From Utricularia gibba (Eukaryota > Streptophyta > Magnoliopsida > Lamiales > Lentibulariaceae), in assembly GCA_002189035.1 (NCBI GenBank), contig NEEC01000009.1, positions 2,480,001 through 2,544,000 of the forward strand: a stretch of 64,000 nucleotides of DNA, in the 5' to 3' direction. The first letter of the stretch is position 1, and every line of letters starts with the position of its first letter. The notes under the pieces are model-generated. The model was not told the DNA's origin, did no database searches, and saw only the letters and a list, made by a program, of their open reading frames with translations. Both the position numbers and the translations under genes were made by a program. Below, in pieces: positions 1 through 64,000 of the stretch.

Positions 1-208
1 ATTTATCGTCCCTGAGTGTTTGACAGTGTTAGTATTGAAGTTGGAGTCAGGTCTTCAATCTCCTATGAAGCACAATTTTACATAAAAGAGGGTATTTTTT
101 TTATAGATTCTCTAGATTCTTTTTGTTTATTAACATGTTGCATTTACTTGAATGCATTGCAATTTTTCAGTCTCAATTCAAACTCTTCACAAGCATATGA
201 TGTTTCAG

Positions 209-1724
209 GGAGGAAAATTTACAGAAGCTGAAGAATTGTTTGAAAAACTTCTGAACGGGGAGATTTCAACCTTGAAAGTAGACCAGAAAATGTTTCACAT
301 GATGATTTATATGTACAAGAAAAAGGGGTCTTATGACAAAGCTCGTAAACTGTTTGCAATGATGGCAGATAGAGGCGTGCCACAAACAACAGTTACTTAC
401 AACAGCTTGATGTCCTTTGAAACTAACTACAAGGAGGTTTCGAATGTATTCGACCAGGTATAAATAAACATTTTTGAAACGTGTTTATGTGTTCAAATCC
501 TGCCATGGTTGTACCTCTTCACTGAATGAATATGAATCAACTACAAACTATAACAAAAAAATTAGATGGGTTTCGCACTTGTTATAGCCAAGGTCACTGA
601 TGATGTTAGCATGAATCAAGTTGGAAAGATGCTTTGCATGATAAGGCTAACATACCACAATTTTTGTTTATGAGGTTTTGTCAATGGAATACCTAGGATA
701 TAATTAGGTATATTTTTTCCCCTGCAGCTTGTGCTTATGATAACTAAAGTGCTTTCATCAGATGCAAAAAGCGGGTCTTCAACCGGATGTTGTGAGCTAC
801 GCACTTCTTGTTAATGCCTATGGGAAAGCTAGGAGGGAAGAAGAGGCGTTAGCTGTTTTTGAAGAGATGCTTGATGCTGAAGTCAGGTTTGACATTTAAA
901 TAGAAACCTCTTAACACTTCATCTGCAAAAGAATTGTTTTCAGTAGGGTTATCTTCACCAAATGGTTGCATAATATAAAAAAACGGTACTTCAGACCTAC
1001 AGGGAAAGCATATAACATCCTACTTGATGCATTTGCAATCTCTGGAATGGTGGAACAGGCCCGAACCGTCTTTAAGAGCATGCGAAGAGACAGGTCAGCA
1101 ATTTCAACACCTTTTTTCTTCTCGTTTTCCCCATAATCATACCCCCCTTCACCATGTACCAAATATTTGCTGTTATCGTGTGGCAGATGTACCCCTGATC
1201 TTTTCTCCTACACCACCATGCTATCAGCATACGTCAATGCATCCGATATGGATGGTGCTGAAAAGTTCTTCAAGAGGATACAACAAGATGGTCTTGAACC
1301 AAACGTAGTCACTCATGGAACTCTAATAAAAGGGTACGCTAGAGCCAACAACATTGAGAAAATGATGGAAAAATATGAGGCCATGCGTGCCCTCGGCATT
1401 AAAGCCAATGCAACCATCTTCACCACAATCATGGAAGCTTTTGGTAGAAACAAAGGCTTCAGCAGCGGAGCCGAATGGTTCAACGAGATGATTTCCAGTG
1501 GTGTAGCACCTGATCAGAAAGCCAAGAACATCCTCTTGTCCTTAGCAAAAACTGCACAGGAGTTACAGGAAGCTAAGGAGATCATAGACAGCCATTCTCC
1601 CAATGAGCTATTGAACACCGATGGTGGTGATGATGATGATGATGATGATGATGAGAATGCCAATGTGGATGAATTTGATGAGCTTATGAGCATTAGTGGC
1701 CAGCCAGGAGCCTATGATTTGTGA
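209..1724 (+). CDS. PPR protein, PPR287/At3g59040-like (5' end missing)
   Basis: This is the C-terminal 336 codons of a P-class pentatricopeptide repeat protein, an RNA-binding helical-repeat protein normally sent to an organelle. Coding exons read 209-457, 762-886, 995-1093 and 1187-1724, with GT-AG borders and continuous phase. Repeat units are clear, for example PDVVSYALLVNAYGKARREE, followed by AYNILLDAFAISGMVEQA and FSYTTMLSAYVNASDMDGAE. The tail ends in an acidic run of aspartates. The repeat order and wording match Arabidopsis At3g59040 as I remember it. The first visible exon could begin at 171 instead of 209, because both sites have an AG. Upstream exons and the transit peptide lie outside the window. 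Confidence 0.9.
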
Positions 1725-2266
1725 CCTGTGCTTCTTTTTTTTGGCGCCCTCTTCACATATATAGTGTCATCAGTTGGTAGCTTGAGAATTCCAAGTGGTG
1801 AGCAGCATGCCTGGTGCCACCTGTTTCACAAAAAAAAAATGTTTATTTAAGAATCAATTATTTGACCCTATTTTTCAAGGAAACAAAGGGATACAGAAAG
1901 AAAACCCTATCGTCATGAAAGCTACTCCCTATTCCGTTGACTCCTCTTCTCTCTAATTAAAATACTAATAAATGTATATTCCTTAATCGCTGTCTTATGA
2001 ATCGGTGGACGTCAATTGTCAATTCAAAAGGGTGTTGTGGTAATTTCGCATACCATGCTGTCTGTGCTTCTGTTTATGATTCAGCGACACGAGGCCCTAC
2101 GGATGAAGGGGTCGCGGTGTTAATTCGCGAAAATACCCATTGCTGAAAAAGTCACTGGTTTTCTTCCTCGCGGGTCACAGCTGTTCTTCCCCTAATCAAT
2201 TCTGATTTCGGCATTGTCGCCACGATTTCCCCCTTTCTCCGCCGCTACGCCGCCGTATATTGGGCG

Positions 2267-3738
2267 ATGCTGCCGGGCAGCAGTCCCATGCCGTATTCGG
2301 CCTCTGAGCATCATTCTCCTAAGGCGTCCAAGAGATTGGAGCTCAGATGCACCTTTCAATCCGTCAAATCTCACATCTCCGTCCACCATTGCGCCTGGCT
2401 CAGCTTCACCGTTCTGCTGCAGTTTCTAATCATCTATTCCCTCAGTCGAGCATCGCCGTCGCCTTCTCAAACCGCCGTTCAGAGACAGAGATTTGAGTCG
2501 GTTCCAACCGAGGCGGAAGCCCTCGTTGATGGGGCTTGTAGGTTTGGGAGGATTTTTGTCTACGATTTACCCCCAATGTTTAATAAAGAGCTTCTGGATA
2601 ATTGTCATGACTTGGAACCATGGAGCTCGCGTTGTAACGCCGTATCGAACGGCGGATTTGGGCCACCGGCGTCCGGGTTGGAAGGAATCGTGCCAGCGAA
2701 TCTCACGCCGGCTTGGTACTGGACGGATATGTACGCGGCGGAAGTTATTTACCACGAACGGATGAAGAAGTACAAGTGCAGAACGGTGAATCAAGATAAA
2801 GCAACGGCGTTTTACATCCCATTCTACGCCGGACTCGCCGTGGGGAAGTATCTCTGGTTCAATTACACCTCCAAGGATCGGATTATCACGCGGCGGCGAT
2901 GCTGGATTGGGTCAAGAACCAGATCCCGTGGCGGCGCTCAAACGGGTCGGATCATTTCATCATGCTCGGCCGGTTAACCTGGGATTTCCGGCGACTTTCG
3001 GACGAAGATACTGAATGGGGCACCAAATTCATATACATGCCGTTGATGAAGAACGTGCTTCGTCTCTCCGTGGAGAGGAGCAAATGGGACGAGCTCGAAT
3101 TCAGCGTGCCCTACCCCACGGCGTTTCACCCGAGATCCAAATCCGAGATCCGCCAGTGGCAGAGCTTCATACTCAGCCGTCCACGGCGAAACCTCTTCTC
3201 CTTCGTCGGCGCGACGCGGAAGAAGATCCGAGATGACTTCCGAGGAATTCTAATGAGCTACTGCAAGCGCGAATCGACGACGTGCAGGGTTGTCGATTGC
3301 TCGGAGACCCGCTGTTACGACGGAGCCCCGTCGATCCTGGAGGCGTTCCTGGATTCCGATTTCTGCCTGCAACCAAAAGGCGACGGGTACACGCGAAGAT
3401 CCACTTTCGATTGCATGCTCGCCGGTTCCATTCCGGTGTTCTTCTGGAGAGGAAGCTTCGAGAATCAGTTCCAATGGCACCTGCCCCAGGACGCCACGAC
3501 GTATTCGGCGTTCATCGATCGGGATGCCGTCCGGAACGGGACGGTGATTATCCGGCAGGTTCTGGAGAAGTTCAGCCGCGAAGACGTGAGGAGGATGAGG
3601 CAAACGATCGTGGAGTTTCTGCCGACGGTGATGTACTCGAGGTTCGACATCCACGGCGGCACAGACGCATTTGATGTGGCGATGGATTCAGTTTTGCGGA
3701 GGTTCAGGTCCCAATCACATGATAATTTAAATTTTTGA
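2267..3738 (+). CDS. Exostosin-family GT47 glycosyltransferase, MUR3-like (frameshifted)
   Basis: Single-exon type II Golgi glycosyltransferase of family GT47, the clade that includes xyloglucan galactosyltransferase MUR3/KATAMARI1. It probably adds galactose or a related sugar to a hemicellulose. The N-terminal anchor is near residues 45-65 (AWLSFTVLLQFLIIYSLS). The luminal domain starts at RIFVYDLPPMFNKELL and carries GDGYTRRSTFDCMLAGSIPV, the typical exostosin C-terminal block. The frame breaks near 2880: the 5' part runs in the frame of 2267 and the rest in the frame of 2899. One extra base after GATCGG would give D-R-D-Y-H and a continuous protein of about 490 residues, the usual family length. 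No other damage is seen. The exact sugar specificity cannot be read from sequence. Confidence 0.88.
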
Positions 3739-5559
3739 TCTTAGATTTTGAAGTCTACTAAATTATTGGTGCGTGTGCGTATGTATATCTATGTATACCA
3801 TGTGCGTTGTTGTGGGGTGGAATAAATTCCATTTTATGATGGGCCCCGATTTTGGATGCGGAGTGGGCCATTGACCGCCCTGGCTGATTTGGATGGAGAT
3901 CACGCCTGGACCACCCGCAACGTGGAAAGGACCATTTCACATGACATCCCACAAATAAATTACCTTACTTTTCATGTTTTCAAATTAGATTCAATCATTT
4001 TTATTAAATGTTAAAAATATATATATGTTATTTTAAAATTTAAATGATTGATTTTATTTTTTACAGTATTTTTAAGACTGATTTTGTGATGCCAAAACTC
4101 CTCCACCTCCATCAACTCAAATGACATTTTCTGAACCATTTAATCCTTTTCAATTTTATGTAACTGGGAAGTAAGAATTCAAGAGCAATAGTGCATTTGG
4201 TGCTGCAATAGTTCAAGCAAGGGACAAGGGCATCCATATCATCATCATACGCGCATCACTCATGACATAATGCAATGAAACAGTCATTCATACAGGCTGA
4301 CGGTAAGAAGTAAGAGTCACAGGTTTTCCCCAAGAAGAGTTGAAGGGTTCAACTAAGATAAGACAGCATGCTGATAAAATGAAAAGGACCGAGCAATCCA
4401 AACATTCGACCAAGAGAGCAGCACATACCAGCACACGTCATATTTCGTGTCCTATCCCACAGAAGCTTCGTAGAACCGTGTTTACTTTGAAAAAACCAGG
4501 GTCCTTCACTTGAGGAATGTAAGCTAATATTGGAAGATAGTGTTTGAATCACCACGACATGGGTGTCCATCTTTCCTCGAAATTGCCATCAAACAGAGCA
4601 GCAGGAAAATCATTCAAGACCCCAACAGAATTTCGTTGGGGTGATGTTAATTAGGGTCGTTACCAATTGCACTATACATCATTTTTCGCCAGTCTCGCGT
4701 CTCGCTCTGTAAAAGAGCATTGCTGTTTCAAAATGAGAAGAAACAGATGATCATTTTCGATAAATGGGCAAGCAAGTGCAATAAAAGCTAGAAAAAGTAC
4801 TCCTTCCAACAATGCTTTCAATCACCAAAAAACCGGATAACTTCAATTGATGGGCACGGAAACGTAAAAAAGCAAGCACATGCCAAAATACGGTACTCAT
4901 ATTAACGCTCTCAAGTACCTCAACTGATGACCCGGAAATCTGGAAAAAGAATCTCAACAGAAAACCAGAAGATGGAGATAATTCCTCACCTGTGAACGTC
5001 GCCGGAGATGACTGCCCATGTGCTCATAGGTAACGAAGGTAAACAATCTGGAGATAGAATCGAATCCAGGAAAGGACGACCTCGCTGGAGATGAAATTCG
5101 TCAGGGTAAAAGTAAGCAACCCATTAGTTTCAGCCACGGTCAGAATCAGATGCTCGCAGTCGCTTTCATCAATCAATTACTCAAAAATATAATATTTTTC
5201 CTAAAGGCGATTTAACGAAGATTTTCAAAATATAATTTAATATTACTGCTGATAAATAGCAACAAATCAACCACGCTTTTTGGAGGCCTAAAGCTCGTAG
5301 CCTGGCTCATTAGTCAACAAAGGACTGCTGCATTTATGATCAAACAACACATCTCATTACAAACCAAAGAAGACAAAGAAGAGCTTCCACCGACGGTGAA
5401 TCAATAATACATGAGCAGTGAAGATCAAGAGATCACACCACAGTTTCAAATCCAGGAATAGCAACGACAACAAACAGCCTTCACTTCACATTCGTCACAC
5501 AGCAACATCGCACGGAAGAAGTTGTTAAAAGCACACACAGATTTGTTCCTTCCCATTTT
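3739..5559. other. Intergenic region, convergent 3' ends
   Basis: This holds the 3' flank of the GT47 gene and the 3' flank of the RCI2 gene. It is AT-rich around 3960-4080. On the minus strand a weak three-exon reading frame can be built (4990-5027, 4664-4722, 4349-4575; 107 codons with proper GT-AG borders), but I recognise no family. It could be a noncoding transcript. Nothing else is recognised. Confidence 0.5.
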
Positions 5560-5834
5560 CTACTTGGTGATCGCATAAACCGCGTAAATTATACCAGGCA
5601 GGTAACCAAACAGCGTCAAGATCAAGGATATCCAGAACTCAACCTTCAAAAATAAGAACAATCAAACAATTCATGAATTCACCATAATCAACAGAAAAAA
5701 GAACCAAGAATCGATAAATTTGGGGGAAAAAGCTTTAAAAACGTTACTCCGCAGCCGAACTTGAGGAAGACTCCGAGAGGCGGGAGAATAATCGCGACGA
5801 GAATGTCGATGCACGTAGCAGTTCCGTCCGCCAT
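5560..5834 (-). CDS. RCI2/LTI6/PMP3 small hydrophobic membrane protein
   Basis: A 56-residue protein of the PMP3/UPF0057 family: two membrane-spanning helices in the plasma membrane, known to be induced by cold, salt and ABA and to stabilise membrane potential and ion balance. Exons are 5748-5834 and 5560-5643 with a GT-AG intron. Exon 1 encodes ATCIDILVAIILPPLGVFLK and exon 2 ISLILTLFGYLPGIIYAVYA. The family signature AIILPPLGVFLxFGCGVEFW spans the splice junction exactly. Length fits Arabidopsis RCI2A/B (54 residues). A TATA box, a GCCGAC element and a G-box lie just upstream, consistent with stress control. Confidence 0.96.
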
Positions 5835-5892
5835 GGCAATAAACAAAATGAATGTTTGAATAACCGTGGAAACTGGTGAGCGAGAGATCGGT

Positions 5893-5996
5893 TATTTATA
5901 TAGCGGTCGGCAGGAGAAGGTAACCGAGTGGTTGAGTGGGCTTTTATCCGGTGTTCCGCGTCTACAGCTCACAGCATCATGTGGGCACCACGTGTC
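5893..5996 (-). promoter_or_regulatory. RCI2 promoter: TATA box, DRE core and G-box/ABRE
   Basis: Read on the minus strand, TATATAAATA (5893-5902) sits about 60 bases before the RCI2 start codon. GCCGAC, the CRT/DRE core bound by CBF/DREB factors, lies directly beside it (5906-5911). ACACGTGG, an ABRE-type G-box, lies at 5988-5996. These fit the known cold and ABA response of the family, but function here is inferred. Confidence 0.6.
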
Positions 5997-6126
5997 GAGC
6001 TTATCCTCAGTGCTGTACACTGATTTTCCTGGGGTTAGTTTCTTCATGAAACTTGCATGGACCTCACCACACCGGATAAAAATAATAATAAAACAAAACT
6101 ACAAAAATCCGGCTGCGGAAGTTGTG

Positions 6127-8826
6127 TCATTTGACACGCCCCTTCGAATGAGAGCCGTACTTACGTCTCCCGGAGCCCGGGGTTCCATTTTCCTTCAGCT
6201 TCTTCTTGGTTTTGGTGTTCTCACAGGAAGCCTTCTTCCTCTTCTTTCCTGGAGATTTTTTGTCAGCATCTTTGCGAATGTCGGCGCCACGGGGGAGAGG
6301 GTCATCGTCGTCCTCGTTCATGGCCCAGTTGCAGTACATCTCTTGAGTATCATGCAGTGGCTCTCCTGCTCCTGGGAGGACGTTGCCCAACGTCTTCCTT
6401 CCATTCGATCCTCCTCTGCGTTCCAAGAGCACAGCATCCGGCCTGATTATGGCACCCAGAATGCTGCGGTTCGGGCCGAGTCGTGCTATGACTCTTGTGT
6501 TGGTCAGTGTAGTGTAGGCCATTGCGAAGGCTGATCTGACCTGCAGAAGCAAAAGAAGCGGTGGTAGGCACAACGTCATCATGTGTAGCTGCTGTAGCAT
6601 TACATTATGTCTCTGATCCGAACAGCAAATGGGAAGTTACCTGGTAATAGTTGTATGAGTTCTTCCCTATGTCATTATCTGGGGCCTGGTTTACCAGAAA
6701 GTGTATAAATTAGCAATACAACCAAAGCATTGCTTATTGTGATGTATAGATAGAGTAACAATGCAGCATAGGTGATTAACCTGAGGGTCCTCGATGGAGA
6801 TACAAGTTCCCCGACCTCCACCAGAGAATCTGCAACACCCAAGGAGGGATTAGAGAAACAAGAAGCAGAATAAATACGCATACAAAATGGTATCTGTGAA
6901 AACTTAATCCACCATACCCTTTCCTATGCTTTTGAAAGAACACAAGATCCCCATTGCAGGATACTCCAACATCTGCGGTATTTAATTTGCACCCATACAT
7001 TTCAAAGAAGTTTACCTGCTTACAAAAAGCCTAGCTTAATATGTATGTTACGTGGAAAGAGAAGCCTTGGCAACTAGAACGGAATATGTACCAACCAATA
7101 GTACTCCAAGGTTATACTCGGGTGAACCTTGGTGGTCCTTCTGGGTCTGTAAGATAAGGATATCACAAAGCCAGCAATGAGTGGATTTGGGACCAGCATT
7201 GCTGTCAAGCTGGAGTACAGGGAAATCAGGACTAGCAAATTACCCGAAGCATTGCTATAAGCATTGAGAGAAGGGCATACGATCCTATTCCGCCAGTATA
7301 CACCTGGAGAGGACTGTCAACTTAGAAAAAATGTAATCACAACAGAACACCCTCAAAAGACTAAAAGGAAAAGAACAAGAGGCTCTACTTCATTCAATTC
7401 TCTTTGCTGCAGGAAGACTTTCAAAATCAGACAAAGAGGTCTAAGAGGTGGCCACTTAGACATAACATGCTGCAATGCAAAAAAACATACACATTATAAG
7501 GCAGCAAAACAAAATTTCAAAAACAACAAAAGGAGAACAAAACATGGAAAAGAGATCGTACCTTTATAAATTCAGCAGATTTTGGCCCATTACTGACGTC
7601 AAAACTGTATCACCAACAAAAGCAAGATGACATACTTCATCGCTACAGCTAGCCAAGCTAAAGTTTACTACAAGTCATTTAAAAAGAAGCAGAGATGTAG
7701 AGCACCTAACATCAAAAGCAAAACCACTGTGCTTCTCCACAAATTTGATAATTGGTACCCTAGCCTTTGAAATGACCTGTTAAAAAGCAAAAAAAACAAT
7801 AAAAATGGAAAGGTACTCTTGATACGGAATCTCTCAACGCATTACAATAGCACTACCTGTATTTTCTTGGCCATTCCACTGCGTGATAGAGCCTTAGAGA
7901 GCGCCTGTAAACCAATACCAGGGTTCTCTACATTGGAACCCAATATCACAATCTGCAGATCATGATCAAAATTTCTGTTACTTGAATAACTAGCCTAGAT
8001 ATTTGGAAATGTTCAAAGAAAATCTGGTTGCGGGTAACCATGACCTTCTGATAAATGTACTTCACGATAAGAGATAGATGTTTTTTCTTATAAACATTAC
8101 CATTATAAAGTGAAAATAAACCCAAAATCTTACGTCAATGTCGCTAGATGGAAGGTAAAGCCCCGTCTTAAAAGATCCAAAAACTTCAACCTGCACATCA
8201 GCGAAAGCATCATAAACTATGCATTTTCCCCACTACAAATATTATTGTCTGGATACCTGCTAGGATACCTGAGAATCCGGCCAGATATATCTAATAAGGC
8301 CAAATACAGCTTCTATAGCAGCATTTCTGCGTTGTTGCTCCTCGGGTGTTGGTGATAAAAAATCAGAAAAATCAAGTATCTCTGCAGATAGAAAATTGGG
8401 ATGCGCACAAATTAGAACCACATCCATGGAAGCAATAAAAAAGCATCAATTTCACCAAACCAACTGAATAAAAAAATATTCCTTCCAAACCTTTATGGAG
8501 TCGAAGCATGGGACTCTTGATACGCAAATTCGAGTTAAACCAGCTTCCCTCCAGTGACTTCCATTCTAAGACACTCACATCATCCTTCTCCGCACGAATC
8601 GCCGGAACGTTGCCCTCTTCCAATGCGGCTTCCCCCACTTCGAGGGAAAAGTAATCAGGCGCTGCAGATTCCGGCGACGGGCATCGAACCGCTGATGCAG
8701 AAATCTCGTTACGCAAGACGAAGTACGATTCAGTTTCGGGGGAAGGAATGGGCACCGAAGCGTCGCCATCTCCGCCCCCAGCGGCGCTAGGGTTTCATAC
8801 AGAATGGCTTGCGCTTCCACCGCCAT
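6127..8826 (-). CDS. Non-canonical poly(A) polymerase, TRF4/PAPD5-like
   Basis: Nucleotidyltransferase that adds short poly(A) tails to nuclear RNAs for exosome decay, as in the TRAMP complex. Thirteen exons fit with continuous phase: 8491-8826, 8269-8381, 8134-8190, 7857-7952, 7706-7776, 7562-7604, 7389-7469, 7244-7303, 7096-7146, 6918-7015, 6781-6829, 6641-6685 and 6127-6540. The catalytic block is VEVFGSFKTGLYLPSSDID, with the G-S pair and D-x-D. The PAP-associated domain includes KWPPLRPLCLILKVFLQQRE and GGIGSYALLSML. The tail is lysine-rich, like a nuclear signal. Exon 1 starts MAVEAQAILYETLAPLG but changes frame at a C5 run at 8775-8779 (G5 in the gene). One added G gives an open exon of 337 bases and a protein of 504 residues. 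Arabidopsis At5g53770 is the counterpart I recall. Confidence 0.9.
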
Positions 8827-10223
8827 AATCAGAGAGCAAATTCCAGGGGGCGCTGCCGTCAAGACAATCACAACGCAATCGAAAATTTTCCCCAACAAGC
8901 ACGAATTCAACCAATTTCACACTAATGGGCCGGGCCTTGGGCCTCCTCCTCCTCACAATTGCCATAAATAGAACTCGAGATTCCCATCTTAAAAAAAAAA
9001 CTAGATTAATTAGAGTTAATTCAACACTAATCCTAGATTAAAATTTTCTAATAATTTTAAAATGAATATAATGAAAAGTTCGATTCAACCCATAAATGGA
9101 TTAAACCTATATTTAAAAGAGGGGTGGCGGTGGTGGGTGTGCTCAGAAGTCAAGCTTAATTAATATAAATGAGCTTTTAATTATGGAATTAATAGAAAGA
9201 TTAAAGAAATCAGGTGATGAGCAATTGGTGAAGACAAATGGTAAATTATAAATATTTGTTGAAACCAGTTGCTTCCTAGAAAAAACAACTGGGTTTTTAT
9301 GTGTATTGTTGGACCTACACAACCACTGCGTCGACACTTTCCTCCCCAACTGTTGACATTTCCCCGGAATTTGCAGGAGCCGCGCTTCCGTCGCCGGTAG
9401 CTGGGCCGGCGGAGCCCCGCCGTGACTTCCCATTAAAAAAGAAACGATCTTTTTTTACCCATTCATGGATTTTATATTTTACATTGCAGGTGAAGGTGAA
9501 GATATTCTGGTAAACTAGGAGCAGGGTTACTCCAAAAGGGAAAAAGGCTATGCCTTGTGTGGGATTACAGTCAAGGGGTGTGTACTGTGGTGATGGACTC
9601 ATTTGTGATATCGGAGCTCCAGTATTTTTGACGCCAGCATTTTGTCTCAGAAACCGCCATGTGGGATGCTTCCAAATCTACGCTGCAAAAGAATTCAACA
9701 GATTAGGAAGGCGGATTTCCAAGAGCCAGTAAAGTGGCATAGAATTCATGTTTTTAGGTGAAATGGTTTGGTGGGGTTGTCCAACTCCGTGAATGCCGCA
9801 ACCCCATCTCTCTCTGTCTCTCGTTTACTTGAAACAGGTTTCTCAGCCATGACTTCTTTGTCTGAACATACGTGTGGGAATATAAGTGGTTCCCGTCTAG
9901 GAAATAAAAGAAAATAGCATCAAGTCAACGCCTTGTGTCATTAGTTGAAATGGGTGTCGCCGGCTACGCCTGTTGTCTTCCTTAAATCTGGAACTCTGAT
10001 AATGTATTTTCCAATGCTTCATAAAGTACGGGGACAAGAGCGTCAGTTAAGCTTACTGCTGCTCCTTCTTTTCCCTTTCAGCTTTTCAAGGTTCCTCAAG
10101 AGAGGGGGAGGCAAAAGGGAGAAAAGGTGTATTGATCTCTAGTGCAAGGTCGCTTCACTCACAAGCTGCGTCTCTGATGGGTTCTGGCTCTGCTCTTTTT
10201 CTCTGATTACAGGCTGATCTTCC
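8827..10223. other. Divergent intergenic region
   Basis: This lies between the minus-strand TRF4-like gene and the plus-strand PSKR2-like gene, so it should carry both promoters and the PSKR2 leader. It is AT-rich at 8990-9250. Short reading frames near 9300-9730 have no family signature or splice support. No RNA gene or repeat is recognised. Confidence 0.5.
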
Positions 10224-13200
10224 ATGGGAGGTGTTGGTTCTAGTCGGGCTCCTTTTGCGTTATCCCTTTCGATTCGGATGACTCCTCTGAAACTGGCTTT
10301 CTGGATTTCTGTTGTTAGTGCACTTCTGGGTGTTACAGCTCCTGCACAGAGGTGCGATCCCACTGATTCATCAGCTCTGATAGACTTTGCAGGGGAACTC
10401 ATAAATGGCTCTGTGAAATCTCTGTGGTCAAATACATCAGACTGCTGTAAATGGAATGGTGTTGTATGTGGTGAAACCAATGGATCTTCGGCAGCCAAAG
10501 TAACAATGTTGAAGCTCTCTGGAGAAGGCTTGGTGGGAAACATGAACGTCTCCAGATTTCTCTCTAACTTGGATCAGCTGAAAATCCTTGATCTTTCAAA
10601 CAACTCGCTTGAAGGGGAGCTACCCTTGAGTTTCTCGGGCCTGAGGCGGCTGCAAGTTCTGGATCTCAGCAGCAACATGCTCGCCGGATCGCCGTTTTCT
10701 GCGATTTCCGGGATGAATTCCATTCGGTCCCTCAATCTCTCGGTCAACTTCTTCACAGGAAACCTGAGTGATCTCGGAATATTTCCAAATCTCGTTGCGT
10801 TGAATATAAGCAACAACTTCATTGGTGGTCAACTCAGTTTTCAAAACAGCTGCTTTTCTTCAACCACACGCAGTCTTGATTTTTCATCTAACCAATTTAC
10901 TGGAGGAATTGAAGGAATAGGTAGCTGCAGTGCGTCCCTTGAGCTGCTTCACCTGGATTCAAATGGTCTCACAGGCCATCTCCCCGAGTCCTTGTACTCC
11001 CTTTCGTTGTTGCAGGTTCTTTCCATTTCCAGCAACTATCTTTCCGGGATCCTGAGTCCAAAAATCAGTAATCTTTCTAATCTTAATACCTTGGTTTTGT
11101 CTGGAAATGGATTCTCTGGTTCTATCCCTGATGTTTTTGGGAACTTGACAGAGCTTCAGACTCTCTCTGCGAGCTCAAATTCATTTACAGGGACTGTTCC
11201 CTTAACTTTATCATACTGCTCAAAGCTTCAAGTTCTTGATCTACGAAACAACTCGTTGTCTGGTTCCATCGATCTCAATTTCTCTGGACTCTCTGATCTT
11301 CAGATTCTTCAGCTCAGCAGTAATCAGTTTTATGGGTTGCTACCAGAGTCACTATCCTCGTGCCAGCAACTCACAACTGTGAATCTTGCAAGGAACAGCT
11401 TTACAGGGGAGATCCCAGCAAGTTATGCAAATCTCGGATCACTTGTCTTTATGTCCTTGTCAAAAAACAACCTGGTAAACCTGTATGCTTCATTATCTGC
11501 AATGATGCAATGCAAAAAACTTGCCATTCTCATACTCACGAAGAACTTCCAAGGAGAAGAAATACCTCAAAAAGTCCCTGGATCCAAGAGCCTGTCACTC
11601 CTGGCACTTGGGAACTGTGGATTAACGGGAGAGATCCCTGACTGGCTAGCGAACTGCTCCAACTTGCAGGTGCTGGATTTGTCATGGAACTTTCTGGGAG
11701 GAGGAATCCCTTCGTGGATCAACAAACTAGAAGGTCTCTTCTATCTGGATCTATCCAACAATTCCCTTTCTGGATCAATGCCAATGAGCATCACAGAGCT
11801 GAAGGGATTCATTTCAGCAACCATCGTTTCACCCAGTTTAAGCACCCCTACTGGTATTCCTCTATATGTTAAGAGAAACCAGAGTGTGAATGGGATGCAG
11901 TACAATCAAGCTTCAAGCTTCCCTCCATCTATTCTGCTGAGTGACAACCAAATAACTGGTCCAATATGGCCGGACATTGGGAGGCTGAGGCATCTTCATG
12001 TATTGGATCTGAGCAGGAATAACATCACTGGTACCATTCCAAGCTCCATCTCAAACATGGTCAACCTTGAGACACTGGACTTGTCTTATAATGATCTCCA
12101 TGGATCCATTCCTTCCTCCTTCAATGTCCTCACCTTCTTGTCCAAGTTCAGTGTTGCTTACAATCAACTGGCTGGACCAATTCCCACAGGGGGGCAGTTT
12201 CTCAGCTTCCCATACTCAAGTTTTGAAGGGAACCCTGGACTTTGTGGATCTTTACTCTCTACCTGTTCCAACAACACAGATGATAATGGAACGCAGGATA
12301 CACCAGCGACATTAGATAGTGATTTTGGCAAGCTCACTATCATTGGGATAGCAATCAGTATTGCAGTCGGTTTTTCTGTGATCCTGGCCATCATTCTCCT
12401 CAGGAGATCAAGAAAAATTGGGGTACATGTGGAAGATGTGGAGGAAAGAGATGCCAACTCTTCATCAAAGCTCACTGATGCAACATACATCGGCTATCCA
12501 AAGTTTGTTCTTTTCAAGAATGCTGATTGCCAGGGCATCACGGTTGCAGATTTGCTTAAAGCAACGAACAACTTCAGCCCATCAAACATTGTTGGGTGTG
12601 GAGGATTTGGACTAGTTTACAAAGCCGAGCTCCCAGATGGCACCAAAGCTGCAATAAAGAAACTCTCTGGGAACTGCGGCCAAATCGAACGCGAGTTTCA
12701 AGCAGAAGTGGAATCCCTCTCAAAAGCCCAACACAAAAACCTCGTATCTCTTCAAGGATACTGTCTTTCGGGGAACGAAAGGCTCTTGATATACTCCTAC
12801 ATGGAGAATGGAAGCTTGGATTACTGGCTGCACGAAAGACTCGAAATGGGCACTCCCCTAAATTGGGCAACAAGATTGAAAATCGCTCAAGGTGCAGCTC
12901 GCGGCCTAGCGTACCTCCACAACGAACCAAACATAGTCCATCGCGACATCAAAACAAGCAACATTCTTCTAGATGAGAAATTCGAAGCACACCTGGCTGA
13001 TTTCGGGCTCGCGAGGCTGCTGCCTCCTTGCGACACCCACGTGTCGACTGATCTGGTGGGCACACTGGGATACATCCCACCGGAGTACGGGCAAACCCTG
13101 GCGGCAACTTTCCGGGGAGATGTTTACAGTTTCGGAATCGTGCTTCTTGAGCTTCTCACGGGACGGCGCCCGGTTGAAATCGGGAAAGGGAAAACATGCA

Positions 13201-13397
13201 GAGATCTGGTGGCCTGGGTGTACCAGCGGATAAATGAGAAGAAGGAGAACGAGATCTTCGAATCGTGCTTGAGGGATAAGAATAACGAGAAGCAGCTTCT
13301 CGAGGTTCTTGGCATTGCCTGCAAATGCATCGACAAAGAGCCCAAGAACAGGCCCTGCATCGACGAGGTCGTCTCTCTTCTCGAAACCTTCAAGTAG
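10224..13397 (+). CDS. LRR receptor kinase, phytosulfokine receptor (PSKR2)-like
   Basis: Single-exon leucine-rich-repeat receptor kinase of subfamily X, most like PSKR2, which binds the sulfated growth peptide phytosulfokine at the plasma membrane. The frame allows 1057 residues from 10224; starting at 10278 (MTPLKLAFWISVV) gives a clean signal peptide and 1039 residues, close to Arabidopsis PSKR2 (1036). Then follow the LRR cap (DCCKWNGVVCG), about 21 LRRs, the island region with PLYVKRNQSVNGMQYNQASS, the C-cap and a transmembrane helix near 702-725. The kinase has GCGGFG, the AAIKKLSG lysine, VHRDIKTSN, DFGLARLL and GTLGYIPPEY. Between YLH and HRD it lacks two residues found in PSKR2 (N-EP instead of KVCEP). 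All key catalytic residues remain. Confidence 0.93.
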   Translation: MGGVGSSRAPFALSLSIRMTPLKLAFWISVVSALLGVTAPAQRCDPTDSSALIDFAGELINGSVKSLWSNTSDCCKWNGVVCGETNGSSAAKVTMLKLSGEGLVGNMNVSRFLSNLDQLKILDLSNNSLEGELPLSFSGLRRLQVLDLSSNMLAGSPFSAISGMNSIRSLNLSVNFFTGNLSDLGIFPNLVALNISNNFIGGQLSFQNSCFSSTTRSLDFSSNQFTGGIEGIGSCSASLELLHLDSNGLTGHLPESLYSLSLLQVLSISSNYLSGILSPKISNLSNLNTLVLSGNGFSGSIPDVFGNLTELQTLSASSNSFTGTVPLTLSYCSKLQVLDLRNNSLSGSIDLNFSGLSDLQILQLSSNQFYGLLPESLSSCQQLTTVNLARNSFTGEIPASYANLGSLVFMSLSKNNLVNLYASLSAMMQCKKLAILILTKNFQGEEIPQKVPGSKSLSLLALGNCGLTGEIPDWLANCSNLQVLDLSWNFLGGGIPSWINKLEGLFYLDLSNNSLSGSMPMSITELKGFISATIVSPSLSTPTGIPLYVKRNQSVNGMQYNQASSFPPSILLSDNQITGPIWPDIGRLRHLHVLDLSRNNITGTIPSSISNMVNLETLDLSYNDLHGSIPSSFNVLTFLSKFSVAYNQLAGPIPTGGQFLSFPYSSFEGNPGLCGSLLSTCSNNTDDNGTQDTPATLDSDFGKLTIIGIAISIAVGFSVILAIILLRRSRKIGVHVEDVEERDANSSSKLTDATYIGYPKFVLFKNADCQGITVADLLKATNNFSPSNIVGCGGFGLVYKAELPDGTKAAIKKLSGNCGQIEREFQAEVESLSKAQHKNLVSLQGYCLSGNERLLIYSYMENGSLDYWLHERLEMGTPLNWATRLKIAQGAARGLAYLHNEPNIVHRDIKTSNILLDEKFEAHLADFGLARLLPPCDTHVSTDLVGTLGYIPPEYGQTLAATFRGDVYSFGIVLLELLTGRRPVEIGKGKTCRDLVAWVYQRINEKKENEIFESCLRDKNNEKQLLEVLGIACKCIDKEPKNRPCIDEVVSLLETFK

Positions 13398-13595
13398 GAC
13401 GACGATGCACACACAAACACACGCACTCCACGTGACCATTCTTGTAAAATTACACCCAACAACCAATGCTTAACACTTTACTTCCCTTTATCATTTTTTT
13501 AAAAAACTAAAAAGGAAATCCCTCCAAAATGAATTGATTATATAGATTTATTCATTAATTATTTTTATCTAAAATTAATTGCATTTTTTTTTGTG

Positions 13596-13603
13596 TATAA
13601 ATA
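13596..13603 (+). promoter_or_regulatory. TATA box
   Basis: TATAAATA lies 58 bases before the ATG at 13661. It supports that reading frame as a real gene. Confidence 0.55.
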
Positions 13604-13660
13604 AATAGACGGGACTGAGGTGGCTCCACTGTAGACTGTAGACCAAAAAGATTTCATTTC

Positions 13661-14215
13661 ATGGAGACGCGCCGTGGAAAACCGGGCCACAAGTTCGCCG
13701 TTTCCACGGTGGCCTCCGATCAGTTTGAGTTTGCGTGCTTTCCGACGCCAGGGACGCCGGAAACGCTGGCCGATAATTTATTCCGCAATGGCGTGCTTCT
13801 TCCACATACATTTCCGATCTACCTGCCGCCGCAAAATGCTTGCAACTTTCCGTCGCTTAGCACTCCGACGATTAACCGTTCGCTGATTCGCGGCACAAAT
13901 GAAGCATTTGAGAGAAGAATTGCGTTTGGCGGTTGTGGAATCAGAAATCCGATTTCGTCGCGGAGGAAGAAACTGATTTCGAATTACGGCCACTCACGGC
14001 GCTGGAAATTGATCCCGGCGGCGCCGACCGTGATCCTGAGATCGAGGAAGGTGGAGCTCCGTGACGGATTGATGAAGAAATCTTCGGCGGCGATGGGTAC
14101 GGACACCGGGCCGCATAAGGCGTGGTGTGGGCGGAGGTTTTGGAAATCATTCATCCGCTCATGCCAAGAATGGCATTCCACCCAAATTGCAACGTCCACA
14201 TACGTGAACGTGTGA
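13661..14215 (+). CDS. Membrane-associated kinase regulator-like protein
   Basis: A single-exon protein of 184 residues. The segment at about 21-55, with FEFACFPTPGTPETLADNLF then NGVLLPHTFPI, resembles the conserved block of plant MAKR-type or related proteins (F-E-F ... P-x-T-P ... A-D-x-L-F-x-N-G-x-L-L-P). MAKR proteins are unstructured, basic, membrane-attached regulators of receptor kinases such as BRI1. The rest is basic and low in recognisable motifs, with RRWKLIP and a C-terminal GRRFWKSFIRSC stretch. The TATA box at 13596 supports the start. The family call is by resemblance only; it could be another plant-specific unknown. Confidence 0.6.
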   Translation: METRRGKPGHKFAVSTVASDQFEFACFPTPGTPETLADNLFRNGVLLPHTFPIYLPPQNACNFPSLSTPTINRSLIRGTNEAFERRIAFGGCGIRNPISSRRKKLISNYGHSRRWKLIPAAPTVILRSRKVELRDGLMKKSSAAMGTDTGPHKAWCGRRFWKSFIRSCQEWHSTQIATSTYVNV

Positions 14216-16069
14216 TCCAGCATATGGTAATTTGCTTACTGCTGCAACCAATCAGATATTTTCCATATTTGACTCTAATAAAATAAATATATTTACATGA
14301 CAATATTATATAAAATCCCATATACTTAATACCACAGTAATTATTATTTCCAACGTTTTAAAAATTGAAAATTATAATTTAATCACTCAAACAGAAAACC
14401 CTTTTAAATTTCAAATTCGAGGTGGCATGCACCTTAATTAAAATTAAATTGCATCCTATGCATGTATGCCACATCTTATCGAGGAACTTTTGAATATACG
14501 AAAAGCGAATTGGGCCTTCGCATCAGCATCCAAATTTGGGCTTTCAAGGGCCCAACTAGTAAGCCGAATTCCTATGACCCAATGGTGAGTGGGCCCTTTT
14601 CCTCTTCTACTTTATGTCGGATTTTTATTGCCTTTTTGTATTAATAAAAAGTAGAGAACACAATTTAATCGTTTATTGAAATTTCTTCAACGGCTGGGCC
14701 CTTGCTGATTTGAGTCATTAATGACGATTTAATTGCATTTTTTTTGGAATTATATGGAATTAATCCATTTTTATGATAATAACAAATTTGTTAATGAGGA
14801 AGATGATTAGATGTCCTAATCCCGACAGATCACAAGACGGTGACCCATGGGCTGGCTGTGGTGGGTCCCATGTACGAGACATCGAGTCGACACCCTAATT
14901 TCAACCAACCCCCTTTAATCCTCTGTGTTTAGAATTAGATATTTTGGTGGGAAGGAAAACAGAAAAATACAAATTTCCAAATAAAGAAAAACACCCCCAA
15001 AAAATTGCTATTTTCAGTATCGCATTATTTTATTATGCAATATAAATATTTTTAGATAAAAAAAGATAATAATTAGTAAAAATTTGAGAGTGGTTGGATC
15101 CAACATTGAATGTGATTTTGTCGGCATGCTTTGCCTTCATTACAGGTAATAATAATATATAACCGTTGTATTTTAATGCGACGCATCCCCCCTCGCCCTT
15201 TTTCTTTCTTTTTCAAAAAAAAAAAAGAAAAAAAAATCTCCCTCCAATTAGGGTGTGGTGTCAATATCCATGGCTGCATAATTGACAATCGTGACCTCTT
15301 TAGTTGCAAGTCTCACTCACCCATTTGGGGATAAAATACCATAAATTTGAATAATACAAGTATTTATATCTATTTTAAAAATCAGGTTGAATTAAACTAA
15401 AACGTGTTAAAATATTAAAAAATGAATAATGATTCAATCATAGTTCAATTAAATTAAATTGTAACTTTATACTTTTTTATAATACTATATTATATTAAAA
15501 TTGCTAGTTTTAAATGGATCGGTCAAATAGAGCTTAAGTTCATGCCATTTACAAATACGACCATCCTACCATTTTTTCTCACATATTTAGCCAGATTTTT
15601 TTAACTAAACAATTTTCTCAAAGAGACAAGAAGCATGACTGTTTTAATCATGTTGTCATTAATAGTAAAAAAAAATGAAACTAAACCACGATTATAGTCA
15701 TATTTTGTTTTTTAAAAATACTTAGGTAAAACTATTTTATACTAAGGTTGAATGGTGAGTTGTTGAGATAAAAGCATATTTTTATATATAGGTAGTCATT
15801 ATTGCACTCCTACTTAGGAATTGGTACCTTTTTTCAGTAGCAGGTAGGTGTGTGTGTAACATGGGTGTTACGCATCAAAACAAGTAGAAAAATGGACACA
15901 AGCAACGACGCATCTCCAGTTTCATTTCATTTTTTGTATCCTGAATTATTTACTTACTATATATATACACTGTCTTAACTGTACGGACAATTACAAAAGT
16001 AGGAGCGAGTGGGGTTCACCGCCAGATTTCGCATTATTCGACTGAATAACGGACACAATAATCACACCA

Positions 16070-16105
<36 letters not shown>

Positions 16106-16583
16106 TAGAATAATAATAATAATGTATTTTGTTATTGATTTTATTTGGATTTACTACTGGAATCAGGTGAGTATGTTTTTTTAATATGCGAATATGAATA
16201 TTATTATTTATATGTGACGTTTTTGGTAAAAACAGTACTATAAGTGAGGATAGCGCCGCAGTCTGGTAATAAAACAAGAGAAGAGGAGAGAGCGGTGGAG
16301 GGAGATGAGTTGGATTGCTGCTGCTGGTGGAGCAGCTGGTGAGGGGTGATTCTTGGAGAAATCGAGTATAAATTGTTGGGTTTTTTTTGTATCTATATGC
16401 GTCTGTGGAGTGTAAACCCTTTCCTTTGCTGCTGCATTCCTTCTTCTTACTTCGTCTTCACAAGATACCTATCCGTTCATCTTTTTTTGTTGTTGTTGTT
16501 AGTTTCCCTTTGCAGTACATGCTATCTTCGCAATCCCATCTTCTCGAGTATCAACGCTGTTGCTGGTTTGTGTGATACCGAGA
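14216..16583. other. AT-rich intergenic region and TTL promoter/leader
   Basis: No gene is seen from 14216 to about 16280. The DNA is AT-rich, with a T-run/A-run hairpin-like tract near 15200-15237 and a TAA microsatellite at 16075-16123. The final 300 bases form the probable leader of the TTL gene. Confidence 0.5.
16075..16123. repeat. (TAA)n microsatellite
   Basis: About fifteen TAA/ATA units, interrupted once by TTAG. It is a simple sequence repeat likely to vary in length between individuals. Confidence 0.9.
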
Positions 16584-19310
16584 ATGTCGAAACCCAGCTC
16601 CGAAACGGGGCTCAGGAGTGCTTTCCCTTTTGTGGGTAATGAGAACAAGCCCGATTTCAAGGAGCTTGATCTGGGTTCACCCATTTCGCCTCTCCGTTCA
16701 CGCAGAGGGGGCGGCGGCGTTACCACCAGTAGCAGCTCCAGTTCTTCTGAATCTATGAGGGGTTACATGGATCCGGATCTACCCAGAAAACCCCATTCCA
16801 ATTCAAACAATCATTCGGGAGAGCTTTCAGTCGAAAGTTCCCCCTCCGCTGCTCGAAACACGAAGACCGGTAATAGCAAATCCGAATATATGGGCAGTTC
16901 CGTAACGTCTCCCTCCGGTAATGTCTTCCCCACGGGGAACATTTGCCCCTCGGGACGGATATTGAATCCCGGAAACCCTGGCCGGGTATCGAGGCCCGAG
17001 GCGTTGTGTTCTGGTGCGGCGAATCATGGGCGCGGCACCGTAATGCGAAACAGCATTCCAACGAAACCCACAACAGAGACAGTTTCTCAAAATTACTCCA
17101 AGGGGTTAATGGTTGGCTCGGATCCGGGGAAGAGGAGTACACCTGTAATTAACAGCAGTGGTTATGGTGATCCCGAGGAGCTTAAAAGAATGGGGAATCT
17201 CCGTTACAGAAAAGGTAACTTCGTGGAGGCTTTGAGCTTTTACGACAAAGCTATTGCTATGTCGCCTAGCAAGGCTGCATTTCGATTCAATCGCTCTGCT
17301 GCGTTGATGGGTTTGAACCGTTTGGCGGAAGCGGCGCAGGAGTGCGAGGAAGCTGTTAGGTTGGATCCAGGATACGTAAAGGCTCACCATCGGCTTGGAT
17401 CTCTACTTCTTAGGTGAAGTTTTGAATGCCTGATGCGACGTTTTGTTGATAAAGATTGAATCTTTAGTGATATGATCAATTGTTTGTCTTTTTTAGTGAT
17501 GCTTCACATGATGCTACGTGTCTTTGGAATATAGTGATCATTATGTTTACCTTTTCATAGTTTCTGGGATTGGCCATCATTCTCTCTTTTCTGCATCAAA
17601 TCTCCCCTCCCCTTGTGTTTCATGCTACTTTCGATGTTAGTCCCCTGGCTGGATCATGTATGGTTGTACTAGCTGAGAATCAGAAGTTCGTTTCCTGAAT
17701 GTCTTATCAGTTGAAGAGTTCAGTTTCTGGATTTCTTTTCTGTATGTTAAAATATCAAGGATTGCAGTCTTGGCCAACTTGAGAATGCGAGGAAGCACCT
17801 CTGTCTACCTGGAAACCAGGCAGACACAGTGGAGTTACAGAAACTTCAATGTGTGGAGCAGCATTTGAGCAAGTGTAGCGAAGCTCGTAAAGCCGGCGAT
17901 TGGAGGACCGTGTTGAGGGAAATCGACGCGGCATTCGCTGCAGGAGCTGACGCCTCACCTCAGGTGAAGTGATGTTCAGTGTCTAGCTCTCTCATATTGA
18001 AACTGATGCATTTTCTCTTGGCAGTTTTTTGCTTGCAGAGCAGAGGCCTTGCTAAAGCTCCATCAACTGGATGATGCCATTTTAGCCTTGTCCAATGTGG
18101 ATGACACAGCATTATCGAAGTCGAGGATATTCGGGACGCTTCCAGTGTCATATATTTCTTTCGTTAGAAGTGAAATCGAGTTGGCAAAAGGAAGGTTAGC
18201 TAAAAACATATGCTTTTGGTCCAAATTCAGAACAGATTTCAACAAAGATATTCAATGTTGTGCAGGTTTGATACTGCACTTCTGCATATTGAAGAGGCTG
18301 CAAAAAAGGACCCTCAAATCGGAGAAATCTCAGCTTTGTTGAACAATGTGAAGCTGGTCAGCCGAGCTCGTGGCCGTGGCAATGATCTGTTCAAATCAGA
18401 GAGGTTCACAGAGGCTTGCTCAGCTTATGCTGAAGGTCTGCAGTTAGATCCCACGAATTCTGTTCTCTACTGCAACAGAGCAGCTTGCTGGTTCAAGCTT
18501 GGTTGCTGGGAACGATCCATAGATGACTGCAATCAAGCACTTCGAATTCGGCCCAACTACACCAAAGCACTGCTTCGCAGGGCTGCTGCTAATTCTAAGG
18601 TTGAGACTGCATCTCCATACTGATGCATAGCTCACCACTCCAAATTCACTTCAGGTGCTTTTCTTCTCTTTAGCTCAACCAATGGAGTGAAGCAGTGAGA
18701 GACTACGAGACGTTGAGAAGGGAACTTCCAAATGACTCAGAGATTGCAGAGTCACTTTTCCATGCTCAAGTTGCACTGAAGAAGTCTCTAGGGGAAGAAG
18801 TGTTAGGTGGGGCAGTGGAGTCCATTGCAAGCCTCGAACGGTTCCAAGCTGCAACTTCGTCTCAGGGTAAGCTTATCCCTGCTGCTTTTCATGCCATCGG
18901 ATGGTGGAGTTCATTGTTGTGGCATATGGATGGATGGATGGATGCGCAGGTGCTTGTGTGGTTCATTTCAAAACAGACTCAAATGTTGAGTGCAATGAGA
19001 TGTCTCCCTTCTTGGATACATTACGCATCAAGTACCCGTCTGTGAGCTTTCTCAAGGTCCGCAGTGCAAATGAGATGATTCCTGGTTGCTTGATCCATAG
19101 ATTCTTCTCTGAACGGTTTGACAGACTCTCTTGCTTGTGTGTTTCATTTTGTTGAAGGTGGATATTGATGAAGCCATGGCAATAGCTGAAGCTGAGAACG
19201 TAAGAATAGTTCCCACCTTCAAGATATACAGAAAAGGGAGCAGAGTGAAGGAGATGATATGCCCAAGTCAACAAGTGCTGGAGGCATCCATCAGAGACTG
19301 CAGTATCTGA
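16584..19310 (+). CDS. TTL: tetratricopeptide-repeat thioredoxin-like protein
   Basis: TTL proteins are plant scaffolds acting in brassinosteroid signalling, cellulose synthase trafficking and osmotic stress. Seven exons join in phase: 16584-17413, 17768-17963, 18025-18194, 18266-18599, 18674-18866, 18950-19056 and 19158-19310, giving 660 residues (TTL1 has about 699). The first 200 residues are a serine/proline-rich disordered region. TPR units follow, with [20 protein letters not shown] and later [20 protein letters not shown]. The C-terminus is a thioredoxin-like fold (VVHFKTDS ... [15 protein letters not shown]). It lacks the C-x-x-C redox site, as is normal for TTLs. I chose ATG 16584 (MSKPSSETG) over the in-frame 16560 because it fits family starts. 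Confidence 0.93.
18923..18945. repeat. Short (ATGG)n repeat in TTL intron
   Basis: About five ATGG/GGAT units lie in the intron just before TTL exon 6. Confidence 0.6.
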
Positions 19311-19880
19311 AACAAACATCAACAAACAAGTGCTTTCTTCATGTGACAGGATTCAATCAGCTGCGTTTATACCGGCCCTGTTGCCGCTTTACATATTCCT
19401 TCATTGAAAATGGGGATCTCATACGCAAAAAGGTGTTTGACATTTGGCTAGTTCAAAAGTGAAACAAAGAAGATGAACATGGCAAACAAGGTCATTGATT
19501 ATTTTGTTAAATCATTTTACCAATGAAGAAACTCCCAAAGTAAACGGTTTTACATGTACTAGTTTGCGCCATGATACCTGGATGAGCAAAGAAAGCCACT
19601 ATTATGTGACTCGGCCATTTGAAATCCAACAAGACAACATGGTTGACAAGAGTTGAAATAACACACAGGAAATAGGCGATAACAGACTAATCACAGTTAA
19701 AGTAAGGTTACATAATGCGCGAACTCACAAGCTACGATGGAACAGGTTCATGAGTTCAGAACTTCCCCCATTGGAAACCAAAGGGTTTCAGCAGCCTCTG
19801 AATTCGGTAAGAATTATCAACATAACATACAGGAACTCTTTGGTGGTCATTTTCTGCAGTGGTGGATTCTACGACTGTCA
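19311..19880. other. Convergent 3' flanks of TTL and UBC13
   Basis: The space between two genes that face each other. It should hold both 3' UTRs; no further gene is seen. Confidence 0.5.
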
Positions 19881-21197
19881 CTTATGCACCACTTGCATAT
19901 AAGCGAGTCCATTCTTTGGCTGCAGTTCAGAGTTACAAGCTAGATCACGTCGTGTTGTTCACTTGAAAAAAGATGTGAGGTTTCACAAGGGTGTAAATAC
20001 TTCCCAGTACCTGTATCCACAGCTTCTGCTTCATTTGATTTCCAATGCTTAGCAATGTTTTCAGAAAGTGGATCATCTGGATTAGGAGCACTCAGGAGAG
20101 CTTGAATGCTGCAAGTTAAAAAGCCGAACATATAAGTGCAAAAATCAAAACAATTTCTATGAAAGTGTTGCATGTCTTACTACCTCAAAAGTACAGTCCT
20201 GATCTGAAGTGCTGGACTCCATTTATCCTTGAGAATATCAAGGCATATTCTTCCAAGCTGAAGGTAAATCAATGAGACAGCGCACATGAGGAAAGTATTC
20301 ACAATCAAGAGTAAAATGACAGACCTTGTCAATATTGGGATGGTAAATTTTTGTAAGGAAGCGAACCTGTCAGAAGACAGTGCGGACAACATTAAGGTGC
20401 TTCTCAACCATTACAAGTGGAAGGAAAAATACCACTAGAAATATTTGGGAAACCACCATTTCAAGAGGTATCCTTACTTGGCAGAGCATCTATCATTTTA
20501 ATCATATTAAAAAATGTAAAGATGCTCCTAGAGGTTGGACATCATGGCAGGTAAGGAGCAATACAGCAGGAAAAGTTAACTGAGAATTATTTCACCGTGC
20601 AGAAAAAAAAAATTGATGTACCTTCGGTGCAGCCATTGGATACTCTTCCGGTAAAAACAACTCAAGCTTAAAGACTCCACCTAGACATTAGGTTCATTTA
20701 GCATAGAAACAAGAACACCAGTGCTACAAAATACTAGAGTTCATTCATAAGCACGTTGTTTCACTGTACCTTCATAAGGGGATTGAGTTGGACCAAGGAT
20801 CATTACGTTGAAATAGCGCATATTTTCCTCTGAAGGGGAAGCGCTTATTCCCGGAGCTGCATCGCGGATGAAAGACCAGACCCAATATCACAAATTTGCA
20901 ATTCAATCCATAGTAACCGAATTCAAACCACAAAATCCATATCAAAACACTCCGGATTCAAAAAATGATTAATCCCCGTGTTCGGGTATGTCTGGAAACT
21001 GTATTACTTCACCTGGTTCGCTCAGTAGTCGCTGAGTTTCCTGCCATATAAATAAAAAAAAAACATGAAAACTTGAATATCAAACGTCCCGCTAAAAAAT
21101 CTAGGGTTCATAACTATTAAAAGCGCGATCGCGTCAGAAAAGAGGGGCGATCGGAGCAAACCTTGATGATTCGCCGGGGCAAATTGCTGTTCGCCAT
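19881..21197 (-). CDS. Ubiquitin-conjugating enzyme E2, UBC13 (UBC35/36) ortholog
   Basis: E2 enzyme that, with a UEV/MMS2 partner, builds Lys63-linked ubiquitin chains in DNA-damage tolerance and signalling. Eight exons join to 153 residues, exactly the Arabidopsis UBC35/36 length: 21162-21197, 21013-21040, 20770-20856, 20622-20680, 20325-20366, 20184-20257, 20011-20108 and 19881-19918. The protein starts [20 protein letters not shown] and includes [20 protein letters not shown], the HPN motif in KIYHPNIDK, and the catalytic cysteine in [20 protein letters not shown]. It ends [12 protein letters not shown]. Near identity to the Arabidopsis proteins makes this assignment very firm. Confidence 0.97.
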
Positions 21198-21827
21198 TGA
21201 CACGGAATCCAAAGCTTCCCTTTTTCCGCCTCCCCAAGCGTAGATTTGAAGCCAACACAAAAACAAATTGCTCCCTACTCCACCACCCCCATCTCATTGA
21301 AAAGACGTATTCCACTCACTACAGAGAGGCCCGGCCCATCATTAATTAACCTAGCTTTTGTAATATTTTCTGTAGCCCTAAATAAAAGTTGGCACCTTCT
21401 GATCAACTCTTGCTCTCAGGGAAGCCTGTAAATGGAGTTCCAGTTGCAAATTCCATGCCCTGTACACCCAAAAAAGATCCAGTATTTTAAGGAATGGATT
21501 CAAGATTCATTAACGGGTGGGTCAAGTTGTTTGTTTGGAACTTCAGATGAGCTTCATTGTGTTGTATGATCTTTCCATTTTGCACAGAAACAGTTCAAAA
21601 CCCCATGAAAGTGAAACTCAGTGGCTGCAAAGGCATTACTCAGCCCCATAAAGTGTATTACATTGTAAAAACGGATCCACTGGTCATACTAATCATAGAT
21701 TAGTAGTTTTGTGGACAATAAGAAAATAGTGGCAATGCTCCAATATTCATTTAGTTGGATGGCTACATAGGAAACTGACAGTGCAAAGTCTTTGCAGGAC
21801 AGACTCTATGAGGATGCCTCATTTGCA
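21198..21827. other. UBC13 promoter and PNGase A 3' flank
   Basis: Both flanking genes are on the minus strand, so this holds the UBC13 promoter (towards 21200-21450) and the 3' UTR of the PNGase A gene (towards 21640-21827). No other gene is seen. Confidence 0.5.
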
Positions 21828-23614
21828 TCAAGGAAAAGGATATCCAAGCAATGATTTCCTTGGAACAGAAGGCAGCTTCTTTTCTTTTATGCATTCACTG
21901 CTCTCTGTGTCATAAAGAATGGTGTAATTTGAACTACTCACATTTCTCAAATAGCAAGAGATCTCGCCTTTGTAAAACAATTGTTGCTGTGTGCTTCCAA
22001 CTCCACTCACAACTAAGTTGCCATTAATAAGAATAGACCCTTGCCCATCTTGCAGGTTCCAAAGTTTTGTCGTTAAAATCTCAGAACCGAAGGCCTTTTT
22101 GCGGGTCTCCTTGAAGCCTAAGCTCACATTGGCTACTTCCGCAGACATATTTCCTCTGGGGATGGAATTCACGTAAAGGAAAAGATTGAATTCCCTTGGA
22201 GAGTTTGTAGTAGTGACATTTGAATCAGAAGTCTTCACACTGAGAGTGTTGTTGGAAATGATAACCTGGTTCACCTTCTGTAGATTCATATCATTTCCCA
22301 TGACCATAATGTTGTTATACTTGAACTCTTGAATGAATCTGGTGACAACCAATCCATGAGATGATTTCACATATCCACTAGAATCAATCGTCCTACTTGC
22401 ATTTGTGATGAATGATCCATCCAGACCGGAGAAATTTGAATTCAACGAATATGACAAGGGTGAGGAGCTATACTGGATTAATTTCCCCGAGTCTTCTTCA
22501 GCTTGGGATCTAACCAAAGATGCAAATTTGCATTTACGTACCATACATTCAGGGCATTGGTGACAGAGAATGCCAGTTTATGAGTCTCCCCATCTAATAT
22601 TTTGCTCAATAAAGGGGTGATCTCAATGTCATATGAGGGGAGATCAAAGGATCCAATCCCAGTTATTGGCCTCCAAAGAAGGGGGTTGATTCCACCAGTA
22701 TAGATCACTGTGAATGGCCATACTACACCAGCTACTAAGTCATCCAATGTAACAACTATTTCACGAAATGGACCGTTTCCTGCAGCTCCGGAAATGTTGT
22801 TTGCAGATAGATAGTCCTTTGGGTAGTTCGAGTACCAGAATTCATCCTTTTCATGAAAAGAAACATACACCTCCAACACAGCCCTGTATGTGTTCCTTGG
22901 AATTTTGAACTCTTTTGCCGCGATATCACTTGCATTCTGTATCCTAAACCAGAGACCATCATTCAATGGCAAGTTTCTTGAAATTGGAAGTATCAGATCC
23001 GCCACAGAATCATGTGCATTGTCAAATCCAAACCGGTGTACTTCACTTTCAGTAGGATAAAAATGAATGCTAATACTCACATGATAAACTCCAGTATAAG
23101 TACTGTCAACAATATTTCCCAGATAAACAGCAAGCGTCTGATTACCGAGTAGCATTGACCGGTACCTCGTGATGTCCTTCTTCACAGTCCAAATTGTTCC
23201 GGTAGCTCTCGGCTCCGCCGTGCAGCTTCTCAAAATCTCAACCCCACTCAACCAAACCCCGAAGATTCTATCGAATTGACGGCCTTTGCTTGTCGCCGTC
23301 CACTCAAGAACGATATTATCGAAATTCTGAGATGGGCAATCTGTGGGTGGCTTATATTCTGCAAGAACGGGTGGTTGAGTGTACGTGTAGCCGAAGTCAT
23401 GCTGAAGAACCAAATAAGAACAGGGTTTGGTGTTTGGAAGCCGAATCGGGTTTTTAACTTCGAAGTAAGTGGTGAAAGGAATGTCAGCGGCCTCCGCCGT
23501 AGGTTGCGATCTGAATAGCGCCGTCGTGGTTCGGATGTCTGCAGCGGCAGGGCTAAGAAGAATGAGGACGGAGATCAGGAAAAAGATATATCCCCCATGC
23601 TTGCGGTAGTTCAC
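21828..23614 (-). CDS. Peptide-N-glycosidase A (PNGase A) (frameshifted)
   Basis: Secreted amidase that removes N-glycans, including core alpha-1,3-fucosylated plant glycans, from glycopeptides in the wall or vacuole. It is intronless. A signal peptide (IFFLISVLILLSPAAADI) is followed by family blocks PFTTYFEVKNPIRLP, DCPSQNFDNIVLEWTATSKG, VWLSGVEILRSCTAEP and VIYTGGINPLLWRPITGIGS. The first 370 codons end in a stop after LWLDPKLKKTRGN, while the C-terminal 235 codons continue in another frame from AEEDSGKLIQ. One missing base near 22501-22510 (read as CCCAAG-GCTG) explains the switch. Restored length is about 595 residues, close to Arabidopsis homologs (about 590-610). Otherwise the gene looks intact. 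Confidence 0.9.
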
Positions 23615-23819
23615 CCAACAGTCAGCACTGAGCCGTGAGAACCATAAAATAAAAATGGCATCTTTAATGATGGCTCAAGTAGAAATTGATCCGAACCAAG
23701 TTTTATTTAGTAGTTGCTTACCGAGGAAACTGCCAAGGCACAAGTCAAACACTGTAAATACAGGTAGCAGGGTAGAAGCAGAGAGGATCCCGCATTTGTA
23801 TTCAGGAGAAGAAGATCCA

Positions 23820-24100
23820 GGCAATGACTTCTTGGGAAACCAAGAACATTGGAAGCTTGCACAGTTTCACTTCCATTGGCGATAGAATTGAAGTATATGT
23901 AAAGAGTGAACTCCTTGGCGACTTGTTGTGGCCTAGCCGGAAAGGAACTCCGTTCAACCGGTAATGTCCGACGCCATGACGAGGATACCTCTCACTCCTC
24001 ACGCGTAATTCACATGGCCAAGTGGGTATGGGCTGTGAACAGTGAATGAATGGGGGTAATGGGCTTGCCTGGGCACCATCACTTCAAAGAGGCGTAGTCT
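23820..24100 (-). pseudogene. Decayed PNGase A fragment
   Basis: On the minus strand, EFTLYIYFNSIANGSETVQA continues as SNVLGF. This matches the C-terminal part of the intact neighbour (REFNLFLYVNSIPRG, then VANVSLGF). Higher up, RGILVMASDITG resembles NNIMVMGNDMN and FTVHSPYPLGH resembles YVKSSHGL. Stops and frame changes interrupt these pieces. It lies 5' of the intact copy on the same strand, so it looks like the tail of an older tandem duplicate. Confidence 0.6.
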
Positions 24101-24186
24101 GAACTTCCTCTGCCCATCAGACAATTTTACGGCAACCTGGTTGGATGGAGTAGCCTGAAACGCGGCGGCGGAGACGTTGTAGAGGT

Positions 24187-25369
24187 ATGAAGTGCCTGAC
24201 GAGCACTCGTATTTTTCTCAATCATCGTAAGCCCTACAGGCAATCAAGAAATTCTCTTGCACTCCCAATTTCTACCGGTTTGTCTCCGTTTTTGTCCTTT
24301 TCTTCGATTACGCGGAGACCCTTTTCGCTCTTGGCTGCATTTCTTGGAAAAAATGAGGCCAAGTCTCAAGCACGATTGAGCGATTTCTTTAGAATTGCTA
24401 ACTTGCCCGAACAATGTTCCGAGAAATTTGAAGTGAGGGCTGAAGACGAATGTGAAAATGCCTCTACAGTAGAAAGTTTGAAGAGGTTGGAGAAAGAGGT
24501 GAGGACGAAGGAGAATAAGAGACGGATTAAGCTTCTGACTGAAAAGGTTGATTACACCGCGTGGCCTAGACATCCGAAGGAGGTGAAAATCTCAGTTTCT
24601 TGTGATCCAACCGACAGCGGACTTGAGGATCCATGTGTTAACAAGGAGCTTTCTCCTGAAATGCAAATGTTCGTAGAGCATTTGCACATTCAAGGATACT
24701 TCAAAGACTCCAGCTTTGCGAATCAAACTGAGTTTGATGCAAGCTTGTTTCAGAACAGCTATGCCCGTGGGTTCATCAAGTTTGCAGCGGTGAGGTTTGC
24801 AAGGAATCATGGGGAGGTGGCAAAGTGAGTAATCAATCAATCATCTTTGTGCTGGTTTCTTTTTTTTCTGCAGATAGTTGACTTCATGCTCGACAAAAGT
24901 CATTTCCTTTCTGAAAACTGAGGTATCTGTGAATCCGATCCTCCAGATGGTTATCTGCTAGTGATCTGAAGAGGGTGGCTCTCTTCGGATGCCCATCGCT
25001 TGGGCGACAGTGTGTGCAGTCTGCGAAACACATGCGCAGTTACTTCAAAATTAAGGAGCACGAGGTAAATTCTAAAAAGAGAGTTAGTCCCGATTCCATT
25101 GCTCCTTTTGAGTAGTTGTTCTGGATCATCAGGTGTGCGGAAGATGCAAACTGAAGGATTCATGCAGTTTAGCGACTAAAACCGGTACAACACCTGTTAA
25201 AAGCCTGAATATGGCTTCTGTAACCAGAGTCCTCACCGTGTATGCTTTGGGTTCAGTCCCAAAGAAGCTCACCATTCCTGATGAAATCAATGCTTCTGTT
25301 GGCCGATTACTCAAGGAAATAGTGAATCTCAGTAAGGGAGGAGTCCATGAGACCCCTGATCTAGCCTAA
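24187..25369 (+). CDS. Plant protein of unknown function with Cys-rich C-terminus, organelle-type N-terminus
   Basis: Three exons (24187-24824, 24947-25064 and 25133-25369) give 330 residues. The first 55 residues are rich in Arg, Ser and Leu and poor in acidic residues, like a mitochondrial or plastid transit peptide. A charged helical stretch (ESLKRLEKEVRTKENKRRIK) follows. The C-terminal part carries ASDLKRVALFGCPSLGRQCV and then CGRCKLKDSC, two C-x-x-C-like elements that might bind metal. The intron phases and protein-like exon 2 make a real gene very likely. I do not recognise the family name or a function. It is divergent from the PNGase A gene. Confidence 0.82.
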
Positions 25370-25669
25370 CTGCTGGATGGTAGATCTCTTTTTTGCATAT
25401 CTAGTATCTCTTCTAAAACAAAGGAAAGATTCGATTTTTCTATCAGATAAACAAGGAAGAAGCTGCGAATGGCCCTCAACATGCTACCCTGAATCTAACA
25501 CCCTTTTTATAGCACACCAGAAGAATGGATATCGTTCTTACTAAGACTTGGCTCTACCACAGAGCCCACATGAGACCAATTAGACTCAGTCGAGAGTACG
25601 AGTTCAAACCTTCCGATGAAAGCTCCATTTGAACCGGTAAACCCGGATCATGATACAGCAAACAACGAC

Positions 25670-25706
<37 letters not shown>
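25670..25706. repeat. (TCTG)n microsatellite
   Basis: Nine uninterrupted TCTG units, ending in TGTGTGC. Confidence 0.95.
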
Positions 25707-25924
25707 GTGCTGTGTCAAGAAATGAAACCCATTCATGTCTAAAGACGATTTCAATAAGGGTTGATGAATCGGCTTCCATGGCGGCCGGAATGTCTTGCGT
25801 TCCCATGTCATGATTCCAATCTCTTGACCAGTTCGAAAGCACCCGTAGACCGGTTATGTTCGTACCAACAGCGGTCAAGTTTCTCTACCTCCCATTTTCA
25901 ATCCGTACGCCCGCAACAGACACA

Positions 25925-25930
25925 TATAAA
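25925..25930 (+). promoter_or_regulatory. TATA box of the VQ gene
   Basis: TATAAA, 58 bases before the ATG at 25988. It favours the short start over the longer open frame from 25856. Confidence 0.55.
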
Positions 25931-25987
25931 TCCCGGCCGAGGACACGAACTACGGAATACAGCAGTCGAATCGGACACAGCCGATCC

Positions 25988-26224
25988 ATGGGAGGAGCCA
26001 AGGGGGAGCGTCCCGTCAAGGTGGTGGTGATCAACACGCGATACGTTGAAACGGACAAATCGAGCTTCAAGTCCGTCGTCCAAAACCTCACCGGGAAAGA
26101 CGCCGTCGTAGGAGGGGAACCGCGGCGGGTGTCCGATGGGAGACCCATACTGAAGGACTTGGATTCCATGCTCAATGAGTTGCCTCCACTTGATGAGCTC
26201 ATCAGGCTGTACCCCGAGCTGTGA
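25988..26224 (+). CDS. VQ-motif protein (VQ1/VQ10-like)
   Basis: A single-exon 78-residue protein. It has the VQ signature F-x-x-x-V-Q-x-L-T-G (FKSVVQNLTGKDA) preceded by VKVVVINTRYVETD, as in short VQ1/VQ10-type proteins. VQ proteins bind WRKY transcription factors in the nucleus and adjust defence and stress responses. The C-terminus LPPLDELIRLYPEL is also typical. An upstream in-frame extension to 25856 exists, but the TATA box at 25925 and family lengths point to the start at 25988. Confidence 0.9.
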   Translation: MGGAKGERPVKVVVINTRYVETDKSSFKSVVQNLTGKDAVVGGEPRRVSDGRPILKDLDSMLNELPPLDELIRLYPEL

Positions 26225-27662
26225 ATCCCCCGTTTCACACGTGTTTTTTTTGTTATTATTTTTAGTTAAAAATCGTTTTTTAAGTTAAGGGTTTAGGTTT
26301 TTTAAGTTAAAATGTTTTAACTATTTTTATTTTATAGTATTTATATAAAATACGGTCAATATTTTTATCAATAAATTCAATTTATGACATATCAGTTAAA
26401 AACTATTTTAAAATTTTTAAAAATTAAGATAAATATTTTTAAAGAGAATTAAAATTTAATATACATTTTTAAAAAATATTGTAAATTTTTTAAAAATTAT
26501 TCAAACTATTAAAAAAATTAAAAGTATCATAGAAGAAATATTAAAAATTGAGAAAAATAATTTTAAAAAAATTAAATATTTTTAAATATATATATATTGA
26601 ATTTTAGTTATATTTAAAAATATATATATCAAATTATAAAAAAATTTAAAATATTTTTTGGCCGAAATGCCATAAATTGAGTTTATTTGTAAATTTGTTA
26701 ACTGAATTTTATACAAATTAAAATATTTGACTGTAAAATAAAAATAACTGAAACATTATGACTTAAAAAATGATTTTTACTTTATTTTTATGCATTCATG
26801 TTTTTTTATATTGGAATTTATTTTTTAAATAATATTTTGATCTTTATAATTATTCTTGAATTTAACGTTAACTTTCAGTAGGTATATTTACATTTTAGCC
26901 ACCCGCATGAGATTTTTATTCCTTCTATCAACTTCTATCATGTTAATTCCATATTGATTCAAACAACAATCTTGTTTATAACGAACTAACAATTCAAATT
27001 TATTTTCGTTATTTTCGTTAGAATAATATAAACAAACAAACACAAATATACATGTTCGTTCATTTGATATAACATTTCTAAACAAGATTAAGTTAATTAT
27101 TAAGTATAGATACATTATATTTTTGTTAATATATTTTAATTATTAACCTTTGTATCCCCTAATTCGGGATTATTAACACCAAGGTTTGTAATTGATACAT
27201 TTGATCATATCTTTATATTTGATTTATAATTTATCAAATTAAACATTCAATCGGATCATGTGATTTGATCGATAAAATTTGTAGTGGAATAAAATCTACA
27301 ACCAAATATTACATGAAACTAAAATGTTTGTATTTTAAAATCGAATTAAATTCATTTTATAATTCTAAATTAATTTAATTTTGTAATAAATAGAATAAAG
27401 ACATTATAATACAATAAAAATAATTATTTAAAATTTTATTTTTTATAAAAATTATAAACAACAGCTCCAACAAGAGCTTGAGCGGCAATGAAAGTAACGA
27501 AATCATGGGTGGTTTTCGGGAGTGGGTGTCTAACAGATCAGAGGCCAAGATGAATCCACCGCGGTCTCTGAAAGGTCAAACAATGGATTCCCAGATGTTT
27601 TATGTTTTATTGTCTGCAACAAAGTTGACAACTTTGTCTGAAACATTGTACCTCAGTATTTG
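26225..27662. other. Very AT-rich intergenic DNA
   Basis: Long runs of A and T from about 26250 to 27470, with no reading frame that looks coding. The last 200 bases are the 3' flank of the minus-strand TED7-like gene. Confidence 0.6.
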
Positions 27663-28429
27663 TCAGACATTGATACGAGGAATGGATTTGGAAGTGGATG
27701 CTTCGTTCTTCAAGCTTGGAACATTTGCTTCGTCTGCTTTTGCGGTCTCCTCTTTCTTGATCTCCTCCTCGATATGCACGTCGTCGTAGATCGTCAGGGC
27801 GACCTTCTTTGTTCCGCGAGGCCCGACCAGGATTTCTTCCTGCACTTTTACATGCTCATCGACCTTGATCTTTTCCAGTTCGTAGGCAGTTCTCTTCTTT
27901 CTCTTCTTAATGCAGCAGAAAATAGCAGCTGCAAGTAATGCCAGGATGAACAGGCCTCCAAATGAGACAAACAGTATGATGATCGTGGAATGGTGTGGAG
28001 TTGGAGGCGGCGGAGGAGGATTCAGGATGTGGGGTGGAGCCGGTATGATCGGCGATGGGCGTGGAGGAGGGAGATGAGCTGGAGGTGGTGCGATAGGTGG
28101 CAACGATGGTGGCAGTGGAGGAACATGGGCCGGCGGCGGAGGAGGTAAATGGGGTGGTGACGGCGGAGGAAAATGCGGCACAGATGGTGCGATCGGTGGC
28201 AAGGATGGTGGCAGTGGAGGAACACGAGCAGGCGGCGGAGGGGGTAAATGGGGTGGAGACGGCGGAGGAAATCGCGGCACAGATGGTGCGATCGGTGGCA
28301 ATGACGGTGGTGGTGGAGCAGCGTGAGCCGGCGGCGGAGGGGGAAATGGGGCGGAGATGGTGTGATCGGCAAGGACGGCGGAGGAGGAGGCAAATTAGCT
28401 AAAATGTCAAAGAAGAAATTGCGAGCCAT
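27663..28429 (-). CDS. TED7-like proline-rich membrane protein (frameshifted)
   Basis: TED6/TED7 are plasma-membrane proteins needed for secondary wall deposition in xylem vessels, where they contact cellulose synthase. The protein starts MARNFFFDILANLPPPPP. A long extracellular proline-rich domain with repeated P-P-I-A-P-S-V-P blocks follows, then a transmembrane helix (IIILFVSFGGLFILALLAAA), a basic KKRKKR stop and a cytosolic tail with VALTIYDDVHIEEEI, a block I associate with TED7. The first 32 codons are in a different frame from the rest. One added base in the G5 run at 28339-28343 (C5 in the gene) joins them into 255 residues. Internal repeats make this region prone to assembly error. 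Confidence 0.8.
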
Positions 28430-28675
28430 CTGGTATGTAGCCTTATCATCTCTGGGTGCAGAAGAAGCGGTATAAAAAGAGACATTCCTTGCAGAGTTTG
28501 CCTACTTGTGCAGTTTCTGTAACTTGACTCCTTCCATATTTCCTTGATTGCATTTCACTCCACTTCTCTTCATCTCACTTCTAAGTTTCTTGTTGTGCAC
28601 ATAATATGCAAAGCAGTCACTTTTACAGTTGTATTGCATCATCGTGAGTTATCAAAAGAACTTACAGTGCAGAGC

Positions 28676-30676
28676 TCACATAACTCCAACCCAGCTGCAA
28701 CCAGGGCCTTTTTTGATGCCTCTTAATCTCTTGGCCAACCTCACTTCTTCCTCATCCATCCTCTTCCCATAAAAACCACAAACATTTGATAAAACTGCAT
28801 ACGGAGCTGCATTCTCTTGATCAAGATCAGAGATCCGTTGAGCTGCAAGTTTAGCCAGATCAAGGCGCATGTGGATTTGGCTGGCACTCAGAAGGGCGCC
28901 CCAGACACCAGCATGAGGCTTTACCGGCATCGTTTCAATCAGCTCCACGGCGTCTTGCAGCAGGCCAGCTTTACCGAGAAGATCGACCATGCAAGCATAG
29001 TGATCAGGGCCTGGCTCAATTTTGAATAATCTTGTCATGGAGTCGAAGTACAGACCCCCCTCTTCTACAAGTCCAACATGTGCGCAAGCTGACAGAACGC
29101 AGAGAAAGGTAACTTCATTCGGGTGCTGTCCTTCGTCAACCAGTTGTCTGAAAATCTCAAGAGTTTCTTTTCCATAGCCGTTGAAAGCAAACCCTGTGAT
29201 CATAGAATTGAAGGATACTATGTTCGGTGAGGCGATGGATGCGAATACGCAGTACGCCTCATCTACGCTCCCTGTTTTGGAGTACATGGAGATGAGAGCA
29301 TTCTGGATAGACAAGTCATGGTGCATCTGCATTTTACAAACAAATGCATGAATTTGTTGGCCAAGTCTCAGAAATGCCAGGCCACCAGAAGCACTGAGCA
29401 GCACACTTAAGGTAAGGGGATTGGGCAAGACTGCATTTTCCAACATCTTCATAAACCAGCAAAATGCCTCTTCATATCGTTCACAGTGCACGAATCCGGA
29501 AATAAGAGCCGTATAAGCAACATCATCGTGCTCAGGCATCATGTGAAACAATTGAACGCATTTGTCAGTTAAGCCTTTGCTAGCATAACCAGTAATAATG
29601 GTAGTCCATGAAGCAGAATCCTTTAACTCTGCCTTCTCGAAAAGTTTGCATGCCTCATCTAGCATCCCGTTTAGAACATAGCCATGGAGCATGAAATTCC
29701 AAGATACCACATCCTTATGCCTTAGACTGCAGAACAACTTCTTTGAGTCATCCATATATCCAAATCTGGAGTACATTGCAATCATAGAATTGACTAAGAA
29801 TAGATCAAAGTCGAGTCCTAAATGTGAAACCAAGGCATGGATTTGGCACCCTTCTACATACCTGCTAGTTCTGCCGCAAGACTCAAGGATGACACTTACT
29901 ACAGTAGGTTCAACTTTCACATGACTCTCCCGTCTCATTTGCAAGAACAATTGAAAGCCATCCTCGAAAAATTCACCTTTCATATAACCATCAATCATGG
30001 AACACCAAGTAAACTCATTTCTGATCGCACCCATCATATCAAACAATTTTCTAGCCTCACCTACCCTTCCATTTTTACAATAGCCATCTACCATCGAGCT
30101 CCAAGAGACAACATTCTTCTTCACAATGCCCTCAAATATCTGGACAGCCTCCTTAAATCTATTCGATTTTAAGTATCCATTCATCAAAATATTCGAGCAG
30201 AACGGGTCCCTCCATTTAACAGGAATGCTAGAATAAAGCTTTTGAGCCTCATCAAACATTTCTGCGTTGACAAATCCCAACATCATCACACTATAAGACA
30301 CTGCATTCCACTCAGGCATCATCAGAAACAATCTATAAGCCTCCTCAACCCCATAAACACACCTCTTATCCCTTACGTAAGCTGTAATCATGGCATTCCA
30401 AGATGCCACAGCCCGATGGGGCATTTCATCAAAGAGCTTCCTCGCACGCTCAATCTGGCCAGCAGCCGCAAAAGCAGAGAGCATGGCCGTGTAAGTAACA
30501 ACACTCTTTCGTGGCATTCCATAGAACAGAGCCTCGGCCTCAACAATATTCCCATTTCGGCCATGTCTCGTTAACTGCTTGTTGCACTGAACAATAAAAT
30601 AATCAGTAGCACCACTAGTTATGGAAGCACAAGTCGAGCAACTTCTCTGCAAAATAAAGTGAAGTCTCGATATCAT
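28676..30676 (-). CDS. PPR protein, At1g53600-like, mitochondrial
   Basis: An intronless pentatricopeptide repeat protein of the PLS class, 666 residues, expected to act on organelle RNA. About 14 repeats are seen, for example SWNAMITAYVRDKR, VSWSSMVDGYCKNGRVGEAR and NIVSFNSMITGFAFNGYGKE. The end has the E-type region HYACMVDLLGKAGLLQDAVE and GVWGALLSASQIHMRLDLAK. It matches Arabidopsis At1g53600 (about 717 residues) in repeat order as I recall it, but stops right after PGCSWVGVM, so most of the final E+ tail is missing. An N-terminal basic stretch could be a mitochondrial presequence. It is divergent from the ETHE1 gene, the same neighbour it has in Arabidopsis. Confidence 0.92.
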   Translation of the reverse strand: MISRLHFILQRSCSTCASITSGATDYFIVQCNKQLTRHGRNGNIVEAEALFYGMPRKSVVTYTAMLSAFAAAGQIERARKLFDEMPHRAVASWNAMITAYVRDKRCVYGVEEAYRLFLMMPEWNAVSYSVMMLGFVNAEMFDEAQKLYSSIPVKWRDPFCSNILMNGYLKSNRFKEAVQIFEGIVKKNVVSWSSMVDGYCKNGRVGEARKLFDMMGAIRNEFTWCSMIDGYMKGEFFEDGFQLFLQMRRESHVKVEPTVVSVILESCGRTSRYVEGCQIHALVSHLGLDFDLFLVNSMIAMYSRFGYMDDSKKLFCSLRHKDVVSWNFMLHGYVLNGMLDEACKLFEKAELKDSASWTTIITGYASKGLTDKCVQLFHMMPEHDDVAYTALISGFVHCERYEEAFCWFMKMLENAVLPNPLTLSVLLSASGGLAFLRLGQQIHAFVCKMQMHHDLSIQNALISMYSKTGSVDEAYCVFASIASPNIVSFNSMITGFAFNGYGKETLEIFRQLVDEGQHPNEVTFLCVLSACAHVGLVEEGGLYFDSMTRLFKIEPGPDHYACMVDLLGKAGLLQDAVELIETMPVKPHAGVWGALLSASQIHMRLDLAKLAAQRISDLDQENAAPYAVLSNVCGFYGKRMDEEEVRLAKRLRGIKKGPGCSWVGVM

Positions 30677-31982
30677 CCACAGTCACATCTACAAATCCGA
30701 AACACGCGGGTCAACACTTAGCCGATGACTTTTGGATTGTGAGCAATATTAGGGTGTGCTGCATTATCAGTCACATGGTGCACAGTGATGGTTAGTAATT
30801 GTTTAACCAAGAACAAGAATTGAATGACAGGCAGCCATTTAAGCCACCATAAATATTGACCATGCAGCACACTAATCACAGAGTTCTTTCTGCATCAAAA
30901 CGGACAAATAATTTTTCCTAAAAACGCGATCTTTAGCTGCATCAGAGAAAATCGCGTTGGCGAAAAAACACCCAAGTCCCGAAAGTGCGAATCTTTTACA
31001 TAATGTACTGGGTTGAACTTCGAGTTAAATATCACAATTACATCAGAAAATAACAAATTTACAAGGAATTTTTCTTTCACCCTCAAGCCTCAAGTCAGAA
31101 TCTGACTTCTAACACTCAGCTCCAGAGAGCATAACCAGAAAGTTCGAGATTGGTTTGGATGTGGGGTTCAAGAATACCTTTGCACTCTGGGTTTTGTCGC
31201 CGCCGTAGATGCAAAGACGGATAAAAACCTAGACTTTCATCCCTTCCCCCAAACTCCTCGGTTTCAACGGAACTTTCCTAAAATGGTTTTCTTAAAAAAA
31301 ATAGAAAATACAAATCGTATTTAAAAAAGAAATCATTCGAAATATCAAATATTAATATTAACAATATATAGATAACTAAAAATGATTTTGAAGATCATGC
31401 GGAGAGATGGTATCAATTTAGTATAAAAAATTATAACTCGATAAATATAGATCGACAAATCGATATGCTAAACTCATCCCATATCACGAGTTGCCATGTA
31501 TTATTATATAATTTGCATATTAATTTGAATTTGACTTAATTTATAAATCTTTGATAAAAAAAATATTTTTTTATTATTATTATGCTATATTCAATCCATT
31601 CATACTCATGTGGTATGTATCTATTCTGTATGAGTGCATTTGTTAGAGAAGATAAATGAGTATAGTTAAATGAAAAAAAAAATAGAATATTTGATAGATA
31701 TGATAAATTATACTATTACGCATAAAAAAATAAAATAATGATAATTGAGTGTTTAGGATAAAATTATATTATGATATATCTCTTTTTATATAATATCTTT
31801 TATTATTAATATAATTTATTCGTGTACCAAATGCAATTTATGTGTTTTTTTTAACAGTGTACCAATGACAAATCAATCTGATCCATATTGGAGTTGACCC
31901 ATATCCTCTAATCATGCGCCACCGGATTCCAATTTCCGCCCCTAGACTTGAACGGTCGGAAATTTGGTCTCTTGCGTAAGGC
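30677..31982. other. Divergent intergenic region between PPR and ETHE1
   Basis: It should carry promoters for both genes. It is AT-rich from 31290 to 31860. A short minus-strand stretch around 30900-31250 may be leader sequence of the PPR gene. No other gene is seen. Confidence 0.5.
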
Positions 31983-33717
31983 ATGACGCCAACAAGGTGC
32001 ATGTATGTGACACCCGCCGCATCCTCTATTTTAGCGAGAATACCCGTGTCCTACGGCGCAGTCATGTTCAGTAGATTCACCGGCTCTCAGTTATCTAGAG
32101 CTTTCGCGTCTTGTCGGGCTCATCGAAACAAGGGTGGTAAATCATTGCCCACAATAGTTTCTGGGTTTCGACAATCAATGGGGTCTGCTTCGTATTCGGC
32201 GGCATCGGGTTCTTCACGCAATTTGCTCTTCCGTCAACTGTTTGAGCAGGAGTCGTGTACCTACACTTACCTGCTCGCGGATAATTCTCACCCGGACAAG
32301 CCAGCATTGGTCGGTTTTTGAGTGTTGCCGTCTCTTGAGTTAGAATGTGGATTTGGGGATGTGTTTTTTATGGGGGTTTTTTGTTTTGTAGTTGATTGAC
32401 CCTGTGGACACGAAGGTGGATAGGGATCTTTCCTTGGTGAATGAGTTAGGTCTTAAACTTATATACGCGATTAATACACACGCGCATGCTGATCATGTTA
32501 CTGGAACTGGTTTGATTAAGGTTAGTGTAAAATTCTCTTAAACATTTGCGAATTGGACGTTTTTTTAATCCTAAGAGCTGTATGCATTGGACAAAAACTA
32601 CTATTTGTTTAGTATTGCGGTGTGTTTCATCTCTGTAGAGGAAAGTCCCTGGCGTGAAATCTATCATCTCTAAAGCCAGCGGTGCAAAAGCTGATATATT
32701 CATTGAACATGGGGATAAGATTTGCTTCGGTGATCTGTTTTTAGAGGTATATGTATTCTTTCAGTATGTGGATACATGCGTTGACTCTTCTTTCTTTAAG
32801 CCTGGCATTTTTACTCTTGAAGGTACGTGCTACGCCAGGTCATACGTTGGGTTGTGTCACCTACGTGACTGGAGAAGATCAGGTTCATCCGAGGATCGCA
32901 TTTACTGGTGATACTGTATTGATTCGTGGATGTGGAAGAACAGATTTTCAGGTATTACGAGGCTGATTGAACGGTCAATTGAATGTCCTGGAATGTGACT
33001 GGTTTGGAAGTTTGTGCAGGCTGGCTGATGTATCCTGCTCTTCTTTCTTTTTTTCTTTTTTCTCCAGGGTGGTAGTTCAGAGCAGCTTTACAAGTCGGTT
33101 CATTCACAGGCAATAATTTATATTTTTATCTTGCAAGTGTTGTGTTAAAATTTGCGGTGGTTAGTTATCATCTTTATTTCTGGCTCAAACCAGATCTTTA
33201 CCTTGCCGAAAGACACACTTTTGTACCCTGCTCATGACTACAAGGGATTCTCTGTGAGTATACGTTTGGTCTCAATAAAGTTTTGAGCAAACATGGACCC
33301 TTTTTTCTGTCCTAATCACTTTTTTTTACAGGTGAGCACTGTGGGGGAGGAGATGAAATACAATCCTCGCCTTTCAAAGGATGAGGTGATGCCTATCCTT
33401 AATAACTAACAATCACATATTTGTTTTGGGTTTTACCGCTAAAGAATTTTCTTTTATGGTTTGAGAGTATTAGCCTTTCAAGAGTAACCGTTGAATTCTA
33501 ATTAAATGTGTTTATCCTTTCCAGGAAACATTCAAGAGCATCATGGCAAGTAAGTGTTGTGTTTACATCTTCCTTTTTACAGTCTCAAAGGAAATGATTG
33601 CACTCAATACATGTCTTTGTAGACTTGAAGTTGCCATATCCGAAGATGATGGACATAGCAGTCCCTGCCAACTTGGTTTGCGGCTTGCAGGATATTGAAG
33701 CTAGTGCAACCGCCTAG
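31983..33717 (+). CDS. ETHE1/GLX2-3 persulfide dioxygenase
   Basis: Mitochondrial non-haem iron enzyme that oxidises glutathione persulfide to sulfite in cysteine and sulfide breakdown. Nine exons join in phase to 322 residues: 31983-32309, 32392-32520, 32639-32746, 32823-32951, 33068-33109, 33194-33253, 33332-33385, 33525-33549 and 33623-33717. The metallo-beta-lactamase motif is [13 protein letters not shown]; further metal ligands lie in [22 protein letters not shown] and PAHDYKGF. The GCGRTD block separates ETHE1 from true glyoxalase II. The first 70 residues look like a targeting peptide. The intron after exon 5 uses GC (AG|GCAATA) instead of GT, with no GT alternative that keeps the protein. 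Confidence 0.95.
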
Positions 33718-34131
33718 TGATAATTCCTCATCTCAGTGAGCTGAAAGTTTGATATCTCATCAAACGATCTATGCTTTCAATAATTGGTGGCCCTATAAAG
33801 GCTCCAAAATGGTTGGTGTTGATTACTCTTTATGTTCATTCAGTGTGCATAGCGATGTAGTATGGGGAAGATTTTATATATGATTGCATTAAACTTCAGC
33901 TACTTTATGTTGCTTGTATTCACGGTTAATGCATACTGCTCATCGCAAGTGATGACTTAAAAAATATGAAACAAGATAAAGAAGCTTTTAGGGAAATTTT
34001 ATTGCATGCCAACAGAAGAATGAAAGCAGAAACATAACCATGAAAAGGAGGATAATGAATATTAGAAGACTCTACCTGGGAAAAAAGTGTTAAGAGTGGG
34101 GTTTCTTGTATTGGGAGCAGTCTAACTTTCT
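33718..34131. other. Convergent 3' flanks of ETHE1 and subtilase
   Basis: This contains both 3' UTRs. No additional gene is seen. Confidence 0.5.
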
Positions 34132-37100
34132 CTATTGTTGTTTCACCACAATTGGACTATTGACAGAATGCTTGCCATCAAACCAGGTAAGCTGTCCAAA
34201 CACATAACTATTGCTTGGCGTTGGGCTGTTAGCTTGTAGAGTAACTTTGAACTCCTTCTCCTCTCCAAGTCGGACAAATTTCAACACTTTTGGGCTCACT
34301 GTCACGGAAATGCCAGCTGGGTTGCTGATTTTTGGCTCGTAGGTTCCGGGTGATCCAACGTTCTTAAGTCTTCTGGTCACTGTTATTGAACCTCTGAGTT
34401 TAGGGACTGTGATTGAAGGGTAGTTGAAGTCTAGGAGTGTTGTGTTCCCGAGGCAACAGTATGGAACTTTGGAGAATTGTTGCAGTTGAGTCGAGTTGTA
34501 GCCGAGAGCACAAAGGAAGTTCATGTAGTCTACTATTGAAAGATCATAAACGAGCCCGGGATCCATTGCTTGGTTTGGCACAATTTGTCCTCCACCATAG
34601 TTGAAAGGCGTAGCTACCTTGAGGGATGCATCCTTGATTGGATTGCGAGTGTTGTCAATTGTTGTCGCTGTAAGTGATCAACTGTCAATGGTACCTCTCA
34701 AGAATATATCTGAATCTTGATATGTTCTTACCTGTTGTTATGATGGCAGAAATGATAGCAGCAGGGCTCCAAAAAGGATACAATGTCTTCAACAAGCCAA
34801 CAACCCCAGAAACATGAGGACATGACATTGAGGTGCCTGAGACTGAATTGAATGGAATTCTTCTCGTGTCATATGGCTCATTCGTAGGACCAGCAGCTTC
34901 TGTGTAAGCTGCGATAACGCTCACTCCTGGTGCTGTGATATCAGGCTGAGAACCGGGGAAACACATATCAGTAGGTGAAGAGCTTGTGAGGACAAGGAAA
35001 CATACAGTAAGTAACACAGGTGTAACCTTGAGAATCTCAGGTGTAATCGTATTTGGTCCCTGAGATGAAAAGGCTGCCATTACCGGAGCTGGCTTAACGC
35101 CCAGTTGCGTTGTTGGTTTAGTGATGGTGCCGACCGGAGACCTACACATCGGAGATATTGTCTCAAGCAACTAATCAGAAGCGTCTTATCTTCATGCTTT
35201 TGAGATTCTAACCTTTGTGATTTCAGATAAGCAAGAATGGCAAGCCCATCTGTGTAACTAATATGAGTGGCTGGTAGCACATGAGGATCAGCAATTATTT
35301 CATCCCCAGATGCCTGATTGTTGATCAAAACCATTCCCACTGCTCCAGCCAGAAGGCTTTGCTCTCCCTTGTCCACCCTCGCGTTCACACCCCGTAGACA
35401 CACCAAGATCTTTCCTTTAGCCTTGTTTGGATCCAGTGTTCCTGCTTGGCACAGAAATCTGCAGGTATTCAAAGTATGATGTGTGTTCATGGTTCATACC
35501 AGCTTATGCATTTGGTAACAGCTTCGCTTAGATGTGCTTACGCTTGACTAGGCGATACTGTGTTGAGGTTTGCATCAGCAGCAGAAAGTATTGGAAACAC
35601 CTGACCTGCTGGCAGTGATTTAGCTGAAAGACTCTGTCCCTGTGAATGTTTTCAACAAGAACACATCAGAATCTGATCAGCACAAACTGGAGAAGGGTAA
35701 AGAACCAAAGAAAAGTCCATCTACTTTGAATTGGTTGTTTCCTAGTATCAGGTAACTTGGGAACTGCCTGTCCATTGTGCTTGCTGCAACTGTAAGTTGC
35801 CAGGGTGCAATGTTCGAAACTGTTGCAGGAGTCGGCCCTGAGTTACCAGCTGAGCAGACAACAACAATGCCTTGAGCCACAGCGTGGAAGGAGCCAATGG
35901 CAACAGCATCTTCATAGAAAGGAACAGCTGCGCCTCCGAGCGAGACGGAGAGCACGTCGACTCCGTCGTGAATTGCATAGTCGAATCCAGCCAAGATATC
36001 TGCGTCGAAGCACTCCTCCCCGTTCACCGGAGTCCAGCAGACCTTGTAAGCGGCGACTCTGGCCAACGGCGATCCGCCCTTCGCGGTTCCGTTTCCGTAG
36101 CCAAAGACACTTGCTCCGGGCACGAAGCTGCCTCCAGCAGTAGACAGAGTGTGAGTTCCATGGCCTTCGGTATCCAATGGAGTCTCAAAGGAGGAATTCA
36201 GCTTTCCCACAACTGAACTGTATCCTTTGTTGAAGTATCGAGCTCCGATCAGCTTCCTTCATACCGCAAAAGCTCAAACTGTTCAGTTTTGCATATCTGG
36301 TGAAGGAACAAAGAGAGCGTTTAGCAGAAAACCTGTTGCAACGAAAGGTGCGATCCTTGCCAGTTTCGCATTCTCCTCTCCACCTTAATGGGATCGGTCC
36401 AAAGCCTTCATCACTGAAACTCTGTGACTTAAACCATACTCCTGATGCATCAACAGATTGAGTTATGAAGACCCCAGAAGCCAAGCATGCAAGCTCTGAA
36501 GATGCATGGTAAATACAATACGAAAATTGGAGAACTTAACATTAAACTGACCAGTGTCAAGGTTTCCAATAATGGTGTGTTCTCCGAATCCAGCCTTGGT
36601 CCACAGAGAAGTTGCAGGGACTCTTCCATTGCGTTCAAGCCCAAGAAAATCCCATGATCTTGTAGTGTGCAAATTCTTCCCTTTGTTCAGGAACACTGAG
36701 ATCACCTTTGGATGCTCTGCAATACATCAGTATTCGAATTATCATCGTGCGTTTCTTGTAGAGAAAAAAAAAACCAAGTTTTGAAATTGCTCTCCAGATA
36801 ACAACTAACTTGATATCTGAGATGCTGCATCATCATCAAGAAAGGCAGCAAAGCCATTGATGTGTCTGGTATAGGAGTAAAAGATTGAATCTTTGGCTTT
36901 GTCATAACTGCACAATTGCAAATGGAGTAGTTAGAACACAACCCTTCTCTCCCTTTTTTTTTCTGCATGTGAAATTGCTCTACCTCCCCAAGAAAGATGC
37001 AAGAAACTGGTAATGAGACTCAGTCACTTTCTCATAATCAGCAGATGTTGCTTCGTTTCCATGAGAATGAGCTCCCATGTACACCACATATGGCTGAAAG

Positions 37101-37240
37101 GGCAACAGAACACAGAATCAACACACTGATTTCATACAAGAGCACTCACTGCATCCGCAAATCCTCACCTTTGTTAACGCAGAGGCTGCTCTGAGCAGGA
37201 GAATCAAGAGCAATGGGAGGAAATGGATGCTGCTCATCAT
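34132..37240 (-). CDS. Subtilisin-like serine protease, AIR3/SBT5-type
   Basis: Secreted subtilase acting in the cell wall. Eleven exons join in phase to 764 residues: 37169-37240, 36984-37093, 36810-36907, 36552-36716, 36333-36441, 35725-36256, 35542-35639, 35213-35458, 35027-35141, 34732-34945 and 34132-34667. A signal peptide ([15 protein letters not shown]) is followed by the I9 propeptide ([15 protein letters not shown]). Catalytic Asp is in TIIGNLDTG, His in [12 protein letters not shown], the oxyanion Asn in [12 protein letters not shown] and Ser in [15 protein letters not shown]. The PA domain (GKILVCLRG) and fibronectin-III-like tail are present. Normal VWPES after the Asp exon reads VWFKS. 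The domain order matches AIR3 (SBT5.3) and relatives; the exact substrate is unknown. Confidence 0.94.
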
Positions 37241-37344
37241 CTTTAGTATGCTCTTTAACTCCTCTTAGCAGTTGTGGATCCACAGCATCCCCTTCACAGA
37301 TCAGAAGCTAATGATATGTGAAAGTTATCATTAGAGCACCATGC

Positions 37345-37352
37345 TATTTATA
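37345..37352 (-). promoter_or_regulatory. TATA box of the subtilase gene
   Basis: TATAAATA on the minus strand, about 105 bases upstream of the start codon at 37240. Confidence 0.55.
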
Positions 37353-40300
37353 ACACACACCAAGCTCAAATAGCTTGAACTAATTCAAATTCTAATAACG
37401 TATTTCGTTTATCTTACAGAGTCGGGTTTATTTAATCCTCAATCCAATACTAAATTTTTTTTCATAAAAATGTAAAGAATTCCGAGCAACTAATTTTAGT
37501 TTCACATATCGAAAAATAATTTATAATAAAACAGAACTATTTTGTTAATTTATATAAATCGTCTGTATTTAATAATAAAATTATTTCAAATAAATCTTTA
37601 ATTATAAAATAAAAATAAATCTCAACTTTAACTTTATCCAAAATCACTTTACCAAGTGTTTTTTTACCAAAACGAATATTTTCTAGGTTTTTTTAAAAAA
37701 ATACCAACAACTCTATTGATAAATATTTTTTTTCCATGCTTCCTCTAATTACTTTAGATTGCTTAACCCCCAAATAAATATTATTAAAAAATTAAAATAA
37801 AGTAACGTTCTGAAAAACTTTTAGAATTTATTTTTAATTTTTCAAAAATACTTTAAAGAATTAAAAATAATTAATAAAAATAGAAAGAGATTGTAAGTAT
37901 TCTAAAAAACTATAAAAATAAATTTAGAGTTATTTTTCAAATTAAAGAAATAAATATAAATATAAATATAGACCATTAATTATTTTTTAAAATTATAATT
38001 TTTGATATAATTATTTTTATAACTGATCATACTTTTTTAAAAAAATATTTTTATTTTTTGAAAAGCAAAAATAAACTTTAAAAACTTTACACAATAATAC
38101 ACAAGTGTTATATGGGAACCAAAAGAGGGTTTAGGGTAATGATGGAGATAGGTGGGCCAGGAGCTAGCTGTAGGGCCTAGCCCATATTCAGCCCATAGAC
38201 AATGGAGCATAGGCCCATACCTAGCAGCCCACATCGCCGGCTTCCACCCCCATTTTAATTAAATGTCATCATCAAAAAGTCTTCGGCGCTAGATTCCCAC
38301 CCCCATTCTCTTATCCACTGCACGCGTCACCACGCTATGGTATAGTGCACTTTATCATGTTGCATCTTGCATGCACATCATGGGATCGCAAACTATTGGA
38401 GGGGATGTTCCAGTGTTTTGAAATTAGGGTGAACCCTAGTTTAGGCCTGATTAAATTTGAATTTATGATTTTTGAATAATAGAAATATTAAAATTAATTC
38501 AACATATTATTACATTAGTCTAAAATTATGAGTAAATTATATTACAAAAAGTTGGATTATCGAATATTTTTAATATTTAATATTATTATTCGATGTTATA
38601 CTTTTAGATCATGTTTGATAATTATTCCGATATATATTATTTCAGTATAAATTTATCTATGATAGTATGATAAATTTAAAAAGAAGTGTTATATGAGATA
38701 AATGTATGTTTGTAACCTAGTTATTAAACACGCATTATGTATCCCAATATCAAATATATCTTTGTTTATACTTGCTTATATCAACTACCAAATATAATCT
38801 TATGTTACAACATGAAACACGTTTTAGAAAATGATGTTTCGGATTTGTATCAATGTTTCTAGATAATATATGGTCAGTTACTATAGGACAAAATATCTGT
38901 TTCACATTTGCGTGGATTGTTACGTGAGACGCTTACTCACTTTTGAATTTACAAACATTTTAATTTTTTTAATTTTTGAATGACGTGTATTGTCGGGGGA
39001 GTCAAATTTAGGGTTGGGCATGGGGAATTGGGCCCATGAAATTGATAGGCCCAATGACAAGCGGAAGCATATAACGACGTGGCGGCCCAAGGGATTCTAA
39101 AAACAGAACGCGAAGAGCCGCGGGTTCTGAGAGTTCTTCCGCGGAATTGATCTTCTCGCGTCTGGGTCTTGGAGAAGGCTTGCCGTCAGTGATTGAATTC
39201 TGGTGCTAGCAATTCCTCTGAACTCGTCGCTTCGATCTGCGAAGCGAACCGAGGAAATAGGAATTCAGTCTTTAGCGTTCGTTGATTTCCTTCATTTATG
39301 CATTCGCGGCTTGTTGTATGTGGGGCCGATAGAACTGGAACGCTTTGGATCGACATGTCGATCGGTGAAAAGACTTGGTTTTCCCTGATTTCTTGCTTAT
39401 TGAGCCGTTTCGTCATCTGAGTTTTATCGGATTGAGCTCCAGCTACACAATCCGAAAAGGTTTGAAAAAACCCTATCAAGTTCCGTGGTCTGTATCGGGC
39501 CCAACCGACACAAGGGAGAGTTGGTTATTTTAGGCTTTTAATTCTAAATTTTAAATACAATATACTAAAATAGAAAAAAAATCCCAAAATAGTATGTCAA
39601 TTTTTCTTTAATGATGTGTTCCATAACGACAATACTGATACCATTATTTAATAAATTAAATATATAATTATGAAATTTTTTAAACTTAAAGTGTATTTTT
39701 GGATCAAATTAGATGGAGTTGGGCATTGACCATATTACCCCTTGTGAACGTTTATCATTTTTGTTGTTTAGTCAACGATCCGATTCCATTCCATCCGCCA
39801 CGTCGTGGACTCTCCCTCAGGTTCCATTTAAAAAAGAGAACCCTTGGGGGCGTTGACTAAAATGCCCTTCAAAAGGCATTCGTATTTGACCTAGCAAGCT
39901 GCTCAAGATCGGTCACAACCTTTTTCCTTTTTTTTTTTGTGTCTAAACTGCATAATTGTCTTAGATTACGTGGTTTATTACAATAATCATGGATCAAAGC
40001 ACCGTGGTCTGAAAATGGAGGAGTTCCTCGCTTTCTCTATGTTGTAAGTAACGCCAGCCGGGCTAGGCCATTGAAAACGAAAACTTGTTCAAATTCTGGA
40101 TGGAACTTCCGGGAAGAATTAAAAATGAAAACTTACATATTTAAATTCTGGATGGAGATTCTGGGAAGAATTAAAAATGAAGAATTGAGATATAAAATAT
40201 GATGGATTGGGGTGGAGGGGGAATAAAGGTACACACTTGCAGAAAACAAAGTTGTTCTCGAATGTCAAACTTTGCAGATCTATGTGCCTAAACTTTAAGA

Positions 40301-41437
40301 AACAGTCTTTCGTATGGAAAGATGGCATTTTGAAGGGCTGTGGACGCAAGAGTAGGTGAATTTTGGATGAAAAATTGATGCTTTAGGTTGCTGTTCTCTA
40401 CATCTGTGACCTGACTTTTGTTTAGATAAGTTACATTATTTGTTTGGTGTTGTTTCATTTTTCATTTGTAGGTGGAGGATAGTTTTATCTTCCCACCTCT
40501 GCGATAAATGCTGTAACGGGAACCGCATTCTTGCTTTTCCTTTACTGTTTCAGTCATTGCCTTGCCAATACCGGTCTCCTCCATCGGACACTGAAGGTTC
40601 CTTTTCCGTCTTTGTTGATGCGCCTCTTTCGTCTACCTACTGTTTTACCCGGTTTAGCACTTTTTTTTTTCTTTCTGGAGATTTTGACTTTGTGAGGAAA
40701 TAGTGTTCCGCAATTTAAAGATTTGGGTTTTAATCTGGAGTGTTGTCCGAAGAATTTGCGATATTGGGTATTGTGTATCGGTCATTTTTCTTTAATTTTC
40801 AATGAGCCTCTGCAACGCATTCTCCTCCTGAAGTAGTCGTCTTCCCCGTTCTTGACATTCCTCTGTGCTGTCGTTTTTACCCTTTGTTTCCCACTTTCTG
40901 GTTACTTTTTCGGTCGGTTTATTGGTTTTTTTTTTGTATATGCATTGGCCTATCGTTGCTCGCTGGGCCTTTGTGGAGACAAAAGGTTGTCCCTCTTCCT
41001 ATTTGGTTTCCAAAGAAGAAGATCGAGCGGGCTGGGTTGGACCTCCAATGGCGAAGGTGATGGTTTTATCTTTTTAGCTGGATCCATCACTTTTCCTCTT
41101 TTTTGTGGTTCACAAGGCATGCATTTCTTGGTTTACGACTATTTTTAATTTGGGATCGATTAATATGCAGATAAGTGGCCCTGTATTCTTATCATTGCTG
41201 CTAAGATTTCAAAAATTGTTTTGCTGAAATTCTTGTGATGCTTTTAGTGTGCTATTCTTTGTTGAACTGAATGCAATGAGATTGTAACTACTCTTTGCTC
41301 TCGTTTTTGTTTATGTAAGTTCTCTGCAATCTTCTGTTTTCTGATAAAATATTGTGCTTTTAGTGCACATTCAGGATTAATGCTTGTTGCCAACTTGAGA
41401 ACTGAGTCCCTATATAGTATAGTCCCAGTTTCAGAAA
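37353..41437. other. Long intergenic region and probable receptor-kinase leader
   Basis: Very AT-rich from 37380 to 38100 and 38440 to 38960, with no coding signal. From about 39060 base composition becomes mixed. Stretches around 39100-39500 and 40430-41430 may be 5' UTR exons and introns of the receptor-like kinase gene, whose relatives have long spliced leaders, but I cannot fix the borders. Confidence 0.4.
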
Positions 41438-43440
41438 ATGTCTTCCACTGTGAGAAATGCATTGTTAGAGAAATATGGAGGTGTGAGGCTATGGGTTCTC
41501 CTCTGCTTGGGCGTTGTTGCATTCATACTCCTCATCCTTGCCATCTTGTCGATATGGATCATGTCTCGACGGAGAAACCGGAAAACACTGGATACATCGT
41601 TTTGCCGAACCCCGAGAGTTTCGAAAGAGATCCGAGTGGATAGAGTTGGAGATGAGAGCAGAAACAATGGAATAGAGACTGTGCGCATGAACACCAATGA
41701 CAAGCCAACTAAAAAAAACTCAGACAACTTGCTAGTTCATTTTGCTAGGAGTAGATCAAGTGATGTTGATGATATTAGCCAGTGCAGTTCATCATTTCGT
41801 CGTGAAAGGGCCTACAGCTCTCAGTCCGGTGAGGAAGGCAGCTCTGGGAATGTTCGAAAGCAATCTATGAACCTGCTGGGGGTTGCCATGCCATCTCCTT
41901 TAGTTGGTTTGCCGGAGATGTCTCATCTCGGATGGGGACACTGGTTCACTCTCAGAGACCTTGAAATCGCAACGAATCGATTCTCAGCAGATCATGTCAT
42001 CGGTGAAGGTGGTTATGGTATTGTTTATCGTGGAAGACTGGTTAATGGCACAGAGGTTGCTGTTAAGAAGCTTCTCAACAATCTGTGAGAGAACTATCCA
42101 TTTGCCTTGTGACATTAAACTTGATGACATCTTCATCTGAATGAATTTTTACTGCAGAGGTCAAGCAGAGAAGGAATTCAGAGGTGAAGTAGAAGCCATT
42201 GGCCATGTTCGACACAAGAACCTCGTACGCCTTCATGGCTACTGCATCGAGGGAGTTCATAGGTTACCATCTACCTCTTGAAACTGCAGAAAATATTGCT
42301 AAAAGTGAATGAAAACTCATCTGATATCCGAAATGGTGCTCAGGTTGCTTGTGTACGAATATGTGAACAATGGTAATCTTGAGCAATGGCTTCACAGCGT
42401 TCCGAGGAACAATGGCTCACTTTCATGGGAAGCCCGCATCAAAATTCTTCTTGGCACTGCAAAGGCGTGAGTGCATATCAGCTCATCTTCGAGGTTTGAA
42501 CTGAAAGAACACATGCTGCATCATCATCCCTTTCTCATTTCTTTTGCAGGCTTGCATACTTGCATGAAGCCATAGAGCCTAAAGTTGTGCATCGCGATAT
42601 CAAATCGAGTAACATCTTGATCGACCAAGACTTCAATGCGAAAGTTTCTGACTTTGGTTTGGCTAAGCTTTTAGGCTCCCATCAGAGTCACATAACAACA
42701 AGAGTAATGGGTACTTTTGGGTATGCATTCTTGTCTTTGCAATACAATCACCATATTGCTGCAGTTCTGTACTCGCTCATTTGCTTCCTTTTCTTTGTCA
42801 AGTTACGTGGCTCCTGAATACGCCAACTCAGGCTTGTTGAACGAAAAGAGCGATGTATACAGCTTCGGTGTCCTACTGCTAGAAGCCATTACTGGAAGGG
42901 ACCCTGTTGACTATGGACGCCCTGCAAATGAGGTGGGCTCGCCTCTGACGTGCATCATGATACAGAGCCTGGTTCAATAATCTAGAGATAGCTGTTTAAT
43001 GTTTTGATCATCTATCTCACCAGGTTAATCTGGTCGAGTGGCTGAAAATGATGGTGGCGAACCGGAGAACAGAAGAAGTAATGGACCCGAACATCGATCC
43101 GCGCCCCTCGACACGAGCCCTGAAGCGGGCGCTTTTGGTGGCACTCAAGTGTGTTGATCCTGATTCAGAGAAACGACCCAAAATGAGTCAGGTTGTTCGA
43201 ATGCTCGAAACTGACGAATTCCCATATCGCGAGGTTTGCTAGCCTTCCTTCTGTTTATTGATCACTATCCCTGACATAGAACATAGAGCTAGTATAACTC
43301 ATTCTCCCTGCTCGCAACTCCAGAGCCGCCGGAGTCGGAAAAGCCGGAGCATGGATGCCGGTCCGGTGGAGAGGGAGGAGCATTCACACGGCCAGGCTTA
43401 TGATCCAACTGACAGAAATGGAGATGCAGGAGAAGGTTGA
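41438..43440 (+). CDS. Receptor-like kinase, At3g59110/At5g18500 type
   Basis: A membrane kinase with almost no extracellular domain. Seven exons join in phase to 500 residues: 41438-42084, 42158-42262, 42344-42466, 42550-42720, 42803-42932, 43024-43233 and 43324-43440. A transmembrane helix spans about 17-42. A serine-rich linker leads to [20 protein letters not shown], then the kinase with [52 protein letters not shown] and [13 protein letters not shown]. All catalytic residues are present. The C-terminal tail has [11 protein letters not shown], as in this clade. The ligand and pathway of the clade are poorly known. Confidence 0.94.
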
Positions 43441-45590
43441 CGGCCCCCAGTTTTCTGCTATGTGGAGTTACATTTACAGAAAAAAAAAGTATATGAAATG
43501 AAACAAATTAATCCATTTGTGTAGTTCTCTTCATGTACAGTACCTGCTGTTGATTCTTCCATTTTCCTGGTTTCGGTTTCCATTTATTTAATGAATTTGA
43601 TACTTAATAATAAATCATAGGAGTAAAATCTGGAATCAAAATCCTCCGAACTGCCGCCAGACCGCGATTCGAAGTTGAAGAAAGAGAGGGGAAGTTCCTG
43701 GGGCAGGGGCTCGCGGGTGGTGATTAAAGAAAGATGGGTATGGAGAAGCCCGTGCATCTTTTTTTCTGCCAGGAGGCAGAGAAATTGGGCTCGCAGCGTT
43801 GCTGCTCACTCGTAACTCGTTCAAATTCAATCCGTTAACTGGAGGTGAAGCCATCCTTCCCCATTACTGAGATTGACGAAATAATCTTGTGGGAACGTTT
43901 TTCATAACCATTGATTGTTGAAGTTTCTTGCTTTGTGAGAATTGCAGTTTCATATTCCTGTGGGTTTTTAAGGTGTTCACTCGATGAGGCTAGTTCTTGG
44001 ATGGTTTTTGAGAGAGAGATGGCTTTTTTTTCATGGGTTCTAGGTGCAATTTCATTGATGATTTTACTAGGATTTCATTGTCAACTGGATATGAAATGAT
44101 GCTGTGGGTTTATGCAAGAGTTTTGATGAAGCGTTTCCGAATCCTTTCATCAATAATGCACAAGACATTCGGGGCCATCATATTGCCTTCTGAGCTTCTT
44201 TCATCTCAACTACTGTTATATTTGAACAGCTTTCCGTCATATATGCACTGCCAATGCTCTTTTCTGCCTCATTTCCATTAGCGTTACCCTTCTTTCCGAC
44301 TGGTTCTTTCGAAGGGATCGAGGAGGAGCGTGATGTTGCCACAGACTTTACCATGGCTAGGATGTTCTCCTGCATTCCTATTTCTAGAGGTGATAGAGTG
44401 TAAGCCTGCTGACAATCGTGGTTGATGGTTAATTTTTGCCACCCCGACTGCTGATCTTTCATTGTTTTCAGAAGATTCTGTGAAGGCATTTTACCCGTTC
44501 CTGGATCGTTGATTCTTGCCCCAGATCAGTTAGGGCCATTAGGGGGAAGTCTCCTTTCCAAATGTTGAGCTTGGCAGGTTCAATAGCTGATGCCCTGCAG
44601 ATTTGATCCACAGAACTCTCATGGAGGAGCTGTATACTTCCCATATGTGTCTTTAGCCAATGATCTGTTTTTCAACCAGGAATTTGTTCCTAGTTTATTT
44701 ACTACTGTCACTGGTTTTGATCTTAAAATTCTGGAGGCTGGTGAAGCAATTTATGAGCTTCTGACAACATAGACAAGTGCATTATCAAACTTTGCAAATT
44801 TGCAGGAATTTCCATGCTTGAGAAAGAACATTAGTGCCATTGTGCAAATCTACAGTTGTTGTATGATCAATCCATTCTTACCAGTAAATAATGCTGGAGT
44901 TTTCTAGGAATTAGCAAATTTGCAGGCAACTTTTTCTTCAATCCAAATTGCCCATCTCATGAACAGTGGATTGAAGAGATGAAAGGGGAGAATTTACAGC
45001 TAAAAGCTGCGTAAAGATTATACCTTTAAGTGAATGCGGAAGAATGTAGTCTGTAAATTGGTCCCAGGCCTGAACTGGAAAGCGAATTAACAATGAACCC
45101 AAAAACATTGTTGCTTGTGTTATGACAGACAATTAAAACCGCTAGCTGCGGTGCTACAGCAGCAGGGGGCCTAGCGCCTGCGTCTACTTATAAATGACAA
45201 AGCTTTTCACTGCAGTGAAAACAGTTTTTGACGCCTCATGGGATGAAGAAGAAGATAGACAACACATTTTGATTTGACCTTACGGATTTCCTCCCCATTG
45301 TCACCATCTCGAGATTCGTGCAGCAAACAACAGCGGCCCATTAGAGAAGGGAAGGGAACTCTGTTCTTCAACTGTTTTTGTGGCTGTGGTTCAATTCGAA
45401 TAATATGTATATAAAGCTTCGCTGTCTTCAGGACTCAGAGTCCCCAGTCCCCACTGCGATTTTGAACTTATTTCCTCTATCCGTTCCTTTTGCCTTCTGC
45501 TATTGCAGATTTACATTTTTCTTTGAGTTTTCGAAACCCGCCGTTTCAACAGCACTTCGACTTCGCGCTTTCTCCCTTTCTTCATCCTCC
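43441..45590. other. Intergenic region with unassigned reading frames
   Basis: No gene can be named. On the minus strand, 44178-44489 is open for about 103 codons (for example [20 protein letters not shown]), and the same frame continues upstream past three TGA stops. It may be a decayed gene of unknown type. TATATAAA at 45408-45415 precedes the small candidate gene at 45591. Confidence 0.35.
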
Positions 45591-45888
45591 ATGGCATCGT
45601 ACCCTCTTCAAGCTTGTTGCAGATGGGCTTCCCTCCCGAAAGGTGAGATTTTTCTGAATACCCATGTTTGTTATGCGGGTGTTTTTTGAGAAATGAGTTT
45701 GGATTTTCGACAGGTGATTTCTTTTTCGCATTTCTCGTGCACCCTGTTGGAACTATTTCTGTTTCTTGGTCTTCCTGTGAACGAACACTGCTCCGCCTCT
45801 TCCCAAGGCCTTTTTTTTCCGCTTATCGTTTGTGTCTTCACACGTTTCAGGCGCGGAAGAAGCTGGAAAACTTGGCTCCGGTCGCTGA
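45591..45888 (+). CDS. Candidate small spliced gene, unknown
   Basis: A TATA box (45408-45415), a pyrimidine-rich leader, ATG 45591 and a good donor (AAAG|GTGAGA) at 45643 look like a true first exon. Joining to the acceptor at 45850 keeps phase and gives only 29 residues, starting MASYPLQACCRWASLPK. The gene may instead splice to another exon that I cannot identify, or be noncoding with a short frame. No family is recognised. Confidence 0.3.
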
Positions 45889-46983
45889 GCACATTTAAAT
45901 GAATGGGCTCTTCAGTTGAGGTTTAGTTTGACGAATACACTGTTGGGGGAATGAAGCTTTTGGTCCGGAGTGAATATCAAACTTGTTGGGTGGTGATGCT
46001 TTTTACATTCTCATCATATGAAACTTATGCTGCTATCAGTCTTCTGATAGTTTTTTGGGTTTCCCTAGAGCTTCATTGCTTCTTGGAATAGGGAATCCAC
46101 AAAGAAATTGATAGTTGATTCCTTGTTCTTTGCTGAAATAGGAGAATCCAGTGTTGGTTGCAACCCACACGTAGTCTCTGCAACTTTTCTGGCAGAGAGT
46201 ACAGAGAGATTCACCCATAAAAGGCACCCATCTTCTCTTTTAACATAAACATGTATCCAATCCAATCAAGAAATGCAGAACCGAAGTTTCTTGTTGCAAT
46301 TCATCTGGTATTCCTCGTGGGAATCTGTGCAATAGTTCTAGATCATGGAAGCCTGCTGCATCCGTCAATCAAGTCCTCCCCTGAGAATCCAATCCCTGCG
46401 CCGTCTCTGAAAGAATCCCAGCTGCATTGTCCCGGAACACCAGCGTTCCCAATCGCCCGCTGGTTGTCGTCCACCAAAATCGTCGGAAAAATTTGAAGAA
46501 ATTGATTGAATCTGGGTGCCTATTACAATGATAGGGAGTCGCGAGAACGACCCGGAACACGAAAACGCGGAAATTCGCACCGGATAATGAGAATTCAGAG
46601 AGGCTAGGGTTGAATCCTCCGGCACCCGTAGCCATGGGAGCCGCCAAGGAAGCTTCTCCGTTAGGCGGGCCTCTTCCATTTTAGGCCCATGTTCATGGAT
46701 CATTAGGCCCAATATAAATCCATCTACTTCAGTAAGTAAATAAATAAATTTAAAATTAAATAAATAATTCCATATCGTTTGCCAAATAATCTACCCTACG
46801 GTCAAAGTCAAGATATCAAGTGGGTAGATTCCTGAAAATCATTCTGGTTACAGTGCATCATCGTGGCCGCATCTCAGCCTGAAGACACATTTACCGCCTC
46901 AACTTGACGGTAAAAATCCCTTTTTTTCTACATATTTAGTTGTACTGTGCATGTGCAGGAAGAGATCTCAACGCTGGGCGACA
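45889..46983. other. Intergenic region upstream of the first wound-induced gene
   Basis: A minus-strand frame from about 46633 and a plus-strand frame at 46251-46496 overlap but resemble no family and have no splice support. The last 150 bases should be promoter and leader of the next gene. Confidence 0.35.
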
Positions 46984-47205
46984 ATGAGCAAGTACCGTTT
47001 CACGGCGGCGGCGATGGAGACGTCGAGAGACGAGTTGGGTTTCCGGCGGTGGAGTGCTTATCTGAGGTGCTTGCGGAATCTGCAACTGTTGCCCAAAGCG
47101 GCTCCGGCGGTTGCACCCGGCAGCTCCCGGGACGCCGTGATCGAGAACAGCTACGACAGAGTCATGGAATTGAGCTGCTGGGGACCCTCCACCGTCAGAT
47201 TCTGA
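46984..47205 (+). CDS. Wound-induced protein, DUF3774/WIP family, copy 1
   Basis: A 73-residue protein with the DUF3774 layout: a helical N-terminal half with LGFRRWSAYLRCLRN (family form G-x-C/R-R-W-N-Y-x-L-R) and the diagnostic C-terminus VMELSCWGPSTVRF. These small plant proteins are induced by wounding and hypoxia and may give rise to secreted or cytosolic peptides. The copy is shorter than its neighbours, because the middle Ser/Lys-rich linker is reduced. It is the first of three tandem genes on the same strand. I start at MSKYRF, not at the in-frame non-ATG extension upstream. Confidence 0.88.
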   Translation: MSKYRFTAAAMETSRDELGFRRWSAYLRCLRNLQLLPKAAPAVAPGSSRDAVIENSYDRVMELSCWGPSTVRF

Positions 47206-48357
47206 GAGAATCTATCTCATCTATCTGGTGTCTGCGCCTGCGGTGTGTATGTAAAAGAACCCCTGATGACGAAAGCCCTTTGTTTACCAGTAAAGCTTGC
47301 ACCTGTCTAGACGCAGCGTGCTTCTCTGAAGTGAAGAGTGTCTCTACTGTGGAGTGTCTGTAACTTTACTGTGCAGAAGTAGTCCAATGTCAAGCTTGTT
47401 GTATATGGGGTGTGTATTATGGCTTGGTCTTCATATATACGAACGATGATCAGTTTTAAGATTAATTTTTTTGTATTGGGAACTGTTGATTAACCTCGAA
47501 CATGCAACAAGTTGCTCTTGAGATTGTTAGAATGGATGCATTGAACTTAAGAATGAGATGCATTATATGAACACATATGAAACATAAGTAAATAATAAAC
47601 GTAAATCATATTAAAAAATATTAGAATCAATACATTACTAATGATTTATAATATATTATAGACTCGATTATTTAACTTTCAAGTCCTGATGTATGATCTT
47701 TTATTTTGATAGTTTATAGTATTTAGTTGGCGATTATGATAAAAAAACACATAAAAAAACCTAAGATACTCAACATGTTACTAGAATTGAACAAAGTAAC
47801 ATAGAAAAATGATCTCAAACAAGATCGTATTACAAAATGCAATGTTACAGACACAAACTGTATAAATCTAAAGTTTCATCCGGAAGACCACTTCAGAACT
47901 CATCTATATTCAAGGGGCTCTCTCGAATGCTCCTCAAATCACAAACAGTCCTCTTTTAAATAAATGAATGGCCATAAATTTTAAAAATAAATTCATTAGT
48001 GAATATGATTTGAATATAGTAGTGATGATATATTAGCACATTTAACCAAATCATTTTAAAATGAATAATTTTAATATTATATTATTATAACCATATAAAA
48101 GCCAGTCAGATTCCCGAGTAAATCTGGTCTGTATTCGTTTTTAATTTTTCCTTGTTGTCTTTGCGTGTATTTATTTAATAATATTAATAGAAATTAAAAG
48201 TTATGGGGTCCACCATCCGGAAAAAAAGCCCCATGTTTTCCCGGAAACCACGAGTGTGGGGAAAACCAGTGTGCGGTGGACGTTCCTATATAACAAGAGC
48301 TCAACCTCCCCCATACCAAAGCAATCGCAATCGCAAGAGCAAGAGCAATCGGAGAAG
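47206..48357. other. Intergenic spacer between WIP copies 1 and 2
   Basis: AT-rich spacer with no gene. TATATAA at 48287-48293 lies 65-70 bases before the next start codon. Confidence 0.5.
48287..48293 (+). promoter_or_regulatory. TATA box of WIP copy 2
   Basis: TATATAA upstream of ATG 48358. It rules out the longer open frame that begins at 48256. Confidence 0.55.
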
Positions 48358-48633
48358 ATGAGTTCGGCGAAAAAAGTGTCTTCGCTGGTGGCGGGAGCCA
48401 GCGTTCTGGCGGTGGAGGCGTTGAAGGAGCTGGGCTTCTGCAGGTGGAACTACACGCTGAGGGTTCTGCAACAGCACGCCAAGAACAATCTCAGGTCCTA
48501 CACGACGCAGGCGCACAAGATCTCGGCTTCCACCTCCGCCGTCGTTTCCAACAAGAAGAACAACGACAAGTTGAAGAAATCGGAGGAATCCCTGCGACAA
48601 GTCATGTATTTGAGCTGCTGGGGTCCCAATTGA
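48358..48633 (+). CDS. Wound-induced protein, DUF3774/WIP family, copy 2
   Basis: A 91-residue protein with the full family pattern: SSAKKVSSLVAGASVLAVEA, LKELGFCRWNYTLRVLQQHA, KNNLRSYT, a Ser/Lys-rich linker, and the C-terminal block SEESLRQVMYLSCWGPN. This is the most canonical of the three copies and could be the ancestral one. The start is placed at MSSAKK because of the TATA box at 48287. The stop codon falls at the first base of an ATGG repeat. Expression after wounding or low oxygen is expected from the family. Confidence 0.94.
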   Translation: MSSAKKVSSLVAGASVLAVEALKELGFCRWNYTLRVLQQHAKNNLRSYTTQAHKISASTSAVVSNKKNNDKLKKSEESLRQVMYLSCWGPN

Positions 48634-48655
48634 TGGATGGATGGATGGATGGATG
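48631..48655. repeat. (TGGA)n microsatellite at the WIP2 stop codon
   Basis: Six TGGA units that begin with the stop codon of WIP copy 2 and run into its 3' UTR. Confidence 0.85.
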
Positions 48656-49660
48656 ATCATCCAGCCTCCTTCTCCCCCCTTTTTCCCCCCTCTGTATAAA
48701 ATTCTGCTTCAAGAGAAATGAAGCCGCATAGTGTTCTCATCAAATTTCGTCCCCAATGTTTTTCCAAGCCCTAATTTCTTCCCGATCCAGAGTCCAGACA
48801 GACGCGTCGAATCGAAATCTCCCAAAACTTATCCATTCCCGAGACGAGAAGAATACGGATCCCCAATTTCATTTTTTATTATTTGAAAATTAGATAGATT
48901 CGGGTTAACCCGCAAAAGCCCCCGTTAACCCGGTCCTAGGATAATACGAATCGAGACGAATTAAAAAGTAGATTATTAACGATAAATGAATATCTAGAAG
49001 GGAATGGAGTGGAAACACAATTATCTGAAATTATTTTTGTAAAAGAAATTAAAATATCCTTGGAGCGGAAGGGTATTGTTGTACTTTCAGGCATATCTAG
49101 AAGGGAATATTCCGAACTTGGTGGGGGGTTTTTGTTTTGATTAGGTTAACCCGGCCGCCACGTTCGACCCGGGACCGCATCTTGAAAATTCAACCCGACA
49201 AATGATGTGTATACTCTATGTCCTAAACATCCTTTAAACTGCCATTTGGAAAATAGAGTTCCTGATTTTTTGATATTTTTTATTAATTAAAAACATTTAA
49301 ATAATATTTTTGATTAAAATAAAATGGAAAACGCATTTTTGAAGATATGAAAATGAAAATAGAAATATCGTGGAAAGTAATAATGTGTGGGGCCCAGTTC
49401 ACATCCAAGCACAGCCACTCGTTGAATGGAAGATTCTTCGGGAACAATCCATTTCCATGGTCGCCAACTCCGCTTCGCTTGGTTGCAACAAAAAACCAGT
49501 AGCTGGATTGAGATCCGCCCCCGGGATTCACCGCCCCCAGTTACCCTTTACCGGGTGAATTTCTGGATGTATATATATGGAGATTACCCCATTCCTCATC
49601 AACGGAAGGAAAGAAGAAGCGACGGGAAGAATCTGAGTTCTCATTTGCCTGCGGGAAAGA
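48656..49660. other. Intergenic spacer between WIP copies 2 and 3
   Basis: No gene is seen. A TATATATAT tract at 49569-49578 is a likely core promoter for copy 3. Confidence 0.5.
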
Positions 49661-49950
49661 ATGATTGGAGGTGGGGGCAGCGGATCACGGTGGCGGCGGG
49701 CATCGCGGCGGTGGAGGCGATGAAGGATCAGCTGGGGATTTGCCGCTGGAATTATTCTTTGAATCGTTCCAAGCAATTTGTGGCTAGAGAGATTGCTGCT
49801 TACCGGGCGTCGGCTAAAATGTCGTCGGCTGATGCGGCAGAGGGCGAGTCCGGCGCCGTCGTCGTGGACGAGGGATCCCGGAATATGGAAGGTACTATTG
49901 GGAAAGTTATGGAGCTGAGCTGCTGGGGTCCTACCACCGTCAGATTCTGA
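49661..49950 (+). CDS. Wound-induced protein, DUF3774/WIP family, copy 3 (frameshifted near start)
   Basis: The frame VAAGIAAVEAMKDQLGICRW continues as NYSLNRSKQFVAREIAAYRA and ends KVMELSCWGPTTVRF, which is clear DUF3774. That frame has no ATG near the promoter. The ATG at 49661 opens another frame (MIGGGGSGSR), and one extra G at 49689-49691 would join it to VAAGIAA and give 96 residues with a family-like N-terminus. Without that base, translation would have to start far upstream, beyond the TATA tract at 49569. The rest is intact. Confidence 0.85.
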
Positions 49951-51257
49951 TCTCCGAGTGGTTTCCATTACTTCTAGTAGTACTTCAAATGCGGTGTTGT
50001 GTGGCAGCTGTAATCCAAGTTTGTGAATTGGGAAAATGTATACAGTGTACTGCCCTGACGTCATGAACCAGGCCTGCAATCGGCCTCAAAAAGGGTTGAT
50101 GTAATCGGATTCCTATGGATTTTATACAAGAAAAGGAGAAGGCTTTTATTATGAATCCTCTCAATTCAAGATTTCCCTCTTGAGTTCTCTTCTTAATGCA
50201 AAGGCCTTGAAAAACTGGATCTCGGCTGGCGCTGCTGTGGAGGCGGGAGAAACAGGCTGCTCGCCGGAGGGTCGAGGCTCCGAGGAGTCGTCTGTACAAA
50301 TGAAACTCCGGTGGGTTCATGTCGGCTTTGCTGAACTGCAACGAACTGGGCTTGCTGTAATGACCCTGACCCACCTTTTCTGCCTGCCGGGCAAGCATTA
50401 CATTTGCTAATTCAAAGAGAGCCATTTTCAAACCGTTCACTGTTTTGAAAAGAAGCCCTTTGTCAGAGAGGAAAAATGAAGTTCATTTCCTCATAGGGTA
50501 GTCCCAGAAGGAGCAGATGAAGTAGCTGATTCGCTGCCTACAGCCGGTCTGATTCCATTGCCGGAAACGTTACCCCATGAGGCACCATTCCTGGAGCACA
50601 AATGCAGCAGTGTAGATGTTGGAAAAATTAAATATGGTCATTACTTTCACCTGCAGTTGGAAATGTTACCCTGATAACTGGTTTAAAGATGCAGTAGCAG
50701 GAGCAGCCTGATTTTTGAGGTAGAAAGCACAATAAGGAACATAACCAGGACATTTCTCATTGTTGGCACAACAAAATTATTCATATATTCTGAAAGAAGT
50801 CAAGAAACCAGAAGCTATACTCCACGTTGCCACTAAACTGAAAATCAACACACCCGCCTCAGACCACACAATTAACCATACATTCAAGTCAAACTTCTTA
50901 ATGGCATAGAATATCTTCACTGATCACGGAAGTACATTTCATCCACAACTGTGGTCAAAATGGTGGAAATGGAGAAATTGGGGCAACAAGAAAATATACT
51001 AACATACCTGTACTGAGCCTTTAGGAGCCTCTGCCACGCTGATGAATATCTCTTCCTATCATATGAATTTCCAAATTTTAATGTCTGTGAATGACCACAT
51101 CGTTCGTCCTGAACTGGGCTTTCCCAGGCCCCGCGTGTGTCAACAACTGGCCCATTAACAAGCAACGCCGCAGACAGGGGCTTTAGACGAAATCGGAAAA
51201 CTGTGAAGCCGGGGGAATGGAATTAGCAAGATTCTTCGGATACTCGCCCCGAGGAAA
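49951..51257. other. Intergenic region with unresolved minus-strand exons
   Basis: Several minus-strand pieces look protein-like, including LQQAQFVAVQQSRHEPTGVS (about 50210-50400), GNGIRPAVGSESATSSAPSG (about 50500-50600) and SYDRKRYSSAWQRLLKAQYR (about 51010-51170). Some have splice-like borders. I could not join them into one frame with a start codon, so they may be a decayed gene or a noncoding transcript. Confidence 0.3.
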
Positions 51258-51653
51258 ATGAACCCGGAACCTTCGAATTTGCCGACGCCGGCGGGGACTG
51301 GGCTAGATTCGAAGTGGAAGCAGATGGGCAATTTCGAAAAAGCAACAGTCATCGAGGAGGAAATGAGGAGGGTTCAGCTGCTGCCGCCGAACAGTAAATA
51401 CGCTTCCCATCGCCTGCGGATGCTGCAGAAAATGCGGCAGCTCCTCAGTATTCAGGTTTGCTCCTTGTCATATCCTTCAGATGAAGAAACCCCATTTTTT
51501 TTAATCCTGGGGAAGTGATGCTCGAAACTGGATCATCCTCGTTGCTTCTTCAGTCTATATTGATGCGCTTGCAACTTCTTTTTTTCTGGGTTACAGAGGA
51601 CCGCATCGCAGGAGGAGGAACTGGAGTTGCTTTTCTCTGGTCTTCACCTCTAG
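51258..51653 (+). CDS. Small conserved-looking plant protein, unknown function
   Basis: Two exons (51258-51455 and 51597-51653) give 84 residues with a GT-AG intron in phase 0. The protein is helical and charged: DSKWKQMGNFEKATVIEEEM, then SHRLRMLQKMRQLLSIQ, ending QEEELELLFSGLHL. There is no signal peptide or membrane segment. The compact exon structure and 5' flank suggest a real gene. I do not recognise the family. Confidence 0.7.
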
Positions 51654-51883
51654 CTCAAACCTGGTGAATTCCTCTAAAAGCGATGCTGGAGATGCATTTC
51701 TGATGGCTTTACTCTATATGCATCTTTGCTCACAAGCTTGTGCTAGGTTTCTCACGCATGCTTAGAGCACTTTGTGTATTTTCCAAGTCATCCAAGTAGA
51801 TACTTTCAGAGTTCACTTCACAGGTCAGAACAAAACACATGACTCAACTGATGACATGAAGTTAGCGCTTAGAGCTGAGTAAC

Positions 51884-54196
51884 TCAAAGAGAAGGAAGCC
51901 AATCAAGTGTTTGACCAGCAAACATAGGAACGATATCTCCCCCTTCGAAAGAGAAAGAATGAGGTACATTCCATGGAGTTTTCACTAAGTGTATCTTGCT
52001 GGTGTTGCGCGGAAGGCCATAGAAATCTGGACCGTTGAAGCTGGTAAACGCCTCTAGCTTGTCAAGTGCACCTGCCTGGAAAACACCTCAATGCGTTTTA
52101 TGGAATGTCTTGATTTTGGAATTGAGTAAAGACAAGTGTGGAGGGGCACAGTCGGAGTATATTCACCTCTTCAAAAACCTTGGCATACACTGAAAGGGCC
52201 ACAGGAGAGTTGTAGATCCCAGCACAACCACAAGGGCACTCCTTTCTTCTTCTTTCATGTGGTGCGCTGTCGGTCCCAAGAAAAAATCTTTTGCTTCCGC
52301 TGGTCACAGCTGATACAACTGCTTGCCCTGCAGAATCAAAGCCAATGCACAAGCTAAAGTGGCTTGAGCGCGAGGTGTATTTTTCAATGCTTCTGACTAA
52401 AAGCTCAAAATCCATACGATGAATTTCTCTTTTGAGTACCGGTAGACAGTAGTTGTGAGGCTGCAAGCCTCCCAAGAATAGGGAATTCCTGTTAAAAACT
52501 AGATGTTGTGGCGTTACAGTTGCAGCAACAAAACCTAGGCAATGAAACAACATCCATCACAACGAAGACAACAAATTCTTGGACTCAATGTGTTGCAAGA
52601 ATGACTTGCCTTCTTGACAAGACTCCACAAAGTTAACAGCATCAGATGTAGTAATGTGCTCCATGACTACCTTCAACTGTGGTAACTTTTGAACTAATGG
52701 GCCAAGAACTGTTTGAATAAACACCTTTTCCCGGTCAAACATGTCGACATCAGGACTTGTCACCTCTCCATGGACCTGCCATTCACTTGACTAAGTATAA
52801 GTGCAGTACATGACATAGCTTAGCAGAGCTGATTTACTATGTAAATGACGACCCCTAATGAAGAAAGCTTTTGGGTGTCAAATGAAGCGTTCAAAATGTA
52901 GAAGATGACAATCCTGGGCTAGAACGCACCAACAATGGCATGTTCTGTTCAACCATTTCCTCAAGAACTGGTAAGCACTTCCCAAATAAATCTGTCACGC
53001 CGTCATCTGAATTCGTTGTGGCACCAGCAGGATACAACTTCACTCCAAACACAACTCCGCTCTCCCCTGCAATGGAATCCAGTTGTATGAAATATTAATC
53101 AGATAAGGAACAGACATACAAACAACATGATTGATAAGAAAAGCGTAGCTACGAAGAGATGAAAGTTGCTTAACATCATAATGGAACTCGTACAAACAAT
53201 AAAAGAAGCCTCGAGTCCAAGCACAATGTGGTTTCAAACGGTATGCATCAATGAAAAAACTCAGACGGGCAGTAAACAGAAAAATTTATGGCCCATGTTA
53301 CATGTGTCAAAACTAGCACTGACTTGCAAGCCTGATCTCATTAGGACTCATAGCGTCGGTCAAATAAAGAGTCATCAGTGGCGTGAAATCACAGCCCTTA
53401 GACAGAGCACTCTTAATCGCTTTGTGGTAGGCCACAGCTGCTGTGGTAGTGGTGATGGGAGGTTTCAAATTAGGCATAATTATGGCTCTTCCAAAGTGCT
53501 GCGAGCTGCACGTAGGAAAGGATAAAGTTTGAAAAAGTGGATTTAACAAGGAGTGCAAAAATAATCCAGTCAAACTCAATAGCATATACAAGTCTCGCAG
53601 ACTCAACCTGTGGTGCACAACAGCTTCAAGAAGTTCTCCATCACGAAGATGGAGATGCCAATCATCAGGACGGGTGATAGAAAGCTCCATATAACTTGAT
53701 GCAATTTTCCAACTTGAGCGTCTACCTTTCACAACATGAACGGGAAATAGCTGCCAGATAACATAAAAAAGCTTCTAAAGGTAAATCAATATGGTAGAAA
53801 ATCTTCAATATATGATAACATAGATTTACGAGAAAGAAACAGAGCAATAACTCTCAAACTAAAAAAAAACTTCCAAAAGCATTTACGAATACCACATGTA
53901 AATAGGAACACATTCGATATGAGTGCACATTTTTGTACGAATAAAAAAAAAAGAATCTTTAAGTTGATGCATAAAAAAGAGCGCAGTGAACCGAAATTGG
54001 AAATCATGTTTTCACACAATTGTCCTATCATATCATGCACACCCTTCACCACAGCAAACACAAAATGCAGAATTAAAAACTCAAACTTGAAGACACTTAT
54101 ATAGATGTGAATCCATTAAAATCAAGAAAATACCTTTGTCCTCTGCTGGTAAAAACGTGGCGTTATAAAAACAACGCTTCCCAATGCACCGTTCAT
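51884..54196 (-). CDS. PYR4: Dihydroorotase, PYR4
   Basis: Zinc enzyme that cyclises carbamoyl-aspartate to dihydroorotate in de novo pyrimidine synthesis, in plastids or mitochondria in plants. Eight exons join to 386 residues (Arabidopsis PYR4 about 377): 54134-54196, 53608-53750, 53324-53505, 52930-53066, 52610-52775, 52418-52534, 52167-52327 and 51884-52075. Metal ligands are visible: [13 protein letters not shown], the carboxylated lysine in [30 protein letters not shown] and [17 protein letters not shown]. The first 35-40 residues act as a transit peptide; [18 protein letters not shown] is the chosen start, though an upstream exon is possible. The intron after exon 5 has a GC donor (AG|GCAAGT). 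Confidence 0.95.
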
Positions 54197-55192
54197 GTGA
54201 GTGGGTTTGAGAAGCAGCTGTGCAAAAGTTGCATAGTATTTTCAGTGCCATAAACAACAACAGTCAAAAGAACCAAAACACACTATAGGATGACACCATA
54301 TAAGTCTACATTCTCCGACACACTTAATATAAAATGTGCATCTTTTTTCCCACCAACTTCACTCTACCAACCCGCATATCACATTACACGAAATTAAAGC
54401 ATCCCAAATTCAGCCGAAAGGCCACTTCTAAAGAGGAAAAGGCATACATTGATTCTCACGGAATTATCCCATTCCCTACCAAAACACTTAGAGAATGCAA
54501 AAAAAAAAAAAACAAAAGAAATGAATCAGAAAGAACGTAGGAAAGAAAGAATTGAGTTCCATCAAACGGCGTAAACCATCCGCCAAATGAATGAGATTCA
54601 TCAGTTTTATCCTCCAAATCATAAACGAATTTCGGAAGTTTGATCTTCTGCATATACTGGCAGGTTTGAATCCATGATTTTCATTGATTGAATTGAAAAA
54701 AAAAAGGCATTCTCCTATCAAAATATGATCGCATTGTCTTCATGCTAATTTCATAAACAGCCGTAGCCAGAAACCGTCATTAACGAGAAAAATAAACCCT
54801 AACCCTCTTTCCCAATTTTACGTTTACGAGCAAGAAAATGTCACCTTAATATGCACCCATCAAACCAAATGGGCTACAGTCGCCGGACACTGCACCAAAG
54901 AAGGATACATTTGACGGAATGAGCCCAAGCACAATGACATGACCGATTTGAAACACGACACGTCTTGCCAGGACACAAACATTCAAAAGAACCAACTGCG
55001 GCGGAGTTCAAAATCTGAAGCAAGTAAAAACAAAAAAAATCCCAACAGCAAGAAAATGAGTTCTCAAAATTGGCCTTTTCGGGTATGCCGAAAGAAAGCT
55101 TCAACGTTCACAAAAACCGTTTTTAACCAGAAAAGGCTTGACACCAAATACGAAGAAGAAGGTCGATTTAGAGAACCCCCAGACGCCAGCAA
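54197..55192. other. PYR4 upstream flank
   Basis: No gene is recognised. It probably contains PYR4 leader exons and promoter. Homopolymer runs occur at about 54499 and 54698. Confidence 0.4.
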
Positions 55193-55197
55193 GAACT

Positions 55198-55648
55198 TGT
55201 TGGGCTCAGCTAAGTAGTTCGTATTGGGCCAGAATTACCTAGCTGAGACCCAAGTCAAGCTGATCCAAGACAGCAAGGTCCAAGTCAAACTACATGTTCT
55301 CAACTAACCGGAAATGGAGGGAGAAGAAACTGTAATAGACCCATGACCACGAAGGGGAGGGAGATGAGACAGCAGGGTTCTAGTTTTTTTGTTAAATCAC
55401 CGTTACGTAGGTGAAGCGGAGGAGAGCTTTGGTTTTCTCTTCTAGATTGCACATTGAAGAGCAACTAGATAGGGTTTTCTTCTTGCTGATCATATCTTGT
55501 ATTGTGTATACAACACCTCTTTTAGTGGATTCCCGTAGTTCGGGGGTGTGGCCCGAACCCAGGTTTTTCCCTTTACCGGTTTCCTGGCTAAAAAGGTTCT
55601 GGTGCATTTGTGTGATTCTGCATACACGAAACTGCACAAATCCCTACA
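55198..55648 (+). mobile_element. Solo LTR (probably Ty1-copia type)
   Basis: A 451-bp element starts TGTTGGG and ends CCCTACA, near-inverted ends of the TG...CA type. It is bracketed by the perfect 5-bp direct repeat GAACT (55193-55197 and 55649-55653), the expected target duplication. No primer-binding site, gag or pol follows, so this is a solo LTR left after recombination. The internal stretch with the CCCGAACCCAGG and TTTCCTGGCTAAAA phrases resembles 3' ends of plant copia LTRs. Orientation is inferred from that resemblance. Confidence 0.8.
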
Positions 55649-55653
55649 GAACT

Positions 55654-56909
55654 TCTACCAGCTACGGCTGAGGCGTGTTTTTCTCGGGCCGGGTGGAGCT
55701 TATGAACTGACCCTACCCGCCTTCACACCCACTTTAGATATTAGGCGAAATATTCCAAAAATAAGGAAAATTGAGCTTCCAATGTAGTATATATTTGATC
55801 CAACACCACCATTTTCATATAATATATTAAAATTAGTATAGCCGATCATTATATTAAAAATGTAGTTTTTAACGATCATTATAACGTTTCGACTAAATTC
55901 AAATTCCTTTAAATAGAAAAAAAAAAATAGAATAGCCGAATGACAATTTGAATTCGAATCATTCCATCAAAATCATGAGCATGTTAACACAAGTACCGCG
56001 GTTACAATTTAACTCTATTATTATATAAAACCCTAAACCCTAAAACCTAAACCCTAAACCCTAAAATTACATAACACTCCACCTCCACCTCAGAATAAGA
56101 AGAGTAGGTGAAATGAAACATGACCACTTGGTTCATCAAACCGCAAGCGTCAGCTACCACCACCAAACACCCTCGCCCAGCCGCGTAAAATTGATATTCT
56201 TATTTTTTATTATATGATATTTAGAATAAGGGATGATGGTTTAACAATAACATATTACAATCATGGCCATAGGTTCGAAAAAATAGTTCGAGTAACCATT
56301 CATTTTAATACGTACTTTTTTTTTACTTCTGAAGTTTTTAATAATATAACATCACAACATTATTACCATTTAATTCGTGATTTATGTTATATTTTTTTTA
56401 TAAAAATAGGAGTGAATTAGTAATGGTATTTAAATATAAATTTTAGTGGCAAAAAGGTATGACCGGAAGCTACACCTGCCTTGGCTGTGGCGGATTTCAG
56501 GCTACGTAGCGCATCTGCACACCGTCCACGTGGCACAATATGGAAGAAGAGCTATTGCCCACCACCTGAGCTGGACGTACGACATAACCCAGGAGAAAGG
56601 AAGCAAGAGCAAACCGTGGGGCCCAACTCTCGGAAAATGCGACGTGACACTGCGGTTCCCATACACCTTTCAAATTAAAGGTTCAAACATAATAAATATT
56701 AATCACATTATAACATATTACCGTTAATTAATTATTATTTATTCATAATCTTTTATACAATCAATTATTTAAAATTTATTTTTCTGTGTAATTTTTTATT
56801 CTAATAAAATGAAATTTTGCATTAGTTGAGGATAGGGTAGTAGTTTGGGAAAAGTCTGAAGCTATTTATGTGGGTCTCCTGCTGGAAACCTACCACTGAA
56901 CTGGTGAAC
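55654..56909. other. AT-rich promoter-side DNA of the P450 gene
   Basis: It contains a telomere-like repeat and AT-rich DNA. A GC-richer piece at 56446-56660 has no coding signature. Confidence 0.5.
56028..56066. repeat. Interstitial telomere-like repeat (CCCTAAA)n
   Basis: Five units of CCCTAAA with one unit short by a C and two with an extra A. It matches the plant telomere repeat and sits about 380 bp from the solo LTR. Confidence 0.9.
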
Positions 56910-58643
56910 ATGGAGTTCCTCTCCGGTGTGGCGATTGGAGCAGTTCTTCTTGTGGCTTTTTTGGTGTACTCTAACCGGCGGAGGGGGTCAAAAGGGCTCA
57001 AGAAGACGCCGCCGCCGCAAGCTGGTGGTGCCCGGCCCTTCATTGGCCATCTACATCTCATGAGCGGCACCGCCCATGAGAAGCTTCCGCACTTCCGATT
57101 AGCGACTGTGGCTGAAAAGCACGGCCCCATATTCACCATTCGTATTGGGGTGCACCCGGCGCTGGTTATTAGCAACTGGAAGCTAGCGAAAGAGGTGTTC
57201 GTAGCGAACGACCTCGCAGTTCTCTCTCGGCCGCCGCTGATAGCCGCGGAGCATTTGGGATATAACTCGGCGATGTTTGCGTTTGCTTCCTATGGCCCTT
57301 ATTGGCGGGAAGTCCGGAAGCTTATTACCGTTGAGCTTCTCTCCAGCAAGAAAATGGAGATGCTTAAGCATATCAGAGTAGATGAAATAAATCAGTGTAG
57401 TAGGGAGCTTTATCAGCAGTGGGAGAAGGCAAAAGATTCCTCCGGGAGAGTGTCGGTGGACCTCAAGCGGTGGCTCGGAGATCTGAATCTCAATGTTCAG
57501 GTTAGGATGTAACTTGTGTGTGGAGGGCACAGCCCCCCCCCCCCCCCCTGACTTGGTGTTTTCCAGCTTGGTAACATCGGCCGGCTTGTGTTTGCAGGTT
57601 AGGATGGTGGCCGGAAAAAGATACTTTGGGAAGGGCGAGGATAAGAAGGCGGCCAAGTGTCAGAAAATACTTGAAAACTTTTTCTTTTTGCTGGGAACCT
57701 TTACACCGGCGGACGCCTTGCCGTATCTCCGGGTGGCTGGACTTAGGCGGTTTTGAAAGGAGAATGAAAGAATGTGGGAAAGAGATGGATTCACTCGCCG
57801 GAGAGTGGCTGCAGGAGCACCGACAGGAGCACTCCGGCGACCGAAAACAACAAGATTTCTTGCATATGATGATAGATTTATTGAACAATAACGATAAACG
57901 TCAGGAGTTTGATGCTGATACCATAATCAAATCCACATGTTTGGTAAGCTCTGTTCAAGAGCATCACGTTACACTGCAGATCTTTTGGCATGATGATTTC
58001 ATTAGTGCGCTATCAATTGCAGGGCTTGATTGCTGGCGGTAGCGACAGCCCAACAGTGATGCTGACGTGGATACTCTCGATGCTTCTCAACCACCGCCGC
58101 GTTCTGAAGAAACTTCAGGAAGAACTCGACAACGTCATCGGGAAACACCGAAGAGTCGAGGAATCCGATATCCCTCAACTAGAGTACCTAAACGCCGTCA
58201 TCAAGGAAACATTCCGACTATACCCTCCCGGCCCGCTGGGTGGCCAACGCGTATTCACTGAGGACTGTAAAATTGGCGGATTCCACATCCCCAAAGGCAC
58301 AAGACTGATAGTGAATTTATGGAAATTGCAACGAGACCCTGAAGTTTGGTCGGAGCCATTGGAGTTCAAACCAGAGAGATTCTTGACGACCCACAAAGAC
58401 ATCGACGTGAAGGGCCAGGATTTCGTGCTGACCCCCTTCGGCTCCGGCCGCCGGAGCTGCCCGGCAATCAACTTCGGGCTCCTAATGGTTCAACTTATCT
58501 TGGCTAATTTCTTGCAGGCCTTCGATGTCTGGAACGCCGGCGATGAATTGGTGGACATGACTGAAAGTGCAGGGCTCATCAACGCGAAAGCTACTCCTCT
58601 GGATGTCCTCCTTGCTCCACGACTCTCTTCTGATCTCTATTGA
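56910..58643 (+). CDS. Cytochrome P450, CYP82-like (frameshifted)
   Basis: ER-anchored monooxygenase resembling the CYP82 family, which hydroxylates terpenoids, alkaloids, coumarins or flavones. Exons are 56910-57500, 57598-57943 and 58023-58643, about 518 residues. The anchor is GVAIGAVLLVAFLVYS. GYNSAMFAFASYGPYWREVR is the C-helix, ETFRLYPPGPLGG holds E-x-x-R, FKPERF the PERF motif and FGSGRRSCPAINFG the haem cysteine. The I-helix reads AGGSDSPTV instead of A-G-x-D-T-T, and the haem loop has CPA instead of CPG. In exon 2, PYLR is followed by a frame change: removing one G from GGG at 57731-57733 restores WLDLGGFERRMKEC. The 97-base first intron is flanked by 12-bp direct repeats. Confidence 0.87.
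57533..57548. repeat. C16 homopolymer in P450 intron 1
   Basis: Sixteen consecutive C in a 97-base intron. The length is likely unreliable. Confidence 0.9.
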
Positions 58644-58941
58644 AAAACACTTGCTCAGGCAGGATTTAGATCTTTCATCTTTGTGCTAGCATGTATCCGA
58701 TTTTCAAATAAGGAATTTAAACATCAAACATTAGAGATGGTTCGATTCGATGGGTTACCGATCATCATAAAAAATTGGAACTTGGTAGATGGTAGAGTAA
58801 CGATTCCGACGCAAAATCGAGTGCCCATCTCCAATCAAACATATTAACTATGGTCAAGTGCACTGTTACAGGTCGTTGGTAACTCCCAATTGACTGCTGC
58901 TCTTTTAACTCGATCAAATGCTGTTGTGTATCGTCAATCCG
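58644..58941. other. P450 3' flank and ENODL promoter
   Basis: A short head-to-tail spacer; nothing else is seen. Confidence 0.5.
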
Positions 58942-59749
58942 ATGGGAATTCTGCAAATGGATGACCCTGCGTCACTGGGCTTGCGGTTCCTGGTTTTGAT
59001 GGGGTTGGTTTGCTGGGTTAATGGGCGTACATTTTACGTCGGAGACGATGCCGGGTGGACGCCGAATTCCTGCCGGAGTTACGATTCATGGGCTGCGAGT
59101 CATCGTATCCGAATCAACGATGATCTTGGTAATGTGATCGATTCTTTGGTTTTTTTTATTCATTTAACGTAAGAGGAATAGTGCTTTTGCAGTTTTCAGG
59201 TATCCGAAAGGCGGTGATTCTATGCTGGTTACGAACGGAGACGACTACGCAAGATGCAATAGGGATAATCCGATCATGATTTCAAGAAACGGGGACTCCA
59301 GATTCAAGATCAGGAGATCTGGGAAGTATTATTTTATTAGTGGGCATGATCAGAACTGTGAGAAAGGGCAGAAATTTGTTCTTGTTGTGCCGCCCGATGC
59401 ACCCCTACAGCCGCCTTCTCAGGGCGGCTGTAGCTCCCCGTCCCCAGTTTCCCACGCGCCAACATATAGTTCCCCATCACCGCCTCCGGAGCCGACTGCA
59501 TCGCCCCATTTTCCTCCTACCCTGATCGCATCCCCGGCGGGAAACTCACACCCAATTTCCCCTGCTTCATCTCCGGCAACGCTTCCGGTTCAACCACCGT
59601 CTTTATCGCCGGAGGGGCCATATCACCACAGGCCACTGCCGCCGCTTTCATTTACACCACCGCAATCTTCAGCTCCATCCGACCACCGCATCCTCGCAGC
59701 AGTGGGACTCAGCGTTATTCTTTCAGTTATTTCCGTGTATTTATCATAA
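58942..59749 (+). CDS. Early nodulin-like protein (phytocyanin-related, GPI-anchored)
   Basis: Two exons (58942-59128 and 59193-59749) give 247 residues. A signal peptide (LGLRFLVLMGLVCWVNG) is followed by a plastocyanin-like domain: TFYVGDDAGWTPNSCRSYDSW, then FRYPKGGDSMLVTNGDDYARC and KYYFISGHDQNCEKGQK. The two cysteines for the disulfide are present, but copper ligands are not, as in ENODLs. A Pro/Ser-rich arabinogalactan-like region and a hydrophobic end (ILAAVGLSVILSVISVYLS) indicate a GPI anchor at the plasma membrane. ENODLs act in cell-surface signalling and wall assembly. In-frame ATGs also lie at 58918 and 58957, so the exact start is open. Confidence 0.88.
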
Positions 59750-60469
59750 GATTTCATAAATTCGAAATAAATACATTAATTTTTTAAAAAATTAATGTTT
59801 TTATTTAATTAAAGAAATTGAGGGTCAAATGTAAAAAAAAAGAAAGGGGAAAAATAATACGGGTTGCGGGCGGCGGGGGTGACACGTGGCGTCGGCCACA
59901 ACGCCGACATGTGCCCCGCCGCTGCGGTAAGCGTGGTTCTGGCTTTCTCACCCGGGGCCCACGGGTGACCTCTTTAATGAAATAATTTATTATCCGCACC
60001 GCCGGCGGCCCCCACCGCCTGCCGCTCCCCCGCGGGTATCCTTTTCCCTCTGACCGGTTCGCACCTCCTAGTGAACCGGTCAATGAAAAAACAGATGCAC
60101 CATTTATTCCCCGTTCCGTCACCATTTAATTTTGCCCCTATCCTGAATTTCAACCTAATTTCGATCATGTTTTTCTAAAGCATTTATAATATATTTTTAT
60201 TGGGAAAATAACAAAAATTGCACTCAACAGTTTGATCATCAGACGCACGAACAGCGATGAGGATCTGCGGTGTCTTCAATGGATAGTTTCGAGAAATGGG
60301 ATGATGCACAGATGCAGACGACGGCAGCCATTAAGGAAAACAGACAAGGAAAGGTTACCCTAAATGCAGATCTGAGTGAGTTACTGTAAACTACATCACG
60401 AAGAGGAAGATGGGGTGTGTTCCTCTGCATCGGACATTCAGAACAGACTCAAAAAAATTGGATCTTTAT
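59750..60469. other. Convergent 3' flanks of ENODL and ERF
   Basis: AT-rich up to about 59850, then GC-rich to about 60060. TGACACGTGGCGTC, an ABRE-type G-box, is at 59880-59893. No gene is recognised. Confidence 0.5.
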
Positions 60470-61119
60470 TTACATAGCCTCGAGATTCAGGGTGTCGGGT
60501 TCGAGGGGCGGGGGATGGTTAAGATCAAGATCCAGGAGTCTTCTCGGATTGGGCCCATCGAAATGGTTCTCGTCGACAACCGACGAACTGTCGGAATCGC
60601 TTCCTAGAGCGCCGCCGCGTGGGATCCCGGCGACGATCGCTGGGGCGGCTGGGGTGTTGTAGGTCGGTGGATGGGGGAGCGCCTGGAAAACGAAAATCTG
60701 GGGTTATTGTTGTTGTTGTTATGCAGGAACGAGAGCGGCGCCGGCTGGGTTCTGAAGAATGGGTAGACGGAGGGAGCGGCGATGGTGACCAAGGGGGAAT
60801 CAGGGGGGCGGCGCGTGTTGTTGTCGGCGCACGACGACTCCACCGTGCTGCTCTCGCTGGGGCTCCGGACCACGGTCTCCGACGCGAGCAAGAAATTGGT
60901 CTTCGCCTTCTGGCCACGAAACTCCCTAGCCGCTGCGTCATACGCACGCGCAGCTTCCTCCGCCGTGTCAAACGTCCCGAGCCACACGCGTCGCTTCTTG
61001 TCGGGATCTCTGATTTCTGCCGCAAACCGACCCCACGGCCGCTTCCGCACGCCCCGGTAGTGCACCTCCGCAGTCTCCCCGCCGCCGCGCTGCTCCATCT
61101 CCCTCACCTTCATCGACAT
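60470..61119 (-). CDS. ERF transcriptional repressor with EAR motif (ERF4/ERF3-like) (frameshifted)
   Basis: Intronless group VIII ERF. The AP2/ERF domain runs from [19 protein letters not shown] through [20 protein letters not shown] to KAKTNF (about 20-77), binding GCC boxes. In the frame of the AP2 domain the protein ends HAAAL, without a repression motif. In a second frame downstream the sequence reads [19 protein letters not shown] and later [17 protein letters not shown], which is a clear EAR motif (L-x-L-x-L / DLNxxP). One extra base at 60693-60696, a T4 run in the gene, joins the two into 216 residues, the usual ERF4/ERF8 length. It probably represses ethylene- and stress-responsive genes. 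The TATA box is at 61230. Confidence 0.88.
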
Positions 61120-61229
61120 TTCCGTTGGAAAACGGACGGTGGATCTTGGAGACCGAGAAACAGAGACCCAATTTTCAGGAGGATATCTGTTACGTTAGAC
61201 GCAATGAAGCGCGGTGGGGGAAGGGGCGG

Positions 61230-61236
61230 TTTTATA
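61230..61236 (-). promoter_or_regulatory. TATA box of the ERF gene
   Basis: TATAAAA on the minus strand, about 110 bases upstream of the ERF start at 61119. Confidence 0.55.
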
Positions 61237-62734
61237 GGAATAACAAGGGATTTTCGAGGATAGAAAAAATGGTGCGGCGCGTGCAGTTAATGTGACGGGG
61301 AGGAAGCGCGTGTGAACAGTCAACTAAGGGTTTGACGGGGAAGCGGAGGCGGCGGCCGCCCCATGGAGCGAGACGGAATACTGAAAGTGCAGGCCTGATT
61401 TAATGCCAAAGCCTGGGGTCCACAAGCGCCGCTGAGCTGCTCCGTGGGGGGCTGCCGGCGACTAGCCAGCCAGCCAATGGCTACCCTACATCACATACAA
61501 AGTAGGCTGGCTTTTCGCTTTCAAATCCTGTTGCGCTGCGCTGCGCTGAGCCTCCTATTTATTTATTTTTTAAAAATAAATACTAAATATTAATATTTGG
61601 ATTTTAAAATGCTTTATCTGCAAAAATATGACTGAAAAAAGGAAACCGGCTGACCGTCGTCAAGTTGGGGTTGGTTCCGGTCTACGCTTAACGTGGAAAG
61701 AAAGCAGGCTACCCACAATAATTGAGGCCTAGTGTTACTTCTTGTCGCCGAATAGTGAACTGACACGTGGCGTCATGTAAGAGCCACCTCATTTTGGGAA
61801 ACCGGTTCGACTCGGCCGGTCTAACGGGTCTACCCAAAATCGGCGACTTCCAGGTTGGGAAAGTTCGGGACAATCGACGATGGAACATTGTCTGCGCTTC
61901 AAGGGATCTGATCTGAGAGATCGCGTCGAGGGCGTGGAGCTTCGAAGAATAAACGGTGGCGTTTCGAGGGAAAGGAGGACCTTTCTCGCGCGTTGATTCC
62001 GGTGACACTAGACCCCTTCTGTGATCCATCGTTCGCCACTACCCTTCCCTCCGCCGGTGCCTCCGAGTCCCGCAGGTACAATAAAGATTCTATGTTGGAG
62101 TTTTGGCGATTTTTTTAAGAACCTTTTGAAAGAGGCGATCATAAAAAAACCGTCAGATTCATAATGGGGAGCTTGAGATTCTGCTGTAGCGCTACTGGCG
62201 TTATAGATCCTACCGCCATTGCAATTGGCTTTATGCGCAGCAAGTGGCAGAGTCTCTTCTAAGGATGTTCCACACAGATGTTCACGTCATATAATGTATT
62301 CCTGAGTATTGGTGGGAAACAAAGCATTGGAAGCATTTATAACTGTGATGGCTCGTGCCAATGCCCACGTCCTGCTTCCGAGGCCCGCATTGATGCGTCT
62401 TGAAGCTCCTCGTGACATGGGAAGTTGACTTAGATGCACCTGAAGCCTTTTCCGGTGAGAGTACATTCGCCGTACTGGTTATCAATCCTGGTCGGAAGTG
62501 GCTGATTTGCTGTCATGTGGCTGTAGTTTACGTTCTTGCTGAGGAGCGCTATGTTGAATGTTCTTTTGAAGTGGGCTTGGTCTCGGTCTGTTAAAGTTGA
62601 AATGGGCCATCTAGATGGCCCAATATTTCATAATCAGACCGGCACCTTCTCTAGACTCATTCACTCGAAAAAGAAGTTCTCGGGAGTAGGGTTTTAGCTC
62701 TGAGTTGTGTTGGTTTCTTCTTGAAGATAACGAA
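61237..62734. other. Divergent intergenic region between ERF and NFD6-like
   Basis: It holds ERF upstream sequence and the NFD6 promoter. A G-box (TGACACGTGGCGTC) lies at 61761-61774. Reading frames on the minus strand at 61709-62029 have no family signature. No gene is recognised. Confidence 0.45.
61761..61774. promoter_or_regulatory. G-box/ABRE-like element
   Basis: TGACACGTGGCGTC, with the CACGTG core bound by bZIP factors in ABA and light responses. The same 14 bases occur at 59880, on the other side of the ERF gene. Confidence 0.45.
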
Positions 62735-63085
62735 ATGGTGATTTCCGCTGCCAGATTGACAGTTCGTTCGTCGGCGGTGCGTAATGTGGCCGCGAAGTTC
62801 GCTTCTCAGACGAAATCGGCTCGCTCCTCCCCATTCCAGGCCCCCTTCAAGACGCAGGCATTCTGCCGCGGTGTTTTCAGGTTTCCATTGGTTAGTGTGA
62901 ATAAAAAATTGGTTCTTGATCCTCAGCTTTAGACAATTTTGAATATATGGTGAAGGTCTCCTGTTGAATTGAGTGCGTGCATGGAGTCACTGATGCCGCA
63001 CCACACAGCTACTGCTTCCGCCTTGCTGACGTCTTTGCTCACGGTTTCGCGTAGTGGTTTTTGCTGGCTCCCTGAAGGTGTTTAA
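62735..63085 (+). CDS. NUCLEAR FUSION DEFECTIVE 6-like mitochondrial protein
   Basis: Two exons (62735-62880 and 62956-63085) give 91 residues. The first half is a mitochondrial-type presequence, basic and serine-rich ([20 protein letters not shown]). The second exon encodes the conserved core [20 protein letters not shown] then [13 protein letters not shown], which matches NFD6, a small protein needed for polar nuclear fusion in the Arabidopsis female gametophyte. Relatives show alternative last exons, so other isoforms may use DNA further downstream. Confidence 0.88.
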
Positions 63086-64000
63086 GATTGGTTTTTTTGA
63101 GTTCTTCTTTTGCTTGGTTGATTGACATTCGATGATTTAGCTATCGTTTTCAACTGTATGTTTAGTTACTATGTCATCAAGAATTGTCCATGATTAATTG
63201 AAAAGTGTTTTCGAATTTTCAAGCTTCAGTACGCCACCCTCCCATATTCGTATAATAAGAGGAAACGAATGAAAAATTGAAGCCTTGGACATCTATGTGT
63301 TATTGCTTAGTGAAAATGGCTCACTAAACATTGACTCTCCATCCATTTTCATTGTGTATGGGATGCATCTTCCTACTCGTCCTTTGCTAGTCCCCAAGTC
63401 CTCTGCTTTATTAGTCTCGTCCTATCATCTTTCGCCAACAGACAGATTTACATGTATTACTAAAACATTTGTCACCCAAACTCTTTGCGATCAAAGGATT
63501 TTTTTCTTTTTTTTTAATATTCTACCCCCCGACTTTACCATGTTTCCCTAACAGGTGCCTGTTTTCGTTCTTGCTTTAGGTATCTAGCATTGTAGAGCCC
63601 TCTATTGCGAAACTGCCCTTCCTTATATCTCTGTGAGTTGGTCTTTGAATTAGGGTGTTCAGTTATGTGCTCTTATTTTTCGAAAGATGAACATGTAAGA
63701 ACCCCCATTTCTTTCGGTACATTTTATTTGCTGCGAAGTATGTTTTTATTATCAATGAAGAAGTACCTCCGCCCTTCGTGTTGTAGGCACTAAAGACACT
63801 AGGTGAAGATGGAAGGCAATGAGGGGATAATGGACATTCATTCATTTCTGTTTTAGCACTTTCTACTATAAAACAACTCTTCTAGAGTGCAGAATGACAT
63901 TTTTCCTTTCTTTTAAATACTTACAGCCTTTTCTACTTGGTTTTGATTTGCATTTGTTTGTCGTGCTGGAGTAATTCTTAAGGTTCCGTGCAGAACCTGT
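63086..64000. other. NFD6-like 3' flank
   Basis: No further gene is recognised up to the window end. It may carry alternative 3' exons of the NFD6-like gene, because that family is often alternatively spliced there. Confidence 0.4.

Follow-up and report, generated by a model that had tools for sequence, protein, structure and literature searches.

A candidate intron gain by break repair, framed by a 12-bp direct repeat, in a CYP82-like P450 gene of Utricularia gibba

Introduction

Intron gains that retain marks of their origin are few. The new introns of Daphnia pulex bear terminal repeats of 4–12 bp, and 61% of them contain internal direct repeats (PMC4202315). In plants, where a mechanism is named for a gain, the listed cases involve either tandem duplication or the insertion of a transposon (PMC3443670). 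The locus described here is a P450 gene at positions 56910–58643 of a window of 64,000 nucleotides from Utricularia gibba (the window being the whole stretch of DNA analysed; the gene and its features lie on the forward strand). It carries an extra intron, predicted to be spliced, each of whose borders falls inside a copy of the same 12-bp sequence. The case is plausibly a new instance of a kind of intron gain already known, as in Daphnia.

The gene and its extra intron

The window gene is an A-type P450 of the CYP71 clan, modelled in three exons. The first (56910–57500) ends in ...LNLNVQ; the third (58023–58643) runs to the stop codon and contains the ExxR, PERF and haem-binding motifs. Both match Pfam PF00067, with E-values of 6.4e-18 and 3.4e-58, respectively, which places the gene among the P450s. 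The second exon (57598–57943) starts with VRMVAGKRYFG and is broken by a +1 frameshift. Solved structures tried as family references gave only remote P450 matches, and the narrower placement in CYP82 is putative, made from motifs. Exons 2 and 3 are separated by the usual A-type intron (57944–58022), which is 79 nt long, has no flanking repeat that could be seen, and is in phase 0, the norm for such genes (PMC8467197).

The upstream intron was first remarked on in an earlier note on this DNA, which reported a 12-mer at 57498–57509 and again at 57595–57606, at the two ends of a 97-base intron with a run of 16 C. These observations hold. Both copies of CAGGTTAGGATG are exact, the first lying across the donor site and the second across the acceptor site, each in the context CAG|GTTAGG, and the best splice, CAG|GTTAGG...TTTGCAG|GTTAGG, would remove 57501–57597 as a GT–AG intron of 97 nt in phase 0. 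Such a splice takes out one repeat copy together with the 85-bp insert (57510–57594), and its prediction draws on frame, splice context and paralog alignment. Near the borders, three GT–AG pairs preserve the frame, yielding introns of 97 nt, 103 nt (two residues fewer) and 94 nt (one residue more); the 97-nt splice is preferred because it alone gives a gap-free match to the closest paralogs (L003–L006), reading NVQVRMVAGKR where these have, for example, NVTLMVVAGKR.

Several elements can be recognized inside the insert. By inspection, CTGAC at 57548–57552 is a plausible branch point about 46 nt upstream of the 3′ splice site, judged against the consensus, and TTTTCCAG at 57559–57566 is a competing acceptor-like site that would lose the frame if paired with the donor at 57501. 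An imperfect internal direct repeat joins CTTGTGTGTGGAGG (57513–57526) to CTTGTGTTTGCAGG (57585–57598), identical at 12 of 14 positions, and 4 of 1000 shuffles produced a pair as good. GC content of the 97-nt segment is 59%, whereas the other P450 introns of this genome have a median of 40%; so high a value suits an insert that has yet to be shaped as an intron. The C16 run, at 57533–57548, was considered as a signature of the insertion event and rejected, runs of 16 C being common in this genome (more than 1,100 overlapping matches genome-wide to runs of at least 16 C or G).

The note had also called this intron extra for a CYP82 gene, and comparison within the genome bears this out. Every paralog that aligns across the site (25 of 25, the four nearest included) is without an intron at that position, the usual intron being present separately in the window gene; of 209 CYP71-clan genes in Medicago, 194 contain one phase-0 intron and no other (PMC8467197). 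A single intron is not universal in CYP82, since cucumber CYP82 genes have between 1 and 10 exons (PMC10981884), and a literature search for CYP82 intron positions in published papers returned nothing useful. In a tree of 39 P450 sequences, the window gene is sister to L003–L006, its nearest genes in the same genome, with a local support of 0.90; next outward come L007 (0.98), then L011, L041 and L009 (0.97). No intron is found at the window site in L003–L006, L041 or L009, and the extra segments of L007 and L011 lie at positions other than that of the window intron. From these alignments and the tree, the simplest reading is an intron gain on the window gene's own branch, which may predate the split of this species from its relatives.

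Other A-type paralogs have extra segments of their own. In L007, 104 nt at about 2000–2103, placed some 12 codons further downstream than the window intron, start AAG|GC, end CAG|GT and sit in phase 1, as a possible GC–AG intron. In the CYP81-like L011 (1960–2230), an in-frame segment of 69 nt at about 1993–2061 interrupts AGR|RYY with AAGGTA on both sides, and has the look of a further, independently gained intron at AGGT. The CYP703-like L017 has an intron CAG|GTTTC...TAG|GTCC at GTGSA|G on its reverse strand (about 1440–1500), at a different position in the same region.

A proposed origin by break repair

We consider it reasonably probable that the repair of a staggered double-strand break, precisely at an AGGT site, gave this lineage the 97-nt segment as a spliceosomal intron of its own. 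Such a break would have opened the exon at CAGGTTAGGATG; end joining would have placed about 85 bp of unrelated filler DNA into it, and fill-in of both overhangs would have duplicated the 12 bp. The GT of the first copy would then have become the donor and the AG of the second the acceptor, a single duplication giving both sites because the 12-bp copy includes AGGT. Branch point and pyrimidine-rich end would have been supplied by the insert, and removal of 97 nt by splicing would bring back the original reading frame. Two features of introns born of break repair, a short direct repeat at the intron ends and an insert unrelated to the flanking exon, are both present, and we infer a route by break repair as well as a comparatively young age. 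Against this reading stand the +1 frameshift downstream in exon 2, the one or two such repeats that chance could produce genome-wide, and the Drosophila record, in which gained introns are no more often flanked by repeats than conserved ones (PMC3443670).

Integrity of the gene and age of the intron

The frameshift invites a different account, which we hold to be rather unlikely: the insertion, with its 12-bp duplication, would have disabled a dying gene, splicing would be poor, the protein would end after about 200 codons, and the lesion in exon 2 would have followed later under relaxed selection. Read without splicing, the gene runs into a stop codon immediately past the first repeat copy. 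The +1 frameshift lies at 57731–57733, at the GGG in CGGGTGGCTGG (CGGGTGG, 57730–57736), and the downstream frame reads WLDLGGFE; the earlier note had overlooked it. Group-invariant residues are kept at 79% in the window gene versus 91–99% in L003–L006, though the window gene stands outside that clade. If the gene is a pseudogene, its splicing may be moot. However, all exons are otherwise open, and 29 of 31 deeply conserved positions are retained, as is typical of the paralogs, the two departures being a Ser for the I-helix Thr and an Ala for the last Gly of the haem motif. Excision, moreover, restores the frame exactly, between a donor in good CAG|GT context and a TTTGCAG|GT acceptor. The frameshift is itself ambiguous. 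Apparent frameshifts are seen at 18 of the 58 P450 loci, some of them intron-edge artefacts, which makes an assembly indel at this site plausible. A grapevine P450 survey listed genes with one frameshift as 'putative pseudogenes' and allowed that errors of assembly may lie behind them (PMC6023221). The window gene may be a young pseudogene, or it may carry an assembly indel at 57731–57733.

Elsewhere in the assembly, L020 and L021 are near-identical copies of one P450 region, on contigs of 29.6 kb and 5.67 Mb, that differ by one base in a C run (C7/C6). The pair represents a retained haplotig or a duplicate, and hints at homopolymer error.

For the age of the proposed break-repair intron, the repeat itself offers a loose bound. 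Nine of the 12 bases of the first copy are intronic, and all are still identical to the exon. At an assumed rate near 1e-8 per site per year, 12 bp could stay perfectly identical for as long as some tens of millions of years; the word 'recent', which the earlier note had attached to the gain, is loose for that reason. Oxidative DNA damage has been proposed as a driver of genome change in this small genome. A fuller version of the break-repair reading can be offered only tentatively: a clean, young intron birth, which may still be polymorphic, in a flowering plant whose small genome has been proposed to change through oxidative damage, and in a P450 subclade where relatives of the gene acquired introns of their own no more than about 12 codons away.

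The repeat against chance

Could the intron be older, its ends alike over 12 bp by accident? We regard this as improbable. A rough model, built on assumed splice-site frequencies, puts the chance of such an end repeat at about 2e-5 per intron, or some 2 per 100,000 introns, so that one or two per whole plant genome could arise by chance, and the extra introns of L007, L011 and L017 at other sites are in keeping with an older origin. Within this window, a chance repeat is unlikely. Repeats of 12 bp at a spacing of 60–200 are not rare as such, the window having 14 of them, most inside a glycine-rich tandem array; among AGGT-containing repeats of at least 10 bp at a spacing of 50–300, the CAGGTTAGGATG pair is the only one. 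Genome-wide (100 Mb in 516 contigs), the 12-mer pair with 70–100 bases between its members occurs once. Other P450 loci, scanned over 220 kb, have two repeats of 10 bp and none of at least 12 bp. In-register end repeats at 24 other inferred P450 introns of the genome, several of them approximate models, measure 0–5 bp, and the extra segment of L011, read by hand, has one of 6 bp. The length of the CAGGTTAGGATG repeat is thus above background, and no paralog shares the intron's position, which further argues against an old intron.

The tandem array just mentioned occupies 28006–28374 of the window and has a period near 99 bp.

Source of the insert

The earlier note had left two origins side by side, an insertion with duplication of 12 bp and a local duplication whose copies provide donor and acceptor. 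The first fits the anatomy; the second fares poorly. If an exon segment with AGGT had been duplicated in tandem and had then decayed, the AGGT at both ends would be accounted for, as the tandem duplication model has it (PMC3443670). Yet identity directly outside the perfect 12 bp falls to chance, at 8 of 30 positions upstream and 5 of 30 downstream, and the insert is no more like the flanking exons than shuffled sequence is on the forward strand. A search for a templated copy of the flanks likewise gave no signal on that strand, and on the reverse strand 26 of 300 shuffles did equally well, which is not significant. Because decay should not spare 12 bases entirely while erasing all likeness next to them, tandem duplication is disfavoured, and we give it very little weight.

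Slighter still is the case for a small transposon, or an element akin to introners, that duplicated a 12-bp target site. A direct repeat does flank the 85-bp insert, as such an element would require. The insert is, however, single copy: BLAST of the whole intron and searches with three patterns of 21–24 nt, allowing up to 3 mismatches, found no other copy in the genome. Inspection revealed neither terminal inverted repeats nor a poly(A) tail, and on these grounds a transposon or introner origin is disfavoured; land plants, in addition, have yielded no introners (PMC9860276). That the assembly created the insert by an error around the C16 run is scarcely credible, for although homopolymer indels do separate contig copies (the C7/C6 difference above), homopolymer errors do not yield a unique 85-bp insert with exact splice geometry, and the length of the C run alone is suspect.

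Comparison with known systems

If the intron is spliced and young, it would be a plant case in which an insertion that duplicated 12 bp supplied both splice sites; as a single case, it leaves the general picture unchanged. Its closest likeness is to the new introns of Daphnia pulex ascribed to staggered double-strand-break repair, with which it shares an unrelated insert and internal direct repeats (PMC4202315). The two differ in how the gain is known: in Daphnia it follows directly from presence and absence alleles (PMC4202315), whereas here it is deduced from paralogs and the splicing is predicted. As in the potato RdRp gene (PMC4974935), a plant gene owes a splice site to a duplication, but the potato intron is itself duplicated gene sequence, while in the window gene 12 bp only are duplicated and the interior is unrelated. 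With introners it has in common an insertion with target duplication that is spliced out (here by prediction), in contrast to which, as multicopy elements (PMC9860276), the present insert is single copy. Finally, direct repeats near intron borders have been reported to be common (PMC11782384), and the CAGGTTAGGATG copies, which span both borders, resemble them in this respect. Those repeats are mostly imperfect and need not be in register (PMC11782384); the pair described here matches at all 12 positions and sits exactly in register.
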